Source of the DNA: Enterococcus hulanensis
GTDB taxonomy: Bacteria > Bacillota > Bacilli > Lactobacillales > Enterococcaceae
DNA: 64,000 nucleotides
Assembly: GCF_005405485.1 (NCBI RefSeq)
Contig: NZ_BJED01000016.1
Location: forward strand, 1 to 64,000
Direction: 5' to 3'
Below the pieces are notes generated by a model that did no database searches, had not been told where the DNA came from, and was given only the letters and a program-made list of their open reading frames with translations. Shown piece after piece: positions 1 to 64,000 of the stretch (positions are counted from its first letter, which is position 1; every line of letters begins with the position of its first letter). The translations under genes and the position numbers were made by a program.

Positions 1-1
1 A

Positions 2-3000
2 GCAACGAAACCATCTGATCCGACGAAAGCGGGTTATGACTTTACTGGTTGGTATAAGGATAAAGCTTGTAAAGAAGCATTCGACTTCGATAAAGAAGTG
101 ATTACAGAAGCGACAACGATCTATGCCGGTTGGGAAGCAAAAGCGAAAGAGAAATTTGATGTAACGTTTGAAACAGATGGCGGTTCATCAGTTTCAAAAC
201 AAACTGTAGAAGATGGAAATAAAGCAAGTAAACCATCCGATCCAACGAAGGCCGGTTACGACTTTACTGGTTGGTACAAGGATGCAGGCTGTACGGAAGC
301 ATTCGATTTTGACACCGAAGCGATCACGGAAGCGACAACAATCTACGCTGGTTGGAAAGCTAAGGCGAAAGAGAAATTCGATGTGACATTCGAAACGGAT
401 GGCGGCTCATCAGTTGCGAAACAAACTGTAGAAGATGGAGCGAAAGCAAGTAAACCATCTAATCCGACAAAAGCGGGCTACGATTTCACTGGCTGGTATA
501 AAGATAAAGATTGTAAGGAAGCATTCGACTTCGATAAAGAAGTGATTACGGAAGCGACGACAATCTACGCAGGCTGGAAAGCAAAAGCGAAAGAGAAATT
601 CGATGTAACGTTCGAAACGGACGGCGGTTCAGCTGTTGCGAAACAAACAGTAGAAGATGGAAATAAAGCCACAAAACCATCTGATCCAACAAAAGCGGGT
701 TACGATTTCACCGGCTGGTATAAGGATAAAGATTGTAAAGAAGTATTCGACTTTGATAAAGAAGTGATTACGAAAGCGACAACAATCTACGCAGGTTGGA
801 AAGCTAAGGCGAAAGAGAAATTCGATGTGACATTCGAAACGGATGGCGGCTCATCAGTTGCGAAACAAACAGTAGAAGATGGAAGTAAAGCAAGTAAACC
901 ATCCGATCCAACGAAAGCAGGTTATGACTTTACCGGTTGGTATAAGGATGCAGGCTGCACGGAAGCATTCGATTTTGACACTGAAGTCATCACGGAAGCG
1001 ACGACAATCTACGCAGGTTGGAAAGCGAAGGCGAAAGAGAAATTTGATGTAACGTTTGAAACCGATGGTGGTTCAGCTGTTGCGAAACAAACAGTAGAAG
1101 ATGGAAGTAAAGCCAATAAACCATCCGATCCAACGAAAGCGGGCTACGACTTTACCGGTTGGTATAAGGATAAAGATTGTAAAGAAGTATTCAACTTTGA
1201 CACTGAGGTCATTACGGAAGCGACGACAATCTATGCTGGTTGGAAAGCAAAAGCGAAAGAGAAATTTGATGTAACGTTTGAAACCGATGGTGGTTCAGCT
1301 GTTGCGAAACAAACAGTAGAAGATGGAAGTAAAGCAAGTAAACCTTCTGATCCAACAAAAGCGGGTTACGACTTTACCGGTTGGTATAAGGATAAAGCTT
1401 GTAAAGAAGCATTCGACTTTGACACTGAAGTCATCACGGAGGCGACGACAATCTATGCAGGCTGGAAGGCGAAGGAAAAATTCGATGTAACGTTCGAAAC
1501 GGATGGCGGTTCATCAGTTTCGAAACAAACAGTAGAAGATGGAGCGAAAGCAAGTAAACCATCTAATCCGACAAAAGCGGGGTACGATTTCACCGGTTGG
1601 TACAAGGATGCAGGTTGCACGGAAGCATTCGATTTTGACACTGAAGTGATCACAGAAGCGACGACAATCTATGCTGGTTGGAAAGCAAAAGAGAAATTCG
1701 ATGTAACGTTTGAAACCGATGGTGGTTCAGCTGTTGCGAAACAAACAGTAGAAGATGGAAGTAAAGCAATTAAACCATCCGATCCAACGAAAGCAGGTTA
1801 CGACTTTACTGGTTGGTACAAGGATGCAGGCTGTACGGAAGTATTCGATTTTGACACCGAAGTGATCACAGAAGCGACAACAATCTACGCTGGTTGGAAA
1901 GCAAAAGCGAAAGAGAAATTTGATGTAACGTTTGAAACAGATGGTGGTTCATCAGTTTCAAAACAAACAGTAGAAGATGGAAGTAAAGCTACAAAACCAT
2001 CTGATCCAACAAAAGCAGGGTACGATTTCACCGGTTGGTACAAGGATGCAGGCTGCACGGAAGCATTCGACTTTGACACCGAAGTGATCACAGAAGCGAC
2101 AACGATCTATGCCGGTTGGGAAGTGAAAGCGAAAGCGAAGTTTGATGTTGTATTTGACAGTAATGGCGGTTCCGCTGTTACAAAACAAACGATAGAAGAC
2201 GGTAGTAAAGCAACGAAGCCGTCCGATCCAACGAAAGCCGGTTATATTTTTGAAGGCTGGTATAAGGAACAAACTTTCTTAACTCCGTTTGATTTTACTA
2301 ATGAAACGATTACTGAGAATGTGACACTTTATGCCAAATGGAAGCAGGAAGATATCACAATTCCTAGCCATCAAGTTACTTTTGAGTTGGATAATGGAGA
2401 CGCACCGATTAAACAAGAAGTGCAAGATGGAGAGAAATTAACTCGCCCACAAGATCCAACAAAATCAGGGTATAAATTTGCAGGTTGGTATAAAGATTCT
2501 CAACACACTCAAGTCTTTGATTTTGACAAAGAAACAATTTCTTCTAGTTTGTCATTATATGCAAAATGGGAAAAACTTGAAGAGTATAAAGTAATCTTTG
2601 ATACAGCTGGCGGTGATCCGCTTAATGATCAACTCGTATTGGAAGGCGATTGTGCCGTTGCACCAGCTGATCCGACAAGACCTGGCTATGTTTTTGTTGG
2701 TTGGTATAAAGATGCCAATGGTTTGGAGGAGTTCGACTTCACGAAAGAAATTTCTGAAGATACGATTATCTACGCGCTTTGGGAGCAAGAAACTTATCAA
2801 GTAGATTATCAAACGAATGGCGGCGATGAGATTGCTTCAGAAATCGTCAATAGCAGCGAAACCTTCACGAAGCCACAAGATCCAAGCCGAACAGGTTACA
2901 CATTTGCAGGCTGGTACACGGACAAAGACTTAACAAAAGCGTATGATTTCAATACGCCGGCGACAGGTAACTTAGTCTTGTATGCAAAATGGGAAAAAAC

Positions 3001-3637
3001 TGTGGAAACGAACTATACGGTAACGTATGAAGTGAACGGCGGAAGTAAAGTTGACTCAGAAACAGTTAAGAAAGACGCACTGTTCACGAAGCCAAAAGAT
3101 CCAAGTCGAACAGGCTACACATTTGCAGGCTGGTACACGGACAAAGACTTAACAAAAGCGTATGATTTCAATACGCCAGCGACAGGTAACTTAGTCTTGT
3201 ATGCAAAATGGGAGCAAGCTGTGGAAACAGAATATACGGTGACGTATGAAGTGAACGGCGGAAGTGAAGTTGCTTCGGAAACAGTTAAGAAAGATGCACT
3301 GTTCACGAAGCCAAAAGATCCAAGTCGAACAGGCTACACATTTGCAGGTTGGTACACCGATAAAGAATTGACTCAAGCCTATGATTTCGCTACACCAGCG
3401 ACAAGTGATATCACTTTGTATGCGAAGTGGGAGAAAAATGGGGCAACAACGGGCAATAACTATAGCGGTGGAAGTAATGGATTCTTTGGAGGCAACCAAT
3501 CCAACTTTGGCAGTGCTTCAAAACAGAAATCTCTTCCAGAAACTGGCTCAGTTCAATCTCCTTATTTGTTATTTACTGGGTTTGTGTTTGTAGGACTTGC
3601 GGCTTTAGCTGTACTGAAACGTAAAAAAATGAAATAA
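2..3637 (+). CDS. LPXTG-anchored surface protein with InlB B-type (Listeria-Bacteroides) repeats, 5' end outside window
   Basis: Cell-wall surface protein, cut by the left window edge; the reading frame is open from base 2, so no start or signal peptide is visible. It is built of about 15 complete repeats of the Flg_new/InlB B-repeat type, each with a GYxFxGWYKD core and a closing IYAGW or LYAKW. Nine near-identical units of 72-74 residues come first, then six more divergent ones. A short Gly/Asn/Ser-rich linker leads to a sortase signal LPETG, a hydrophobic segment and a basic tail (KRKKMK), so it is expected to be covalently linked to peptidoglycan. Such repeats usually act as stalks or spacers in adhesins and internalin-like proteins; the functional N-terminal domain is not in the window. 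A strong terminator follows. The internal antisense reading frames are by-products of the repeats. Confidence 0.93.
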   Translation, partial: ATKPSDPTKAGYDFTGWYKDKACKEAFDFDKEVITEATTIYAGWEAKAKEKFDVTFETDGGSSVSKQTVEDGNKASKPSDPTKAGYDFTGWYKDAGCTEAFDFDTEAITEATTIYAGWKAKAKEKFDVTFETDGGSSVAKQTVEDGAKASKPSNPTKAGYDFTGWYKDKDCKEAFDFDKEVITEATTIYAGWKAKAKEKFDVTFETDGGSAVAKQTVEDGNKATKPSDPTKAGYDFTGWYKDKDCKEVFDFDKEVITKATTIYAGWKAKAKEKFDVTFETDGGSSVAKQTVEDGSKASKPSDPTKAGYDFTGWYKDAGCTEAFDFDTEVITEATTIYAGWKAKAKEKFDVTFETDGGSAVAKQTVEDGSKANKPSDPTKAGYDFTGWYKDKDCKEVFNFDTEVITEATTIYAGWKAKAKEKFDVTFETDGGSAVAKQTVEDGSKASKPSDPTKAGYDFTGWYKDKACKEAFDFDTEVITEATTIYAGWKAKEKFDVTFETDGGSSVSKQTVEDGAKASKPSNPTKAGYDFTGWYKDAGCTEAFDFDTEVITEATTIYAGWKAKEKFDVTFETDGGSAVAKQTVEDGSKAIKPSDPTKAGYDFTGWYKDAGCTEVFDFDTEVITEATTIYAGWKAKAKEKFDVTFETDGGSSVSKQTVEDGSKATKPSDPTKAGYDFTGWYKDAGCTEAFDFDTEVITEATTIYAGWEVKAKAKFDVVFDSNGGSAVTKQTIEDGSKATKPSDPTKAGYIFEGWYKEQTFLTPFDFTNETITENVTLYAKWKQEDITIPSHQVTFELDNGDAPIKQEVQDGEKLTRPQDPTKSGYKFAGWYKDSQHTQVFDFDKETISSSLSLYAKWEKLEEYKVIFDTAGGDPLNDQLVLEGDCAVAPADPTRPGYVFVGWYKDANGLEEFDFTKEISEDTIIYALWEQETYQVDYQTNGGDEIASEIVNSSETFTKPQDPSRTGYTFAGWYTDKDLTKAYDFNTPATGNLVLYAKWEKTVETNYTVTYEVNGGSKVDSETVKKDALFTKPKDPSRTGYTFAGWYTDKDLTKAYDFNTPATGNLVLYAKWEQAVETEYTVTYEVNGGSEVASETVKKDALFTKPKDPSRTGYTFAGWYTDKELTQAYDFATPATSDITLYAKWEKNGATTGNNYSGGSNGFFGGNQSNFGSASKQKSLPETGSVQSPYLLFTGFVFVGLAALAVLKRKKMK
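152..2137 (+). repeat. Nine tandem 222/216-bp repeats inside the surface protein gene
   Basis: Units begin at the codon for the Lys of KFDVTFETDGG at 152, 374, 596, 818, 1040, 1262, 1478, 1694 and 1916. Most are 222 bp; the units starting at 1262 and 1478 are 216 bp because one Lys-Ala pair is missing. They differ mainly at a few swapping positions (AGCTE versus KDCKE, SSVS versus SAVA, NK/AK/SK), as expected from recombination or gene conversion between units. The six repeats after 2138 keep the protein pattern but have diverged at the DNA level. Confidence 0.95.
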
Positions 3638-3651
3638 GATTCAAAAAGGAT

Positions 3652-3690
3652 CGCTTCCCACGTTAATACGAGTGGGAAGCGCCTTTTTTT
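3652..3690 (+). terminator. Rho-independent terminator after the surface protein gene
   Basis: Perfect 10-bp stem (CGCTTCCCAC pairing with GTGGGAAGCG) with a 10-nt loop, followed by a run of seven T. It lies 15 bp after the stop codon. Confidence 0.92.
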
Positions 3691-3935
3691 GTTGGTTAGA
3701 ATTAAGTAGTGATTGATAGGTTGGAAAAAGCAGTTGTGTAGGATAGAAGCGCACTTTTTGAGGTATTTTAGCCAGCTACAAAAAATAAGTTTTTCAACAG
3801 TGTAAAAAAACATAAGCAATCCTTTCTGATGGTGAAGAAAATTTTTCGCTGGAATCGTTTTATCCTAGGCACTAACAGCATCTTGCTTAGCTAATGAGCG
3901 TGACGAAATTTTACATAGAGAAACAAAAAGTAAAC

Positions 3936-3944
3936 TGTTATAAT
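3936..3944 (+). promoter_or_regulatory. Extended -10 promoter of the selenium operon
   Basis: TG-N-TATAAT is present 15 bp before the selD start. No good -35 lies at 16-18 bp (the nearest is TTTACA, 23 bp upstream), so this is an extended -10 type if it is the promoter. The 270 bp between the previous terminator and selD hold no convincing gene. Confidence 0.5.
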
Positions 3945-3958
3945 AGAGGACGTGAAGG

Positions 3959-4993
3959 ATGGTGGAAAGCATGGAGACAATCCAACAATTGATCGTCTGC
4001 GGCGGATGCAATGCAAAAATCGGACCGGGGAATTTAGGAGAGCTGCTGGCGGATTTACCGAAAGCAACGAATGAAAATTTACTGGTGGGTTTTGATTCGA
4101 CAGATGATGCTGCTGTTATTAAACTACGTGATGATTTAGCGATTATTCAAACTTTAGATTTTTTCCCGACGATGGTAACTGATCCTTATCTTTTTGGCAA
4201 AATCGCGGCTGCGAATGCTTTGAGCGATGTCTATGCGATGGGGGGCGAAGTGCTCTCGGCACTGAATATCGTCGCTTTTCCAGAAGAAAAAGACTTAAAT
4301 ATATTAAAAGAAATTTTACGCGGCGGTGCGGAGAAGGTTCAAGAGGCAGGGGCTATCTTAGCTGGCGGGCACTCGATCCATGACCAGTCGGTGAAATACG
4401 GCTTGTCCGTTACCGGCACGATTGATCCAACTAAGATTTATCAAAATAATACTTGTCAATTAGGGGATCATTTGATTTTGACGAAGCCGCTTGGTGTAAG
4501 CATCATTACGGTGGGCTATAGTGCGGAAGAAATCAGCGAAGAGGCATTTGTGAAAGCAACCACGAGCATGGAAACCCTAAATAAATATGCGATGGATATT
4601 ATTCGCAAATACCAAATTAACAGCTGTACGGATGTGACTGGTTTTGGCTTGGCAGGGCATTTGCATGAAATGATGAATGACAAATTCAGCGCTGAAATTC
4701 ATTCAAAAGACCTGCCTTATTTTGAAGAGGCATATCAGGGTGCGAAGGAATTTATCCTCACTGCGGGCGGTCAGCGAAATCGGAACTATATGGAAGAGAA
4801 GATGGATTTCCAAATCAATGATTTCGGGATCGAGGAATTACTATTTGATCCGCAAACGTCTGGCGGGCTGCTGGTCAGTGTGCCAGAGGATGAAGTAGCG
4901 GCTTTGCTGGAGGAATTACAGGCTGCGAATATTCCTGCAAAGGATTTTGGGGTAGTCGTTGAAAAACAAGAAAAAGAATTGATTGTTTACTAG
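3959..4993 (+). CDS. selD: Selenide, water dikinase (selenophosphate synthetase)
   Basis: Makes selenophosphate from selenide and ATP, the selenium donor for Sec-tRNA formation, tRNA selenouridine and selenium cofactors. The 344-residue protein matches the family in length. The N-terminus carries CGGC (Cys14 and Cys17), the position of the catalytic Cys (or Sec) in this family, so this copy is the cysteine form. The Gly-rich GGHSIHD segment and the C-terminal DPQTSGGLL motif are typical of SelD/AIR-synthase-like proteins. ATG at 3959 has GAGGA 8 nt upstream; ATG at 3971 is a possible alternative. It is the first gene of a tight operon with yedF, DUF3343, selB, a desulfurase and selA. Confidence 0.96.
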   Translation: MVESMETIQQLIVCGGCNAKIGPGNLGELLADLPKATNENLLVGFDSTDDAAVIKLRDDLAIIQTLDFFPTMVTDPYLFGKIAAANALSDVYAMGGEVLSALNIVAFPEEKDLNILKEILRGGAEKVQEAGAILAGGHSIHDQSVKYGLSVTGTIDPTKIYQNNTCQLGDHLILTKPLGVSIITVGYSAEEISEEAFVKATTSMETLNKYAMDIIRKYQINSCTDVTGFGLAGHLHEMMNDKFSAEIHSKDLPYFEEAYQGAKEFILTAGGQRNRNYMEEKMDFQINDFGIEELLFDPQTSGGLLVSVPEDEVAALLEELQAANIPAKDFGVVVEKQEKELIVY

Positions 4994-5004
4994 AGAGGAT
5001 GGAT

Positions 5005-5598
5005 ATGATGTTTAAAGTTGATGCTTTAGGAAAAGCTTGTCCGTTACCAGTAATTGAAACGAAAAAGGCGTTGCGTGAGCACGAGGTAGTACAAACGCTG
5101 GTTGATAATGAGATCGCGACACAAAATTTGAAAAAGATGGCGGAACAGCTGGGCTATATTTATCAAATGGATCAAGATGCTCCGAATCATTACACAGTAG
5201 TCATTTCAAAGGCCAATGCGGACCTCACTGAGGAATCGCCTCAAGCTGCTGAACCGCTGGTGACAGTCGATGATTATATCGTGGTGGTGGATACAAACGT
5301 GATGGGACGCGGTTCTGATGAATTAGGGAAAAACCTGTTAAAAGGCTTCATCTATTCATTGACCGAACAAGACGTACTGCCAGAAAAAGTGATTTTCTAT
5401 AATGGCGGGGTGCAATCAGTCGTTGAAGGCTCGGATTCATTAGAAGATCTTCGCGGCTTAGCTGAAAATGGCGTGGAAATTTATGCCTGCGGCGCTTGCT
5501 TGAACTTTTACGAGTTGACTGCGGCTGTTGGTGAAGTGACGAATATGTACCGGATCGTAGAAATGATGCGCCAAGCACCGAAGATCGTTAAACCATAA
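5005..5598 (+). CDS. yedF: YedF-type selenium metabolism protein (TusA-like sulfurtransferase domain plus DsrE-like domain)
   Basis: Found next to selD in selenium-using bacteria and thought to carry or deliver reduced sulfur/selenium; the exact reaction is not established. Residues 1-75 form a TusA-like domain with the LGKACPLPVIETKKAL motif, whose Cys is the likely persulfide/selenide carrier. The C-terminal half is DsrE/DsrF-like and contains a YACGACLNFYEL motif. ATG at 4999 touches the GAGAGG ribosome-binding site, so ATG 5005 (or 5008) is the better start. The gene begins 11 bp after selD. A 98-bp gap with a short hairpin (5645-5666, no T-run) separates it from the next gene. Confidence 0.9.
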   Translation: MMFKVDALGKACPLPVIETKKALREHEVVQTLVDNEIATQNLKKMAEQLGYIYQMDQDAPNHYTVVISKANADLTEESPQAAEPLVTVDDYIVVVDTNVMGRGSDELGKNLLKGFIYSLTEQDVLPEKVIFYNGGVQSVVEGSDSLEDLRGLAENGVEIYACGACLNFYELTAAVGEVTNMYRIVEMMRQAPKIVKP

Positions 5599-5696
5599 AA
5601 GCCTGTAATTATTATTTTAGTTAGATACGGCTTGAACATAAGACTCATTTTTCTTTTGAAAAATGAATACATTAATATGAAAAAGGAGCAGTTTTT

Positions 5697-5963
5697 ATGC
5701 AGACATACGGTGTTGCGTTATTTTATTCAACCCGGGAGGCCATGAAAGCTGAGGAAATCGCGAAGGAAGCCCAACTTGCCGTTCGAATCATTCCCACACC
5801 GGAAAAGATTCATGCTAGTTGCGGCTTTTCTTTGAAATATCCGCTGTCAGAAGAGGCTTCATTGACCTTGTTGCTTGAGGAATCAGGGATTGCTTCGGAG
5901 GGCTTTTATCATGCGACCCAAGAGGGCTTGAAAACAGACTATACGTTGATTCAGAAAGGATAA
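5697..5963 (+). CDS. DUF3343 protein, putative Se/S carrier
   Basis: Small 88-residue protein of the DUF3343 family, which recurs beside selD/yedF in Firmicutes and is described as a putative selenium/sulfur carrier. A single Cys in the [11 protein letters not shown] motif near residue 40 is the conserved feature and the likely acceptor. AAGGAG lies 7 nt before the ATG. The gene ends 4 bp before selB. Its biochemical role is inferred from context only. Confidence 0.82.
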
Positions 5964-5967
5964 ATAG

Positions 5968-7857
5968 ATGGCAAATATTGTAATTGGAACGGCAGGGCAT
6001 ATTGACCACGGAAAAACAACGCTGATCAAAGCTTTGACCGGGATCGAAACGGATACAACAAGCGAAGAAAAGAAACGTGGGATGTCGATCAATTTAGGTT
6101 TTGCTTATTTGGATCTGCCAAACAAAAAACGGGTCGGTATCGTGGATGTGCCGGGGCACGAAAAATTCATCAAAAACATGGTCGCTGGGCTGCCGGGGAT
6201 CAATTTAGTCCTGCTGGTGATCGATGCAGCAGAAGGGATCATGCCGCAAACGAAAGAGCATATCGATATTTTGACCTTGTTAGGTATTCGGGATTTCCTG
6301 ATTGTCTTGACGAAGGTGGATACGGTCGATCCTGATTTGAAAGAGTTGGTGATTGAGGATATTCGCGAACAATTAGCAGATACTCCATTGGCGGATGCTG
6401 ATTTGATCGAAACGGATGCGGTAACTGGAACGGGGATCAAGGAATTGCTGGAAAAAATCCAAGAGCATTCGGAAGAGGTGCAGGAGCGTTCAGGCAGCGG
6501 ATCGGCCCGTCTGAATGTGGACCGTGTGTTTAGTGTCAAAGGTTTTGGTACGGTTGTGACGGGAACATTATTAGATGGTTCGATCAATGCAGGCGATGAT
6601 CTGTATCTCTATCCGAGTCAGAAAAAGACGCGGGTGCGTAATATCCAAGTGCATGAAACGGATGTGAAAAATGCGCAGCCGGGACAGCGAACAGCGCTGA
6701 ATTTGGCGAATATCGCGACCGATGAGATTCAGCGGGGCGATGTGTTATCTGTGTCAGAAAAGCTGGAAGATACGTGGATGCTGGATGTAAAGGTTACCTG
6801 CTTGCCTGAAGTCGAAGGCGGAATTGGTCTATGGGATCGGGTGCGGCTATTGATCGGTACCCGAGAAGTGATGGCGCGGACAGTTCCCTTGGGGGTGGAC
6901 TGGATCGGACCGGGCGAGGATGGCTTCTTACAGCTTCGTTTAGAAGAACAAGTCGCGGTTAAAGAGCGTGATCGCTTTATTTTGCGCTCCTATTCACCGA
7001 TGTATACGATCGCAGGCGGCGAGGTTCTGGATGCGGCGCCGCATAAACATCGCCGCTTCAAAATGGAGATTCTGGAAAGCTTAAAGGCGAAAGAAGAAGG
7101 CAGTTTAGACGAATTGATCGCAGATTTCATGGTCAATAAGAAGCAGCCGTTCACTAAGGAAAAGGAATTGCAGGAATACTTAGGGGGTGATCTGGAAGAA
7201 TTGCGGCCGATTTTAACCGAAATGGTCGAAGAGGGCCGCGTACTGGAAACCAAAGTCGGCTATTTGGCTCAAGCAAGCTATCAAAAATTGGTAGATCGCT
7301 CTACTGAGATTTTGGCCGCTTATCATAAGCAATACCGTCTGCGTTTTGGGATGCCTTTAGAAGAATTCCGCTCACGGATGCGGAGCGTCTTAGCTGAAAA
7401 AGAAATTTCAGCTCTGATCGGATTAATGAAGGAAGAATTGGTCAAAGAGGCGAATGACAAAATAGCGTTAGCCGATTTTGAGGTTACCTTCAATAAATAC
7501 CAGCAGGCCGCAAAAGAAAAAATCGAAAAGGCGTTAGCAAAAAATGGCTATACACCAGTCAAAAAAGAAGAATTGTATGATCTGGATAAAAACGCAGAAG
7601 AAGTGTTAGAAGCGTTGAATGGCGAGTCGGTGGTCTTCTTGACCCATGAATATGTGCTGCTAGGAAAAGTATTCGATCAAGCCGTCAAAGAAAGTCAAAA
7701 ATATATTGCAGAGCATGAACAGATGACCTTGGGAGATTTCCGTGACTTTACGAACTCCAGCCGCAAATCGTCGATGTTGATTCTGGAATATATGGATAAG
7801 CAGGAAATCACGAAACGAGTGGAAAATTATCGGATCTTAGGAGAGAAGGGAAAATAA
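5968..7857 (+). CDS. selB: Selenocysteine-specific elongation factor SelB
   Basis: GTPase that brings Sec-tRNA(Sec) to the ribosome at UGA codons next to a SECIS hairpin. The N-terminal third is an EF-Tu-like G domain with GHIDHGKT (residues 9-16), DVPGHE and TKVD. Translation-factor beta-barrel domains follow, and from about residue 370 come winged-helix repeats that bind the SECIS element in known SelB proteins. Length (629 residues) matches family members. The gene lies between DUF3343 (4 bp) and the desulfurase gene, which starts directly after its stop. Its presence means true UGA recoding rather than only selenium use in cofactors. Confidence 0.96.
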
Positions 7858-8982
7858 ATGGGCATTTATTTGGATAATGCCGCCACGACGGCTCAAAAGC
7901 CTGCGGTTGTGGCAGAAGCTGTGACGCAAATTTTGACGGGCGAATATGGAAATCCTTCTCGCGGCGCCCATGGTTACTCGTTGGCGGGCTTTCGTGTGGC
8001 CGAAAAGGCGCGCAATCAGGTGAAGGAGTTGTTTAACGCTGATCAGCGCTACGAGGTTGCTTTTACCAATAATGCGACGGTCTCGTTGAATGAAGTTTTG
8101 AAGGGTTTGATCCATGCGGGGGATCATGTGCTTACGACTTCTTGGGAACACAATTCGGTGCTGCGGCCGTTGTATCAGTTAGAAGCGCAAGGTGCCAGCT
8201 TCGATGTTGTTTCCAGCGAGGCGGTGACGGGTCGTTTGAATTATCAAGAATTTGCTGAAAAAGTTCGACCTGAAACGAAGGCGGTGGTCTGCAATCACGC
8301 CAGCAATGTGACAGGAAATCTGTTAGACCTTGAATGGGTCAAGAATTTCTGCGCGGAACAAGAGCTTTATCTGATTATTGATGCTTCGCAAACGGCGGGC
8401 GTCATACCGATCGATCTCAGTGACGGAAAAATCGCGGCGTTGTGCTTTACGGGGCACAAATCGTTATACGGACCACAAGGGACTGGCGGCGTTTGTCTAT
8501 TGAAGGATTTGCCAGTCGAGCCGGTGATCACTGGCGGCGATGGGATGCAGTCATTTTCAAAGGTGCAGCCGAAGAATCTGCCAACCTTGTTAGAAGCTGG
8601 CACCTTGAACATTCCCGGGATCGCAGGTTTAAGTGCCAGCATCCAGTGGCTGATGGAAAAAGAGCCTGCGGAAAAATTAGGCACTTACTTCTATCAAGAG
8701 CTGCAAAAAATCGCGGGCGTGACGATCTATGGAGATTTCACGAATCCTCGGGTCGATGTTTTTTCAATTAATATCAAAGACGCGGAATCGGCGATCGTCA
8801 GTGATGTGCTGTGGGAAGAATATCAGGTTGCGACGCGTCCGGGGTATCATTGTGCGCCTTTGATGCACGAGGCGTTAGGGACGGCGGATCGCGGAACGGT
8901 TCGTTTGTCATTTTCAAGTTTTACCACTAAGGCTGAGGTCGATACAGTCTTAGCCGCATTACAAAATCTGGCGTTACGCTAA
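7858..8982 (+). CDS. EF2568-type cysteine desulfurase / selenocysteine lyase-like protein
   Basis: PLP-dependent class V aminotransferase-fold enzyme expected to release sulfur from cysteine or selenium from selenocysteine as an enzyme-bound persulfide/selenide. Seen: LDNAATT at the N-terminus, the PLP lysine in FTGHKSLYGPQG, and the catalytic Cys in the GYHCAPLMHEALGT segment. Length is 374 residues. The family was named after the E. faecalis gene that sits beside selD, and the operon position between selB and selA supports a role in feeding selenium to SelD. Whether it prefers Cys or Sec cannot be read from the sequence. No intergenic spacing from selB. Confidence 0.9.
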   Translation: MGIYLDNAATTAQKPAVVAEAVTQILTGEYGNPSRGAHGYSLAGFRVAEKARNQVKELFNADQRYEVAFTNNATVSLNEVLKGLIHAGDHVLTTSWEHNSVLRPLYQLEAQGASFDVVSSEAVTGRLNYQEFAEKVRPETKAVVCNHASNVTGNLLDLEWVKNFCAEQELYLIIDASQTAGVIPIDLSDGKIAALCFTGHKSLYGPQGTGGVCLLKDLPVEPVITGGDGMQSFSKVQPKNLPTLLEAGTLNIPGIAGLSASIQWLMEKEPAEKLGTYFYQELQKIAGVTIYGDFTNPRVDVFSINIKDAESAIVSDVLWEEYQVATRPGYHCAPLMHEALGTADRGTVRLSFSSFTTKAEVDTVLAALQNLALR

Positions 8983-8997
8983 GAAAGCAGGTGGCCT

Positions 8998-10374
8998 ATG
9001 TCAAAAGAGATTCAAAATATTTTAGCAAGTTTGCCTTCCGTGGATGTCTTATTGAAACAGATCGACCCGATTTATCCTCACGGAAAGGCCAAAGAAGCGA
9101 CTCAGCAGGTTGTTGCGAGTCTACGCGAAGCGGTGGTTGACGGCACCCGAAAAACCGTCATCGATCAAAAAGAGGTTGTGGCAATGATCCACAAGCAGCT
9201 GGAAGAAAAGCAATTTTCACTTCGGCGAGTGATCAATGGAACAGGTACCGTGATTCATACGAACTTGGGGCGCTCATCATTAAGCGCGAAAACACAGGAG
9301 CAGCTGTTAGCGACCAGTTTCCATTATTCTAACTTGGAGTTTGATCTGGAAAGCGGCAAGCGCGGTTCGCGTTACAGCCATTTAGTATCGATCGTGAAGA
9401 AGCTTACAGGTGCCGAAGATGTGCTGGTGGTGAATAATAATGCGGCGGCAGTGCTTTTGGTCTTGAGTACCTTGACGCAGGAAAAAGAAGTGCTGGTTTC
9501 ACGCGGCGAATTAGTGGAGATTGGCGGTGCCTTCCGAATCCCCGATGTGATCACATCAAGCGGCGGCACGATCGTCGAAGTCGGAACGACCAACAAGACA
9601 CATTTAGCCGATTATGAAAAAGCGTTGACGGAAGAGACTGGTGCAGTCTTAAAAGTTCATACTAGCAACTATCGGATCGTTGGCTTTACCGAAAGTCCAG
9701 CGCTGGAGGATTTAGCAGAATTGGCGCATCAGAATGATTTGCCCCTGATCAATGATTTAGGCAGCGGATTGTTATTAGATATGCGGCCCTTTGGTTTGCC
9801 TTATGAGCCGACCGTAAAAGAAGTGCTGGATCAAGGCTGCGATATCGTGACCTTCAGCGGCGACAAGCTATTAGGCGGACCGCAGGCAGGGATCATCGTC
9901 GGTAAAAAAGAATACATTGAAAAGATGAAGAAAAATCAATTATTGCGGGCATTGCGGATCGATAAGATGACCTTGAGCGCGCTGGAAGCGACATTATCGT
10001 TGTATCTTGATGAAAAGGAAGCCTTGAAATCCGTGCCGACGTTGCAAATGATTGGATTGAGTGAAGAGGATTGTCTAGGTAAAGCGGCCGAGCTTGCGGC
10101 GATGCTGCAGCGGATCACAGAATTAAGTGTGAAGATCGAAAAAGACAGCAGCAAAATTGGCGGCGGCTCTTATCCGGAGCATTTATTGCCAACGTATGCT
10201 GTTGTGTTAAGCAGCGAGCGTTTTACCGCCGATGATTTGCAGGAAAAACTGCGCTTAGCGGCGACACCAATTGTCACAAGGGTAAAAAATGACTGCAACT
10301 TCTTAGATTTGCGAACGATCGCAGTAGAGGAATTTTCGCTGATTCAAGAAAGCCTGCAGGAGATTTTTAAATAG
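8998..10374 (+). CDS. selA: L-seryl-tRNA(Sec) selenium transferase
   Basis: Converts Ser-tRNA(Sec) to Sec-tRNA(Sec) with selenophosphate; PLP enzyme that works as a large ring in known bacteria. The 458-residue protein carries NGTGTVIHTNLGRS near residue 80 and the PLP-lysine motif SGDKLLGGPQAG near residue 300, both diagnostic of SelA. An AGGTGG ribosome-binding site precedes the ATG, 15 bp after the desulfurase gene. Together with selB, selD and the tRNA-Sec at 17882 it completes the bacterial Sec pathway. Confidence 0.96.
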   Translation: MSKEIQNILASLPSVDVLLKQIDPIYPHGKAKEATQQVVASLREAVVDGTRKTVIDQKEVVAMIHKQLEEKQFSLRRVINGTGTVIHTNLGRSSLSAKTQEQLLATSFHYSNLEFDLESGKRGSRYSHLVSIVKKLTGAEDVLVVNNNAAAVLLVLSTLTQEKEVLVSRGELVEIGGAFRIPDVITSSGGTIVEVGTTNKTHLADYEKALTEETGAVLKVHTSNYRIVGFTESPALEDLAELAHQNDLPLINDLGSGLLLDMRPFGLPYEPTVKEVLDQGCDIVTFSGDKLLGGPQAGIIVGKKEYIEKMKKNQLLRALRIDKMTLSALEATLSLYLDEKEALKSVPTLQMIGLSEEDCLGKAAELAAMLQRITELSVKIEKDSSKIGGGSYPEHLLPTYAVVLSSERFTADDLQEKLRLAATPIVTRVKNDCNFLDLRTIAVEEFSLIQESLQEIFK

Positions 10375-10392
10375 ATTGAAGGAGGGGAGACT

Positions 10393-10896
10393 ATTCAACC
10401 ACAGAAACAATTAGTGGCCGTGTCTCATTGTGTTTTGAACCAAAATGCGGTGATCCATGGCTGGGAACGGGCACGCGGCGCTTTTCCATTTGCGATCGAG
10501 TTATTGAGTCGCGGGATTGCTTTGATCCAATTGCCGTGTCCCGAGTTTATCGTTTTAGGAGGCGATCGTCCGCCGATGACTTACGAAGAATATCGTGAGC
10601 TGCCGAATTATCGGCAAACATGTCAGGAACTGTTAGAGCCGATGATCCAGCAGATTCAAACGTATCAGGCAGAAGGCTATCAGTATCTCGGAATTATCGG
10701 GATCAATGAAAGCCCGAACTGTTCGATTACCGGGCAACGGGGAGTCTTGATGGAGGAGTTTTTCGCGAGGTGTCAGCAGGCTCAGATCGGGACTAACTTT
10801 TTGGAGGTTCCTACTTGGTACAGCGAGGACGATCAAGGGGCATTTAAGGAACAGTTGCAAGAGTTTTTAGAAAGAGGGGCAGCAAATGAACAGTAA
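10393..10896 (+). CDS. TudS-related (CD3072-like) putative desulfidase, probable ATT start
   Basis: About 167 residues. Features resembling the TudS/DUF523-type Fe-S desulfidases are SHCVLNQN near the N-terminus, a central PCPE motif and GINESPNCSITG. Its three Cys motifs (HCV, PCP, NCS) could hold an iron-sulfur cluster. Start choice: the first ATG/GTG is GTG at 10414, which has no ribosome-binding site, whereas ATT at 10393 follows GGAGGGG by 5 nt and is in frame, so translation probably begins at this rare AUU codon (MQPQKQLVAVSHC). It lies 18 bp after selA and overlaps the transporter gene. Desulfidase activity is inferred by homology; a role in selenium or thio-compound handling is inference from position. 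Confidence 0.72.
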   Translation: MQPQKQLVAVSHCVLNQNAVIHGWERARGAFPFAIELLSRGIALIQLPCPEFIVLGGDRPPMTYEEYRELPNYRQTCQELLEPMIQQIQTYQAEGYQYLGIIGINESPNCSITGQRGVLMEEFFARCQQAQIGTNFLEVPTWYSEDDQGAFKEQLQEFLERGAANEQ

Positions 10897-11431
10897 AGCA
10901 AAAGTGATCGCGATGTGTGCGATCGCAGTCGGATTGAATGTTGTCTTGGGCGAAGCGGTGTCAATGATGAAGATTCCGTTGTTGTTTTTAGACACGATGG
11001 GGACGATTTACATTGCAGCGAATTTCGGCATGGGCTACGGTATTTTGACCGGAGTGACGACGAATTTATTGATGGGGTTATTCAGCGGTCCGTTATCGAT
11101 TCCCTTTGCGCTGGTGAATGTAGCGGTAGCGATCGTGGTTGCGCTGTTGGCGAAAAAGGGCTTTGGGTATAAACAGGCGTTGATCGCAGGTGTATTATTA
11201 GCCTTTATTTGTCCGGCAATTGGAGCACCGATTCGTTTAGCGTTGTTTGGCGGGTTTACCGGATCAGGTACAGACATCGTGATCATGGCGCTGAGAGCTT
11301 CGGGCAAGGAAATGATCAGTGCAACTTATTGGGGTGCTGTAACGGGGAATGTGGTGGATAAAATCGCCTCTTGTCTGTTAGTTGCGTGGTTTATCAAATT
11401 ACCGCAAATGCAGCGTTTTGCAATAAAGTGA
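10886..11431 (+). CDS. ECF transporter S component (CD3073-like)
   Basis: Integral membrane protein of 181 residues with about five to six hydrophobic helices, typical of the substrate-binding S subunits of energy-coupling factor importers. An S component works with shared EcfA/A'/T subunits encoded elsewhere, so only substrate choice is set here. It overlaps the desulfidase gene by 11 bp, so the two are very probably co-translated and functionally tied. The substrate is unknown; by context a thiolated or seleno-compound is plausible, and a vitamin cannot be excluded. Two terminator-like hairpins follow. Confidence 0.78.
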   Translation: MNSKAKVIAMCAIAVGLNVVLGEAVSMMKIPLLFLDTMGTIYIAANFGMGYGILTGVTTNLLMGLFSGPLSIPFALVNVAVAIVVALLAKKGFGYKQALIAGVLLAFICPAIGAPIRLALFGGFTGSGTDIVIMALRASGKEMISATYWGAVTGNVVDKIASCLLVAWFIKLPQMQRFAIK

Positions 11432-11481
11432 GCGTGAGCAGATTCTGCGGCTAAGGTACTTAGTCTGGAAATTTTAAAGTG

Positions 11482-11526
11482 AGCTGGCTATCAACGGAAA
11501 AAAGTTGAGGCTGGCTTATTTTTTTG
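11482..11526 (+). terminator. Terminator closing the selenium operon
   Basis: Hairpin with a TCAAC/GTTGA core extended by several G-U pairs, an A-rich loop, then a TTATTTTTTT tail, about 50 bp after the ECF gene. Confidence 0.7.
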
Positions 11527-11550
11527 GGCTTAAATGAATCTGAACGTAAT

Positions 11551-11588
11551 CGATCAACCGCTAATCAACAGGCGCTGGTCGTTTTTTT
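11551..11588 (+). terminator. Second terminator-like hairpin
   Basis: CGATCA pairs with TGGTCG around an inner CGC/GCG, followed by seven T. It backs up the terminator 25 bp upstream. Confidence 0.6.
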
Positions 11589-11700
11589 GCGGGAATTTTT
11601 CGAAATGACAAAACTGTTAGGTGTTTTTAGGTTGTTTCAATGGTTGATTTTCTGAGGGTTTTGTATAGTTGCTTCAGAAATAAAAAAGGAGCAATCAGTG

Positions 11701-12060
11701 ATGAAAAAATTTTTGATTGGTTTAGTGAGTTTGATCGTCATCGCCTTTGTAGGCTTACAGATAGCAGATAAAGTTGTGAAGGGCGGCGAGGACTATTACG
11801 TCCAGATTACCACAGATGGAGAGCGCATCGACGAGAAGGACAGCAGCGGGAATTCTTATGTTGATTATAAGTATTCACTGCCCGGCTATGACAAGAACGG
11901 CGAGAAAAAAGTGTTGAACTTTAACGCATCGAAGGATCGTCCATTACGCCGCGAGGCTTTTCTAAAAGTAACGTGGAACGAGAAAAAGGGCGTGACTTCT
12001 TATGAAGAGGTCACACAAAAACAACTACCGAAAAAGGCCGCGGAAAAACTAGGGTTCTAG
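11701..12060 (+). CDS. YxeA family secreted/membrane-anchored protein
   Basis: 119-residue protein with an uncleaved-looking N-terminal hydrophobic helix (KFLIGLVSLIVIAFVGL) and a small exported domain of the YxeA (DUF1093) family, predicted OB-like fold. Members usually stand next to BceAB/YxdLM-type ABC transporters for antimicrobial peptides, as here. The specific role is unknown. GTG at 11698 and ATG at 11701 are both possible starts; AGGAG lies 8-11 nt upstream. No two-component system, the usual partner of such loci, is present nearby. Confidence 0.8.
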   Translation: MKKFLIGLVSLIVIAFVGLQIADKVVKGGEDYYVQITTDGERIDEKDSSGNSYVDYKYSLPGYDKNGEKKVLNFNASKDRPLRREAFLKVTWNEKKGVTSYEEVTQKQLPKKAAEKLGF

Positions 12061-12096
12061 TTTTTCGGCCGCTTATACAGAACAAGGAGTGAAAGT

Positions 12097-12849
12097 ATGG
12101 AAAAAATCGTAGCAGTCAATGACGTGAAGAAAACCTACGGAAAGGGCAATCAGAAAAAGACCGAGGCCCTAAAAGGAATTTCATTTGAAGTAGAAAAGGG
12201 CGAATTTATCGGAATCATGGGCGCCTCTGGCTCGGGGAAATCGACGCTATTAAACCTATTAGCAACCTTAGATAAACCAACAGGCGGCATGATTAAAATC
12301 AATCAGGCCGATGTGACCAAATTATCCGGCAATCAATTAGCCGATTTTCGCAGTCGCGAGATCGGATTTATCTTTCAAGATTTCAACTTGCTGGAAAATT
12401 TAACGGCGGCGGAAAATATCGCGGTTCCGTTATCCCTGCAAGGTGTGAAAGGTAAAGCAATTCATCGGCGAGTAGCCGAAGTAGCGAAGCGTTTGTCGAT
12501 CGATGGTATCTTAAACAGTTACCCCGCGCAAATCTCTGGCGGACAAAAGCAGCGGGTGGCAGCCGCGCGGGCGCTGATCACTCAGCCGACGATTCTATTA
12601 GGAGACGAACCAACCGGTGCGCTGGATTCACAGAGCGCGCGGGATTTATTAGACACGATGGAGGAGCTGAATCAAAAGGATCAGGTTTCGATTTTATTAG
12701 TGACCCATGATCCATTTTCCGCCAGCTATTGCCGCCGGATTTTATTCATTAAAGACGGTGTGATCTATCAAGAGGTCAAACGTGAAAATCAAACGCGGGA
12801 AGCTTTTTATCGTCAGATTTTGAGCATTCTCGGGAATCTGGAACAGTAG
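12097..12849 (+). CDS. ABC transporter ATP-binding protein, BceA/YxdL type
   Basis: 250-residue cytoplasmic ATPase with Walker A GASGSGKST (about residue 43), Q-loop FQDFNLL, signature ISGGQKQR and Walker B ILLGDEPTGALDS. The sequence class is that of MacB/LolD/BceA ATPases that pair with FtsX-like permeases. Its partner permease starts 11 bp downstream and YxeA is 36 bp upstream, which points to detoxification of, or sensing of, cell-wall-active peptides. Confidence 0.93.
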   Translation: MEKIVAVNDVKKTYGKGNQKKTEALKGISFEVEKGEFIGIMGASGSGKSTLLNLLATLDKPTGGMIKINQADVTKLSGNQLADFRSREIGFIFQDFNLLENLTAAENIAVPLSLQGVKGKAIHRRVAEVAKRLSIDGILNSYPAQISGGQKQRVAAARALITQPTILLGDEPTGALDSQSARDLLDTMEELNQKDQVSILLVTHDPFSASYCRRILFIKDGVIYQEVKRENQTREAFYRQILSILGNLEQ

Positions 12850-12860
12850 GGGGAATTTCA

Positions 12861-14663
12861 ATGCTTTTAAAATTATCGCTTACTGGGATTAAAGGCCGTT
12901 TGAGAGATTATATCGTGCTCTTTTCCGGCTTGGTCATGGCTTCTGGGATCTTTTACATGTTTGAAGGCTTGGCGACTAATAAGACCTTTTTGGAAAGCAA
13001 TACGATGATCTCTTCGGTGGTTATGATTTTTCATTTAGGAACCGTTCTGCTGTCCATTATTACCTTTGTCTATATTTTGTATGCCAATTCCTTTTTAATG
13101 ACGATGCGGCAAAAGGATTACGCGATGTTCATGATGCTGGGAGCCAAAGGTCGGAAGATCGCGCAATTGATCTTTATCGAAACCTTCGTGGTTGGTGTCG
13201 GGGCAACGATCGTTGGGACGGTGCTGGGCATTGGCTTGAGCAGTGTGGTCCAGCAATTGTTGGTCAAACAGCTCGCTATCAAGGTCACGCATTTTGCGGC
13301 ACTTAATTCGTCAGCTATCTTGTTCACCTTGGCTTTTTTCACCATCATTTTCTTGTTAGCGGCCTTCGTGAATGCCATGACAATCGTGAAAAAACCAATC
13401 TTGAGTCTGTTAAAAGCCAGCGAAACACCATTGCCGGCCAATCGTAAACGAATGACACTGCTGCTGGAAGTAGTGGCAGGGGTGATCTTTTTAGGGATCG
13501 GCTATTTGATGATGAAGCTAGTGGGCACATTGCAGCTGATTGCCTTGGCGGTGGCACTGGTTACGATTATCTTAGGGACATACTTTGTTTTTCATTCCAT
13601 TTTGATTTTTGTTTTGGACCTGTTGAAGCGCCGAGATAAGATCGCCTTGAAAAAATTAAACAATTTTACCTTGTCGCAACTAAGTTTCCGGATTCAAGAT
13701 TATACGAAAATTTTGTCGATGGTGGCGATGCTCTTCGCGCTAGCGCTAGGGGCAATCACTGTAGGTCTGGGCTTCCATAATGAAGTCTCTAAAATGACCG
13801 AAGCGACCTCCGCCTATGATCTAGTGTTGAATAATGGACAAAACGTCTCTTCTTCAGAGCTGGAAAAAATCACGCCGACTTCTGATATTGCTTATCAGCA
13901 AAAAGAAGATGCGGCTACGGTTTACTATGATCGCGGGCAATTTGATCAAACCCCGTTTTCGGCAATCGAATTTGACAAGCAGAATCAGGCGAAAAAGGTT
14001 CAGTATTCAGGTGAGAAGCTGGCAGGTGATGTTGTTGCGGCCGACAAGTTACGAAACTTGGAATTGCCGGAACAACGAACGAAGAAGCACCAATTCTTAA
14101 CAAGTGAGGAATTTGCGGCTTTGCCGATCCAAGCGACTGAATTGCGCTTGATCACGGTGGCTGATTTTGCGAAAGCTCGTCCAGCCTTAAAAAACTTAGC
14201 GGAAGAAAACTTGAAAAAAAATCCTTCATTAAATGATGGAGTGGGGAATTTTACGCAAAAAGCTTTGATCTATGATATGTATAATGCGTTGTTCTCAGGC
14301 TTTGAATTTATGGGCTTTTTCTTAGGGATCGCCTTTTTAACGATGCTGGCAAGCTGTCTGATGTTCAAAATATTATCAGGCGCCAAAAGCGATATTCAAC
14401 GCTACAGCATGCTGGAAAAAATCGGCACGCGCCGCAAGCTGTTGACCCAATCGATTAGAAAAGAGATCGGGATACTATTCTTGGTTCCGGGATTATTAGG
14501 GGTCATTCATGTCTTGTTTGGACTCCAAATGTTCAAGACGCTTTTGAGTGAGCCGTACAGCAATATCTGGCTGCCGTTTTTGATTTTCTTTGTTCTATAT
14601 TTTGTCTATTATTTACTGACCGTATGGATATATACCGGGATCGTGATGAGACGTGCAGACTAA
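12861..14663 (+). CDS. FtsX-type ABC permease, BceB/YxdM-like
   Basis: 600-residue membrane protein with about ten hydrophobic segments and a large hydrophilic extracellular region around residues 310-465, the layout of BceB-type permeases that recognise bacitracin-like or lantibiotic peptides bound to lipid II. It pairs with the ATPase upstream. Family members usually signal through a BceRS-like kinase; none is within the window, so control, if any, must be elsewhere. A clear terminator follows the stop. Confidence 0.88.
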   Translation: MLLKLSLTGIKGRLRDYIVLFSGLVMASGIFYMFEGLATNKTFLESNTMISSVVMIFHLGTVLLSIITFVYILYANSFLMTMRQKDYAMFMMLGAKGRKIAQLIFIETFVVGVGATIVGTVLGIGLSSVVQQLLVKQLAIKVTHFAALNSSAILFTLAFFTIIFLLAAFVNAMTIVKKPILSLLKASETPLPANRKRMTLLLEVVAGVIFLGIGYLMMKLVGTLQLIALAVALVTIILGTYFVFHSILIFVLDLLKRRDKIALKKLNNFTLSQLSFRIQDYTKILSMVAMLFALALGAITVGLGFHNEVSKMTEATSAYDLVLNNGQNVSSSELEKITPTSDIAYQQKEDAATVYYDRGQFDQTPFSAIEFDKQNQAKKVQYSGEKLAGDVVAADKLRNLELPEQRTKKHQFLTSEEFAALPIQATELRLITVADFAKARPALKNLAEENLKKNPSLNDGVGNFTQKALIYDMYNALFSGFEFMGFFLGIAFLTMLASCLMFKILSGAKSDIQRYSMLEKIGTRRKLLTQSIRKEIGILFLVPGLLGVIHVLFGLQMFKTLLSEPYSNIWLPFLIFFVLYFVYYLLTVWIYTGIVMRRAD

Positions 14664-14665
14664 AA

Positions 14666-14689
14666 AAATCCGGCGATGCCGGATTTTTT
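14666..14689 (+). terminator. Terminator after the BceAB-like genes
   Basis: AAATCCGGC-GAT-GCCGGATTT hairpin with flanking A and T runs, directly after the stop codon; it could work in both directions. Confidence 0.9.
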
Positions 14690-14919
14690 GTTATTTTATG
14701 GATAATTATTAAGATTGTGAATTTTTTATGTCTTAGGAAATTTTCATTTGGTCGGAAAAAGCTGAATAAATCGCGGATCAATCCTTCAAATTTTAAGGAA
14801 AAGCCGTTTTCTCTTTAAAAAAGATAAAATTGCCTGGAGACTGGTAAATAAAAATGCATATTTTTTAAATCTGCTCTATAGTAGGAACGGACAATTTAAT
14901 AGAGAAAGAAGTGTTCCGG

Positions 14920-16986
14920 ATGAACCGGTTAAAAAAAGCTTTTACGAATCGCTGGGTCATTTTATTGACGGCCAGTGTGCTGTTTTGGGCAAAGACGATC
15001 TTAGCCTATTATGTAGATTTTTCATTAGGGGTGGAAGGTTCGATTCAAACCTTCATTTTGTGGATCAATCCGATCGCCACGACCTTGCTGCTTTTTGGCG
15101 TGTTTCTTTATGTAAAAAAGTTTAAGCCGGCGCTGGTCGTGTTGTTTTTAATGGATTTGCTGAATAGCGTGATCCTTTATCTGAACGTGATCTTTTATCG
15201 CGAGTTCACGGACTTTGTAACAATCAAATCGATTTTAGGCTTTTCCAAGGTTTCGCAAGGAATCTCAGGCAGCTCCTTTGCCTTGATGAAAGTTCACGAT
15301 ATTTTTTATTGGGCGGACTTGATCGTCTTTTTAGGCATCTTGATCTATCTTTTTGCTAAGCGCAAAGAGATCAATAGTAAACCAGTCAAAAAGACCTTTG
15401 CCGTGGCAGTCAGTTGTTTAGCCGCATTGACTTTTTCCGTCAATTTATCACTGAGTGAAGCCAATCGTCCTCAATTATTGCAGCGGACGTTTGACCGTTC
15501 ATACATTGTAAAATATTTAGGTTTAGATGCCTTTACTGTTTACGACGGCATCAAGACCGAACAGACCAACAGCGTGCGGGCGCATGCGTCAAGTAATGGC
15601 TTAACGGATATCTTGAAATATACCAAGGGTCATTATGCGGCGCCTGATCCAAGTAAATATGGGATTGCCAAGGGCAAGAAAATCATCGTGATTCACTTGG
15701 AAAGCTTCCAGCAATTTTTGATCAATATGAAGGTGGATGGCCAAGAGGTTACACCATTTTTGAACAGCTTGGAAAACGATAATAAACAAACGCTGGCCTT
15801 CGATAATTTCTTCCATGAAGTTGGCCAAGGCAAGACCAGCGACGCGGAAAACATGCTGGAAACCGGCACATTCGGCTTGCCGCAAGGGTCCTTGTTTACC
15901 CAACTTGGAAATGACAATACCTTCCAAGGCGCACCGGCGATCTTGAATCAAGAGGCTGGCTACACCAGCGCTGTTTTCCACGGAAATGTCGGTAGCTTCT
16001 GGAATCGCGACCACGTGTATAAAAATCTCGGCTATCAAAATTTCTTCGATCGTTCCTACTTTAATCAAGCGGATGAAAATCTTGGTTATGGGATCTTGGA
16101 CAAAGATATGCTGAAGGAAACGGTGGGGCACTTAGAGCATTTGCAGCAGCCGTTTTACACCAAATTCTTGACCGTAACGAACCATACTCCGTATTTGACC
16201 GACGATAAAAATTTTAATTTCCCAGCGTTAAACACGGGAAATAGTACCGTTGATGATTATGTACGAACCGCTCATTATTTGGATGAATCGTTGCGTCAAT
16301 TCTTTGACTACTTAAAAGCTTCCGGTATTTACCAAAACTCGATCTTTATGATCTACGGCGACCACTTTGGAATTTCTGATAGTAATAATAAAGATTTAGC
16401 CAAAGCTTTAGGCAAAGACCCAGCGACATGGGATAAATTTGATGACGCGCAAATGCAGCGGGTACCGTTGATGTTCCATATCCCAGGCTACACAAATGGC
16501 GGTATCCAGCATCAATACGGCGGCGAGATCGATGTTCTGCCGACCTTATTGCATTTGATGGGCATTGATACGAAGAAATATATTCAATTTGGAACGGACT
16601 TATTTTCACCACAGCACGATCAAACCGTCGCTTTTCGTAATGGCGACTTTGTCACACCGAATTACACGGAATTAAGCGGCGAAACCTATGACAATAAAAC
16701 CGGTGAGAAAGTCGATCCAACAACCTTGAATATCGCACCAGAGATTGATAAAGAACAGAAGCAGGTCAAACAGGCCTTGAGCTTATCTGACAAATTGAAT
16801 CAAGAAAATCTCTTGCGCTTCTATACGCCAGAAGGCTTCACCCCAGTCGATCCGAAAAAATACGATTATCATGATCTAGATAAGAAGAATGCCGAGATCG
16901 AAAAACAAAAAGGCAGCCAATCAACCAGCCTTTACTCGAAGAACGGCAATAAATCAACCACCGCACTATATCCGCCAATTCAATAG
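14920..16986 (+). CDS. ltaS: Lipoteichoic acid synthase family protein
   Basis: Polymerises glycerol phosphate from phosphatidylglycerol to build lipoteichoic acid at the outer face of the membrane. The N-terminal 200 residues hold five membrane helices. The rest is an extracellular sulfatase-fold domain with the catalytic threonine in GQGKTSDAENM (about residue 305) and the metal-binding YGDHFGIS (about residue 480). The C-terminus ends in a Lys/Ser-rich tail. Start: GTG at 14911 sits too close to AGAAAG, so ATG 14920 is preferred. Enterococci often carry more than one LtaS-like protein, so housekeeping versus accessory role is not decided here. Single gene between two terminators. Confidence 0.93.
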   Translation: MNRLKKAFTNRWVILLTASVLFWAKTILAYYVDFSLGVEGSIQTFILWINPIATTLLLFGVFLYVKKFKPALVVLFLMDLLNSVILYLNVIFYREFTDFVTIKSILGFSKVSQGISGSSFALMKVHDIFYWADLIVFLGILIYLFAKRKEINSKPVKKTFAVAVSCLAALTFSVNLSLSEANRPQLLQRTFDRSYIVKYLGLDAFTVYDGIKTEQTNSVRAHASSNGLTDILKYTKGHYAAPDPSKYGIAKGKKIIVIHLESFQQFLINMKVDGQEVTPFLNSLENDNKQTLAFDNFFHEVGQGKTSDAENMLETGTFGLPQGSLFTQLGNDNTFQGAPAILNQEAGYTSAVFHGNVGSFWNRDHVYKNLGYQNFFDRSYFNQADENLGYGILDKDMLKETVGHLEHLQQPFYTKFLTVTNHTPYLTDDKNFNFPALNTGNSTVDDYVRTAHYLDESLRQFFDYLKASGIYQNSIFMIYGDHFGISDSNNKDLAKALGKDPATWDKFDDAQMQRVPLMFHIPGYTNGGIQHQYGGEIDVLPTLLHLMGIDTKKYIQFGTDLFSPQHDQTVAFRNGDFVTPNYTELSGETYDNKTGEKVDPTTLNIAPEIDKEQKQVKQALSLSDKLNQENLLRFYTPEGFTPVDPKKYDYHDLDKKNAEIEKQKGSQSTSLYSKNGNKSTTALYPPIQ

Positions 16987-16995
16987 ATTGAGGAA

Positions 16996-17026
16996 GAAGC
17001 ATCCGTTGCTGGGATGCTTCTTTTTT
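16996..17026 (+). terminator. Terminator after ltaS
   Basis: Nine-bp stem GAAGCATCC/GGATGCTTC followed by six T. Confidence 0.92.
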
Positions 17027-17048
17027 CTGTCTAAAGAGCCTGTCGGCA

Positions 17049-17073
17049 GGTTCGATTCCCACACATTCCCGCC
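17049..17073 (+). repeat. 25-bp copy of the tRNA-Sec 3' end (att-like remnant)
   Basis: Exact copy of bases 17953-17977 of the tRNA-Sec gene, covering the T arm 3' part and the acceptor 3' strand through the discriminator and first C's. Nothing before it resembles the rest of the tRNA. An isolated tRNA 3' end in the same orientation is a classic trace of site-specific integration, or of recombination between integrated elements. The 880 bp between this copy and the tRNA hold a DUF1622 gene and a small ORF. Confidence 0.85.
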
Positions 17074-17084
17074 CATTTTTCCGC

Positions 17085-17204
17085 TCAGTGATTCAATAAA
17101 TAGGAGATTACTTGATAAAACAGGTGAGAAAAAAGCAGCACCGATAAATCGTAGAAGGCATCTTTTAAAAAAGTAGGAGCATTCTCCCGTAAAGTTTTCA
17201 GCAT
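17085..17204 (-). CDS. Possible 39-residue small hydrophobic protein
   Basis: ATG (complement of 17202-17204) with an AAAGGA ribosome-binding site 8 nt upstream, ending just next to the tRNA-Sec 3' copy. The product starts MLKTLRENAPTFLKDAF and is then largely hydrophobic or aromatic through the C-terminus, so it may insert in the membrane. No family recognised. Small size and position in an integration scar allow a toxin-like peptide or simply a chance frame. The rest of the 17027-17384 stretch shows nothing else. Confidence 0.3.
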   Translation of the reverse strand: MLKTLRENAPTFLKDAFYDLSVLLFSHLFYQVISYLLNH

Positions 17205-17384
17205 AATAATCATCCTTTCAAAATTAGAAGTTGGTGATTGAAGTATTGAAATCACGATAAAGAACGAAGCTTATCGCGCGCTTAAAAGGTACTAAGAAAG
17301 ACTAAAACTTGTGCCGATTATCTGTTTGATTCGCAGCTGGATTGGGCTTAAAATAGAGATATATCGTGAAAAGGTAGGATAGCT

Positions 17385-17738
17385 ATGGTGACTATTGAAA
17401 ATCTACTCCCGCTGATTTTCCATCCGATCGTGTTGTTATTGGATGTGCTATCGATTTCTATTATTTTGGTGGGAGCGATCATTTCTTTTATAAAATTGAT
17501 ACAGCACGGCAAGGGCGAAGAACATTCTTCTGTGCTGCACAAAAACAAGTACATCAAAGCGTATCTAGGCAGCTATATTTTGCTGAGCTTGGAATTTTTG
17601 ATCGTGGCCGATATCATCGAATCCATCATCAATCCGACGTTTCAGGACATTATCAAGCTAGCGTTGATCGTACTTATCCGGACGATGATCTCTTATTTCT
17701 TAAACAAGGAAATCAGCGAGTTCTCAGAGGACGGGTAG
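17385..17738 (+). CDS. DUF1622 family membrane protein
   Basis: 117 residues with about three membrane helices (roughly 10-38, 60-78 and 88-105) and the family-typical LEFLIVADIIESI and LIVLIRTMISYFLNKEI segments. The function of DUF1622 proteins is unknown. It lies alone between the 25-bp tRNA-Sec fragment and the intact tRNA-Sec gene. A weak AGGA ribosome-binding site precedes the ATG. Confidence 0.75.
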   Translation: MVTIENLLPLIFHPIVLLLDVLSISIILVGAIISFIKLIQHGKGEEHSSVLHKNKYIKAYLGSYILLSLEFLIVADIIESIINPTFQDIIKLALIVLIRTMISYFLNKEISEFSEDG

Positions 17739-17782
17739 GGTCAGAACAGTGTCTGGGTTTACCCAATAATTTAGTAATTTTA

Positions 17783-17826
17783 AAAAAGAAAGAAGTATTC
17801 AAAAGAAGGCTGCTTCTTTCTTTTTT
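17783..17826 (+). terminator. Bidirectional-looking terminator before tRNA-Sec
   Basis: AAAGAAAGAAG pairs with CTTCTTTCTTT; A-run on the left and T-run on the right. Confidence 0.75.
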
Positions 17827-17841
17827 CTTTGCGATTTGTTA

Positions 17842-17870
17842 TTGATTCCCGCACAAAGGAATGGTATGAT
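17842..17870 (+). promoter_or_regulatory. Promoter of tRNA-Sec
   Basis: TTGATT and TATGAT separated by 17 bp; the -10 ends 11 bp before the mature 5' end of the tRNA, a suitable distance for direct transcription of the gene. Confidence 0.75.
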
Positions 17871-17881
17871 TGTTTTGTTTC

Positions 17882-17978
17882 GGGAGTGGATGGGTTCTGG
17901 TGTTCCCTCTGGTCTTCAAAACCAGTATGAGGAGTTAGGAGCTTCTTGGGTGGGTTCGATTCCCACACATTCCCGCCA
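17882..17978 (+). tRNA. selC: tRNA-Sec (anticodon UCA, reads UGA)
   Basis: 97 nt including an encoded CCA, far longer than ordinary tRNAs because of the long acceptor and variable arms typical of tRNA-Sec. The anticodon arm is CTGGT-CTTCAAA-ACCAG, giving UCA. The T arm is GTGGG-TTCGATT-CCCAC. The acceptor starts GGGAGTG, pairing with CATTCCC (one G-U), with discriminator G. It is charged with Ser by SerRS, then converted by SelA and delivered by SelB, both encoded 8-12 kb upstream. It stands alone with its own promoter and terminator. Its 3' end appears a second time at 17049. Confidence 0.95.
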
Positions 17979-17991
17979 ATTGAACTAATAT

Positions 17992-18045
17992 GTCTGACAA
18001 ACACTGATTTGCCGCCAATCTCAGCAGTGTTTGCCGGACTTTTTT
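17992..18045 (+). terminator. Terminator of tRNA-Sec
   Basis: Long hairpin with CAAACACTG pairing with CAGTGTTTG and an outer GTC/GAC, followed by six T. Confidence 0.8.
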
Positions 18046-18099
18046 ATGTAGAGGGTTTAGTATAATAGTGGTTATATTAAAAAGGGAGGAGAGTAATTT

Positions 18100-18423
18100 A
18101 TGGTAATCGACAACAAAGAATTAGAAACTTTAGAAAGGGTTATGCAGTTTGAAAGCAAAGATAACGAAAAAGGATTGAAAATGTACCTAAAAACATTGTC
18201 ACTTGAGGAGGTCAAAAAAATCCAACTTGTTATGTATATCGGACGAGGATATATTGATGGCTCAATTAGCGATGATAATATAAAGGATCCTGTATCTTTT
18301 ATTAATGAATATGAGAATAGTTTTCTTTTTAGTGATGATAAAGGTATAGAGGTAGGGACTATCACAGATAAATTCAGTAGCCTTAACCGATATATAAAAC
18401 AAGGTATTGAAATACTAAAATAA
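18100..18423 (+). CDS. Small acidic protein, possibly DUF3775-like
   Basis: 107-residue soluble protein. The central LSLEEVKKIQLVMYIGRGYI resembles the DUF3775 pattern, but I am not certain of the assignment. Function unknown. GGGAGG lies about 10 nt before the ATG and a TATAATAG-like -10 lies at about 18061. Codon use is more A/T-rich than in the flanking core genes, as in the other genes of this tRNA-Sec-proximal segment, in keeping with acquired DNA. It has its own strong terminator. Confidence 0.65.
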   Translation: MVIDNKELETLERVMQFESKDNEKGLKMYLKTLSLEEVKKIQLVMYIGRGYIDGSISDDNIKDPVSFINEYENSFLFSDDKGIEVGTITDKFSSLNRYIKQGIEILK

Positions 18424-18466
18424 TTAAAAGGCACTCACTTTTTGTGGGTGTCTTTTAATTATTTTT
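18421..18466 (+). terminator. Terminator after the small acidic protein gene
   Basis: 17-bp imperfect stem starting TAATTAAAAG and ending CTTTTAATTA, then five T. Confidence 0.9.
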
Positions 18467-18484
18467 ACTAGGAGGTAAGAAATC

Positions 18485-18832
18485 ATGAAGAGAAAACGAA
18501 GTGTTGAGACTAATCCACCACCAACAGTTACGGCTAACCCACCAATATCAAAGAAGCAAAAGGGTAGGCAGCAACTAGACAAAGCTTTCGGATCTCTTCA
18601 AGCATTACGAGATTCGAAAGATATGGATCTGATCACTGAAGCGATCTTCGAGATCATAACAGCGTATGGATTGAAGACGGATGAGGTTGCGGCATTATGC
18701 TATTGCATCACTGAACAAACAATCAAAGCAGAACACAATGCAGCTTTGTTCGAACGAGAGCTTGATTTAGATGTTGAGGGATTATCAATCGAGGGGATCC
18801 TGTGCGTTCAGCAAGCATTAGTAACCAAATGA
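18485..18832 (+). CDS. Hypothetical protein, probable phage remnant gene
   Basis: 115 residues with a basic, Pro-rich start (residues 1-30) and a helical remainder; two Cys in ALCYCITEQT. No family recognised. AGGAGG lies 8 nt before the ATG. It is immediately followed by the degraded HNH endonuclease frame, so it is best seen as a prophage late-region gene left behind. It may be intact. Confidence 0.55.
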   Translation: MKRKRSVETNPPPTVTANPPISKKQKGRQQLDKAFGSLQALRDSKDMDLITEAIFEIITAYGLKTDEVAALCYCITEQTIKAEHNAALFERELDLDVEGLSIEGILCVQQALVTK

Positions 18833-19120
18833 GATCGACAAACTATACAAGAGAAAGCGGTGGAAGAAGCTAAGACCTGTTGTGATCTCAAGAGACTTTG
18901 GTCTGTGTCAGGAATGTCTACGAAGGAATATGATTCGAAGGGAACCATCGTCCATCACAAGGTAGAAGCACGAGAGGATCTGTCGTTGTTCTGGGATGTA
19001 GATAACCTTGAGTTGGCCTGCGTAACCTGTCACAACAAGGAGCATCCAGAGCGTAGCGGTAGAGAGAAGAAGAAACGAACACGCATCAACGCAGTGAAGT
19101 TCTTTGCGAACAACGAGTAG
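18825..19120 (+). pseudogene. Frameshifted phage HNH endonuclease
   Basis: Two frames together give a typical phage HNH nuclease. The frame read from 18831 encodes EIDKLYKRKRWKKLR followed by SRDFGLCQECL, the N-terminal half with its zinc Cys pair. A different frame, from about 18935, encodes KGTIVHHKVEAREDLSLFW and ACVTCHNKEHP, the HNH core. A single-base change in length near 18925-18950 has broken the gene, and no start codon lies in the first frame. In tailed phages such genes sit just before the terminase small subunit, a stub of which is found at 20586. Confidence 0.8.
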
Positions 19121-19230
19121 CCGTGTTTATCGTGTCGTGTTGAGGATATCCCTCCTCCCTCCGAAATTGCGAAGGCGATCTGCGGAAGAACGGTGCCGTC
19201 CTCTTCTCACAGAATTACCGCTTTTCGAGT

Positions 19231-20499
19231 TTATGAACTCTTTTTCTTAATTTTTCCTAGCTCGTCTTCGAGTGGAATAATGAAAAGTCGTTTTTCAAGG
19301 AGAAGTTTGTGTAGTAAGTTTTTTCTATGATAAGAATTATCTAAGCTTCTGGAATAATATGTCAACAAATGAAGTACTTTTTTTACCATATCCTCCCTTG
19401 AGGATGAATTAAGATTTGCATAATAGAAATAAAGCTTGATTGAAGAATCATACAAGCTATAGTGATCAAAAATAGCTTGAAAATACGAGTAATCTAAAAG
19501 ACTCAAAGAGTGACCAAAAAAGACAACTTTTGAAATAGCAGATTCCAATTGAAAGGCGTGTACTTCCGAAGAAAAAGAGCCGATCAATTGTCTATATGTC
19601 TTTGAAAAACGATAAAAATCATCTAGTTGCTCTTTGTCAACAGAATCAAAACCAAAAACCACATCCTGTTTTTCTAAAGATCCATGAACATTAATCGTCA
19701 TTTTCTTAACTTGATCCCAAAATCGCTTGTTGTCTTCTACCCTTGATCCATTTAGTTCTTTTTGTCTAGGATAGCTATTATAGGATAAGGTCGAGTTACC
19801 AATTGGGTCTGTATAATTAAACGAAAGAATCTTATCTGAAAAAATGCCTCCACTAAAGTTTGTCTCTTTACTTTCAGTTAAAAGTTGAAGCAATAATTCT
19901 CGACATTCGGGATGGTAGCTTGATTTATTCTTGACTAACTTTTCCAGATACTCAGAAAAGGATTTTTCTAGTATAAGCAGCTCGTGTTTTAAGAAATCCA
20001 CAGGATCCTTAAAATCACTATATCTATTTTCTGGAAATAAACCTAAGAATATAGATAAAAGCATCTTGCCTGACGAAGATAAATAAGATCTATCAGTATC
20101 AAACATTTTTTTATACGTGAATTCTGAGTTTTCTGTTTCACTGAAGAAATCTTTTATTCTGTTCTCAATATCATTCCATTCATCAGGCAGTTTATCTATT
20201 GAATAATAAAAGAGCAAATCCCAAAAACTTAGCTTATCAGAGAAGTCTTCTGGTGTTTTTATAGAGGTTGAAGGAGAAAATTTATTTTTAACACTCTCTC
20301 TATCGTATGGAAAAGATAAGTGATTGAAGAATTCTGGATTTTCAAATTCGCCACTGATTCTGAATTCGTAGTTCTCTTTTATTTCCTTTAGGAAGTTCCT
20401 TGTTTCATCGGGTAAATGATGAGTAAAAAAGTTTTCATACGTGCTATCTAGCCCGATGTATCTATCAAAACCATTGCCAATTATCAATAAAGTACTCAT
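19231..20499 (-). CDS. abiH: AbiH family abortive-infection (anti-phage) protein
   Basis: 422-residue cytoplasmic protein. The N-terminus LLIIGNGFDRYIGLDSTYENF is the AbiH hallmark (GNGFD, then a Tyr/Phe segment), and the later NVHGSL and FFGHSLSLLDYSYF also fit the family. AbiH was first described on lactococcal plasmids as blocking phage growth; its mechanism is not settled. The gene is AT-richer than the surroundings, on the opposite strand to everything nearby, and sits exactly between two fragments of phage DNA (HNH and terminase small subunit). It therefore looks like cargo inserted in a prophage late region. No partner gene is apparent, so it is probably a single-gene system. Confidence 0.85.
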   Translation of the reverse strand: MSTLLIIGNGFDRYIGLDSTYENFFTHHLPDETRNFLKEIKENYEFRISGEFENPEFFNHLSFPYDRESVKNKFSPSTSIKTPEDFSDKLSFWDLLFYYSIDKLPDEWNDIENRIKDFFSETENSEFTYKKMFDTDRSYLSSSGKMLLSIFLGLFPENRYSDFKDPVDFLKHELLILEKSFSEYLEKLVKNKSSYHPECRELLLQLLTESKETNFSGGIFSDKILSFNYTDPIGNSTLSYNSYPRQKELNGSRVEDNKRFWDQVKKMTINVHGSLEKQDVVFGFDSVDKEQLDDFYRFSKTYRQLIGSFSSEVHAFQLESAISKVVFFGHSLSLLDYSYFQAIFDHYSLYDSSIKLYFYYANLNSSSREDMVKKVLHLLTYYSRSLDNSYHRKNLLHKLLLEKRLFIIPLEDELGKIKKKSS

Positions 20500-20585
20500 T
20501 TTATAGACTCCTTTTTCGATTTTTTAACTAAATTATACAAGTATTATCTAGTAGAGAACAGTTCATTTTGAAAGAAGATGATAAG

Positions 20586-20729
20586 ATGCCGCAACCTGCA
20601 AAAAGCGCAAAGCTGCGATTATTGCAGAAAAATCCTAACAAGAAAAATACAAAAATTTTGAAGCAGCAAGCAGAGGCCGAGGAACGGATCCGAATGAAAA
20701 GTGACGAGATTAACGCGCCTTCTAAATAG
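20586..20729 (+). pseudogene. Truncated phage terminase small subunit (P27-like) N-terminus
   Basis: 47-codon frame beginning MPQPAKSAKLRLLQKNPNKK and continuing with RAEAEERIRM-like residues up to a stop. This basic, NPN-containing, Glu-rich start resembles N-termini of P27-type small terminase subunits, which are normally 130-170 residues; everything after residue 47 is missing. It follows AbiH and is the right-hand partner of the broken HNH gene. Family assignment is from pattern recognition only. Confidence 0.55.
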
Positions 20730-20775
20730 GAACGTCGGCTTTTTTATTTTAAAGAAAAAGGGAGGGCTTTTAGTC

Positions 20776-21060
20776 ATGCAAACATACAATTTCGAATCAA
20801 AGATATATGCCTCCGAGGTTGGCAAGGGCGGCGCATATATTATTTTTCCTTACGATGTTCGCGAGGAATTTGGCAAGGGGCGTGTCAAAGTGCAGGTGAC
20901 GTTTGATGGTGTGGAGTATAAGGGCAGCATCGTGAACATGGGAGTGAAAAATGCGGATGGCAGTGTCTGTTACATTCTTGGTATTCGCAAGGATATTCGT
21001 AAGGAGATCAAAAAAGATATCGGTGACACTGTCAGCGTTAGTGTTTGTCCAATTGATTAA
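20776..21060 (+). CDS. DUF1905 domain protein
   Basis: 94 residues. The fold-typical segments are YNFESKIYASEVGKGGAYIIF, the DVREEFGKGRVKVQVTFDG stretch and the IGDTVSVSV ending. DUF1905 proteins are small beta-barrels of unknown function. GGGAGG lies 9 nt before ATG 20776; the longer upstream frame has no ribosome-binding site. Single gene outside the phage scar. Confidence 0.82.
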   Translation: MQTYNFESKIYASEVGKGGAYIIFPYDVREEFGKGRVKVQVTFDGVEYKGSIVNMGVKNADGSVCYILGIRKDIRKEIKKDIGDTVSVSVCPID

Positions 21061-21176
21061 AAAAGTTTGGCGGTCCATTCATTTTTTGAATGGGCTGTTT
21101 TATTGTGGATACAGACCAATAGGATAGCACTCGCAAGCTTTTTTTATTGTATAATGGTTAAAAGGAGGCGGTTACA

Positions 21177-21671
21177 TTGAAGAGAAGATCGTTTGTACTG
21201 ATGTTGGTATTTGGCTGCTTGGCTATCTTTGGTTTTTCCACTGAAGTATCCGCGGATGTTCCTGTCTATCGCTTGTATAATCCAAATTCTGGTGAGCACT
21301 TTTACACAATTCACATGCACGAAAAGGTCAATTGTATCAGGGCGGGCTGGCGTGATGAGGGAATTGGTTGGCGAGCACCAGAAACTGGGGATCGTGTTTT
21401 TCGCGCCTATAATCCTAACGCTGGGGACCATCATTATACTCGTAACAACCTCGAAGTTGCTTGGCTAAAAAGTTTAGGCTGGTGGGATGAAGGGGAGGTC
21501 TTCTTTTCTCCAGAAGTGACTTGGCCGAAAGTTAATTTATATCGGCTATACAATCCTAATGCAAAAGCGGGAGCGCATCATTACACGCCTCATCTCAGTG
21601 AACGAAATCATCTCATTCGTGTTGGTTGGCGCGATGAGGGGATCGGCTTTTATGCCAGCAGTATCAAATAG
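21177..21671 (+). CDS. Secreted DUF5648 repeat protein
   Basis: 164 residues with a signal peptide (hydrophobic residues 5-22, cleavage probably after VSA-D) and three copies of the DUF5648 motif: YRLYNPNSGEHFYT, then RAYNPNAGDHHYT and YRLYNPNAKAGAHHYT, each followed by a GW..EG segment. Such repeats are found in extracellular enzymes and lysins of Lactobacillales and are suspected to bind surfaces or glycans. Here they form the whole protein. Translation starts at TTG 21177, 8 nt after AAGGAGG. Confidence 0.85.
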   Translation: MKRRSFVLMLVFGCLAIFGFSTEVSADVPVYRLYNPNSGEHFYTIHMHEKVNCIRAGWRDEGIGWRAPETGDRVFRAYNPNAGDHHYTRNNLEVAWLKSLGWWDEGEVFFSPEVTWPKVNLYRLYNPNAKAGAHHYTPHLSERNHLIRVGWRDEGIGFYASSIK

Positions 21672-21704
21672 CTAATTTGAAGAAAAATGAAATAAATTTG
21701 TCGT

Positions 21705-21733
21705 GGTCTTTGCTTAGGTGAAGACCTTTTTTT
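21705..21733 (+). terminator. Terminator after the DUF5648 gene
   Basis: GGTCTT/AAGACC stem with a 10-nt loop followed by seven T. Confidence 0.75.
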
Positions 21734-21849
21734 ATTGCATAAATTAACTGATCTAGAGAAGTTTATGATCAAATCAACTTAAAATTAGCGGATTAGAAAG
21801 GCTTTTCCTACAATAAAAGTAAAATTCACTATTAATTTTCGAAAAGGTA

Positions 21850-21878
21850 TTTACTTCTGCGAGAATTAAAGGTATATT
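21850..21878 (+). promoter_or_regulatory. Promoter of the phosphoketolase gene
   Basis: TTTACT and TATATT with 17-bp spacing, 46 bp upstream of the start codon. Confidence 0.6.
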
Positions 21879-21924
21879 GTACTAAAATAATAAAAGTAAT
21901 TTTGACTGAAAAGGAGTTTTACAA

Positions 21925-24312
21925 ATGGCAGTAGATTTTGATTCAAAAGAATACTTGGAAAAAGTTGATGCGTGGTGGCGCGCAGCCAACTATATCTCCG
22001 TTGCACAAATGTATTTGAGAGATAATCCGTTACTAAGAAAGCCGCTTGAAAAAGAAGATGTGAAGACCCATCCAATCGGTCACTGGGGTACGATCGCTGG
22101 TCAAAACTTCCTCTATGCGCATTTAAATCGCGCAATCAATAAATATGATTTGAACATGTTTTACATCGAAGGACCAGGCCATGGCGGTCAAGTAATGGTT
22201 TCTAACTCTTATATTGATGGTAGCTATACAGAGATTTATCCTGAGATCACAGAAGATGAAGACGGCTTGAAAAAATTATGCAAGATGTTCTCATTTCCAG
22301 GCGGGATCGCTTCTCATGCGGCACCAGAAACACCTGGCTCGATCCATGAAGGCGGCGAGCTTGGCTATGCCTTGTCTCATGCGACTGGTGCGATTTTAGA
22401 CAATCCAGATGTGATCGCAGCGACTGTCGTAGGTGATGGTGAAGCAGAAACAGGTCCGCTTGCTGGCGGCTGGTTCTCAAATGTGTTCATCAATCCGGTA
22501 AATGACGGCGCCGTATTGCCGATCGTTTATCTAAATGGCGGAAAAATTTCCAACCCAACGATCCTTTCTCGCAAAAGCGATGAAGATTTGCAAAAATATT
22601 TTGAAGGTTTAGGCTGGAAACCTTACTTTGTCGAAGGCACCGATCCTGAAAAAGTTCATCCAGTTATGGCTGAAACTTTAGATAAAGTCATTACTGAAAT
22701 CAAAACGATCCAAGCAGAAGCCCGCAAAGGCAAAGCAGAAGACGCTGCAATGCCGCACTGGCCAGTGATCTTGTTCCGCACACCAAAAGGCTGGACAGGT
22801 CCGCAAACATGGGACGGCGAACAATTGGCAGGCACATTCCGTGCGCACCAAGTGCCAATTCCAGTAGGATCAGAAGATATGGAGCACGCAGATAAATTAG
22901 TGGACTGGTTGAAATCATACCGCCCAGAAGAATTATTCGATGAAAATGGCAAAATCGTTGCTGAGCTGAAAGAAATTTCACCAAAAGGCGATCGCCGGAT
23001 GTCAACGAACCCAATTACCAACGGCGGAATTGATCCAAAACCAATGAACATGCCGAACTGGAAACAATATGCGATCGATACGACAACTCCGGGTGCTGTA
23101 ATGGCGCAAGACATGATCGTATTTGGTCAGCAAGCTCGTGATATGGTAACGGAAAACCCAACGAACTTCCGGATTTTCGGACCAGATGAAACGAAATCCA
23201 ATCGCTTGAACAAAGTGTTTGAGGTGACGAATCGTCAATGGATGGAACCAAAAAACAGTAATGACGAATGGCAATCTTCAGCCGGTCGTGTGATCGACGG
23301 ACAATTATCGGAACACCAAGCGGAAGGCTTTTTAGAAGGCTATGTATTAACTGGTCGTCACGGCTTCTTTGCCAGCTATGAATCATTCTTGCGAGTAGTT
23401 GACTCTATGTTGACGCAGCATTTCAAATGGATGCGTAAAGCCAGTGCTCATGCATGGCATAAAGAATACCCAGCGTTGAATCTGATTGCGACATCAACCG
23501 TGTTCCAACAAGACCATAATGGCTATACTCACCAAGATCCAGGCGTTTTGACTCATTTGGCGGAAAAGAAACCTGAATTTATCCGTGAATATTTACCGGC
23601 AGACGCAAACAGTTTGATGGCGGTAATGGATAAAGCGATGCAAGACAAGCAAGTCATCAACTTGATCGTTTCAAGCAAACACCCGCGTCCGCAATTCTAT
23701 TCCGCTGATGAAGCCGAAGAATTGGTCGACAAAGGCTTGAAGATCATTGACTGGGCAAGTACGGATAATGATGGGGAAGAACCAGACTTAGTAATCGCAG
23801 CAGCAGGCACAGAGCCGAACTTGGAAGCTTTAGCGGCTGTATCAATCTTGAATAAGCAATTCCCTGATTTGAAGATTCGCTTTGTCAACGTTGTAGATAT
23901 CTTGAAGCTGCGTCATCCTAATATTGATCCTCGTGGATTGACGGACGAAGAGTTCGATGCGATCTTTACCGCTGACAAACCAATCGTCTTTGCATTCCAT
24001 GGCTATGAAGGCATGGTGCGCGATATCTTCTTCGATCGTCACAACCATAATCTTCACATTCACGGCTACCGTGAAAATGGCGACATTACGACACCATTTG
24101 ATATGCGTGTCTTCAGCGAATTGGATCGCTTCCACTTAGCACAAGACGCTGCGAAAGCCGTCTATGCAGAAGATGCCAAAGGATTCTTGGCTGAAATGGA
24201 CGAAACATTAGCAAAACACCATGACTTTATTCGGACAGAAGGCCGGGATATCCCAGAAGTCGAAAATTGGAAATGGGAAGAATTAAAACGTAAAGAATAT
24301 CATTTTAGTTAA
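21925..24312 (+). CDS. xfp: Xylulose-5-phosphate/fructose-6-phosphate phosphoketolase
   Basis: Thiamine-diphosphate enzyme that splits xylulose-5-P (and often fructose-6-P) with phosphate into acetyl phosphate plus glyceraldehyde-3-P (or erythrose-4-P), the key step of heterofermentative pentose use. The 795-residue length fits the family. Motifs seen: [19 protein letters not shown], the ThDP-binding [14 protein letters not shown], and the [17 protein letters not shown] segment. Monocistronic, with AAGGAG 8 nt before the ATG. No cre site is obvious upstream. Confidence 0.96.
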
Positions 24313-24324
24313 GCTAGGATGTTT

Positions 24325-24371
24325 AAAACCTGCAATTCATACCGAGTCCTTGGTATAGTTGCAGGTTTTTT
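24325..24371 (+). terminator. Terminator after xfp
   Basis: AAAACCTGCAA pairs with TTGCAGGTTTT around an inner ATACC/GGTAT stem; T-run at the end. Confidence 0.9.
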
Positions 24372-24420
24372 GTTGTCAGGATGGAGTTGCTGTTTATTTT
24401 TCACTAGTGAAAATTTAGTA

Positions 24421-24449
24421 TTGACATTTAAATTCATCTCACGTAATAT
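24421..24449 (+). promoter_or_regulatory. Promoter of the T-box operon
   Basis: Consensus TTGACA and TAATAT separated by 17 bp, with the expected transcript start just before stem I of the T-box. Confidence 0.75.
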
Positions 24450-24473
24450 TGCTTTTGAATTAAAATATAATTA

Positions 24474-24752
24474 AGCTACGATAAGAAGAGTAGCGATGTA
24501 CGATTTCCAGAGAGTCTCTGTTTGGTGAAAAGAGATAGTCAAGCATTGTGAAAATGGTCTTTGAGCGTTAGTTATCGAGGGAGAAATCTTTAGATACTAC
24601 GGGTTCACCCGTTATAGTGATAGGCTATCGAAATTTTTCCGTAGCCGATAAAGCGACTTGTTTAAAAGCAAGTAATGAAGGTGGTACCGCGATAAGGTAT
24701 TTTTATCGTCCTTGATTTGTATTCTGAATACAGATCAAGGACGATTTTTTTT
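24474..24752 (+). promoter_or_regulatory. T-box leader, probable specifier AUG (tRNA-Met)
   Basis: The diagnostic T-box sequence AAGGTGGTACCGCG is at 24678-24691, followed by a strong terminator (stem 24707-24743 and eight T). The stem I base pairs CGATAA (24479-24484) with TTATCG (24572-24577), and an AGAG-type distal loop is visible. In the specifier region GUGAAAAUGGUCUUUGAG, aligning with the usual GAA-codon-purine pattern gives AUG at 24554-24556. The UGGU of the T-box fits a tRNA with discriminator A, as tRNA-Met has. Uncharged tRNA would switch on the three genes downstream. The T-box call is firm; the amino acid is a reading of the specifier by eye. Confidence 0.88.
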
Positions 24753-24779
24753 GTTTTTAATTATAAAGGAGGAAAAGAA

Positions 24780-26000
24780 ATGAGTTATGAGAAGAGAGTC
24801 AATGGAGCAACAATTGCTGTTTTAGGAGGCGGTGCAGCGGCAAAGGCGATCGCAGCCGATTGTGTTTTAGGCGGAAATAAAGTCAACATTTGTGATTTGC
24901 CGGATTTTGCAGAAACGACGCTGGAAAATGTCGAACGTACTGGGATACTGCTTACAGGAAATCAAAACAACAAGTATGGATTTAAGCGTTCCGGCCAAGC
25001 GGTGCTGAATAAGATCACGACGGATGTAAAGGAATGTGTCGCTGGCTGTAAGCTGGTTATCGTTGCGGTTCCGTCGATCGCTCACGATGCTTTTTTTGAA
25101 GAGCTGGTTCCTGCTTTAGAAGATAATATGATCGTCCATATTATTCCAGATAATTTTGGTTCGTTAAAGCTGCGGAAAAAAATGCGGGAAAGCAATTGTA
25201 CTAAATCGGTGATCATTGGCGGCTGGTCCAGTGCCCCATATGGAGCAAGAGTGGTTAAGGAAGGCGGAGTTTTAACTCCGGAAGTCAGCTTGATGTATCG
25301 AGCAATTACATTGCGGGGGGCGGCTTTACCATCGACAGATCAAGAAGTCTTTTTACAAAGTACACAAGAGCTGGGCTGTTTTGATGCTATCACAAATGGC
25401 GACGGACCAACGGGCGGGAATACGGTTTTAGATATCGGCTTCAGCAATGTGAACCCTGTTTTGCATTGTCCGGGAACGATTTTAGGAGTGGGAGTCATGG
25501 AAAATTGGGGCCGAGTTTTCGGCGGGAATGACAAAAGCACTTATTCGATTTATTCTCACGCCTATTGCGAATCAATTTCAGAAGTTCAGTATGCTTTTTA
25601 TTTGGAAGAAGTGGCTTTGGCAGAGGCGATCGGTGTCGATCTTCAACGTTTTCCTAAGAAAAATTTCCTATCCAGGACTAGTATTTTGGGGCCGGAATAC
25701 ATGGGAGATGAGTGTATCGTGCCTTTTGACGAACAGTTTGAGATGGCTATCGGAACAGGTCCATTTAGTATTCATGATCGCTATATCACCGAGGATATAC
25801 CTGTCGGCTGCCACATCTATCATGAGTTAGGGAAAAAATACGGAGTTGAAACAAAAGTGATCGACAGTATGATCACGCTGGCTTCTGTTATGACAGGACG
25901 TGATTTCTTAAAAGAAGGCTTGACCTTGGAAGATTTAGGAATTGGAAGTTTAGATCAAAATGCGCTGCTGGATTATTTAAATACGGGAGTGATCGAGTAA
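24780..26000 (+). CDS. Octopine/nopaline (opine) dehydrogenase family protein
   Basis: 406-residue NAD(P)-dependent enzyme of the family that reductively joins an amino acid to a keto acid, or does the reverse. The N-terminal Rossmann motif is IAVLGGGAAAKAIAADC. The C-terminal half has the helical octopine-DH domain, with conserved NPVLHCPGTILG and the following His region. ATG 24780 has AAAGGAGG 7 nt upstream; the longer frame overlaps the terminator of the leader and is not used. The stop codon overlaps the start of the next gene (TAATG). Placed under an amino-acid-sensing T-box, it may make or break an opine-like conjugate. Substrates are unknown. Confidence 0.82.
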   Translation: MSYEKRVNGATIAVLGGGAAAKAIAADCVLGGNKVNICDLPDFAETTLENVERTGILLTGNQNNKYGFKRSGQAVLNKITTDVKECVAGCKLVIVAVPSIAHDAFFEELVPALEDNMIVHIIPDNFGSLKLRKKMRESNCTKSVIIGGWSSAPYGARVVKEGGVLTPEVSLMYRAITLRGAALPSTDQEVFLQSTQELGCFDAITNGDGPTGGNTVLDIGFSNVNPVLHCPGTILGVGVMENWGRVFGGNDKSTYSIYSHAYCESISEVQYAFYLEEVALAEAIGVDLQRFPKKNFLSRTSILGPEYMGDECIVPFDEQFEMAIGTGPFSIHDRYITEDIPVGCHIYHELGKKYGVETKVIDSMITLASVMTGRDFLKEGLTLEDLGIGSLDQNALLDYLNTGVIE

Positions 26001-26758
26001 TGAAAAGAGGCAATCTTCAAACAGAAGCGGATTTAGCTGCGACTTTTCAGGTTTCGCCAACAGCTTTTGCGGGGTACGCGATCGGTATTATCGCTGTTGA
26101 TCTAATCTACCCCAAGGTCCCCGGAAATGTAGCAAATGCGACGACCTTTGATTTTCCAGTCCTTTACGAAGTGGTTGATTTTGAGATCGAGCAGCTTTTT
26201 GAAGGAAGCGAACAAATCAAGGAGCAGATTATTAGTGCTGCCAAAAAGCTTGAAAAACAAGGGGTACGGGCAATCGTTGGTGCATGTGGTTACTTTGGAC
26301 ACTTTCAAGAGGCTGTGGCGGAAGCGGTAGCGATTCCTGTTTTTCTGTCCAGCATCATTCAGGTACCGATTATAAAAATAGGCCTTAAAAAAGAGCAGAA
26401 GATCTTAACCTTAGTGGCTAGTGGGAAAGACATCAACGAAGCTTTTTTCTGTTCATCGGGCGCGGATTTATCGGATTGTACGATTTGCGAGATTGGTGCT
26501 TTGGAAAGTTTTTCCTCGATCCGCTGGGGAAAAACGACATTGGATAATCAGAAATTATCGGCTGATTTAGTTGAAATAGTGCAAAAACAGCTGGCTGAGT
26601 CACCAGAAATCGGCGCGATTTTACTAGAGTGCAGTGATTTACCGCCGTATTCGTATGCCATTCAACAGGCAGCCGGACTGCCGGTCTTCGATTTTAACAG
26701 CTTGATCCATTGGGTATATTATTCGGTCGTTCAAACAAGATATTACGGTCATTTCTAA
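26000..26758 (+). CDS. Aspartate/glutamate racemase superfamily protein
   Basis: 252 residues. The two cysteines expected of Asp/Glu/hydantoin racemases appear in GACGYFGHF (about residue 92) and LLECSDLPPYS (about residue 208), so a cofactor-free two-base mechanism is possible. The active site is in a divergent setting and the substrate cannot be named. Translationally coupled to the opine dehydrogenase gene. A D-amino acid precursor or product for that enzyme is a fair inference; a maleate-isomerase- or hydantoin-racemase-like role is the alternative. Confidence 0.72.
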   Translation: MKRGNLQTEADLAATFQVSPTAFAGYAIGIIAVDLIYPKVPGNVANATTFDFPVLYEVVDFEIEQLFEGSEQIKEQIISAAKKLEKQGVRAIVGACGYFGHFQEAVAEAVAIPVFLSSIIQVPIIKIGLKKEQKILTLVASGKDINEAFFCSSGADLSDCTICEIGALESFSSIRWGKTTLDNQKLSADLVEIVQKQLAESPEIGAILLECSDLPPYSYAIQQAAGLPVFDFNSLIHWVYYSVVQTRYYGHF

Positions 26759-26820
26759 ACCGAACAGAGCTGCTGCAAAAGGCAGAATCAAAAATTTTAA
26801 GAAAAAAGGGGAAAGAATAC

Positions 26821-27648
26821 ATGAAGAGAAAGGCAATCGTTTTTTCGATTTTATTTACGGCAATCTTAGTTTTTGCCGGGTGCACGAAGGCTTCAACCAG
26901 TGATAAAAAGGAGGACACCTTGGTGATCGGCACCTTGACTACGCCTCATGGAGAAATCTTGGAGCATGTAAAACCATTATTGGAAAAGGAGGGTGTCAAA
27001 TTAGAAATCAAGAATTTCGATGATTATATCCTGCCGAACAAAGCATTAGCCGATAAGGACATTGACGCAAACTATTTCCAGCATGTTCCTTTCTTTGAAC
27101 AAGCCGTAAAAGAAAATGGCTACAAATTTGCGGATGCCGGAGCTGTTCATGTCGAACCGATGGGGCTATATTCTAAAAAAATCAACGCCCTTGAAGAACT
27201 AAAAAATGGTGCAACAATCATCACTTCAAATTCTGTTTCTGATTGGGGAAGAATCATTACGATTCTCCAAAATGCTGATTTGGTCAAGGTTAAGGAGGGG
27301 GTTGATCTAGAAACAGCCAACTTTGAAGATATTGAAGAAAATCCGAAGAATCTGACCTTCGAGCATTCTATCGATCCGTCGCTTTTAACTAGCGCATACA
27401 ATAATGAAGAAGGGGATCTGGTGGCGATCAATGCCAATTTCGCCTATCAAGCAAAATTAAACCCAGTCAAAGATGCAATCTTATTAGAAGAAGATAATTC
27501 GCCTTATGGAAACATTATTGCCGTTCGCCAAGAAGACAAAAATGATCCGCGAATTAAGAAATTGACGAAAGTATTGCATGACAAGGACGTCCAAAATTGG
27601 ATATTAGAGAAATGGGACGGTTCTGTAAAACCAGTGGCAGCGGAATAA
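26821..27648 (+). CDS. MetQ/NlpA family lipoprotein, solute-binding protein
   Basis: 275-residue lipoprotein with signal peptide and lipobox FAGC (Cys at about residue 20), then a NlpA/MetQ-type binding domain (LVIGTLTTPHGEILEHVKP and the NYFQHVPFFEQ segment). Family members bind methionine or small amino-acid derivatives for a MetNI-type ABC importer. No ATPase or permease gene accompanies it, so it must use a transporter encoded elsewhere. Same T-box transcript as the two enzymes, 62 bp downstream. Start ATG 26821 is preceded by AAGGGGAAAG; the longer frame is not convincing. Confidence 0.88.
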   Translation: MKRKAIVFSILFTAILVFAGCTKASTSDKKEDTLVIGTLTTPHGEILEHVKPLLEKEGVKLEIKNFDDYILPNKALADKDIDANYFQHVPFFEQAVKENGYKFADAGAVHVEPMGLYSKKINALEELKNGATIITSNSVSDWGRIITILQNADLVKVKEGVDLETANFEDIEENPKNLTFEHSIDPSLLTSAYNNEEGDLVAINANFAYQAKLNPVKDAILLEEDNSPYGNIIAVRQEDKNDPRIKKLTKVLHDKDVQNWILEKWDGSVKPVAAE

Positions 27649-27699
27649 TAGGGCGCCACAAAACGCTTCAGTTTAAACTAATCTAAAACGAAAGAAGCA

Positions 27700-27739
27700 A
27701 GATCGAGTAAAAAATCAAATTTTACTCGATCTTTTTTTT
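27700..27739 (+). terminator. Terminator of the T-box operon
   Basis: Perfect AGATCGAGTAAAA/TTTTACTCGATCT stem with eight T. Confidence 0.93.
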
Positions 27740-27987
27740 AAAAAAATTATAATTAGTCCAGTTACTTGCTAAATGCAGTATATTTGAAAAAATCAAATAA
27801 ACAGCAATGGGAACTGACGTTTGGAATCGAGGTGCCTCAAAACGTTATTTTTAGTGTTATTTTATTCCGCGAAAATATAGAGTAATCCATCCGAAACGTT
27901 ATTACCCAAAACCTTAATTTTTAATTGCGAAAAAAGTTCTTTTGAAAACCTATTTACAATATGGTTATTTAATGTATAGAATAGCGA

Positions 27988-28001
27988 TGTAAACGATTAC
28001 T
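27988..28001 (+). promoter_or_regulatory. cre-like site (CcpA) upstream of the basic-tailed protein gene
   Basis: TGTAAACGATTACT matches the consensus TGWAANCGNTNWCA at 13 of 14 positions and lies 30 bp before the start codon, a position where binding would repress. The rest of 27740-27987 is AT-rich and holds nothing I can name. Confidence 0.5.
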
Positions 28002-28030
28002 TTAAAATTGACGGACGGAGGATGAAACGA

Positions 28031-29029
28031 ATGAAGGAAGCAAAATTAGGCCAGAGACAGGTTTTTGGTATGTTGAGAAAGAGCTTGGAAAAACGCGTGA
28101 TTCAGCGTTTTGAGCAGGCTAAAAATGCCGCAGAGATCGTGGAGTTTGCGGTTGCTATCCTTATTCGTGACGCGCTTTGCGTTGGTGATTTTTCATATAT
28201 GTTTCCAGAAGTGATCCGTGAAATTTTCCTGACTGCTGAGCCGAATGATACGCTGCGCCGTCATTGTGTTTACTTTCAAAATTACTTTACTACTAAGGGC
28301 GAGTGGCAGAAAGTCATCGACCATCTATTTAAGAGCGAAAAAGAATTTCGGGCATTTACCAAGGAAACTTGTTTATATAGAGCATTATTAGAGAAAAAGG
28401 CGCGTGAAACGTCTGCAGAATCTGAGTTTCGTTTCGATCTTGTCACGGTTTTTAAGGATGCTAACGGGAAAAGATACACATGGACGCTGCGTGATACGAA
28501 GCAGGTCGCTAAAAATTTAGCGAACGAAACTGCCGAAGTCCTGCAAATTTTGACTACCTTAACGATTTTTCAAGCATCGGGTGTCCGTCGTTTCGCTGAG
28601 TACGTGAAGTTCAAAAGTACAAAATCATGCGTCGATGCCGAGCACGAAGCCGATTCAACAGAACCGATGGAGGAGTCTATTCAGGCATCAATCGTTGAAA
28701 ATAAGCGAGATGTGAAGGCGAATCCGCGTCAAAAACAAGCAGCGCCGACTGCTAAAATTACCGCAGATAACCATCAAAAGACCGTGAATCAGGTGGCTGC
28801 GAGGTCCGAGAAACAAAAAGACGGACCGAAAAATAGAGCGCGGGCAGATTCGAAGGCAAACAGTCTAGCCGCAAAGGCAAACTCTCCGACGAAGGAAGCT
28901 AAGGCACCGCCGCAAAAATTGGATACCTCCGCTTTGCGATATGGCAAACCCGCGGAACAAATAGAACAGGCGCATGACGATAAAAAATGGAATAGCCGCG
29001 TAAAGGAATTTTTTGCGAAAATCATGTAG
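28031..29029 (+). CDS. Unknown protein with basic, Ala/Lys-rich low-complexity C-terminal region
   Basis: 332 residues, no family recognised. The first 200 residues are helical, mixed-charge and cytoplasmic-looking, with no signal or membrane segment. Residues 210-310 are low-complexity, rich in Lys, Ala, Gln, Asn and Pro, as in nucleic-acid- or partner-binding tails. The last 25 residues are conserved-looking (KKWNSRVKEFFAKIM). ATG 28022 touches GGAGG, so ATG 28031 is the likely start. Monocistronic, with a cre-like site just upstream. Confidence 0.7.
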   Translation: MKEAKLGQRQVFGMLRKSLEKRVIQRFEQAKNAAEIVEFAVAILIRDALCVGDFSYMFPEVIREIFLTAEPNDTLRRHCVYFQNYFTTKGEWQKVIDHLFKSEKEFRAFTKETCLYRALLEKKARETSAESEFRFDLVTVFKDANGKRYTWTLRDTKQVAKNLANETAEVLQILTTLTIFQASGVRRFAEYVKFKSTKSCVDAEHEADSTEPMEESIQASIVENKRDVKANPRQKQAAPTAKITADNHQKTVNQVAARSEKQKDGPKNRARADSKANSLAAKANSPTKEAKAPPQKLDTSALRYGKPAEQIEQAHDDKKWNSRVKEFFAKIM

Positions 29030-29700
29030 CGACGTTTTGATGCGTGGGGTTATTACGCATATTTGGAATGGGAACTAAGGACTTGATGGATCGTTCAGGC
29101 TTCTTTGTGATGGGGAAAATTCGGGTGGAATTGTAAATCAAGCCTAGCACCATTAAAAAAGTCTGTTCCTTTTATTTTGTGATGGGTAAAATAGTCAGAT
29201 AACCGAGAATAGTCTGGGAATCTCGAAACCTTCTTCTATGGATATTTCAGGGACATTCGAGAAGGTATTTCATGCTTGGCGCGGGTTTAGTTACCGTTCA
29301 AAATAATAGAAATTAGGTCATTCATAGGAATGGCCTTTTTTGGCGTTTACCAATAACGGCAGTTCCTTACCAAGCATTTCGCAGTATAGGGTTTTATTTG
29401 AGGTTCAATCATTTAGCAAACAGCCTCTAATCTGACGTTCAAGAGTAAAAAGCGACCGTTTAGGATATTAATAAATTATGAAATGTGATGTATGCTAGAC
29501 TTTTTTTAAAATGGATTGTTACTTTTTTAACAATGTTGCACGATGAGTGTTTCTGCGCAATAAACATCTGCGATCATTTTGCTTCTATTGAATGCACGGA
29601 ATCTTTTTGAAAAAACACCTGAATATGACGTCATCAAAAAAATGTATTTATCAAGAAACGGATCAGTTACGAAAAAAATAAAAGGAGAAGGGGTAAGTGT
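29030..29700. other. Gene-free stretch of about 670 bp
   Basis: No open frame with a ribosome-binding site is visible on either strand. It contains one terminator (29315-29341) and, in the last 200 bp, AT-rich DNA that must hold the promoter of the ABC/PASTA operon. An untranslated RNA ending at that terminator is possible but unsupported. Confidence 0.5.
29315..29341 (+). terminator. Terminator in the 670-bp gap
   Basis: AGGTCATTC/GAATGGCCT stem with a 3-nt loop and six to seven T, nearly 290 bp after the previous gene. Confidence 0.75.
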
Positions 29701-31200
29701 ATGGATTTTAAAAAGCGGGCCATCAGCAGTATCGTTCGACGAAAAGGGAAGTCAGTGATCTTATTTTTAGTTGTTTTTATTTTAGGAAATGTTATTGCAG
29801 GAGCAGTAGCGATTCAGCAGTCGACCACCAATGTTGAAGTGGAGACGAAGAAGAAAATGCGACCTGTAGCAACGGTTGAGATGGATTATGAAGCGTACGA
29901 GAAAGAAATGAGCGCAGCTGCAGCTGGCGAGGATCAGGCTATTAATGAACCGAAAGTGAAGGACTACGAAAAAATCAGCAAGCTGCCTTATGTTAAACGG
30001 TATAACCTTTTTATTTCAAGCGGCGTTGGAACAAATAAACTCAAGGCTGTAACCGACCCAAATGGCGGCATGTCTTACGGCGGCAGTTCCAAATATATGT
30101 TTAGCCTCAAGGGCTACAATAATAAAGATATCTTGGACGTTTCGGAAGGGCTGATCAAACTAACCGAAGGAGACGGCTTCACGGACAATGATATAAAAAA
30201 AGGCAGTGATGCGGTAATTATCAGCCAAGAAGTCGCTGAAAAAAATAATTTATCGGTTGGAGACAACTTTGTGCTTGATGCGGTCGTAGAAGTAATGATG
30301 GAAGCGGAAACCTCAGAAGCCTCAGAAGAAGAGGAGATGCAGATGCAGCCTAAATCGGCGACCTTTGATCAGCCAATGAGAGTTGCCGGGATTTTTAACG
30401 TTGTACAGAAGAAAGCCGATACCCAGCAAACCGAACAGCAGCGCTCGGACAAAGAATGGCGCGCGCTGGAACAGATGAATACGATTTATACCACTGAAGG
30501 GGCCGCAAAGGCTATTCAAAAGAAATCGGATGAAAAAATGGGCACAAGCACAGATGAGGGATCTGCGGGTGAAGAGAGCATCTATTATGAAACGACCTAT
30601 GTTCTAAAATCATCGGAGGATATGGATGCCTTTCGTGAAGATGCCGATGCTCTTTTGCCGGAATACTACCATGTAGTGGCCTCTACAGATCAATATGAAC
30701 AAGTAGCTGGCGGGTTGACTAAGCTTAATACGATCGCTAAATATATTGTGGTGGTCGCTGTTGCGGCAACGCTTCTGATTCTGTCATTGGTTGTTCTGCT
30801 TTTCTTGCGGGACCGCAAACACGAACTGGGAATTTATTTATCCTTCGGGGAAAGTCGCGGCAAAGTAATCGCGCAAATTGTTCTGGAGCTGCTATTGATT
30901 AGCAGTGTGGCCTTGCTATTCTCATTGATTACCGGGAATTTCTTAGGCGGCGCAATCTCGCGCTCTTTGATCCAATCGGATTGGATTAATAATGCGGCTC
31001 AGCCGGACCAATATCTTTATATGAATAATTTGATGCAAAGCGATCTTTCCTTCTCAGATATTCAACAGGCGTATAAGGTCACCTTCAGCTTCGGTTATAT
31101 CCTGACGTATCTGCTGGTTGGTTTAGGTACGGTTTTAATCTCTGCTATTTTGCCGTTGCTGTATATTCTTCGTTTAAATCCGAAGAAGATTATGATGTAA
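29701..31200 (+). CDS. FtsX/MacB-type ABC permease
   Basis: 499 residues: one N-terminal membrane helix (about 19-39), a large extracytoplasmic domain (40-345) with a Glu/Met-rich stretch around residues 195-225, then three helices at about 350-372, 395-417 and 465-490. This is the four-helix MacB/FtsX plan used by mechanotransmission or export systems rather than classical importers. First gene of an operon with its ATPase and a PASTA protein. AAGGAG is 10-14 nt before the start. Confidence 0.87.
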   Translation: MDFKKRAISSIVRRKGKSVILFLVVFILGNVIAGAVAIQQSTTNVEVETKKKMRPVATVEMDYEAYEKEMSAAAAGEDQAINEPKVKDYEKISKLPYVKRYNLFISSGVGTNKLKAVTDPNGGMSYGGSSKYMFSLKGYNNKDILDVSEGLIKLTEGDGFTDNDIKKGSDAVIISQEVAEKNNLSVGDNFVLDAVVEVMMEAETSEASEEEEMQMQPKSATFDQPMRVAGIFNVVQKKADTQQTEQQRSDKEWRALEQMNTIYTTEGAAKAIQKKSDEKMGTSTDEGSAGEESIYYETTYVLKSSEDMDAFREDADALLPEYYHVVASTDQYEQVAGGLTKLNTIAKYIVVVAVAATLLILSLVVLLFLRDRKHELGIYLSFGESRGKVIAQIVLELLLISSVALLFSLITGNFLGGAISRSLIQSDWINNAAQPDQYLYMNNLMQSDLSFSDIQQAYKVTFSFGYILTYLLVGLGTVLISAILPLLYILRLNPKKIMM

Positions 31201-31212
31201 GGAGGATGAATG

Positions 31213-31887
31213 ATGACTTTACTAGAAGCGAAAAATATTGATTATTATTACCAAGATGGGGATCAGCGAAGATTCATCTTAAAAAAAGTTTCCGTTGGGT
31301 TTGAAAAGGGCAAGCTCTATAGTATTTTAGGGAAATCTGGTTCTGGCAAAACGACTTTTTTATCGTTGATCAGTGCCTTAGATAAACCGAAGGAGGGGCA
31401 AATTCTGTTCAATGGACAAGACATTGCGAGCATCGGCTATGAAAAGTTTAGGCGAAACGACATCAGTATCGTTTTTCAAAGCTATAACCTGATTCCTTAT
31501 CTGACGGCTGTTGAAAATGTCCTAGTTCCGATGGCGATCACGGAAAATGAATTGCCAAAAGAGAAAAAACAAGTCGCCTATAATCTATTGAACTACATCG
31601 GAATCACTGAGGACAAGGCGAATCGCATGGTCAATCAGCTATCCGGCGGGGAACAGCAGCGGGTGGCGATTGCGCGAGCGTTATCGATGAACGGCGATAT
31701 TATTTTGGCCGATGAACCTACCGGGAATTTAGATGAAGAGTTGGAAGAAGAGATCGTTGCTATTTTCAAGGAGCTGGCTCATAAGCATCAAAAGTGTGTC
31801 ATTCTCGTGACCCACTCCAGCGAGGTTGCCCAACAGGCGGATGAGGTGCTTCAACTGCGAAAAGGTGTGTTGAGTCATTATGAGTGA
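31213..31887 (+). CDS. ABC transporter ATP-binding protein (MacB/LolD class)
   Basis: About 224 residues with Walker A GKSGSGKTT, Q-loop FQSYNL, signature LSGGEQQR and Walker B IILADEPTGNLD. Partner of the permease 12 bp upstream. GGAGG at 31201-31205 favours the ATG at 31213 over the in-frame ATG at 31210. The stop overlaps the start of the PASTA gene by 8 bp, so all three products are probably made together. Confidence 0.92.
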   Translation: MTLLEAKNIDYYYQDGDQRRFILKKVSVGFEKGKLYSILGKSGSGKTTFLSLISALDKPKEGQILFNGQDIASIGYEKFRRNDISIVFQSYNLIPYLTAVENVLVPMAITENELPKEKKQVAYNLLNYIGITEDKANRMVNQLSGGEQQRVAIARALSMNGDIILADEPTGNLDEELEEEIVAIFKELAHKHQKCVILVTHSSEVAQQADEVLQLRKGVLSHYE

Positions 31888-33250
31888 TTTTCTATCAAAT
31901 TTTGTTAATAACGACGATGATAATGAAAAGAAGAAGGCTTCTAAGGAGCGGGAAGGATCGGAGCAAGCAGAAAAACAACCGGCAGCCAAATCACGAAAAA
32001 AAGCAGAGAAGGAACAGGTGGAGTTCGATCCCACCTATAAAAAAAGAAAGCAAAAGAAAGTTTTCCTTATCTCTTTAGTCGGAATTCTCGCGGTCGTCAC
32101 TCTTTTTGTCGCCTACTATCAGTTTACCCATGTGAAAGTTCCTGCTTTTCAAGGACAAGAGATTGCTAAGGCGCGAGAATGGAGTGTCGAAGAAGGCATT
32201 CTTTTAAACATTAAAAGCACCTACAATTTTGAACTGGCTACTAATAAAATCGTCAAACAGGACATCGCTTCTGGCGCGAAAATCAAAAAAGGGAAAACGT
32301 TGAAGCTGACGGTCAGTCTAGGTCCCTATCCAGATGAGCAGGTGATTTTACCGGAATTTGAAACAATGACCGCCAGGCAAGCCAAGTCTTGGGTAAAAAA
32401 AGAAAAAGCCGAAAATGTATCCGTGATCGAACAATATGAAGAGAAGGTTGCAAAAGGGACGTTTATCAAACAAGAGGCGGCAAATAAGGAATTAAACCTG
32501 AAAAATTACAAACGCAAGGATCGTTTGATCGTTTATTATTCTAAGGGAAAGGAAACCTTTGAAAAAAATATCGAAGTCCCGGATTTTAGCAATAAGACCC
32601 TGACAGAAGTAAATGAATGGGTAAGAAAAAATGAAGTGAAATTAGTGACGGAAAAAGTCTTTTCTCAATCCATCGCTTTAGATAGTGTGGTTTCGCAGCA
32701 AACCGCTGCCGGTACTAAGGTCGCAAGGCAAGAGGAATTGAAGGTGCAAATCTCCAAAGGGAAACCACTAGTCGTTCCTAATTACGCCAACTATACATTA
32801 GAAGAAGCACGGGAGCTTTCTGGAAAAATTTCGGCGGTCCTCAAAAGTACCTATTCCGAAACGATTCCCTTTGGTCATTTTATCAGCCAAAATATCGCGG
32901 CGGGAACCGAGTTGGATGAAAAAGACAATCCGCCAACTATTGAAGTTGTTTACTCCGAAGGTCGACCTTATATCAAGGATCTTCGCAAAAATACGCTGGA
33001 GGGCGATCTGCCAAAGCTGTTTTTCGAAACCTATTCATCAAAGGGAGCGAATATTACCTACGATGTCTATTATCTTGATTCTGATCAGCCAAAGGGAACG
33101 GTGGTTGAAATGAGCAGCTACGGGGAATACCTTCCGCTGAATGCCAACCTAACCATCGGGATCAGCTTGGGAAACATCCAGCCTGCCGAAGATTCCCCCG
33201 CGACAGCCGATGAACCGAAAGAAGAAGAACAGCCAGAAGAAGCCGATTAG
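31880..33250 (+). CDS. Membrane-anchored PASTA-repeat protein without kinase domain
   Basis: 456 residues. A charged, Lys/Glu-rich cytoplasmic head (1-60) is followed by one membrane helix (about 61-83), then about five PASTA-like repeats facing outward, several ending in the typical G.....VSLG or QISKG strand, and an acidic Pro/Glu-rich tail. PASTA domains usually bind peptidoglycan fragments or lipid II in Ser/Thr kinases and penicillin-binding proteins, but neither domain is present here. Overlap with the ABC ATPase gene suggests it is a sensor or accessory subunit of the transporter. This architecture is not one I recognise as characterised. Confidence 0.83.
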   Translation: MSDFLSNFVNNDDDNEKKKASKEREGSEQAEKQPAAKSRKKAEKEQVEFDPTYKKRKQKKVFLISLVGILAVVTLFVAYYQFTHVKVPAFQGQEIAKAREWSVEEGILLNIKSTYNFELATNKIVKQDIASGAKIKKGKTLKLTVSLGPYPDEQVILPEFETMTARQAKSWVKKEKAENVSVIEQYEEKVAKGTFIKQEAANKELNLKNYKRKDRLIVYYSKGKETFEKNIEVPDFSNKTLTEVNEWVRKNEVKLVTEKVFSQSIALDSVVSQQTAAGTKVARQEELKVQISKGKPLVVPNYANYTLEEARELSGKISAVLKSTYSETIPFGHFISQNIAAGTELDEKDNPPTIEVVYSEGRPYIKDLRKNTLEGDLPKLFFETYSSKGANITYDVYYLDSDQPKGTVVEMSSYGEYLPLNANLTIGISLGNIQPAEDSPATADEPKEEEQPEEAD

Positions 33251-33297
33251 TAAGAATACCTTTCAGCAAGACAAGAACTTGCTGGTTGAATAGCGAG

Positions 33298-33336
33298 ATG
33301 CCCAAAGAAAAACGTTCCTTTTCTTTGGGCATTTTT
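33298..33336 (+). terminator. Terminator of the ABC/PASTA operon
   Basis: Perfect 14-bp stem ATGCCCAAAGAAAA/TTTTCTTTGGGCAT with five T. Confidence 0.93.
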
Positions 33337-33488
33337 CTGTGTGAAGAAAAGTGAGATAGATAATGCTTCCGAAAGAATGAGAATCATAAGCTGGATCAAT
33401 CAAAAAGCCCCCTTGGAAAACGGTCCGTAGCCTGGCGACAAATACCAAATAATGCTGTGAAATAAATCCCACTAATAGTGCGAAAGCT

Positions 33489-33522
33489 GGTACTAGTACC
33501 CAAACAATCGAAAACGCTTTAA
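33489..33522 (+). promoter_or_regulatory. Palindrome and cre-like site upstream of the mannosylglycerate-type PTS operon
   Basis: GGTACTAGTACC (33489-33500) is a perfect 12-bp palindrome, a candidate operator. CGAAAACGCTTTAA (33509-33522) matches the cre consensus at 12 of 14 positions. Both lie 60-95 bp before the first PTS gene. The remaining 33337-33488 region shows no gene. Confidence 0.45.
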
Positions 33523-33581
33523 TTGTAATTGATATTAAGTTATTCTTCATAAGGAAAATAATTAGATGGGGGAATGACAAG

Positions 33582-35105
33582 ATGGAGAGAAAAATTGTTG
33601 CTGTGACAGCTTGTGCGGCGGGAATCGCGCACACCTATATGGCCGCGGAGTCGCTTGAACAGGCGGCTAAAAGAATGGGTTATGGGATCAAGGTCGAAAC
33701 AAATGGTGCGATTGGGGCCGAAAATGTTTTAACGGCGGAAGACATCGAACAAGCGGATGTCGTGATTGTTGCATCAGATATCAAGATCGACCCGATCCGA
33801 TTTACCGGAAAGCGGCTTTTCGTCACCAAATCGATTCCAGCAATCGAAGATTCAGAAGCGCTGATTAATCAGGCCTTTGAAGAGGCGCAGGTTTTTGGGA
33901 AAAAGGGATCAAAAGTAGGAAAGATCCAAATAGGAAACGACAAAGAGAAAGTAAATTTCTTTACGCATATCATGAGCGGAATTTCTTACATGGTACCAAT
34001 GGTAATTGCGGCTGGTTTGATTTTGACCATCGCCAATTTGTATGCGTTTCAAAAAGATGATTTGGGTCGGATCGTTAATTGGGGCTTTGATAATAAAACG
34101 CAAATGGGCTTTTTAATGTCTAAGTTGTTTTATGTAGGTCAAATCGGTTTTAAATTAATGATTCCATTGTTCGCCGGTTTTGTAGCGAATTCGATTGCGG
34201 ACAAACCGGCAATTGCTCCGGCGATGATCGGCGCCTATCTGGTAAATGATCCAGAGTTTCTTAATACAGAAGCAGGCGGCGGCTTTATCGGCGCGATTGT
34301 TGTCGCATTTATTGTTGGTTATTTGGTAAAGGGCTTGAAGAAAATCAAATGGCCAAAATTATTAGTTCCGATTGTACCGATTATGATCATTCCATTTATC
34401 GCGACAGCCATCATTACGTTGATCGTACTTTATATCATTGGAAATCCGATTGCGATTGGCATGGATGCGATGTATCAAGGGTTAACCAACTTGAATAATA
34501 ATTATGCGGGCGCACCAATTCTAATTGGGGCAATCTGCGGCGCGATGATCGGTTTTGACTTGGGCGGACCAATCAATAAAACCGCACTAGTATTTGGAAC
34601 AGCGATTTTTACGGATACATTGACAAAATATGGCATCGACGGCGCGAATTTTGTTCCCGGAACAGCGACTCAAGCGGCGATCTCAGTTGCGCCATTAGGC
34701 GTTTGGCTAGCGACGATTTTGTTTAAAAAGAAATTCTCTAAAAATGAGAAGATCGCAGCCAGTGCCGCATTCGGTATGGGGATTGTAGGTGTCACAGAAG
34801 GGGCGATTCCTTTTGTTGCGGCTGATCCGATCAGAATGATTTTTTCGAATGTGGTAGGTTCGGCTGTTGCCGGTGGCTTAGCGGCTGCGACAGGTTGTAA
34901 ATTCTATGGCGGAATCGGCTCACCATTAGGAACATTTATTGGCTATATTGAACAGCCGATCCCGTTTATTACATGGATATTATGTGTGAGTGCAGGGATT
35001 TTAACCACCGCTCTTTTGATCGGCTTTACACGTAAACAGGTAGTGGAAGATATTGCTATTGAGCAAGAGGAACAGGACCAATTGATGGAAACAGTAAACG
35101 AATAG
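33582..35105 (+). CDS. PTS fructose/mannosylglycerate-type EIIBC
   Basis: 507-residue phosphotransferase permease. The N-terminal EIIB domain (1-100) has the phospho-acceptor Cys11 in VTACAAGIAHTYMAA. From residue 130 a fructose-family EIIC domain with eight or more membrane helices follows. The domain order and the adjacent GH38 gene are like MngA for 2-O-alpha-mannosylglycerate, except that EIIA is a separate gene here. The sugar is imported and phosphorylated. The ribosome-binding site is GGGGG/AAGATGG just before the ATG. Confidence 0.9.
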   Translation: MERKIVAVTACAAGIAHTYMAAESLEQAAKRMGYGIKVETNGAIGAENVLTAEDIEQADVVIVASDIKIDPIRFTGKRLFVTKSIPAIEDSEALINQAFEEAQVFGKKGSKVGKIQIGNDKEKVNFFTHIMSGISYMVPMVIAAGLILTIANLYAFQKDDLGRIVNWGFDNKTQMGFLMSKLFYVGQIGFKLMIPLFAGFVANSIADKPAIAPAMIGAYLVNDPEFLNTEAGGGFIGAIVVAFIVGYLVKGLKKIKWPKLLVPIVPIMIIPFIATAIITLIVLYIIGNPIAIGMDAMYQGLTNLNNNYAGAPILIGAICGAMIGFDLGGPINKTALVFGTAIFTDTLTKYGIDGANFVPGTATQAAISVAPLGVWLATILFKKKFSKNEKIAASAAFGMGIVGVTEGAIPFVAADPIRMIFSNVVGSAVAGGLAAATGCKFYGGIGSPLGTFIGYIEQPIPFITWILCVSAGILTTALLIGFTRKQVVEDIAIEQEEQDQLMETVNE

Positions 35106-35120
35106 GCAGGTAGAGGAAAA

Positions 35121-35576
35121 ATGAATAAAGCAGTATTTAATCAGGACCATATATTATTTGATCAAACATCAACCACTCAGGAGGAAGCCTTCAAGAGCAT
35201 TGCTAAATTTGCCTATGAGTCAGGCTTTGTTTCCGACGAACAGCTGTATTTCGAGGGATTAAAAGCGCGAGAACAAGAAGCTACGACAGGATTTAAGGAT
35301 CATATTGCGATCCCTCATTGTAAAAGCAGTGTAAACAAGAAGCCAGGCTTATTTTTGATCAAATTTGAGCAGGCGATTCCGTGGAATGCCTTGGACCAGA
35401 AACCAGTCAAAGTAGCATTTGGTTTGACCATTCCCGAAGAAGGGGCGACAGAGCATTTGAAGTTATTAAGCTTGATTGCGAGAAAATTGATCGATCAAGA
35501 CTTTAGAGCTGGGGTTTTGGAGCAGGACGATCCAGCTGTATTAGCTGAAATTATTAATCAAATTGATTTTAAATAA
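35121..35576 (+). CDS. PTS EIIA, fructose/mannitol family
   Basis: 151-residue EIIA with the phosphorylated His66 in IAIPHCKSS. It passes phosphate from HPr to the EIIB domain encoded 15 bp upstream. The family includes FruA/MngA/MtlF-type EIIA domains. Confidence 0.92.
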   Translation: MNKAVFNQDHILFDQTSTTQEEAFKSIAKFAYESGFVSDEQLYFEGLKAREQEATTGFKDHIAIPHCKSSVNKKPGLFLIKFEQAIPWNALDQKPVKVAFGLTIPEEGATEHLKLLSLIARKLIDQDFRAGVLEQDDPAVLAEIINQIDFK

Positions 35577-35627
35577 TGCTTCAGAAGAATCCAACAGAAA
35601 CAATAATTTACGAGTAGGATGGCATTT

Positions 35628-38249
35628 ATGCAAAGAAAAGTTCATGTAATACACCATACACATTGGGATTTTGAGTGGTATTTCACCACTAATGAATCCT
35701 TTGTTCAACTGGCTTACCATTTGGACGAAGTGATGCAGGCATTAGAAGATAAGCAAATTGATTATTATCTGCTGGATGGTCAGATGAGTATTTTGGATGA
35801 TTATTTAACCAGCTTTCCCGAACAAAAGGAACGCTTGGCACAATTAGTCAAAAGCGGAAAATTAGCTATCGGCCCGTGGTACACACAGACGGATGAGCTG
35901 ATCGTTCGCGGAGAATCGATCGTCAGAAATTTGAATCTAGGGATGGAATTAGCGGAGTCATTGGGCGGCTGTATGAATATCGGTTATTTGCCGGATTCCT
36001 TTGGCCAAAGCAAGGATATGCCGAAAATCTACAATGGCTTCGGTATTCAACAGGCGGTCTTTTGGCGTGGTGTTCCTAATGAAGTCACGACGAAGCGGGA
36101 ATTTCATTGGACTGCGGAGGATGGCTCAAGTGTTTTAACCTCTAACATAAAAAATGGCTACTTTGTCGGCGTGGGGCTGATCTGTTCAGATGACGCGCCA
36201 GCATTGATCGAGACGATTTCTGAGGGGGCGACTGGTAATGACCTAGTGTTACCGGTTGGCGGGGATCAACGGTATATTGATTTCAATTTGCGTGAACGTA
36301 TGGAGCTGTATAACCAAGCGCTGCCAGATACGAAGCTGGTGGAAAGCAATTACGATTTGTTTTTTGAAGCGATCAAAGAAAATAAGCTTCCGACAGTAAC
36401 GGGCGAATTTATTTCCAGCTCCGTTTCAAAAATCCATCGCTCCATTTATTCTTCGCGCTACGATCATAAGTATTTGAACGACAAAGTAGAACGCAGGATG
36501 ATCTATCAAGCGGAGCCTTTAATGGTGATGGCGGAAAAATGCGGGATTCCCTATAAAAAGGGGCTGCTGGATCGTATTTGGAAGCTGTTGAATAAAAATC
36601 ATACCCATGATTCTGCCGGCGGCTGCAACAGCGACAAAACCAATCAAATCATCACCGATCGCTTTGTAGAAACGGATCAGCTTTCCTATTCGCTGGTTGA
36701 TTATCTAACTAGAAAAATTGCTGAATCGCGAATGAATGTCTCAGAGGGTGAACTCGTTATTTTCAACACGCTGCCTTGGAAAAATAAAAAAGTAGTAAAG
36801 TGTGAAGTTTCCACGCCATTTGCAGCTATCGCGCTTGAAAAAGACGGAAGGACGATTCCTTTTGAGATCGTGGGTACTCGAAAAGAATTTTCCGGCTCGA
36901 TTCGTCGCGAGAAAGCAGATGAAGATCCGACCAGCTTCTATTTCATTCATGAATTGTTAATAGAAGCAGAGCTTCCGCCGCTCAGCTTTATGACTTATCA
37001 AGTCGTTGAGAAGTCTGAGGAAATCAAGCGGCAATCGACTAAGGAATCGGCCAAACAATCTATCAGAAATGACTTTTATCAAATCATTTTTGAAGCGGGT
37101 GCACTTTCTTTAGTAGACCGAAAAGCAGGAGAGACGTATAAAGACTTTTTAGCGTTTGAAGATAGCGGCGACGAAGGAGATACCTATGATTATTCACCAC
37201 CTTACGCCGATGAGTGCTATCGCTTGAACTTAGCTGATGCGAATTGTGAGGTAATCCAAAACACGTTGCTGTCTAAATTCACTTTTACCGGGGAGTGGAA
37301 TATCGCTAAAGATTTATCCGAGCGTGAATTACAAAAACGGACGCAAAAAATTCCATATCAATTGACGATCGAATTAATGAAGGAAAGTCGACAAATTCAA
37401 TTCCATTTGGAAATCGACAATCAGGCCAGCGATCATCGGATGAGGGTCTTGATCGATACGCCGCATAAAAATGAATTTTCTTATACCGATACACCTTTCG
37501 GTACGATCAAAAGGGCGGTGGAGGATCAGCACATTGATGATTGGAAGGAGTTGGGGTGGCGAGAAGAACCCACGGCGATTTTCCCGATGCTGACCTATGT
37601 GAATAGTCACGATTCATCCTCCAGCTGGACTGCTTTCAGCAAGGGGATCAAAGAATATCAATTTGTGGGGGAAGACTTCCAAACAATGGCCCTGACACTG
37701 TTTCGTTCGGTAGGCTATCTAGGTCGACCGGATCTGCTGCGACGACCGGGAATAGCTTCAGGAAACGAGTTCAAATATATTCCGACACCGGATAGTCAGA
37801 TGCAGAAAAAAATGACTTTCAAGTTTGCGCTTCAGATTGATCACGACTATCAACCGCCACAACTGGCGAAGGATTATTTAGCCTATGCGATCAGCAGTCC
37901 TTATTACCAGATTCAGGAGCTGAATCGTTTTACGACGACTCTTAAATATTTTGTCTCGAATCCGTTAAAAAACAAGGTGTGTGAACAAGCAGGAATCACC
38001 TTTGATAGCAGCAAGCTGATTTTCAGTGCGTTAGTAAAAACGAAAGATGGCCCCGGCTTTGATTTTCGCGTGTATAATCCGGACCTCCATCGAGAAGTTG
38101 CTGGAGAAACGATCGCAGGTCCCCATGAAATGAGCTATACGTTTGTTGACCTCAAAGGTAACGCTGTTTCTTCGACAGAAAAAAATGATATTATTCCTCT
38201 AGGAACCTTTAAACCAGGAGAAATAAAAACGATCCATATCGTTGATTGA
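35628..38249 (+). CDS. GH38 alpha-mannosidase (mannosylglycerate hydrolase-like)
   Basis: 873-residue cytoplasmic glycoside hydrolase. The zinc-site motif HHTHWDFEW is at the N-terminus, the nucleophile Asp is in GYLPDSFGQSKDMP, and HDSAGGCNSDKTN follows. It is expected to cleave the phosphorylated alpha-mannoside delivered by the PTS, as MngB does with 6-phospho-mannosylglycerate. ATG 35628 is spaced 9 nt from AGTAGG and is preferred over ATG 35619, which touches it. Confidence 0.92.
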   Translation: MQRKVHVIHHTHWDFEWYFTTNESFVQLAYHLDEVMQALEDKQIDYYLLDGQMSILDDYLTSFPEQKERLAQLVKSGKLAIGPWYTQTDELIVRGESIVRNLNLGMELAESLGGCMNIGYLPDSFGQSKDMPKIYNGFGIQQAVFWRGVPNEVTTKREFHWTAEDGSSVLTSNIKNGYFVGVGLICSDDAPALIETISEGATGNDLVLPVGGDQRYIDFNLRERMELYNQALPDTKLVESNYDLFFEAIKENKLPTVTGEFISSSVSKIHRSIYSSRYDHKYLNDKVERRMIYQAEPLMVMAEKCGIPYKKGLLDRIWKLLNKNHTHDSAGGCNSDKTNQIITDRFVETDQLSYSLVDYLTRKIAESRMNVSEGELVIFNTLPWKNKKVVKCEVSTPFAAIALEKDGRTIPFEIVGTRKEFSGSIRREKADEDPTSFYFIHELLIEAELPPLSFMTYQVVEKSEEIKRQSTKESAKQSIRNDFYQIIFEAGALSLVDRKAGETYKDFLAFEDSGDEGDTYDYSPPYADECYRLNLADANCEVIQNTLLSKFTFTGEWNIAKDLSERELQKRTQKIPYQLTIELMKESRQIQFHLEIDNQASDHRMRVLIDTPHKNEFSYTDTPFGTIKRAVEDQHIDDWKELGWREEPTAIFPMLTYVNSHDSSSSWTAFSKGIKEYQFVGEDFQTMALTLFRSVGYLGRPDLLRRPGIASGNEFKYIPTPDSQMQKKMTFKFALQIDHDYQPPQLAKDYLAYAISSPYYQIQELNRFTTTLKYFVSNPLKNKVCEQAGITFDSSKLIFSALVKTKDGPGFDFRVYNPDLHREVAGETIAGPHEMSYTFVDLKGNAVSSTEKNDIIPLGTFKPGEIKTIHIVD

Positions 38250-38260
38250 GGAGAAATCAT

Positions 38261-39052
38261 ATGCAAGAAGACCTTTTTATTTTAATTGAATCCTGCCGCT
38301 TGAATTTTACTTCTGTTGAGCAGGTGATCGCGGACTACCTGTTAAGTAAACAGGCAGCTATGACGATCGATAAATTATCGGAGCATCTGGCGGTTTCAAA
38401 ATCGTCGATTACCAGATTTTGTAAAAAGATTGGGCTGAACAACTACAAGGAACTGATTTTTCTATATAAGCTTTCTTTGGATAATGAGTCGTCAAATTTA
38501 TCGGTGTCATCAAAGATCACCGCTGCGTATCATTCCTTGGCGACACGCAGCGACAGCAACTATTCACAAGAAGTGGTCGATGCCTTTTGTGAATTGCTCC
38601 ATCAGCATAAGATCATTCACTTTTTTGGCAAAGGCTTCAATTCTTATGCGGGGGCTGATTTTCAATTCAAATTTTCCAGAGTCGGTAAATATGTCCGGGT
38701 GATCTCAGATGAGAATTCGATCTTGATGTCGGCGAATTTTGCCAATCAGGATGAATTGATCGTCGTTTCAAGTTTGCGGGGCGATGACGAAGAATTGCTG
38801 GAGGCGATGAAGATCGCGAAAAAAAGAAATGTCTCGATCTTGCTGATAACCTCCAATCGCTACTCGCAGCTGATTCCTCATGCGGATGTTGTGTTGATTG
38901 CCGCGAGCTTTACAAGGGAAGAAGCCCTAGGAAATATTTCCCCGCAGATACCGATCCTTATTCAGCTGGATATGGTTTACGAGAGATATATCCATTTATA
39001 TTCAGACGCGATCACTCAATGGCTGGCGTCTGAACAAATATTGCACAAATAA
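38261..39052 (+). CDS. RpiR/MurR-type transcriptional regulator
   Basis: 263 residues with an N-terminal helix-turn-helix (about 25-75, SKSSITRFCKKIGL) and a C-terminal SIS sugar-phosphate-binding domain. Likely controls the surrounding PTS/GH38 operon, sensing the phosphosugar. GAGGAG is 7 nt before ATG 38261; it begins 11 bp after GH38. Confidence 0.9.
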   Translation: MQEDLFILIESCRLNFTSVEQVIADYLLSKQAAMTIDKLSEHLAVSKSSITRFCKKIGLNNYKELIFLYKLSLDNESSNLSVSSKITAAYHSLATRSDSNYSQEVVDAFCELLHQHKIIHFFGKGFNSYAGADFQFKFSRVGKYVRVISDENSILMSANFANQDELIVVSSLRGDDEELLEAMKIAKKRNVSILLITSNRYSQLIPHADVVLIAASFTREEALGNISPQIPILIQLDMVYERYIHLYSDAITQWLASEQILHK

Positions 39053-39063
39053 GAGGAGTACAC

Positions 39064-40434
39064 ATGAAGAATTTTCCTGAGAACTTTTTGTGGGGGGCGG
39101 CAATGTCGGCTCCCCAAACAGAAGGACAGAGTTTAAATTTCGGAAAAACCGCGACAACTTGGGACTATTGGTTTCAAATAGCGCCTGAGAAATTCCATCA
39201 AAACCAAGGACCAGCGATCACCTCTGGCGTATACGATCACTATTTGGCTGACTGCCGGCGAATGCAGGAGATTGGGCTAAACTCCCTTAGAACTTCCATT
39301 TCGTGGGCGCGTCTGCTGCCGGATGGGAAGACAGTCAATCAAGCGGCAGTTGATTTTTATCGGCAGTACTTTTCAGCGATGCTGGATCATGGCGTAGAGC
39401 CGATCATTAACCTCTTTCATTTTGATATGCCCATGTGGCTGATGGAACAGGGCGGCTGGGAAAATCGTGTTTCGATTGAAGCCTTTGCCTTTTATGCGCA
39501 AACCGCGTTTGAATTATTTGGCGATCTTATCAGAAAATGGACGACCTTCAATGAGCCCATCGTCCATGTAGAGTGCGGGTATCTTTATCAGTATCATTAC
39601 CCCGCAGTCGTTGATTTTCAGCGGGCGATTCAGGTGGGCTATCATACATTGCTTGCCCATAAAGCAGCCGTAAAGGTTTTTAAAGCAGCGGAGCAAGCAG
39701 GAGAGATCGGGATTATTTTAAATATTTCGCCAACATATTCGAAAAGTGAAGCGCAAGCGGATTTGTCAGCTGCCTTTCGATCAGATTTGCTGAATACCCG
39801 GAGCTTTTTAGATCCGACAGTATTAGGGACGATTCCTGATGAACTCATCGCGTTGTTAAGGGAGAACCAGCTGTTGCCGGAGGTGGAAACAGGCGATCAT
39901 GAGTTGATTAAAGAAAATTTAGTAGATTTTATCGGACTAAACTATTATCAGCCGCGACGTGTTCAAGCACCGGAAAAGGGTCGGATGCCTGCACAAATGC
40001 CTTCAGACTTTTATGCAGCCTATGATTGGCCGGATAAAAAAATAAATCCTTACCGCGGCTGGGAAATCTATCCTGAAGCACTTTATGACGTTGCGGTCAT
40101 GATGAAAGAAGCGTACAACAATATTCCTTGGTATGTAAGTGAAAATGGAATGGGTGTCGCAGAAGAAGAGCACTTCATGAAGGACTCTGGGGAAATTGAA
40201 GACGATTATCGAATTGAGTTCATGGAAGAGCACCTAAACTATCTGTATAAAGGAATCCTTGAAGGCAGCAACTGCTTCGGGTATCATGCTTGGACATTTG
40301 TAGACTGCTGGTCATGGCTGAACGGCTACAGAAATCGCTACGGCTTTTATCGCTTGGACTTAAAAACACTGGAACGTTCTGTGAAAAAGAGCGGCCGCTG
40401 GATCAAAGTAGTAAGTGAAAATAATGGATTTTAG
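39064..40434 (+). CDS. GH1 glycoside hydrolase (beta-glucosidase/6-phospho-beta-glucosidase-like)
   Basis: 456 residues, full-length GH1 barrel. The acid/base Glu is in TTFNEP (about residue 162) and the nucleophile Glu in YVSENGMG (about residue 359). In a PTS operon the substrate is probably a phosphorylated beta-glycoside. Together with GH38 it lets the operon split both alpha-mannosidic and beta-glycosidic links. 11 bp after the regulator gene. Confidence 0.92.
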   Translation: MKNFPENFLWGAAMSAPQTEGQSLNFGKTATTWDYWFQIAPEKFHQNQGPAITSGVYDHYLADCRRMQEIGLNSLRTSISWARLLPDGKTVNQAAVDFYRQYFSAMLDHGVEPIINLFHFDMPMWLMEQGGWENRVSIEAFAFYAQTAFELFGDLIRKWTTFNEPIVHVECGYLYQYHYPAVVDFQRAIQVGYHTLLAHKAAVKVFKAAEQAGEIGIILNISPTYSKSEAQADLSAAFRSDLLNTRSFLDPTVLGTIPDELIALLRENQLLPEVETGDHELIKENLVDFIGLNYYQPRRVQAPEKGRMPAQMPSDFYAAYDWPDKKINPYRGWEIYPEALYDVAVMMKEAYNNIPWYVSENGMGVAEEEHFMKDSGEIEDDYRIEFMEEHLNYLYKGILEGSNCFGYHAWTFVDCWSWLNGYRNRYGFYRLDLKTLERSVKKSGRWIKVVSENNGF

Positions 40435-40444
40435 GTGATGATGA

Positions 40445-41311
40445 ATGAGTTTAGTCGTATTTGATATTGGCGGAACAACGGTCAAGCATGGGATTTGGGA
40501 AAATCAGGTATTAAGTGAGGTCGCCGCTTTTCCAACGCCCGACACGTTTGAGGCATTATTAGAAGCTTTTCAGCAGGTAATCAATGAATCTGATCAAACC
40601 TTCGAGGGCATCGCTATCAGTGCGCCGGGAGCCGTTGACCAAGAGCAACGAAAAATACTTGGTATCAGCGCGGTGGATTATATCCATCAACGTCCAATTT
40701 TTGCTGAGCTGGAAGAATATTTCGGACTTCCAGTCACGATAGAAAATGACGCAAATTGTGCTGGAATCGCGGAAGTTGAGCTAGGTGTCGGCAAGGATGC
40801 GCAAAACATCGCTTTCGTTGTTTTAGGAACAGGGGTAGGCGGAGCACTTTTTGTCCACCGAAAATTATATAAAGGGAGTCACCTATTTGGCGGGGAAGTC
40901 GGTCTGCTGAAAAGTCAAAATGAGCAAACCTTCAGCCAAAATGGCACCTTAGTCAAAGCTGCGAACTTTTATTTCGAACAAACCAATACGAAAGTCGATG
41001 GAAAAGAGCTTTACGCATTAAAAGAAAATGGTGATCCATTGGCTGAGAGACTTGTAAATGAGATGTACCAGATTATGGCGAATAATCTTTACAATATCCA
41101 AGTCATGTTTGATCCTGAATTGATTGTATTAGGCGGAGGAATCTCAAGACGCCCAGAATTAGCAGCAGAGCTTACCAATCGATTATCTGAGCAGCTAAAA
41201 AAAGAAGGCGTTGAAGAGATCATGCCTGCGATCAAATGCTGTAAATTTCATAACGATGCGAATTTGATTGGCGCAGCGTTGAATTTTAAATTTAAAGGGA
41301 CTCTACTTTAA
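40445..41311 (+). CDS. ROK family sugar kinase
   Basis: 288 residues with the ATP-binding FDIGGTTVKHG and the ROK-like DANCAGIAE and GTGVGGALF segments. The usual Cys-rich zinc motif (CXCGX2GCXE) is not present; SHLFGGEVGLLK stands in its place. It would phosphorylate the free hexose (mannose or glucose) left after hydrolysis. Last gene of the operon. Confidence 0.9.
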   Translation: MSLVVFDIGGTTVKHGIWENQVLSEVAAFPTPDTFEALLEAFQQVINESDQTFEGIAISAPGAVDQEQRKILGISAVDYIHQRPIFAELEEYFGLPVTIENDANCAGIAEVELGVGKDAQNIAFVVLGTGVGGALFVHRKLYKGSHLFGGEVGLLKSQNEQTFSQNGTLVKAANFYFEQTNTKVDGKELYALKENGDPLAERLVNEMYQIMANNLYNIQVMFDPELIVLGGGISRRPELAAELTNRLSEQLKKEGVEEIMPAIKCCKFHNDANLIGAALNFKFKGTLL

Positions 41312-41316
41312 TAGCT

Positions 41317-41367
41317 AGTGTCATATAAATTTAGCGGATAACAACGCTGTTTATATGACACTTTTTT
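41317..41367 (+). terminator. Terminator of the GH38 PTS operon
   Basis: Perfect AGTGTCATATAAA/TTTATATGACACT stem with a 20-nt loop and a T-run. Confidence 0.9.
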
Positions 41368-41556
41368 GTATTCAAATTAGGAGCCTATCCAGAGTTCTTT
41401 CTATTCAGTGTTTGTTACTGATAGCCGGCCAATAGCTATTCTAAGCTAACAAAGGAGCAAATACGAGCTAATAAATAGAAAACAATATTGATTTATTATA
41501 AAAAGATGATAAGCTTCAAGTGAAAATGATTTTTAATGCCATAAGAAAATTAGCAC

Positions 41557-41589
41557 AGACAGACGCCCACTTCGCTGGTCTGTCTTTTT
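41557..41589 (+). terminator. Terminator directly in front of the LysR gene
   Basis: AGACAGAC/GTCTGTCT stem with a 13-nt loop, followed by five T; it ends 17 bp before the LysR start codon. Confidence 0.7.
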
Positions 41590-41606
41590 GAAAAGAGGGG
41601 GAAAAA

Positions 41607-42479
41607 ATGAATATCAACTACCTCAGAGATTTTGTCATTTTGACAAAGCACAATAATTATTTAGAAGCTGCGGAAGAACTGTTTATTTCACAGTCGACCT
41701 TATCAAAGCATATTCAATTATTGGAAAAGGAGCTGGACGTTAAGCTTTTCATCAGGACGACAAGAAATGTTCAGTTGTCGCCCTATGGAAAGGAATATCT
41801 GCCCTACGCGGAAGAAATGGTCAGTCTTTATGAGAAGTCAGTGACTGAATTGAATCAGTTTAAGGATAAGCTGCTGCAAACTATTACCATCGGAGCGATT
41901 CCTATTATGGCACCTTATGGTATTACCCAAGCAATCATGGACTTTCGCAAGATGTATCCGCAAACCAATGTCCATGTGATTGAAGCAGACTCGCAGCAAT
42001 TAATGGCCATTTTAGAAAACGGCGAGTGTGATCTCGCGTTTATCAGAGAGGAGCCTAAGATAAATGAAAAGCTGGCCCGCATTCATTTTTCCACCGACCA
42101 CTTAGTCGCGGTGCTTCCTCAATCTCATAAATTGGCGAAAAGCAAACGTATAATGCTGAATGAGCTGGCTGATGAATCCTTTCTTTTTCTAAATAAAGGC
42201 ACCGTGATGTATAACTTATCCGTCACTGCATGTCGAGAGGCGGGCTTCGAACCGACAATCGCTTATACGGGAAAGCGAGCAGAAAATATTTTGGATCTGG
42301 TGAAAGAAGGCATGGGGATTTCTCTATTAATGGAAAAACCAATTAGCTATTTAAATTCAAAAGGTGTCGTGAGGGTACCGATTTATCCCGAGATTCGAAC
42401 AGATATAAATGTTTATCATGCGAAAACGAAGGAAATCACGCCCATAACCAAAGCATTTCTAGAATTTATTGGTGAATGA
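41607..42479 (+). CDS. LysR family transcriptional regulator
   Basis: 290 residues. The N-terminal winged HTH (LEAAEELFISQSTLSKHIQ) and the C-terminal effector domain match CynR/CysL-like LysR proteins. It reads toward the amidohydrolase/ceramidase-like/PTS operon that begins 244 bp downstream and is its likely regulator. GAGGGGG lies about 8 nt before the ATG. Confidence 0.92.
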   Translation: MNINYLRDFVILTKHNNYLEAAEELFISQSTLSKHIQLLEKELDVKLFIRTTRNVQLSPYGKEYLPYAEEMVSLYEKSVTELNQFKDKLLQTITIGAIPIMAPYGITQAIMDFRKMYPQTNVHVIEADSQQLMAILENGECDLAFIREEPKINEKLARIHFSTDHLVAVLPQSHKLAKSKRIMLNELADESFLFLNKGTVMYNLSVTACREAGFEPTIAYTGKRAENILDLVKEGMGISLLMEKPISYLNSKGVVRVPIYPEIRTDINVYHAKTKEITPITKAFLEFIGE

Positions 42480-42506
42480 ACTGCTTAAAAACAATATAAA
42501 AAATCA

Positions 42507-42549
42507 AAAGAATGCTATTTATTCCGATATCGAATAAATAGCGTTCTTT
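42507..42549 (+). terminator. Long inverted repeat after LysR
   Basis: 18-bp arms (AAAGAATGCTATTTATTC against GAATAAATAGCGTTCTTT, one G-U) around CGATATC. The T-run is short, so it may be a terminator or an operator. Confidence 0.6.
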
Positions 42550-42556
42550 ATCGAAT

Positions 42557-42570
42557 CGTAAACGGTTTCA
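42557..42570 (+). promoter_or_regulatory. cre-like site before the amidohydrolase/PTS operon
   Basis: CGTAAACGGTTTCA matches the CcpA consensus TGWAANCGNTNWCA at 13 of 14 positions. It lies about 155 bp before the first gene, among promoter-like AT-rich sequence. Confidence 0.55.
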
Positions 42571-42723
42571 GAATATATTATCATTAAGACATAGAAAAGA
42601 GGCAGGACATTAAAGAGAAAAGACAGTTCTGTTAGCAGCAGACCTCCGGAGGTTTTTTCTTTAAAGTTATGGGATTCCTCTTGTTCAATTTCCAAGCAAA
42701 ATTACAAGAAAGCGAGAACTGAA

Positions 42724-43764
42724 ATGATAATTGACAGTAACTTATACTGGTTTGATGAAAGTATTTTTGCTTCGAAGCAAAAATTAGAGAATTTTTTAAG
42801 CAGTGTACCAAAGCATTATGATACGAACGCCTATTACAAAGAGCTTGAGGATGGCCGCACTCAAATTGTCATCGAACGGCCCAAAGGCTTTGAAAATCTA
42901 AACTATCTTCAAGGAGAGTATCAGTTATCGAACATTCTGGCAGATATGGACCAAGCGGGCATCAATCAGGCGATCTTAAAAATTCCCGGCTGTCATGAAT
43001 GGCTGACGCTCGAACAGTGTAAAGCATTTAATGATGGAATGTATGAATACATGAAACAAAGCGAAGGGCGGCTGGTTCCATTAGCAGTCGTACCGCCAAT
43101 GGGGACGCAAGAGGTTTTTGACGAGCTCAAGCGCTGCTTTGAAGAGTTGAAATTCCCAGGAGTGCAATTGGTCACTCATTACGGCAAATATTATTTAGAT
43201 GATGAACAGTTTGCCGCATTTTTCGAGGAATTGAATCGCTATCAAGCAACAGTTTATATCCACCATACACCGGTTCCAACACAATATGAGGCCTTGTTTG
43301 AATACACCAATATCAGACGTTCCTATGGCAGATGTGCGGATCAGCTCACCGCTGTTTGTCGGGAGCTGTACAGCGGCTTTTTTGAAAAATATCCCGATCT
43401 TACATTTGTTCATTCCATGTTAGGCGGAGGATTCTTTGCACTGAAAAACATGCTGATGCCTCATAAAAAGAGCAGTAAGGATACCGTTCAGCGTTTTGCT
43501 GATGACCAAACCAATGTAGAAGCACATTTAGCGAAAAATATTTATTTTGAAATGTCGCATGCGCAACCGTGGGGGAAAGATTCTTTGGAGCATGCCATTA
43601 AGATGATGGGGGCAGATCATATTATTTTCGGCTCCTCCTATCCGGTGCGTCGCGAGTGGTTAACAGAAGGTGCGGCGTTTATCCAGAGTTTAGCTATTGA
43701 AGAAAAAGACAAGTCCTTAATTCTAGGAGAAAATGCGCAGCGATTGTATCAAAGCTCAATTTAG
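42724..43764 (+). CDS. Amidohydrolase-2 (ACMSD-like) family protein
   Basis: 346 residues, TIM-barrel metal-dependent hydrolase/decarboxylase family. Seen: the His pair HHTP near residue 180, FVHSMLGGG near 225 and the closing IIFGSSYP with NAQRLY. The usual N-terminal HxH metal motif is altered (IDSNLYW), so metal binding may be unusual. Substrate unknown. First gene of an operon with two ceramidase-like proteins and a PTS permease. Confidence 0.8.
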   Translation: MIIDSNLYWFDESIFASKQKLENFLSSVPKHYDTNAYYKELEDGRTQIVIERPKGFENLNYLQGEYQLSNILADMDQAGINQAILKIPGCHEWLTLEQCKAFNDGMYEYMKQSEGRLVPLAVVPPMGTQEVFDELKRCFEELKFPGVQLVTHYGKYYLDDEQFAAFFEELNRYQATVYIHHTPVPTQYEALFEYTNIRRSYGRCADQLTAVCRELYSGFFEKYPDLTFVHSMLGGGFFALKNMLMPHKKSSKDTVQRFADDQTNVEAHLAKNIYFEMSHAQPWGKDSLEHAIKMMGADHIIFGSSYPVRREWLTEGAAFIQSLAIEEKDKSLILGENAQRLYQSSI

Positions 43765-43777
43765 GGGAGGTATTAAG

Positions 43778-44956
43778 ATGAGAGCAGGTGCGGGGAGAAC
43801 AAACCTTGAATTACCGGATACTATTTTTCCCATAGAAAATTTTCGGTATCTCCATGATGATTTGGCATGCAGAGTCATCATTTTGGAGCAGCAAGAGTCA
43901 TTGGTATTTGTTTCTTTGGATCTGACTTCGTTAAAAGAATATGCCATTGACGCCATCAAGACAGAAATCAGCAGTCACTATGCGGTGCCGTTGGATCACA
44001 TTTTTATCAGCGTTAGTCATACCTTTTCTGCGCCGCATACGCGTTCAATCGAAGCAATGGAAAGATCGAGTGAGGAGATCAAGCAAAAGAATCAATTATT
44101 TTTGCAAATCATTTTATCAGCGGTTGCAGACGCAGTGGAAAAGGCGATTGGCACCATCCAACGGGTCAAAGTTATCTGCCATACAGCGGAAACGAATGCA
44201 ACGATTAATCGGGATGTGGAACAGGAAGCTGGTTATTGGATCGGCAGAAATCCTAATGGGTTTTCCGACCGGAAGCTGCCAATTCTCAAATTTATGACTG
44301 AAAATCAAGAGATATTGGCTGTTCTTTATAGTGTGGACGTACAATCTTCGCTAGTCGAAACGATCGACGATACAGCGGTCAGCAGTGACTTTATTGGATT
44401 GGCTAGTAAAAGTATCGAGGACCATTTTGATTGTCCCGCTTTAATTATGCTAGGAGCCGCCGCCGATCAGATCCCGAAAAGCGCAAGCCAAGATTTTCAA
44501 GACCTGACCAAACAGGCAACCGCGCTGGGAAATGTTCTGATAGAAGAAATAAAGCAGGAGGGGTCAGAAACTGACGGGCCCTTCGTATTGGACAAACTGA
44601 CAGTCACGGTAAAAGGGCAAGAGCTGCCAGATAGAAAGCAGTTAAAACCTGCTAGAGACCATGTCTTTATTCCCAGTGCTGATCGAAGGGTGAGTATTCC
44701 GATAGTGACCTTTGGCGAAGTGGCGATCGTCATGCTGAAACCGGAAATCACCAGTAATATTGGCGCTGGCATTAAGGCCCGATCACCGTACGAGACAACG
44801 ATCGTCGCGACAATGATTAATGGCGGGCAAAAGTATATGGCCGATGAAGAGAGCTATCAAAAGTGTACCTATGAAGCAATGAATTCGATGTTTGCCAGCG
44901 GAAGCGCCGAAATAGTCAGTGAAAAAGTGTTGGCAGAATTAATCAAAAGGAAGTGA
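43778..44956 (+). CDS. Ceramidase-superfamily protein A, probably with altered active site
   Basis: 392 residues, similar in plan to the next gene and to the N-terminal domain of neutral ceramidases. Compared with protein B and bacterial ceramidase, the first His cluster survives only as SHTFSAPHTR (about residue 80). The second zinc-ligand region reads SVDVQSS (Asp where His is expected, about residue 185), and the serine motif GDSSN is replaced by GAAADQ. It may be inactive or have a changed chemistry, perhaps as partner of protein B. Start ATG 43778 follows GGGGAGG; the longer frame overlaps the amidohydrolase gene. Confidence 0.72.
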   Translation: MRAGAGRTNLELPDTIFPIENFRYLHDDLACRVIILEQQESLVFVSLDLTSLKEYAIDAIKTEISSHYAVPLDHIFISVSHTFSAPHTRSIEAMERSSEEIKQKNQLFLQIILSAVADAVEKAIGTIQRVKVICHTAETNATINRDVEQEAGYWIGRNPNGFSDRKLPILKFMTENQEILAVLYSVDVQSSLVETIDDTAVSSDFIGLASKSIEDHFDCPALIMLGAAADQIPKSASQDFQDLTKQATALGNVLIEEIKQEGSETDGPFVLDKLTVTVKGQELPDRKQLKPARDHVFIPSADRRVSIPIVTFGEVAIVMLKPEITSNIGAGIKARSPYETTIVATMINGGQKYMADEESYQKCTYEAMNSMFASGSAEIVSEKVLAELIKRK

Positions 44957-44960
44957 AAAA

Positions 44961-46199
44961 ATGGACGTAGGATCAGGAAGAATCGACATTACACCCGAGG
45001 AGCCGTTTTATCTTTTAGGCTATAAAACACCTTTGAGAAATCAACCGGCAGAAGGCATTCATGATCATATTTTTATCAATGGTTTGTTAATTTGCACTAA
45101 TTTAAATCAGAAATTATTTATTGCCACAGGCGATTTATTGGAGCTGGAGGATCAGTTTGCCGCGACGATTCGCTATAAGATCAGTCAGCGCTACGGTATT
45201 CCTTTTGCCAATGTCATTATCGGTGTTACCCATGATCATCACTCCGTGAGAGACTTTCACGAAAGTTGGGAGTTTGGGAAGTTTAATGAACAATACCGCG
45301 ATTTTCTAGCGAATAGTTTTGTTGAATTATATGAAAAATGCGAGAACAATCTGGTAGAGGCGAAGATGGTTTACGGCGATGATTTGGTTTTAGGCTATTT
45401 CAGCAATCGCAATCATCCCGGCCAGCAATCGGACAATACGGTTTCCGTGGTTAAGTTTGTACATGAAGGCAAGGAAATCGCGGGACTGGTCAACATCGCG
45501 GTCCATTCAACAGTTCTAAGCGGAAGCAATATGCTGCTGACCGCCGATCTGGCAGGGAATTTGTCACAGAAGTTAAAGGATCTTTGGGGCTTTTACCCAT
45601 TAATGCTGATCGGCTGTGCCGGTGATTCCAGCAATCATAATGATCGGTCGGCTAGAGATTTTGCTGAGCTGGACAGGGTAACCACCGGATTAGCCGAGAA
45701 AATAAATCACATTGAACTGGAACGCACGATCACTGTAGATAATCAGCCGCTCCGTGTGCTGACGCTTAATCAAGAAGTTGTGAACGATAAGAAAGCCTAT
45801 GATCAAGACCTGTTAAAGAGAATTGAAGGAATGAAAAACGGATCAATCAAAGCGGTCGGATCTCAGCCGCTGGAGCATCTGATCAAGAAATGCGAAGCGC
45901 AGCTGAAGGAACCGCCGTTTTATGATGTGGTGCCTATGCGCATTTTAGATTTAGGCGATCTGCGCCTGTTCGTATTTCCCGGAGAACTGGCTTCAGCAGG
46001 CGGGGAGATGCTGCGAAATTCTACGAATAAAACCGTTCTTATCGCAGGCTATTGTGACGGGTTTCATCATTATTTTTTGGAGGAGAAGGATTACGGTCTA
46101 AGCTTTGAAACAATTGGGAACCCGGTTCCGTCTGGGACTTTTGAAAAAATTATTGGTCAATTTTGTCAAGGAAGCGAGCTGTTAGACTCACAGTCGTAG
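44961..46199 (+). CDS. Ceramidase-superfamily protein B (neutral ceramidase-like amidase)
   Basis: 412 residues, no signal peptide, so cytoplasmic. Expected motifs are present: VTHDHHS (about residue 90), NIAVHSTVLSG (about 182) and GCAGDSSNHND (about 220), corresponding to the zinc histidines and catalytic serine of neutral ceramidases. Ceramidases cut N-acyl amide bonds of sphingolipids, but an intracellular bacterial homologue in a PTS operon more likely acts on a soluble amide of the imported glycoside. 4 bp after protein A. Confidence 0.77.
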   Translation: MDVGSGRIDITPEEPFYLLGYKTPLRNQPAEGIHDHIFINGLLICTNLNQKLFIATGDLLELEDQFAATIRYKISQRYGIPFANVIIGVTHDHHSVRDFHESWEFGKFNEQYRDFLANSFVELYEKCENNLVEAKMVYGDDLVLGYFSNRNHPGQQSDNTVSVVKFVHEGKEIAGLVNIAVHSTVLSGSNMLLTADLAGNLSQKLKDLWGFYPLMLIGCAGDSSNHNDRSARDFAELDRVTTGLAEKINHIELERTITVDNQPLRVLTLNQEVVNDKKAYDQDLLKRIEGMKNGSIKAVGSQPLEHLIKKCEAQLKEPPFYDVVPMRILDLGDLRLFVFPGELASAGGEMLRNSTNKTVLIAGYCDGFHHYFLEEKDYGLSFETIGNPVPSGTFEKIIGQFCQGSELLDSQS

Positions 46200-46283
46200 G
46201 TTCAAATTTGGGTGTTCGGAAAGAGCCGTAATCGGGGCTGAGTGAAGTCGATAATAATGAAAAATAGAAAGGTTTTAATGATT

Positions 46284-48182
46284 ATGGACTACATGAAATT
46301 AGGCAAAGAAATTCTAAAGCAGGTCGGCGGGAAAGAGAATGTCGCAAATATTTCGCATTGTGTAACCAGGGTTCGTTTTGTATTAAAAGATGAAAAAAAG
46401 GCAAATGACGACGAAATAAAACATATGCAAGGTGTTTTGGATGTCATCAAACAGGGCGGGCAATATCAAGTTGTGATCGGTCCGAGTGTTAAAAAAGTCT
46501 ATGATGCCATTATTAAAGAAGGCGGATTCTCTGAGGATGCTTTCGACAGCTCACAGGCCAATCAGGAGGATGATAAAAATCTTTTGACCAAGGCGCTGGG
46601 GTTAGTTAGTTCAATTTTTATCCCAATACTAGGCGTTTTATCTGGTGCAGGGATGATCAAAGCGATGCTGGCTTTAATCAGCGTGTTCGGACTGCTTTCT
46701 GATACAGACGGGACTTATATCATATTAAATGCACTCTCTGATGTTCTCTTCTATTTCTTCCCGGTTGCGATTGGCTGGAGTGCCGCTAAGCGTTTTGGGA
46801 TCAAGGAGATTTACGGAATTGTTTTAGGCGCGTTTTTAGTCTATCCCAGCATTGTTGCAGCAGCGAGCGGGGACCCGATCAATACGTTGTTTGCGGGAAC
46901 GATTTTTTCTATGAACTATCAATTAACCTTCTTAGGTATTCCGGTGGCGTTACAGAATTATGCCAGCACAGTCATTCCAATCATCGCGATCGTTTGGATT
47001 GCCAGCTATGTCTACAAGTTTTTTGATACGTACATTCCGGATGTGTTGAAAATGGTTTTTGTCCCCTTCTTTACCCTGATCGTTACAGGGGTAGCTAGTT
47101 TAATTATTATTGGTCCCATTTCGATCGTTCTGCAAAATATGCTGAGCGGCACGGTCTCTTGGCTGATTAATTTGAATACTGGGATTGCAGGATTCCTTTT
47201 AGGGGCTTTTTGGTCCATTTTGGTTATGTTTGGTTTGCACTGGGCCGTTATTCCTTTCTTTGCGATCAATGTCGCGCAATATGGGTATGATATTATTAAT
47301 CCGCTTATTTTCTCTGGAGCGCCCGCTATTCTTGGTGCGACGATTGGTATAGCGATTCGCACAAGAAACAAGGATACACGGGCAGTTTCAACGGCAGCGG
47401 CAGTTTCTTCCTTCTTCGGGGTCAGCGAGCCCGCGTTATACGGGGTTTTGATTCCTCGTAAATGGATTTTAGTCACTTGCTTGACTGGTGCCGGAATTGG
47501 CGGGGCGATTGCCGGATTAGCTGGTTCTAAGCTGTATACCTTTGGCGCACACGGCTTACTAGGCTTGCCGACGTTCATTAATCCGAAAGGCATTGACAGC
47601 GGCTTTATCGGTCTGTGCATTAGCGGGATCGTGGCCTTTGCCTTTGCGTTGATTACGGCCTTGATTATTGGCGATAAAAAAAGTGAAGCAGATTTCCTTC
47701 CTAAAAAAGATGAAGAGGGAAAATCAGAGATCGATTATTATGCTCCGGTAAAAGGCGAAGCCATCGATTTGATCAATGTGGATGATGAAGTATTTTCAAA
47801 ATTAGTGTTAGGCGATGGGATCGCGATCAAACCTAGCGAAGGAAAGGTGTACGCTCCAGCAGATGCGATCGTCAGAGTAGCTTATCCAACGGGGCACGCG
47901 ATTGGCCTAGCAGGAAACAACGGAGAAGAAATCCTGATCCACATAGGAATAAATACGGTTGATCTAAAAGGAGCATATTTCACCAGTCATATTCAGCAAG
48001 GCATGAAAGTCAAAAAAGGCGATCTTTTAGTCGAGTTTGATTTAGATGCGATAAAAAATGAAGGCTATGATCCAACGGTTATGGTCATTGTCACCAAAAC
48101 GGATAACTTAAAGTCCGTTGAACCAATGGTGATTGGCGCAGTTGATACGAACAGCCGGCTGCTTAGGATTGGTCTGGAATAA
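46284..48182 (+). CDS. PTS beta-glucoside-type EIIBCA
   Basis: About 632 residues in one chain. EIIB has its phospho-Cys in NISHCVTRVRF (Cys26). The EIIC membrane domain covers about residues 100-460. The C-terminal EIIA of the glucose family has its His in EILIHIGINTVDLKG (about residue 555). It imports and phosphorylates a beta-glucoside-like compound. ATG 46284 gives the usual MDYMKLGKEIL start; ATG 46278 is an alternative. It closes the operon with the amidohydrolase and ceramidase-like genes. No antiterminator (BglG) gene is present; control is probably by the LysR protein and CcpA. Confidence 0.93.
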   Translation: MDYMKLGKEILKQVGGKENVANISHCVTRVRFVLKDEKKANDDEIKHMQGVLDVIKQGGQYQVVIGPSVKKVYDAIIKEGGFSEDAFDSSQANQEDDKNLLTKALGLVSSIFIPILGVLSGAGMIKAMLALISVFGLLSDTDGTYIILNALSDVLFYFFPVAIGWSAAKRFGIKEIYGIVLGAFLVYPSIVAAASGDPINTLFAGTIFSMNYQLTFLGIPVALQNYASTVIPIIAIVWIASYVYKFFDTYIPDVLKMVFVPFFTLIVTGVASLIIIGPISIVLQNMLSGTVSWLINLNTGIAGFLLGAFWSILVMFGLHWAVIPFFAINVAQYGYDIINPLIFSGAPAILGATIGIAIRTRNKDTRAVSTAAAVSSFFGVSEPALYGVLIPRKWILVTCLTGAGIGGAIAGLAGSKLYTFGAHGLLGLPTFINPKGIDSGFIGLCISGIVAFAFALITALIIGDKKSEADFLPKKDEEGKSEIDYYAPVKGEAIDLINVDDEVFSKLVLGDGIAIKPSEGKVYAPADAIVRVAYPTGHAIGLAGNNGEEILIHIGINTVDLKGAYFTSHIQQGMKVKKGDLLVEFDLDAIKNEGYDPTVMVIVTKTDNLKSVEPMVIGAVDTNSRLLRIGLE

Positions 48183-48189
48183 AAATATA

Positions 48190-48229
48190 GGTGTGCAGAA
48201 GATGATTCATTTTCTGCACACTTTTTTTT
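48190..48229 (+). terminator. Terminator of the BglP-like operon
   Basis: GTGTGCAGAA/TTCTGCACAC stem followed by eight T. Confidence 0.92.
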
Positions 48230-48343
48230 CGTTAATTAATAGAGAAATGAAAACCGGCAATTCGCTAACGCTAAGCATAAAATAGGTTTTATTTAGCAAA
48301 GATAGCTAAGTGTTATTAAAAATCGTTTTGCGGTTTCTACCGA

Positions 48344-48357
48344 TGGACCTCGGTCCA
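48344..48357. promoter_or_regulatory. Palindrome upstream of the alpha-glucoside PTS gene
   Basis: TGGACC-TC-GGTCCA, a perfect inverted repeat about 90 bp before the start codon, suited as an operator for an RpiR-type regulator such as the one at 51508. The binding protein is inferred. Confidence 0.4.
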
Positions 48358-48445
48358 AAGCGTAAAAGAAGCATTGTAACGGATTTCATAAGTTGGTAGT
48401 CTAAGGTCAAGAGATACGTATACTCAATAAAACGAATGGAGAGAG

Positions 48446-51371
<2,926 letters not shown>

Positions 51372-51382
51372 GTTTTACAATG

Positions 51383-51422
51383 AAAGTATTAATGATTGGA
51401 AACGATCGTTGATACTTTTTTT
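51383..51422 (+). terminator. Terminator after the GH4 gene
   Basis: AAAGTAT(T)AA pairs with TTGATACTTT, then six T. The loop contains GGAAACGATCGTT, which resembles a cre half but scores poorly. Confidence 0.75.
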
Positions 51423-51507
51423 CTAACGTATATTTTGCCAGTTTTGCCATAGTTTGAATTCGTTTTCCGGTAAGGTAAAATAAGAATAAACGCTAAGGAG
51501 GATGACT

Positions 51508-52272
51508 ATGCTTTTTTCCGATATCGTCAATCAGCATTATGACAATTTAAATGAGATCGACCTGCAAATGGTCCAATACATCCATGCCCATCCTAAAGAA
51601 ATGACGACGATGGGAACCAATGATTTTGCCAAAATCTGTCATTCCTCGAAATCAACCGTGATCCGCTTTACGCAAAAGCTGGGCTTTACCGGCTTCAGCG
51701 AGCTGCGAAATTTTTTAAAATGGCAAAACAATCCCAATGAAGCCGTGGAAGAGCCCACCTTCAAAAAAAGAATTTTTTCCGACGCGGAACGAACGATCAA
51801 CTATCTCAAAGACAACGACTGGGAAAATATTTATCGCGCGCTGCAAAACAGCCGCAACGTCTATTTATTGGGAACAGGAGTCACCCAGCAGAACCAAGCA
51901 GCCGAATTACAACGCCTGCTGCTGCTGATTGGCAAGCCGGCACAAATGATTCCCGCCTCTTCCCAATCGAATGAGTTCAAACGCATCGTGGAAAAGATCA
52001 CCGCCGAGGATTTGATTTTTGTGCTGTCATTATCGGGTGAGAATCAGCACCTCTTTAATGTATTGAACGTTCTATCCACCCATCGCTCCACCATCGTTTC
52101 GATCACGAACATGCAGAACAATTTATTATCCGGACGAGCAGATTATTCACTGTACGCCTCCAGCAGCCGGAGTCCTAACCCAACCGATTGGTGGCTGCAA
52201 ACCTCGTCCTCATTTTTCCTGCTGATCGAAGCATTTGCCTTCGGGTATGTCGATTATTGCCGGAGAAAATGA
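51508..52272 (+). CDS. RpiR/MurR-type regulator 1
   Basis: 254 residues: N-terminal HTH (SSKSTVIRFTQKLGF) and C-terminal SIS domain. AAGGAGG lies 6 nt before ATG 51508, while ATG 51502 touches it. It probably regulates the alpha-glucoside PTS/GH4 pair directly upstream. Confidence 0.9.
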   Translation: MLFSDIVNQHYDNLNEIDLQMVQYIHAHPKEMTTMGTNDFAKICHSSKSTVIRFTQKLGFTGFSELRNFLKWQNNPNEAVEEPTFKKRIFSDAERTINYLKDNDWENIYRALQNSRNVYLLGTGVTQQNQAAELQRLLLLIGKPAQMIPASSQSNEFKRIVEKITAEDLIFVLSLSGENQHLFNVLNVLSTHRSTIVSITNMQNNLLSGRADYSLYASSSRSPNPTDWWLQTSSSFFLLIEAFAFGYVDYCRRK

Positions 52273-52433
52273 TGTAACTAAGTTTGCGCAAGGTGAGTGA
52301 AGCTGCTTTTATCTGCAAAAATAGAAGCCATCAGCTTTCTCACGCCCCGCAGCGGATTTTGCGAGCCATTGAATGGATTCTTTTTTCATTATATACTTTA
52401 AAGGAAATTGACCATAAGAATGGGGTGAGGACG

Positions 52434-53231
52434 ATGGAGCTAGGGAATCCAGTAAGGAGTATTTTACTTCGTTATATCAATAATCAAAAAAAGCAGGACA
52501 ACAATTATTTTATTGCCCAGATCGTGTTGGATAACTTTGATGAGATTCCCCAATTAACCATTTATCAGCTGAGTGAAAAATGTTTTGTTTCCACCGCGGC
52601 GATCTCACGGTTTATTCGTTTGTTAGGATTTGCGACGTATACCGAATTTAAATCCGCCTGTGAAGCCGAGATAGGAATTACTCATGATTATGACAAGAAA
52701 TATACGGCAACGGACCCGGCACCGGAGAGTTCATTTATTGCCGAATTCACTGAGAATCTGCACCGCAATTTGACTTATTGCCAAGAACATCTTTCGGAGT
52801 CTGAGCTGAAGGAAGTGGCTGAGAGGATTCATACAGCTTCTGATGTGATGGTTTTCGGCTTAGAATTTGCTTCGTTTATGAGCCAGCATTTTCAAAGTCG
52901 CATGGCTATGATGGATAAACGTGTTCATAATGGGTTTACTGTGGATGATCAATTGGCAGCGATTGAAAGAATCCAGCCTAACAGCTTGGCGCTGATTTTT
53001 TCGATGGAAGGCGGCTTTTTCTATTTCAACGAAAAAGTGATTGCGGCCTTGAAAAAGAAGGACGTCCATATCATTGTCTTTACGTTTAAGAGTTCACCGA
53101 TGATTGAACGCAGCGCTGATCAGGTGATCCTCTGCGGGGAACGCAATGAAAACACAGAAGGACGACTGTCGGTTCTTTATATAATGGAGCTTTTGCTGTT
53201 TTATTATATGCGAACGATTTATTTAGCCTGA
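52434..53231 (+). CDS. RpiR/MurR-type regulator 2
   Basis: 265 residues with HTH (VSTAAISRFIRLLGF) and SIS domain. The true start is ATG 52434 with GGTGAGG 4-5 nt upstream; the longer frame covers a non-coding region. It probably controls the GH1/EIIC pair downstream. Confidence 0.88.
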   Translation: MELGNPVRSILLRYINNQKKQDNNYFIAQIVLDNFDEIPQLTIYQLSEKCFVSTAAISRFIRLLGFATYTEFKSACEAEIGITHDYDKKYTATDPAPESSFIAEFTENLHRNLTYCQEHLSESELKEVAERIHTASDVMVFGLEFASFMSQHFQSRMAMMDKRVHNGFTVDDQLAAIERIQPNSLALIFSMEGGFFYFNEKVIAALKKKDVHIIVFTFKSSPMIERSADQVILCGERNENTEGRLSVLYIMELLLFYYMRTIYLA

Positions 53232-53247
53232 AGTTTCATATTTTGAA

Positions 53248-53284
53248 ACAAAGCCTCTAGTTTTGAAACTAGGGGCTTTGTTTT
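53248..53284 (+). terminator. Terminator after RpiR 2
   Basis: ACAAAGCCTCTAGTTT pairs with AAACTAGGGGCTTTGT, short T-run. Confidence 0.85.
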
Positions 53285-53346
53285 GTCGTCGTGAATGGAA
53301 TCGCTTCCGTGCTATTGTTTAGGTAACAGGAAGGAGCGATGCACAT

Positions 53347-54711
53347 ATGGAGAAAAAAAGTTTTTATTGGGGAGCCTCCACCTCGGCATTCCAAGTGGAA
53401 GGAGGATATGGCGAAGGCGGCAAAGGTGTCGCTACGACGGATGTCCGAAAAGTACCCGCAGGCGTAGCGGATTCAAAGGTGGCCTCTGATCAATACCATC
53501 ATCTGAAAGAAGATGTTCTTTTGATGAAGGAATTAGGGATCACGCTTTATCGCTTTTCCTTTAATTGGACCCGTATCATGGGGAATGGCTACGAGGAAAA
53601 TCCAGCAGGGATTGCTTTTTATAATCAGCTGATTGATCTTTGTTTAGAAAATGGCATTACACCATTTCCGACGCTGTATCATTTTGAAATGCCGCAGCGC
53701 TTTGTCGAGGATTTTGCCGGGTGGCAATCACGGAAATGTGTGGAGCAGTTCGTAAAATATGCGGAAATCTGTTTTCGTCATTTTGGTGATCGGGTAAAAT
53801 ATTGGGGCACGATCAACGAGCAGCTGATTGCCAGCGCGGCAACTGATTTAAACGGAAATCACGAGACAAATCCGGAGCTGAAAATGAAACACATGTATCA
53901 AATGAGCTATCACATGTCCCTTGCCGAGAAAAAGACAATCGAAGTCTTTCGTAAAATCGTAAAAGATGGAAAGATCGGTCCGATTTGTTCAATGCAGGTA
54001 GTGTATCCGGAAACACCAGCGCCCAATGATATTCTAGCCGCACGAAATGCACAGGATTTTTTGCAGAATTGTTTTTTGGATATGTCGGTTTTTGGCAAAT
54101 ATCCAACTAGCTACAGCAATTATTTAAAGAACAAAGGCTGGTATCCTGAATCCGAGGAAGAGGATGCCGCGGTGCTAAAGAATAATCGGCCGGACTTTAT
54201 CGGGATCAATTATTATTGCAGTACCTGTGTGCGGGCATTAGCTGACGGTGAAGATAACAGTAAGCTGCCGCCGTTTTATCGGAATGAATTATTTACTCTG
54301 GGAAATAACCCCCATTTGACCAAGACCCAATGGATGGAGTTTGGGATCGATCCAGAGGGCTTATACATCGGAATGCGGGATATTTATGAGCGTTACGGAC
54401 TTCCGATGGTGGTGACCGAAAACGGGTTGGCCTATTCGGATGTTTTAGAAGGAGAGACAGTCTCCGATCATTATCGAATTGACTATCTGGAACAGCACAT
54501 CAAGCAGTGTGAACGTTTGGTGGAGGAGGGGTATCCGGTCTTTGGCTATTGCCCTTGGTCGCTGCTTGATTTGGTTAGTTCCCATCAAGGATTTAAAAAA
54601 CGTTACGGATTGGTGTATGTTGATCGAACGGATGAAGACGTAAAGGACTGTCGTCGAATCCCGAAGGAAAGCTATTTCTGGTATAAAAACCGAATTCAAT
54701 CGAATAAATAA
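53347..54711 (+). CDS. GH1 6-phospho-beta-glucosidase-like enzyme
   Basis: 454 residues. The acid/base region reads GTINEQL (about residue 157), where most GH1 enzymes have TxNEP, and the nucleophile Glu is in VVTENGLAY (about 358). The adjacent cellobiose-type EIIC suggests a phosphorylated beta-glucoside substrate. GGAGCG lies 8 nt before the ATG. Confidence 0.9.
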   Translation: MEKKSFYWGASTSAFQVEGGYGEGGKGVATTDVRKVPAGVADSKVASDQYHHLKEDVLLMKELGITLYRFSFNWTRIMGNGYEENPAGIAFYNQLIDLCLENGITPFPTLYHFEMPQRFVEDFAGWQSRKCVEQFVKYAEICFRHFGDRVKYWGTINEQLIASAATDLNGNHETNPELKMKHMYQMSYHMSLAEKKTIEVFRKIVKDGKIGPICSMQVVYPETPAPNDILAARNAQDFLQNCFLDMSVFGKYPTSYSNYLKNKGWYPESEEEDAAVLKNNRPDFIGINYYCSTCVRALADGEDNSKLPPFYRNELFTLGNNPHLTKTQWMEFGIDPEGLYIGMRDIYERYGLPMVVTENGLAYSDVLEGETVSDHYRIDYLEQHIKQCERLVEEGYPVFGYCPWSLLDLVSSHQGFKKRYGLVYVDRTDEDVKDCRRIPKESYFWYKNRIQSNK

Positions 54712-54723
54712 GGAGCGAGAAGA

Positions 54724-56037
54724 ATGAATACTTTTATTGATTTCATGGAAAAACGATTTATCCCTGTCGCAAATAAAATCTCTGAAAATCGTTACTTAAA
54801 GAGTGTCAGCACAGGGTCGATGGCGCTGCTGGGTGTTATTATGGTAGGCTCGATTTTTACAGTGATCGCTAGTTTCAGCTGGGGACCTTATCAAGAATTC
54901 TTGACTAGTACACAATTAGGGACACTGCTAAATTATATCCCGGATTTTACCATTGATTTGTTGGGGATGTATATGGCCTTTAGTATCGCGTATTGCGGTG
55001 CAGATATTTTCAAGATAAAAGAGCACGCATTAGGAACAGGCTTGATCTCACTTGTCAGCTTTTTGATGCTTAGTCCGTTGACGGATGTGCCAGAGGAGCG
55101 TTTAGCCTATCTGAATACCAGCTATTTAGGAGCTAAAGGTGTCTTTGTTGCGATCTTTGTCTCACTGTTAACGATTCAAGTGATGCGATTTTTTGTTAAG
55201 AAGAACTTTACGATCCGTATGCCTCAAGGCGTGCCTGAGATGGTTACCAAGTCCTTTACTTCTTTAATTCCGGCTGTTGCGATTGTTTTGATTTTTGGAC
55301 TAATCAAGCTGTTGTTTAGTCTGACCAGCTTTGAAACAGCGACGGACTTTATTTATACCTTGCTTCAACAGCCGCTGCAGTCATTGACCGCAACCTTGCC
55401 AGCATTCTTAGTTCTGATTTTGATTTCCAACCTGCTGTGGTTCTTTGGGATTCACGGATCAATGACCGTTTTGCCGATTTTGATGCCGATCTTTTTGGGC
55501 TACCTCGCAGGAAATACCGAGGCTGTCTCAGCCGGCGAAGCGATCCCGCATGTCATTAATTTCGGTCTTTACGATCTGGCCTGTCTAGGAGGAAGCGGAG
55601 CTACGATCGGTTTAGTGGCGAATATGTTTTTCTTTTCCAAGAGCAAACGTTATCGCGCCTTTTCCAAAATTGTTTTCCCCAGCGGATTATTCGGAGTCAA
55701 TGAACCGGTGATTTTCGGGATGCCGCTGATGCTAAATGTGATGCTGCTGATTCCATTTCTATTAACTCCTTTAGTGATCGTATCTCTGGGATATCTGTTG
55801 ATCTCTTTTGGAATCATTACTGCTCCAATCGGAATCTTAGGTGCCGGATCATTACCGCCGCTGGTTCATGGGATCGTGCAGGGAAGTTTATCCTTTGGTA
55901 TTTACGAAATTATTGCGGCGGTGCTTTCAATGGCCATCTATTTCCCATTCTTTAAAGCCTTAGATAATCAAGCAGTTCAAGAAGAAGCTGCCGCAAATGA
56001 GTTAGCAGCAGAAGATTCGACAGTTAGTGAAATTTAA
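54724..56037 (+). CDS. PTS lactose/cellobiose-type EIIC
   Basis: 437-residue membrane permease with about ten helices, NLLWFFGIHGSM and FGVNEPVIFGMPL motifs of the CelB family. EIIA and EIIB for this sugar are not encoded nearby, so they must be shared from another locus. 12 bp after the GH1 gene. It ends with an acidic tail. Confidence 0.92.
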   Translation: MNTFIDFMEKRFIPVANKISENRYLKSVSTGSMALLGVIMVGSIFTVIASFSWGPYQEFLTSTQLGTLLNYIPDFTIDLLGMYMAFSIAYCGADIFKIKEHALGTGLISLVSFLMLSPLTDVPEERLAYLNTSYLGAKGVFVAIFVSLLTIQVMRFFVKKNFTIRMPQGVPEMVTKSFTSLIPAVAIVLIFGLIKLLFSLTSFETATDFIYTLLQQPLQSLTATLPAFLVLILISNLLWFFGIHGSMTVLPILMPIFLGYLAGNTEAVSAGEAIPHVINFGLYDLACLGGSGATIGLVANMFFFSKSKRYRAFSKIVFPSGLFGVNEPVIFGMPLMLNVMLLIPFLLTPLVIVSLGYLLISFGIITAPIGILGAGSLPPLVHGIVQGSLSFGIYEIIAAVLSMAIYFPFFKALDNQAVQEEAAANELAAEDSTVSEI

Positions 56038-56041
56038 CGAG

Positions 56042-56080
56042 GAGCTCAACCATTTATAAGCAAATGGTTGGGCTCTTTTT
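56042..56080 (+). terminator. Terminator of the GH1/EIIC operon
   Basis: Perfect GAGCTCAACCATTT/AAATGGTTGGGCTC (one G-U) stem and five T. Confidence 0.92.
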
Positions 56081-56206
56081 GTGTGATTATCAAAATAAGT
56101 ATCCATAACTAAAACCAATGACCAGCCATAAAAAAGCGCAATTAGCTAAGACGGATCGGTAACAGGTATAGTTGATGTACTGAAAAACAAGCAGGAGGAC
56201 ATCAAT

Positions 56207-57136
56207 ATGGGAAAAACTTATTCATCCATTTTAGAGTTAATCGGAGAAACGCCAATCGTGAAGCTGAATCCACTGGTACCGGAAAACAGCGCGGAGGTTT
56301 ATGTCAAGCTGGAGTTCTTTAATCCCGGCGGCAGTGTGAAGGATCGGATCGCTTTGCATATGATCGAAACAGCTGAAAAGGCGGGAGAATTAAAGCCGGG
56401 AAATACGATTGTGGAACCAACTAGCGGGAACACGGGAGTAGGTTTAGCCATGGTCGGTGCTGCCAAAGGCTATCCAGTCATTATCGTGATGCCGGATACG
56501 ATGAGTATTGAACGAAGAAAACTCATTCAAGCATACGGTGCAACGCTGATCCTGACACCAGGCGCAGAAGGGATGAAGGGGGCGATCGCAAAAGCTAGCG
56601 AGCTAGCCAGTCAAGACGGCTACTTTATGCCGCTGCAGTTCAACAACCCGGCAAATTCGGCGATCCACCGAGAAACGACGGCGAAAGAAATTCAAGCAGC
56701 TTTTGGGACAGGCGGTTTAGACGCTTTTATCGCAGGTGTCGGGACCGGCGGAACGATCACGGGTGCCGGTCAAAAATTGAAGGAAGCCTATCCTGATCTA
56801 AAGATTTACGCAGTAGAACCGGAAGAATCGCCTGTTTTAAAAGGCGGCGCCCACTCTCCTCATAAAATTCAAGGAATCGGTGCCGGTTTTGTCCCAGAAA
56901 TACTGGACACCACGATCTATGATCAAGTCCTTTCCGTTTCCAGCGAAACAGCTCTGCAAGCAGCGCGGGAAGCTGCCGCAAAAGAAGGCATATTAGTCGG
57001 AATATCCGCAGGTGCAGCGATCCATTCTGCACTTCAAGTAGCACAAGAATTAGGACCGGACAAAAAGGTTTTGGCGATCGTTCCAGATAACGGAGAACGC
57101 TATTTATCGACTGCCCTGTATCAATTTGACGAATAA
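56207..57136 (+). CDS. cysK: Cysteine synthase (O-acetylserine sulfhydrylase)
   Basis: 309-residue PLP enzyme making cysteine from O-acetylserine and sulfide. Seen: IGETPIVKL, the PLP lysine in NPGGSVKDR, the PTSGNTG substrate loop and the GTGGTITG phosphate-binding loop. AGGAGG lies 9 nt upstream. No SAM or T-box leader is visible. Monocistronic. Confidence 0.95.
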
Positions 57137-57145
57137 CGAAATTCC

Positions 57146-57176
57146 GCCCCTTCATCGTTGGTGAAGGGGCTTTTTT
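57146..57176 (+). terminator. Terminator of cysK
   Basis: GCCCCTTCA/TGAAGGGGC stem with six T. Confidence 0.93.
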
Positions 57177-57179
57177 AAA

Positions 57180-57484
57180 TGTTCGTGTTTAACGCCGGAA
57201 AGGTTCGATAAACGTTTCATTTTTGTTAATATGAAAAGAATTGAGAATACAAGGGTTAATTGGAGTTATTAAGGAAATGATGCGAAACTTAATATTATAA
57301 GCAAAGGACTGCGTAAATGTTCATGTTTATTTGCTTTCTTCGTTCCGCCATGTTATGGTAACTAAGTAATACTTTGATATGTGACTAGGTGGTTATCTAA
57401 GAATTTTAAGATACTTTTTTATTACACGTCATTTTTTATTACAACAAAATAAACACAGTTGATGTGTAATTGGAGGTACTTTCT
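57180..57484 (+). promoter_or_regulatory. Promoter region and long AT-rich leader of the cold-shock gene
   Basis: About 300 bp without a gene. Cold-shock genes of the CspA family often carry long structured 5' leaders, and the AT-rich stretch with GGAGG at the end fits. No exact promoter can be singled out. Confidence 0.4.
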
Positions 57485-57685
57485 ATGAATAAAGGTACAG
57501 TAAAATGGTTTAATGCAGACAAAGGTTTTGGTTTCATCACTGGAGAAGACGGAAATGATGTTTTCGCACATTTCTCAGCTATCCAAGGCGACGGATTCAA
57601 ATCTTTAGACGAAGGTCAAGCAGTGACTTTCGATGTTGAAGAAGGCCAACGCGGCTTACAAGCTTCAAACATCACAAAAGACTAA
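57485..57685 (+). CDS. csp: Cold-shock protein, CspA family
   Basis: 66-residue single OB-fold RNA chaperone with both RNP motifs ([10 protein letters not shown] and DVFAHFSAI). Start ATG 57485 lies 8 nt after GGAGG. Role: prevents RNA secondary structure at low temperature or general translation support. Confidence 0.96.
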
Positions 57686-57710
57686 GATTAATCTATTGAT
57701 GGATGACTAA

Positions 57711-57737
57711 GGAGATCGGAAACGATCTTCTTTTTTT
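57711..57737 (+). terminator. Terminator of the cold-shock gene
   Basis: AGATCG-GAAA-CGATCT hairpin, then seven T. Confidence 0.85.
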
Positions 57738-57762
57738 ATAATATTTGAAGGAGGATATTCAA

Positions 57763-57996
57763 ATGGCGAACACCTATGGATTCAAATCTCCAACCCCCTC
57801 ATTTTTAGGGGAGCGCTTCTCGATCGGGCAAGAAGTATTTTTCGAATATAAAAAGGAAACACAACTAGGAATTGTAAAGAATAAACTGAACAATTCAGCG
57901 ATCGTCAAAATCATCAAAAGTGAAACAGAAGATTTCATTGATTTTACGACGGTCATTAGTTATGGTGAACTAGTCGATCCTGAGACCAATTTTTAA
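57763..57996 (+). CDS. DUF2187-like small protein
   Basis: 77 residues. The middle (FSIGQEVFFEYKKE, then LGIVKNKLNNSAIVKII) follows the DUF2187 pattern of a small beta-barrel of unknown function. AAGGAGG precedes ATG 57763 by about 8 nt. Fit to the family is partial. Confidence 0.65.
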   Translation: MANTYGFKSPTPSFLGERFSIGQEVFFEYKKETQLGIVKNKLNNSAIVKIIKSETEDFIDFTTVISYGELVDPETNF

Positions 57997-58020
57997 TGGT
58001 CTGAATAAATAGATAAAACG

Positions 58021-58054
58021 AACGGCCCTCAGCACACGCTGAGGGCCGTTTTTT
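58021..58054. terminator. Strong terminator between convergent genes
   Basis: Perfect 13-bp AACGGCCCTCAGC/GCTGAGGGCCGTT stem with ACAC loop and T-run on the right; serves the + strand gene and possibly the end of the leftward immA gene. Confidence 0.93.
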
Positions 58055-58523
58055 ACTCATCAAAAAATTCAAAGACACCGATCGTTCCATCAGCGCGAAA
58101 AAGAATCCGGTAGTTTTTATAAGAAAGTCCTTCGCCATACATCCGGGCATAGACCTTGACCGCATGCTCCAAAGACTCCTTACTGATCCCTAAATAATCG
58201 GCACATTCCCAAACCGTGGAAAAACGTTCTTTGTGACAGTCAATGATGTCTTGCGGGGTGACGACTAAAGTAGCGCCAACATCGCGGGCTTTTTGTTCTT
58301 GCTTACGTTTTTCATGGGTGTCCTGCTGCGTAATGTCGCCGGAGCTTGTTAGATAATGGGCGATTTCTTCTGCGATCGTATCGGTTAATTCTTCAGAAGT
58401 TTGGCGCGGGTTCAAGTAAACATGATTATCGATATATAACCCCTTTTGGCCATCGGGCATGGATGGATCAAAAATATAATTGATTCCTTGAAAATGAGCC
58501 ATTAGTTTTTCTGCTTTATCCAT
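58053..58523 (-). CDS. ImmA/IrrE-type metallopeptidase
   Basis: 156 residues with the zinc-protease core EEIAHYLTSSG (HEXXH variant: EIAHY, with the flanking Glu). In ICEBs1 and many phages ImmA cleaves the neighbouring XRE repressor after DNA damage or a peptide signal. Here the gene lies 4 bp after the XRE gene on the same strand. Start ATG at 58523 (MDKAEKLMAHF) is favoured; the longer frame overlaps the repressor gene. Confidence 0.85.
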   Translation of the reverse strand: MDKAEKLMAHFQGINYIFDPSMPDGQKGLYIDNHVYLNPRQTSEELTDTIAEEIAHYLTSSGDITQQDTHEKRKQEQKARDVGATLVVTPQDIIDCHKERFSTVWECADYLGISKESLEHAVKVYARMYGEGLSYKNYRILFRADGTIGVFEFFDE

Positions 58524-58527
58524 TCGA

Positions 58528-58854
58528 TTAATCCTTCTTTGCGTGTTTCTGTTTAATGAAATCAATATAATTCAGAATATCTTCCATCTGTTCTTCGGTC
58601 ACTTCATCATCAATATGGGCGGCCACGGTCATCTGTTTGGCCGAAAAAGTATTTTTTTGCTCCCGGCCATGCAAGTAGTCCAAAGAGACATTAAAAAAAT
58701 CCGCGATTTTATTTTGCGTCTCGATATCAGGCGTTCGTTTTCCTTGTTCATAGGAAGCGTAAGTTGTTTTCGCGATCCCCAGCTTTTTTGCCATTTCCAA
58801 CTGGGTAAGGTGAGGTGTTTTTTTTCTCAGCTTTTTTAATTGTTGTGCAAACAT
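58528..58854 (-). CDS. XRE family phage-type repressor
   Basis: 108 residues: an N-terminal HTH (LTQLEMAKKLGIAKTTYASYE) and a short acidic C-terminal dimerisation/cleavage region. It pairs with the ImmA-like gene and faces the RinA-type gene across a 218-bp divergent control region, the layout of a phage immunity switch. Start ATG at 58854; the longer frame runs into the promoter region. Confidence 0.9.
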   Translation of the reverse strand: MFAQQLKKLRKKTPHLTQLEMAKKLGIAKTTYASYEQGKRTPDIETQNKIADFFNVSLDYLHGREQKNTFSAKQMTVAAHIDDEVTEEQMEDILNYIDFIKQKHAKKD

Positions 58855-59072
58855 AATGACACTCCCTTCGATTCCATAGTAACACGAATCATCTAACGAT
58901 TTCCAGAAAAAACAGACGATATGTCGACAAAACAATTTACATAGTACGCGAAATGTATTACCATTAATCTACAAAAAAGATTTTGAGTCCGTTTTAAAGG
59001 GAATTTAGTATTAAAAATAATTTACTATTTCCCAGTGACTTCTAACGATAGTTATTTTAAGGAGGAAAGACG
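58855..59072. promoter_or_regulatory. Divergent control region between repressor and RinA-type activator
   Basis: Contains a 9-bp direct repeat TCTAACGAT at 58892-58900 and 59041-59049, one near each gene start, which are candidate repressor operators. It also holds AT-rich promoter-like DNA and an inverted TAGTA/TACTA around 59010. Confidence 0.45.
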
Positions 59073-59462
59073 ATGGAAAAATGGAAGAAAGACTATTTGA
59101 AAGGAATCCTGCGCGATTATCCCAACATGGAGGATTACTACTTAGAAAGAAAAGAAAAACTGCTTTTGCATAATAAGCGGACGCGTCAACAGGCGAATAC
59201 AGATACAAAAAATAAAAAACTATTGATCTCCATTTCTTTAGATCGGCAGCTGGTCAACTTGGAGCGAAATCAAAAGATCATCACCATGTGCTTAGAAAAT
59301 GCGACAGCGGAAACAAAAGAGATCATCGAGCTGCTTTATATGAAGAACAATCAGAAGGTCAATCTTGATCTAGTGGCGGACCAGGTCTTTTTAAGCAAGC
59401 GGCAAGTAATGCGCCTGCGGGATGCTTTTTTTGAAGAGTTAGCCGAACATCTAGGAATCTGA
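59073..59462 (+). CDS. RinA/ArpU-type phage late transcription activator
   Basis: 129 residues; N-terminal basic/acidic coiled part with KGILRDYPNMEDYY and a C-terminal sigma-like HTH (DLVADQVFLSKRQVMRLRDAF). Such proteins switch on packaging, structural and lysis genes of Gram-positive phages and SaPI helper phages. Here the only genes left downstream are the lysis genes. AAGGAGG precedes the ATG. Confidence 0.82.
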   Translation: MEKWKKDYLKGILRDYPNMEDYYLERKEKLLLHNKRTRQQANTDTKNKKLLISISLDRQLVNLERNQKIITMCLENATAETKEIIELLYMKNNQKVNLDLVADQVFLSKRQVMRLRDAFFEELAEHLGI

Positions 59463-59772
59463 TGTCTTTTTTTTGGCAACAAATCGAACATAAGTTCGTA
59501 TATAGTGTAGATAGATCAAACAGAAAGGAATGAAACGGATGAGTAAGCGAGTATTTGTTTTGAAATTGGGCGGGAAAACATGAGAAATGTTTGTGGTGGA
59601 GTGAAAGCAGAAAATTAGATAGTTCGGAAGGATTTTTTGGCAGAGGATTTTCCTATTTTCAGATGGTTAATAGTTAGTTTTTCAGCATCAACAGAGAATT
59701 ACGAAAAGGCGTGCAATTTGTTCTTCTGAATTATCTAACAGGTCAGTAAAAATTCAGGAAAGCTGGTGAAGC
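59463..59772. other. Leader region of the lysis cassette (deletion scar)
   Basis: 310 bp without a credible gene. It holds a TTGGCA box at 59473, the palindrome at 59485, TATATAGT at 59499 and a 14-codon frame with ribosome-binding site at 59539 (MSKRVFVLKLGGKT, ending in TGA). In an intact phage the terminase, capsid and tail genes would lie between the RinA-type activator and the holin; they are missing, so a deletion joint is expected here. Confidence 0.5.
59485..59498. promoter_or_regulatory. LexA-box-like palindrome in the lysis-cassette promoter
   Basis: CGAACATAAGTTCG: perfect CGAAC/GTTCG half-sites with the 4-bp centre of the Gram-positive SOS box CGAACRNRYGTTCG; one central mismatch (A instead of Y). 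It lies between a -35-like TTGGCA and a -10-like TATATA, where a bound repressor would block transcription. Alternative: binding site of the RinA-type activator. Confidence 0.6.
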
Positions 59773-59988
59773 ATGGATAATTTTATTTCAACGTTCCTCA
59801 ATAATCCTGAAAGCATCGGATTTCCAGTGCTTTTTGTCTTTCTCTTAGTCTGGGTGATGAAGCAGAACAATGCACGGGAAGAACGCTATTTAAACACCAT
59901 CGATGATTTGACAGAATCACTCAAGCAAGTCGAGAGAATCGAGACAACGGTCAATCATATAAATGAAAGAATGGGCGAACAGGGATGA
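59773..59988 (+). CDS. Holin-like protein (BhlA/UviB family)
   Basis: 71 residues: one N-terminal membrane helix (about 17-33, GFPVLFVFLLVWVM), then a charged EERYLNTIDDLTESL segment and coiled tail, matching the BhlA/UviB holin-like family tied to phage lysis and to bacteriocin release in clostridia (UviB). It precedes three lysin genes. It could act as holin alone; no second holin is visible. Confidence 0.8.
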   Translation: MDNFISTFLNNPESIGFPVLFVFLLVWVMKQNNAREERYLNTIDDLTESLKQVERIETTVNHINERMGEQG

Positions 59989-60058
59989 GGATTTGACACA
60001 AATTTTGGCGACAAGAGTAAGTTTAGTAGTTACGACAAAGTAAGGGAGGGAATTTTTG

Positions 60059-60736
60059 ATGGGTGACATCAATAAAATGATTCAATGGATGAAAGACCAT
60101 GAAGGAAAAGTAGTTTATGAGCAAGTGAGACCTTGGGGCACCGGGACACCACCGCGATATGATTGTTCAGCAGCAGTGATTTCTGCTTTAAGAGCAGGCG
60201 GTTTTTTAGATAATAGCGGCGGAAACTATGGAAACACTGAAACATTATATGCACTTGAAGGGAAGCTGTTAACACCGATTCCTCAAGAGCAGGTGGGGCG
60301 AGGCGATATTTTTGTATCAGGTCCTAAGGGTGGATCAACCGGAAATAATGGACATACAGGGATTTTTCTAGATAATCAAACGATTATTCACGCGACTAAA
60401 TATTTACCCTATGGCGTTAATGGTATCGTGACGACTTCAGCAGCCGGATGGTTGGGAAGCAGTCCAGTTTATTACTATCGCTTGAAGGGCGGAAATGCTA
60501 ACGGCTCGGGAGCTTCTGTAGGAGATGTTCAACCACAGTGCTTTATTGAAATGAACAATGGCATTTCATGGTTTGACGGTAAACGCAGACATAATCTTCC
60601 CAATAAAGATTGTCAGGAAATTTTGAACAGAATTTATCGGGAAAATAATGGGAAAGACATGCCGGCAATTAAAATGAAAGGCGCAGATGAAGCATGGCTG
60701 GTTCGTTTAGACCAAGCTATTAATGCTAAGTCGTAA
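60059..60736 (+). CDS. Peptidoglycan amidohydrolase (Amidase_5/NlpC-P60-like) with C-terminal repeat domain, lysin 1
   Basis: 225 residues. The N-terminal catalytic domain (1-145) has the Cys in RYDCSAAVI (about residue 34) and His in NNGHTGIF (about 95), as in phage Amidase_5 endolysins. The C-terminal domain (160-225) contains ISWFDGKRRHNLPNKDC and DEAWLVRLDQAIN and is shared with lysin 2, where it probably binds the cell wall. No signal peptide, so release needs the holin. GGGAGGG lies 8 nt before ATG 60059. Confidence 0.87.
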   Translation: MGDINKMIQWMKDHEGKVVYEQVRPWGTGTPPRYDCSAAVISALRAGGFLDNSGGNYGNTETLYALEGKLLTPIPQEQVGRGDIFVSGPKGGSTGNNGHTGIFLDNQTIIHATKYLPYGVNGIVTTSAAGWLGSSPVYYYRLKGGNANGSGASVGDVQPQCFIEMNNGISWFDGKRRHNLPNKDCQEILNRIYRENNGKDMPAIKMKGADEAWLVRLDQAINAKS

Positions 60737-60755
60737 AAGAGAGGAGAGAAGTGAA

Positions 60756-61448
60756 TTGGGACAAAGAGAAGTAGCAAAAGAAGTTTGGGACTTTTTAGTA
60801 TCTCGCGGTTGGACTAAACAATCTGTAGCGGGGATCTTGGGAAATATCCAAAGTGAAAGCAGTCTTAATCCGGATATTTGGTCAAATGACGGGGGATATG
60901 GTTTAGTCCAATGGACACCTAGTTCAAAATTGATTAACTGGTGTACTGAAAAAGGAATGAACTACAAAACAGTAAATGCACAATGCCAACGCATTCAGTA
61001 TGAAATGGAAAACGGTATTCAATGGTTTAGCAATCCGCAACGCCCTGATTTAGGTTATCTATCGTTTAGAGATTTTACAAAACTAACAGATGTGAAAAAA
61101 GCTGCTGAGTATTTTATTGCTTTTTATGAACACCCAGCAAATCCTAATCAGCCAGTTCGAGCAACGCAAGCACAATATTGGTACGATCAGTTTAAAAATC
61201 AAGCAAATACAACAAGTCAAGGAGGAATTGAAATGCAAGCATTAATTACGATTGGACAAGGAAGTAAAAAGGGAGTTAGCTGGTTTGATGGACAAAAAAG
61301 ACACAACCTGCCGCATGCAGACTGTGCCACCATTTTGAACGAGGTTTATCACAAAAATACTGGGAAGTATATGCCCAACATTGATTTATCCGGCGATAAA
61401 GAAGCATGGTTGGTTCGTTTGGATCAAGCTATCAATGCAGGTTCTTAA
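60756..61448 (+). CDS. Phage tail-tip lysozyme-type muramidase with C-terminal repeat domain, lysin 2
   Basis: About 230 residues. The N-terminal domain resembles phage tail lysozyme: LGNIQSESSLNPDIW with the likely catalytic Glu, then DGGYGLVQWTP. The C-terminal domain (about 160-230) repeats the wall-binding-like module of lysin 1 (VSWFDGQKRHNLPHADC and EAWLVRLDQAIN). Start: TTG 60756 has GAGGAG about 9 nt upstream; ATG 60723, overlapping lysin 1, is the alternative. Cuts glycan strands if active, complementing the amidase. Confidence 0.8.
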   Translation: MGQREVAKEVWDFLVSRGWTKQSVAGILGNIQSESSLNPDIWSNDGGYGLVQWTPSSKLINWCTEKGMNYKTVNAQCQRIQYEMENGIQWFSNPQRPDLGYLSFRDFTKLTDVKKAAEYFIAFYEHPANPNQPVRATQAQYWYDQFKNQANTTSQGGIEMQALITIGQGSKKGVSWFDGQKRHNLPHADCATILNEVYHKNTGKYMPNIDLSGDKEAWLVRLDQAINAGS

Positions 61449-61622
61449 TACAAAAAAGCTGATACAAGAGTGTAACGCAAACCGTGTAGGCAGTAGGACA
61501 ATTTAGATATTGAGACTGTTTACACGGCGTCTTAATGAATGGGAGATTTGGCGCTCGGCAGGCTTACGGATAGCGCTAAAACTATGAGAAACAGAAAAAT
61601 GGAATAGAACAGAGGTGAAAAA

Positions 61623-62300
61623 ATGGGTGATATAAACAAAATGATTCAATGGATGAAGGATCGTGAGGGGAAAGTAAAATATAGTCAGCCTAATCGCTTA
61701 GGTCCGAATAGTTACGACTGTAGCTCGGCAGTTTATTTTGCATTGATAGCGGGTAATTTTTTACCTACTAATACTTTAATTGGCAATACGGATAGTTTGT
61801 TTAGGTTGGAAGGAAGTGTTCTTAAGAGAATTAGTGCTTCAGAAGCGCGCAAAGGAGATATCTTTGTCTCAGGATATCCTGGAGGGTCATCAGGGAATAA
61901 TGGACACACTGGTATTTTTTTAGATAATCAAACGATTATTCATTGTACTTCCTCGCTTAATGGAATCGGTACAACTCCAGCAAAAAACTGGATGGGAGAT
62001 TATATGGGATTACCAGTTTACTATTATCGTTTAATCAATCAAAGCTCTGGCGGTTCAGAAGAGAATAATAGAAAAGGAATGATGAGAATGTTCGCATATA
62101 TGGTAGAAGGAAAACCTGAAGTTTATGGAGTATGGGGAAATAAAGTATTCCATTTGACGAGTGAAGCAATGTATAAAGATTTTAAAAATATTGTGCTAGA
62201 TCAAACAGGTAAGGAATGTAAGACTTATAAGTGGAAATTACCTAATAATAAGTCCACTTTTGATTTAATTAATTTAATGGCTGAAAAAGTGAATATCTAA
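61623..62300 (+). CDS. Peptidoglycan amidohydrolase (Amidase_5), lysin 3, different C-terminal domain
   Basis: 225 residues. The catalytic half is a paralogue of lysin 1 (same GDINKMIQWMKD start; Cys in SYDCSSAVY, His in NNGHTGIF). The C-terminal 70 residues (MFAYMVEGKPEVYGVWGNKV onward) differ clearly from the shared module, suggesting a different wall ligand. The 174-bp gap before it holds no gene. GAGGTG lies 8 nt before the ATG. Confidence 0.85.
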   Translation: MGDINKMIQWMKDREGKVKYSQPNRLGPNSYDCSSAVYFALIAGNFLPTNTLIGNTDSLFRLEGSVLKRISASEARKGDIFVSGYPGGSSGNNGHTGIFLDNQTIIHCTSSLNGIGTTPAKNWMGDYMGLPVYYYRLINQSSGGSEENNRKGMMRMFAYMVEGKPEVYGVWGNKVFHLTSEAMYKDFKNIVLDQTGKECKTYKWKLPNNKSTFDLINLMAEKVNI

Positions 62301-62303
62301 ATT

Positions 62304-62351
62304 TACAAAAATCACGTGAGTTTTCTACAGAAACCCACGTGAATTTTTGTA
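62304..62351. terminator. Bidirectional terminator between lysin 3 and the methyltransferase gene
   Basis: CAAAAATCACGTG pairs with CACGTGAATTTTTG, with an inner GTTT/AAAC; A and T runs on both sides. Confidence 0.88.
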
Positions 62352-62366
62352 GTTAAATGAAATTTT

Positions 62367-63095
62367 TTACTCTTTCTCCGCCTTCACAATCAGCATCATC
62401 GGCCGCCGCATTTCGTCCTGCATACCCGGAATATCCAGCATGTTTTCAGGCGGCATCGGTTCGACGATGCGTTTGATTTGAAAGCCGTTCGTTAACAAAT
62501 GATCCAAATAAGTGGTCAATGTGCGGTGATATTTTGTCACATCGCTGCCGAGAAAGTGAGCGGTGCGCTTGCCTTCGAAGAAATAATTATCGACAGGAAA
62601 GTGGGCGATTTTACCAGCTTCGTCATAAGACCAATCCTGCGAACCTTCCGCGGTGAAGATCGGATGTTCTACCGAAAAAATCAATTGCCCTTCAGAAACC
62701 AGCCATTGTGCGATGTTTTTAGCCAGCTTGCCAAAGTCCGCAATATAATGGATGGCTAACGAGCTGATGACGATATCAAAGCTCTCCGCATCAAAAGTCA
62801 CCTCATCAATGCTGGCTTGTAAGTAAGTGATATTACTAAAGGTATTCTTTTTACGTGCAACCTCCAACATCTTCTCCGACAGATCCACACCCACCACCGA
62901 AGCGGCGCCATGTTCTGCTGCATAAAGACAGTGCCAGCCATAACCGCAGCCCAGATCGAGTACGCGTTTTTCTTTAAAATCAGGCAGCAGATCCTTCAAC
63001 GTCTGCCATTCTCCGGCACCATCCAGCCCCTGCTGGCTGCGCGCCATCTGACTATAGCTTTCAAAAAATTCTTCGTTATCATAAATATTATTCAT
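62367..63095 (-). CDS. Class I SAM-dependent methyltransferase
   Basis: 242 residues with SAM-binding motif I VLDLGCGYGWHCLYAAEHG, acidic VVGVDLSEKM and a UbiE-like post-motif region. Substrate unknown; small-molecule methyltransferase likely. Monocistronic on the minus strand. Not part of the phage cassette by orientation or composition. Confidence 0.9.
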   Translation of the reverse strand: MNNIYDNEEFFESYSQMARSQQGLDGAGEWQTLKDLLPDFKEKRVLDLGCGYGWHCLYAAEHGAASVVGVDLSEKMLEVARKKNTFSNITYLQASIDEVTFDAESFDIVISSLAIHYIADFGKLAKNIAQWLVSEGQLIFSVEHPIFTAEGSQDWSYDEAGKIAHFPVDNYFFEGKRTAHFLGSDVTKYHRTLTTYLDHLLTNGFQIKRIVEPMPPENMLDIPGMQDEMRRPMMLIVKAEKE

Positions 63096-63182
63096 TGTAA
63101 TTCCTCCATGTAATTTGTATTTTTTTAAACTACATGGAGTTCATCTCTTTTGTGTGCGATCATTTTTTATTCCTCGCTTTCG

Positions 63183-63398
63183 TTAAATTTCATTCATCCA
63201 ATAGGTGCGATCGATCGGTTCAACAAAAATCTCGAACTCGCTGGACTCGCTTTCAATAATATGAGTCACCCCATGAACCAGAAAAAACTTATCCGGCTCT
63301 CTTAATTGCAACGTATCACCGACGTGAGGGATCAGCGACAGATCCAACGTACGTTCCTCCTTGCGGGTGAGGATGTTTTTTAAGTTTGCTTTATACAT
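63183..63398 (-). CDS. Small protein of unknown function
   Basis: 71 residues, start MYKANLKNILTRKEER at 63398 with GGAGGAAC upstream. Beta-rich, acidic, no membrane segment (DTLQLREPDKFFLVHGVTHIIESESSEFEIFVEPIDRTYW). Family not recognised. It stands alone, 90 bp upstream of the methyltransferase gene on the same strand. Confidence 0.65.
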   Translation of the reverse strand: MYKANLKNILTRKEERTLDLSLIPHVGDTLQLREPDKFFLVHGVTHIIESESSEFEIFVEPIDRTYWMNEI

Positions 63399-63536
63399 GC
63401 CTTGTTCCTCCAATTACACAATGTTCAACGTACTCAGTTTAACACAGTTACGAGAGATAAAAAGGCGCTTTTTCATTTTCCGTTATCAAGAGAATTTCCC
63501 TTACAAATCTGTTCTGGTGAATTTTTTCTTCCTAAA

Positions 63537-63570
63537 AAACAAAAAAGACCGGCCAAAAAGGCAACGGTCC
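63537..63570 (-). terminator. Leftward terminator
   Basis: On the minus strand, GACCG-TT-GCC pairs with GGC-CGGTC and is followed by a T-run (A-run 63537-63546 on the + strand). Confidence 0.7.
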
Positions 63571-63654
63571 GCAAGTGAAAAACAAATTCTATAAAGGATG
63601 GGTAATACCCGCTTCTTACTATAAATGGAAAAGGCTTTCTTGGCAAATTTTTTG

Positions 63655-63687
63655 CTCAAAAAAAGCCGTCGCAGGGCAACGACGGCC
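63655..63687 (-). terminator. Second leftward terminator
   Basis: On the minus strand, GCCGTCG pairs with CGACGGC and is followed by seven to eight T (A-run 63657-63664 on the + strand). Confidence 0.75.
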
Positions 63688-64000
63688 GGAGTTCTGGGAA
63701 GGAACTCGGATAAACAAATGAACTACTGTAACCTTAACGGATTATAAAAATAGATACAAGAAAAATGCTCATGGGAGATCAGAATTCTGTCAAAAATTGA
63801 ATAGTGAACCGTGAAAAGGCGGCTAAATCGTCCAAAAACAGTAAAAACCCAAAAAGTTTTGTAATCACTAAAAAATTTTCTTTTTTACCAAGGAGAGTTG
63901 TTTGCTAGGAAGGGTTGTGAATAAAACTGGGCTCAGCTATAAAATAGAAAGTTGGTTTCGTTTCACAGATCGCTTATTTTCCTTTATAATTTAATAAAGG
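63688..64000. other. Right-end stretch without a visible gene
   Basis: AT-rich. No frame with a ribosome-binding site is seen on either strand. It lies upstream (in minus-strand sense) of two leftward terminators, so it may hold the promoter of a small leftward RNA or the end of a gene beyond the window. Confidence 0.4.

Follow-up and report, generated by a model that had tools for sequence, protein, structure and literature searches.

In the 64,000-nucleotide stretch of DNA analysed here (the window), which comes from a genome of the avium group of Enterococcus, a T-box leader with a methionine specifier precedes genes for an opine dehydrogenase, a racemase-like protein and a MetQ-type lipoprotein. 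We consider it quite possible, though short of probable, that this operon salvages methionine when it runs short: MetQ would capture a methionine derivative, the dehydrogenase would free methionine from it, and the racemase would set its stereochemistry right. Comparison of sequences supports the control by methionine, the pairing of dehydrogenase and racemase, the repeated link to methionine transport and the intactness of the catalytic residues; the substrate and reaction direction of the dehydrogenase are what we infer from its relatives.

A methionine T-box leader upstream of three genes

The predicted elements of the operon are as follows.

24421..24449, + strand: sigma-70-type promoter, TTGACA-17-TAATAT (consensus scan, 10/12)
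24469..24716, + strand: T-box leader, RF00230 (116.7 bits, gathering score 93; E 3.7e-25; full-length match to the model)
24554..24556, + strand: specifier AUG (methionine) in the context GAA-A-AUG-G (RF00230 alignment; own and related leaders)
24682..24685, + strand: UGGU, expected to pair with the tRNA-Met 3′ end, ACCA (sequence; tRNA discriminator A)
24705..24745, + strand: attenuator terminator, 19 pairs followed by a T run (consensus scan)
24780..26000, + strand: opine dehydrogenase, 406 aa (PF02317, 1.4e-27, 97 bits; cut-off 30 bits)
26000..26758, + strand: Asp/Glu-racemase superfamily protein of PRK07475 type, 252 aa (PF01177, 2.9e-8; NF005679, 243 bits, cut-off 231 bits)
26821..27648, + strand: MetQ/NlpA-type lipoprotein (PF03180, 8.9e-79, 264 bits; tree; pocket residues)
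27699..27733, + strand: operon-end terminator (consensus scan)

An earlier note on this DNA had described a canonical T-box with an AUG specifier and a UGGU end, followed by genes of the opine dehydrogenase, Asp/Glu-racemase-like and NlpA/MetQ families, and had proposed a covariance-model search as a check. That search places the leader above the gathering score and upholds the specifier, as do the comparison with other leaders of the genome and the tRNA discriminator, and the three gene families are confirmed by their Pfam matches.

We read the specifier against the other leaders of the same genome. The position GAA-N-NNN holds GTA for valS, TCC for serS and TTC for pheS, and it holds AUG in all eight methionine leaders. 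The serS leader contains further candidate matches besides the TCC one. The offset from the motif varies, with the specifiers of trpE, lysS and proS at GAA-NNN and that of argS two bases past the motif; the ileS and thrS-like matches are doubtful, and hisS and alaS gave no match to the specifier motif when the leaders were compared. Because of this variation, AAU (Asn) at offset zero is a formal alternative. We reject it in view of the eight readable leaders of dehydrogenase genes, in which the base before AUG varies (A, G or T) and AUG is constant. It also disagrees with the position common to the other methionine leaders of this genome, and with the discriminator, since UGGU fits an A and the two tRNA-Asn genes that were read carry G. 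An A, matching the UGGU end, is the discriminator in each of the three tRNA genes with a CAT anticodon that we read.

The dehydrogenase and racemase genes overlap by one base, and all three genes probably belong to one transcript. A consensus scan finds a promoter-like match within the racemase gene (26694-26722), so metQ may have separate transcription too.

The methionine T-box regulon of the genome

Eight of the 25 T-box matches in this genome have an AUG specifier, and the seven others of this group stand before genes for the transport or biosynthesis of methionine or for SAM-related functions: metQNI, metNIQ, metQ-msrA, a YxjH-type methionine synthase, metY-metA, patB with a cystathionine-synthase-type gene, and a SAM-hydrolase-type gene. 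The claim of the earlier note that methionine shortage induces an opine-related operon stands in part, for the methionine specifier (the AUG T-box).

The same note had pointed to an orphan MetQ without MetNI in the operon. This is borne out; two MetN genes lie elsewhere in the genome, both in AUG T-box operons, so an importer already present could serve the orphan MetQ. The metQ-msrA operon (C7) likewise suggests an orphan MetQ that shares an importer. It, too, combines an AUG T-box and an orphan MetQ with an enzyme expected to regenerate methionine from a modified form, but has a methionine sulfoxide reductase in place of the dehydrogenase-racemase pair; in its MetQ the pocket H is replaced by T, a change common to the C30 MetQ. 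As a parallel inside the same genome, this operon suggests, by analogy, a salvage role for ours. Lactobacillales methionine T-box operons with an orphan metQ have been described for metQ1 and metQ2 of L. paracasei (PMC6004538, main text). They likewise have an AUG T-box and an NlpA/MetQ lipoprotein without its own MetNI, but racemase, opine and octopine are absent from the main text of that paper.

The dehydrogenase and the racemase-like protein

PF02317 matches this dehydrogenase and nothing else in the genome. The nearest solved enzyme is Arthrobacter CENDH (1bg6; E 5e-16), on which our structure model (pLDDT 76.7, parts of the helical domain scoring low) aligns over 329 residues with Z 36.1, rmsd 2.8 and 25% identity in the structural alignment. 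Octopine dehydrogenase follows with Z 29.9, and the dehydrogenases of opine metallophore systems are further off (Z 23-25). H229, R334 and D339 are kept in all 29 rows of the dehydrogenase alignment; we take H229 and D339 to be the catalytic residues and R334 to be an active-site arginine. The gene is under strong constraint, with dN/dS of 0.02-0.03 in three pairs, in which dS is saturated.

CENDH has L-Met as its preferred amino partner and handles N-(1-carboxyethyl)methionine reversibly, according to the available sections of two papers (PMC6033044; PMC4575208). That the nearest solved enzyme acts on a methionine opine, with the same fold and the same His, Asp and Arg positions, suggests by analogy a salvage role for the operon. 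Against salvage of an opine, CENDH is distant: besides the low identity, substitutions occur at four of the nine positions that we compared (A111 to N, K156 to Y, Y259 to L and Y280 to F), and those sections mention no T-box or racemase partner.

The fold of the racemase-like protein resembles those of allantoin and hydantoin racemases (Z about 16; 3qvj with Z 16.4 and rmsd 3.0 over 205 residues). Its C96 and C211, presumably the catalytic cysteines, are kept in 34/34 rows. The PRK07475 family is still labelled hypothetical protein in NCBIfam.

Recurrence of the gene set

The earlier note had proposed looking for the three-gene set in other genomes, and the set recurs. Among 47 related loci, the racemase lies near the dehydrogenase in 42, at a distance of at most 300 bp in 38; metQ is present in 20, metN and metI in 14 each, and a YbdL-like aminotransferase in 18. 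An AUG T-box stands upstream of the dehydrogenase-racemase pair in three genera (Enterococcus, Secundilactobacillus and Fructobacillus). In Lachnospiraceae, the pair lies beside metNIQ and a methionine-type aminotransferase. The operons of the pallens group and of Secundilactobacillus lack metQ, which is thus optional for the pair.

One could suppose that unrelated genes came to lie behind a T-box by chance, as the operons that lack metQ and the distant relatives of the dehydrogenase, mostly without a racemase, might indicate. That 42 of the 47 loci have the pair, and that AUG T-boxes precede it in three genera, already contradicts this idea, which we regard as extremely improbable.

Several observations nevertheless speak against the salvage reading. 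The pair is not obligate in a sample of the phylum, where matches to both proteins coincide in three of the nine dehydrogenase genomes (this one included) and 22 genomes have racemase-family matches without a dehydrogenase. The distant dehydrogenase relatives adjoin MttB-type methyltransferase genes, not methionine genes. An Rfam scan of 34 of the 47 loci found a single T-box (L046) and no SAM riboswitch at the gathering score. The T-box of another locus, L030, scores 68.5 bits, under the gathering score, which indicates that weak leaders escape such a scan. At a further locus, L042, there is no T-box match at E up to 0.05, and we read its leader, by eye, as a decayed T-box; there the racemase is intact and the adjoining dehydrogenase is split over two frames.

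The MetQ paralogue and D-methionine

In a tree of 20 genomes of the genus, the MetQ paralogue forms a clade present in all seven genomes that bear the dehydrogenase and in none of the 13 others, and where it is unlinked from the dehydrogenase it carries its own AUG T-box. Changes in one loop mark the clade (38T in 7/7, 39L in 6/7 and 44G in 7/7, against 0/19 of the C4-type). The operon MetQ is identical to N. meningitidis MetQ at six of seven Met contacts, Y103 being F; the contacts are those given in the available part of PMC6739813, and were placed by motif and by alignment to E. coli MetQ rather than by coordinates. As nearly all contacts are kept, the pocket names no particular ligand. Free Met would suit these contacts no less well than N-substituted Met, which counts against salvage of an opine.

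Could the substrate simply be D-methionine? MetQ and MetNI would then import D-Met, the racemase would be a PLP-independent methionine racemase, and the dehydrogenase would act on something else or play only a secondary part. The MetQ of N. meningitidis holds L-Met and D-Met with the same residues, its affinity for D-Met being about 10,000-fold lower (PMC6739813, available part), and these residues are mostly kept in the operon MetQ. E. coli is able to use D-Met unaided. In one further genome the racemase stands alone behind an AUG T-box, which favours a racemase working without an opine, although this genome is only 74% complete; the intact racemase beside the two-frame dehydrogenase at L042 points the same way. 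On the other hand, the close spacing of the two genes and the constraint on the dehydrogenase make a mere side role for the latter unlikely. On balance, we regard salvage of D-methionine without an opine as rather unlikely, but worth serious attention.

A possible route to L-methionine

Under the proposed salvage of a methionine derivative, uncharged tRNA-Met would bind the T-box and let transcription pass the attenuator, as in other members of this leader family. The MetQ paralogue would take up an extracellular methionine derivative and deliver it to the MetNI encoded elsewhere. The dehydrogenase, with NAD(P)+, would then oxidise this secondary amine to methionine and a 2-oxo acid; by analogy to the nearest characterised relative of the enzyme, the amine is most probably an N-carboxyalkyl-methionine, of which methiopine is an example. 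Finally, the two-cysteine racemase would invert a stereocentre, in the simplest case that of D-Met, to give L-methionine. It is conceivable, if somewhat doubtful, that these proteins constitute an undescribed route, in which a two-cysteine, PLP-independent PRK07475 racemase, acting either on methionine or as an epimerase of opines, and an NAD(P)-dependent opine dehydrogenase, served by a dedicated MetQ, turn D-methionine and N-carboxyalkyl-methionine into L-methionine. A specific tRNA signal connects methionine nutrition with the PRK07475 racemase family and with one branch of the bacterial opine dehydrogenases; if the salvage reading is true, opines or D-methionine would count as nutrients for gut and lactic acid bacteria.

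The derivative might instead be that of another sulfur amino acid (e.g. a cystathionine or homocysteine opine), with a C-S lyase then leading to homocysteine and methionine. Salvage of S-(2-succino)cysteine is a further possibility that we weighed and did not adopt. The patB gene does belong to the methionine T-box regulon of this genome, and two of the 47 loci, both without the aminotransferase, have a PatB-type C-S lyase in the cluster. However, these two are the only ones, and the YbdL-like aminotransferase is found instead in 18, so we think such a substrate improbable.

Relation to opine metallophore systems

The opine metallophore systems (staphylopine, pseudopaline and yersinopine) also combine a racemase with an opine dehydrogenase, as this operon does, so the pair might make a secreted opine, a metallophore or another, during methionine shortage. 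However, the dehydrogenase resembles CENDH and octopine dehydrogenase more than it does the metallophore enzymes, which belong to another branch, and the nicotianamine synthase family (PF03059, a model whose reach may not include CntL) has no match in the genome. Both results fit the view of the earlier note that metallophores use other enzyme families. Moreover, methionine import genes accompany the pair in 20 of 47 loci, and to consume scarce methionine would make little sense. Synthesis of a metallophore is thus disfavoured, and we hold synthesis of any secreted opine to be very unlikely.

Searches of open-licence papers found no description of a T-box- or methionine-controlled dehydrogenase-racemase module, and none of an opine dehydrogenase with a racemase in Enterococcus. 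Where opine dehydrogenase, methionine and racemase appear together in that literature, the subject is the metallophores of Yersinia.

Methionine specificity of the leader

The three genes are predicted to form one T-box-led operon, laid out as follows.

Features of the operon in the window
24421-24449, + strand: sigma-70-type promoter (consensus scan)
24469-24716, + strand: T-box leader (covariance model, 116.7 bits)
24705-24745, + strand: attenuator (consensus scan)
24780-26000, + strand: opine dehydrogenase (ODH) gene (profile search)
26000-26758, + strand: gene for an Asp/Glu-racemase-superfamily protein (RAC), NCBIfam NF005679 (profile search)
26821-27648, + strand: MetQ/NlpA lipoprotein gene (profile search)
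27699-27733, + strand: terminator, end of the ODH-RAC-metQ operon (consensus scan)

Just 3′ of the operon, positions 28022-29029 encode a 335-amino-acid protein without a Pfam match (E up to 0.01). The host belongs to the avium group of Enterococcus, and its ODH is 92-94% identical to those of E. avium, E. raffinosus and Enterococcus sp. MJM16. Relative to avium-group orthologues, ODH, RAC and metQ are under purifying selection, with dN/dS of 0.02-0.05 in the 8 of 11 pairs that were computable, values that are rough because dS is 1.3 to 3.1.

The window leader specifies methionine. The methionine-type T-box proposed in the earlier note is borne out by the covariance match (116.7 bits; model RF00230, gathering score 93) and by a GAA-N-AUG arrangement shared with seven other methionine-gene leaders of the same genome. 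This genome has 25 T-box matches, 18 of them above the gathering score, whose specifiers were read by script (20) or by eye (5). A GAA-type motif precedes the specifier in these leaders: one base past GAA, the valS leader has GTA, serS TCC and pheS TTC, and the offset varies, being zero for trpE, lysS and proS and two for argS. This reading gave no match for hisS or alaS, and the ileS and thrS-like matches are doubtful. GAA-N-ATG is present in 8 of the 25, the window leader included, and absent from all five read by eye. The other seven AUG leaders precede metQNI; metNIQ; metQ-msrA; a YxjH-type methionine synthase gene; metY-metA; patB with a cystathionine-synthase-type gene and a LysR gene (LysR by reading); and a SAM-hydrolase-type gene followed by apparent ECF-transporter genes (ECF by reading).

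Eight ODH leaders are readable in full (the window and loci L001, L002, L003, L005, L031, L030 and L046), that of L004 being cut by a contig start. In all eight the AUG is invariant, preceded by A, G or T, and the leader ends in UGGU; in L001 an earlier GAACATG also matches, and the true specifier site was set by eye. The discriminator base is A in the three CAT-anticodon tRNA genes read, and G in the two tRNA-Asn genes read.

The dehydrogenase resembles a methionine-accepting enzyme

The window ODH is the sole PF02317 match in its genome. The solved structure nearest to its model (pLDDT 76.7) is CENDH, the Arthrobacter opine dehydrogenase (1bg6; Z 36.1, rmsd 2.8 over 329 residues, 25% identity), followed by octopine dehydrogenase (Z 29.9) and metallophore dehydrogenases (Z 23-25). 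We compared nine positions, seven from the CENDH active site as given in the literature, plus a His and an Asp that we take to be catalytic. The window ODH and 29 of 29 relatives match CENDH at five of the nine, whereas the window enzyme differs from it at the other four. According to PMC6033044 and PMC4575208, CENDH accepts L-methionine, its reported preference, and catalyses a reversible reaction with N-(1-carboxyethyl)methionine, the natural opine methiopine.

Recurrence of the gene set

A GTDB contig scan with ODH peptide patterns, which favour close relatives, gave 47 ODH loci. Several of these, like the Enterococcus genomes compared for MetQ below, are probably from the same species, so the counts are not independent. 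Neighbours were counted by tblastn if they shared the strand of ODH and lay no more than 6 kb from it. The earlier note raised the recurrence of all three genes elsewhere; this holds for RAC in 42 of 47 loci (at most 300 bp away in 38) and for MetQ in 20. In the phylum sample, RAC is matched in only three of nine ODH genomes (our own and two more). The ODH-RAC pairing is thus strong among near relatives of the window ODH and weak among far ones. Other neighbours are MetN (14), MetI (14), a class I aminotransferase (18) and, more rarely, a LysR gene (7), MttB-type methyltransferase (5) and PatB (2). In 26 loci the contig extends 3.5 kb or more in each direction; 23 of these have RAC, 14 MetQ, 11 MetN and 8 the aminotransferase.

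In Lachnospiraceae the genes typically run metN-metI-metQ-ODH-RAC-aminotransferase; some loci also have LysR, and in some RAC and the aminotransferase trade places. The one aminotransferase tested, from L010, has as its nearest solved structure E. coli YbdL (1.4e-74), itself a methionine aminotransferase. Against PRK09082, a methionine aminotransferase model with a cut-off of 420 bits, the L010 protein reaches 329; two models for other aminotransferases give it higher scores, both also under cut-off. ODH genes with an AUG T-box in front occur in three genera: Enterococcus, Fructobacillus (T-box score 96.1 bits) and Secundilactobacillus (68.5 bits, which is under the gathering score). Near the Secundilactobacillus locus, L030, a second T-box (4044-4294, − strand; 70.2 bits; GAA-T-AUG) lies on the opposite strand.

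ODH is rare. Counting our own genome, it occurs in 3 of the 395 genomes sampled from the order, one with ODH in two pieces, and in 9 of 398 genomes of the phylum, where RAC-family matches without ODH occur in 22 genomes. The eight other ODH proteins of the phylum sample are 59-63% identical to the window ODH, and MttB-type genes adjoin six of them. Among the 47 loci, distant ODH relatives adjoin MttB-type genes in L035, L036, L039, L040 and L047, some of which also have PanB-like and ornithine-cyclodeaminase-like genes (named by reading).

The racemase

AlphaFold2 confidently models RAC with the fold of the racemase superfamily (pLDDT 92.6), and the model aligns to allantoin racemase with Z 16.4. 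Within the family, RAC is found in 8 of 105 genomes, namely the seven ODH genomes and G397, in which an AUG T-box precedes RAC alone, without adjoining ODH or MetQ (L174, G397:C8, 6702-7463 plus leader); the genome search gave no ODH match in G397, which is 74% complete. In Limosilactobacillus gorillae (L042), RAC is intact and ODH is broken into two frames. Because of these two cases, RAC seems to be of use under methionine control even where ODH is lacking, and this speaks for a substrate near methionine itself. By eye, the L042 leader resembles a decayed T-box, and the ODH gene of genome G048 is likewise in two frames.

RAC-family paralogues (31-42% identical) can adjoin another class of secondary-amine dehydrogenase, evidence that points to opines. 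DAO, SoxA-like or 2Fe-2S genes lie near 5 of 17 RAC-family loci viewed. Of nine longer regions, chosen partly with this in mind, seven have such genes; in one of them, L212, the gene is about 4 kb off on the opposite strand. FAD/2Fe-2S oxidoreductase genes of the sarcosine/opine oxidase kind accompany PRK07475-type racemase genes in L205-L207 and L209-L212. This fits a RAC family acting on compounds that sarcosine-, imino-acid- or opine-type dehydrogenases consume or produce.

The MetQ paralogue

Our genome encodes four MetQ and two MetN proteins, every one in an AUG T-box-led operon. ODH is present in 7 of 20 Enterococcus genomes examined; each of the seven has four MetQ copies (E up to 1e-40), and the 13 without ODH, two of them less than 80% complete, have one to three. 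In a maximum-likelihood tree of 30 of the 62 matches, including every one above 60% identity, the extra MetQ proteins of the seven ODH genomes form one clade of moderate support (91/97), with no MetQ from the other 13 genomes inside. The clade gene lies in the ODH operon in the avium group; in three pallens-group genomes it stands alone, 3′ of a cysK-like gene (by reading), with its own AUG T-box. The clade-marking changes 38T, 39L and 44G fall in a single loop.

In Fructobacillus and Lachnospiraceae, the MetQ proteins encoded beside ODH share 31-38% identity with the window MetQ, as against 60% and 71-74% for ODH, so by sequence identity MetQ probably joined the ODH-RAC pair more than once; the tree flags both MetQ groups as long branches and does not settle repeated joining. 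The window MetQ and the C4 MetQ keep every methionine contact reported for N. meningitidis MetQ in PMC6739813 except for a Y to F change, and Fructobacillus MetQ has N213 changed to D. At L100 (G000:C7), an AUG T-box precedes an orphan metQ and then msrA; the pocket His of this MetQ is Thr, a change that is not specific because the C30 MetQ has it too.

Proposed mechanism

Methionine control and the gene association are supported at the level of sequence; the substrate, reaction direction and stereochemistry we infer. Under methionine shortage, uncharged tRNA-Met would cause the leader to permit read-through, MetQ would deliver a methionine derivative to MetNI, ODH would oxidise this derivative, releasing methionine together with a 2-oxo acid, and RAC would set the stereochemistry right. 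The metQ-msrA operon may follow a parallel logic, its orphan MetQ supplying methionine sulfoxide to the reductase. Methionine T-boxes and orphan metQ genes beneath them are already known (PMC6004538, PMC2494555). The words 'racemase', 'opine' and 'dehydrogenase' are absent from the main text of PMC2494555, and our searches of the open-licence literature turned up no account of a methionine-controlled ODH-RAC pair.

Other features of the window

A tRNA-Sec gene (17882-17974), together with SelB-like, cysteine-desulfurase-like and SelA-like genes (named by reading) upstream at 5968-10374, indicates selenocysteine machinery in an Enterococcus. A 422-amino-acid protein encoded at 19231-20499 (− strand) has a weak AbiH match (5.6e-4) and is a possible phage defence protein.
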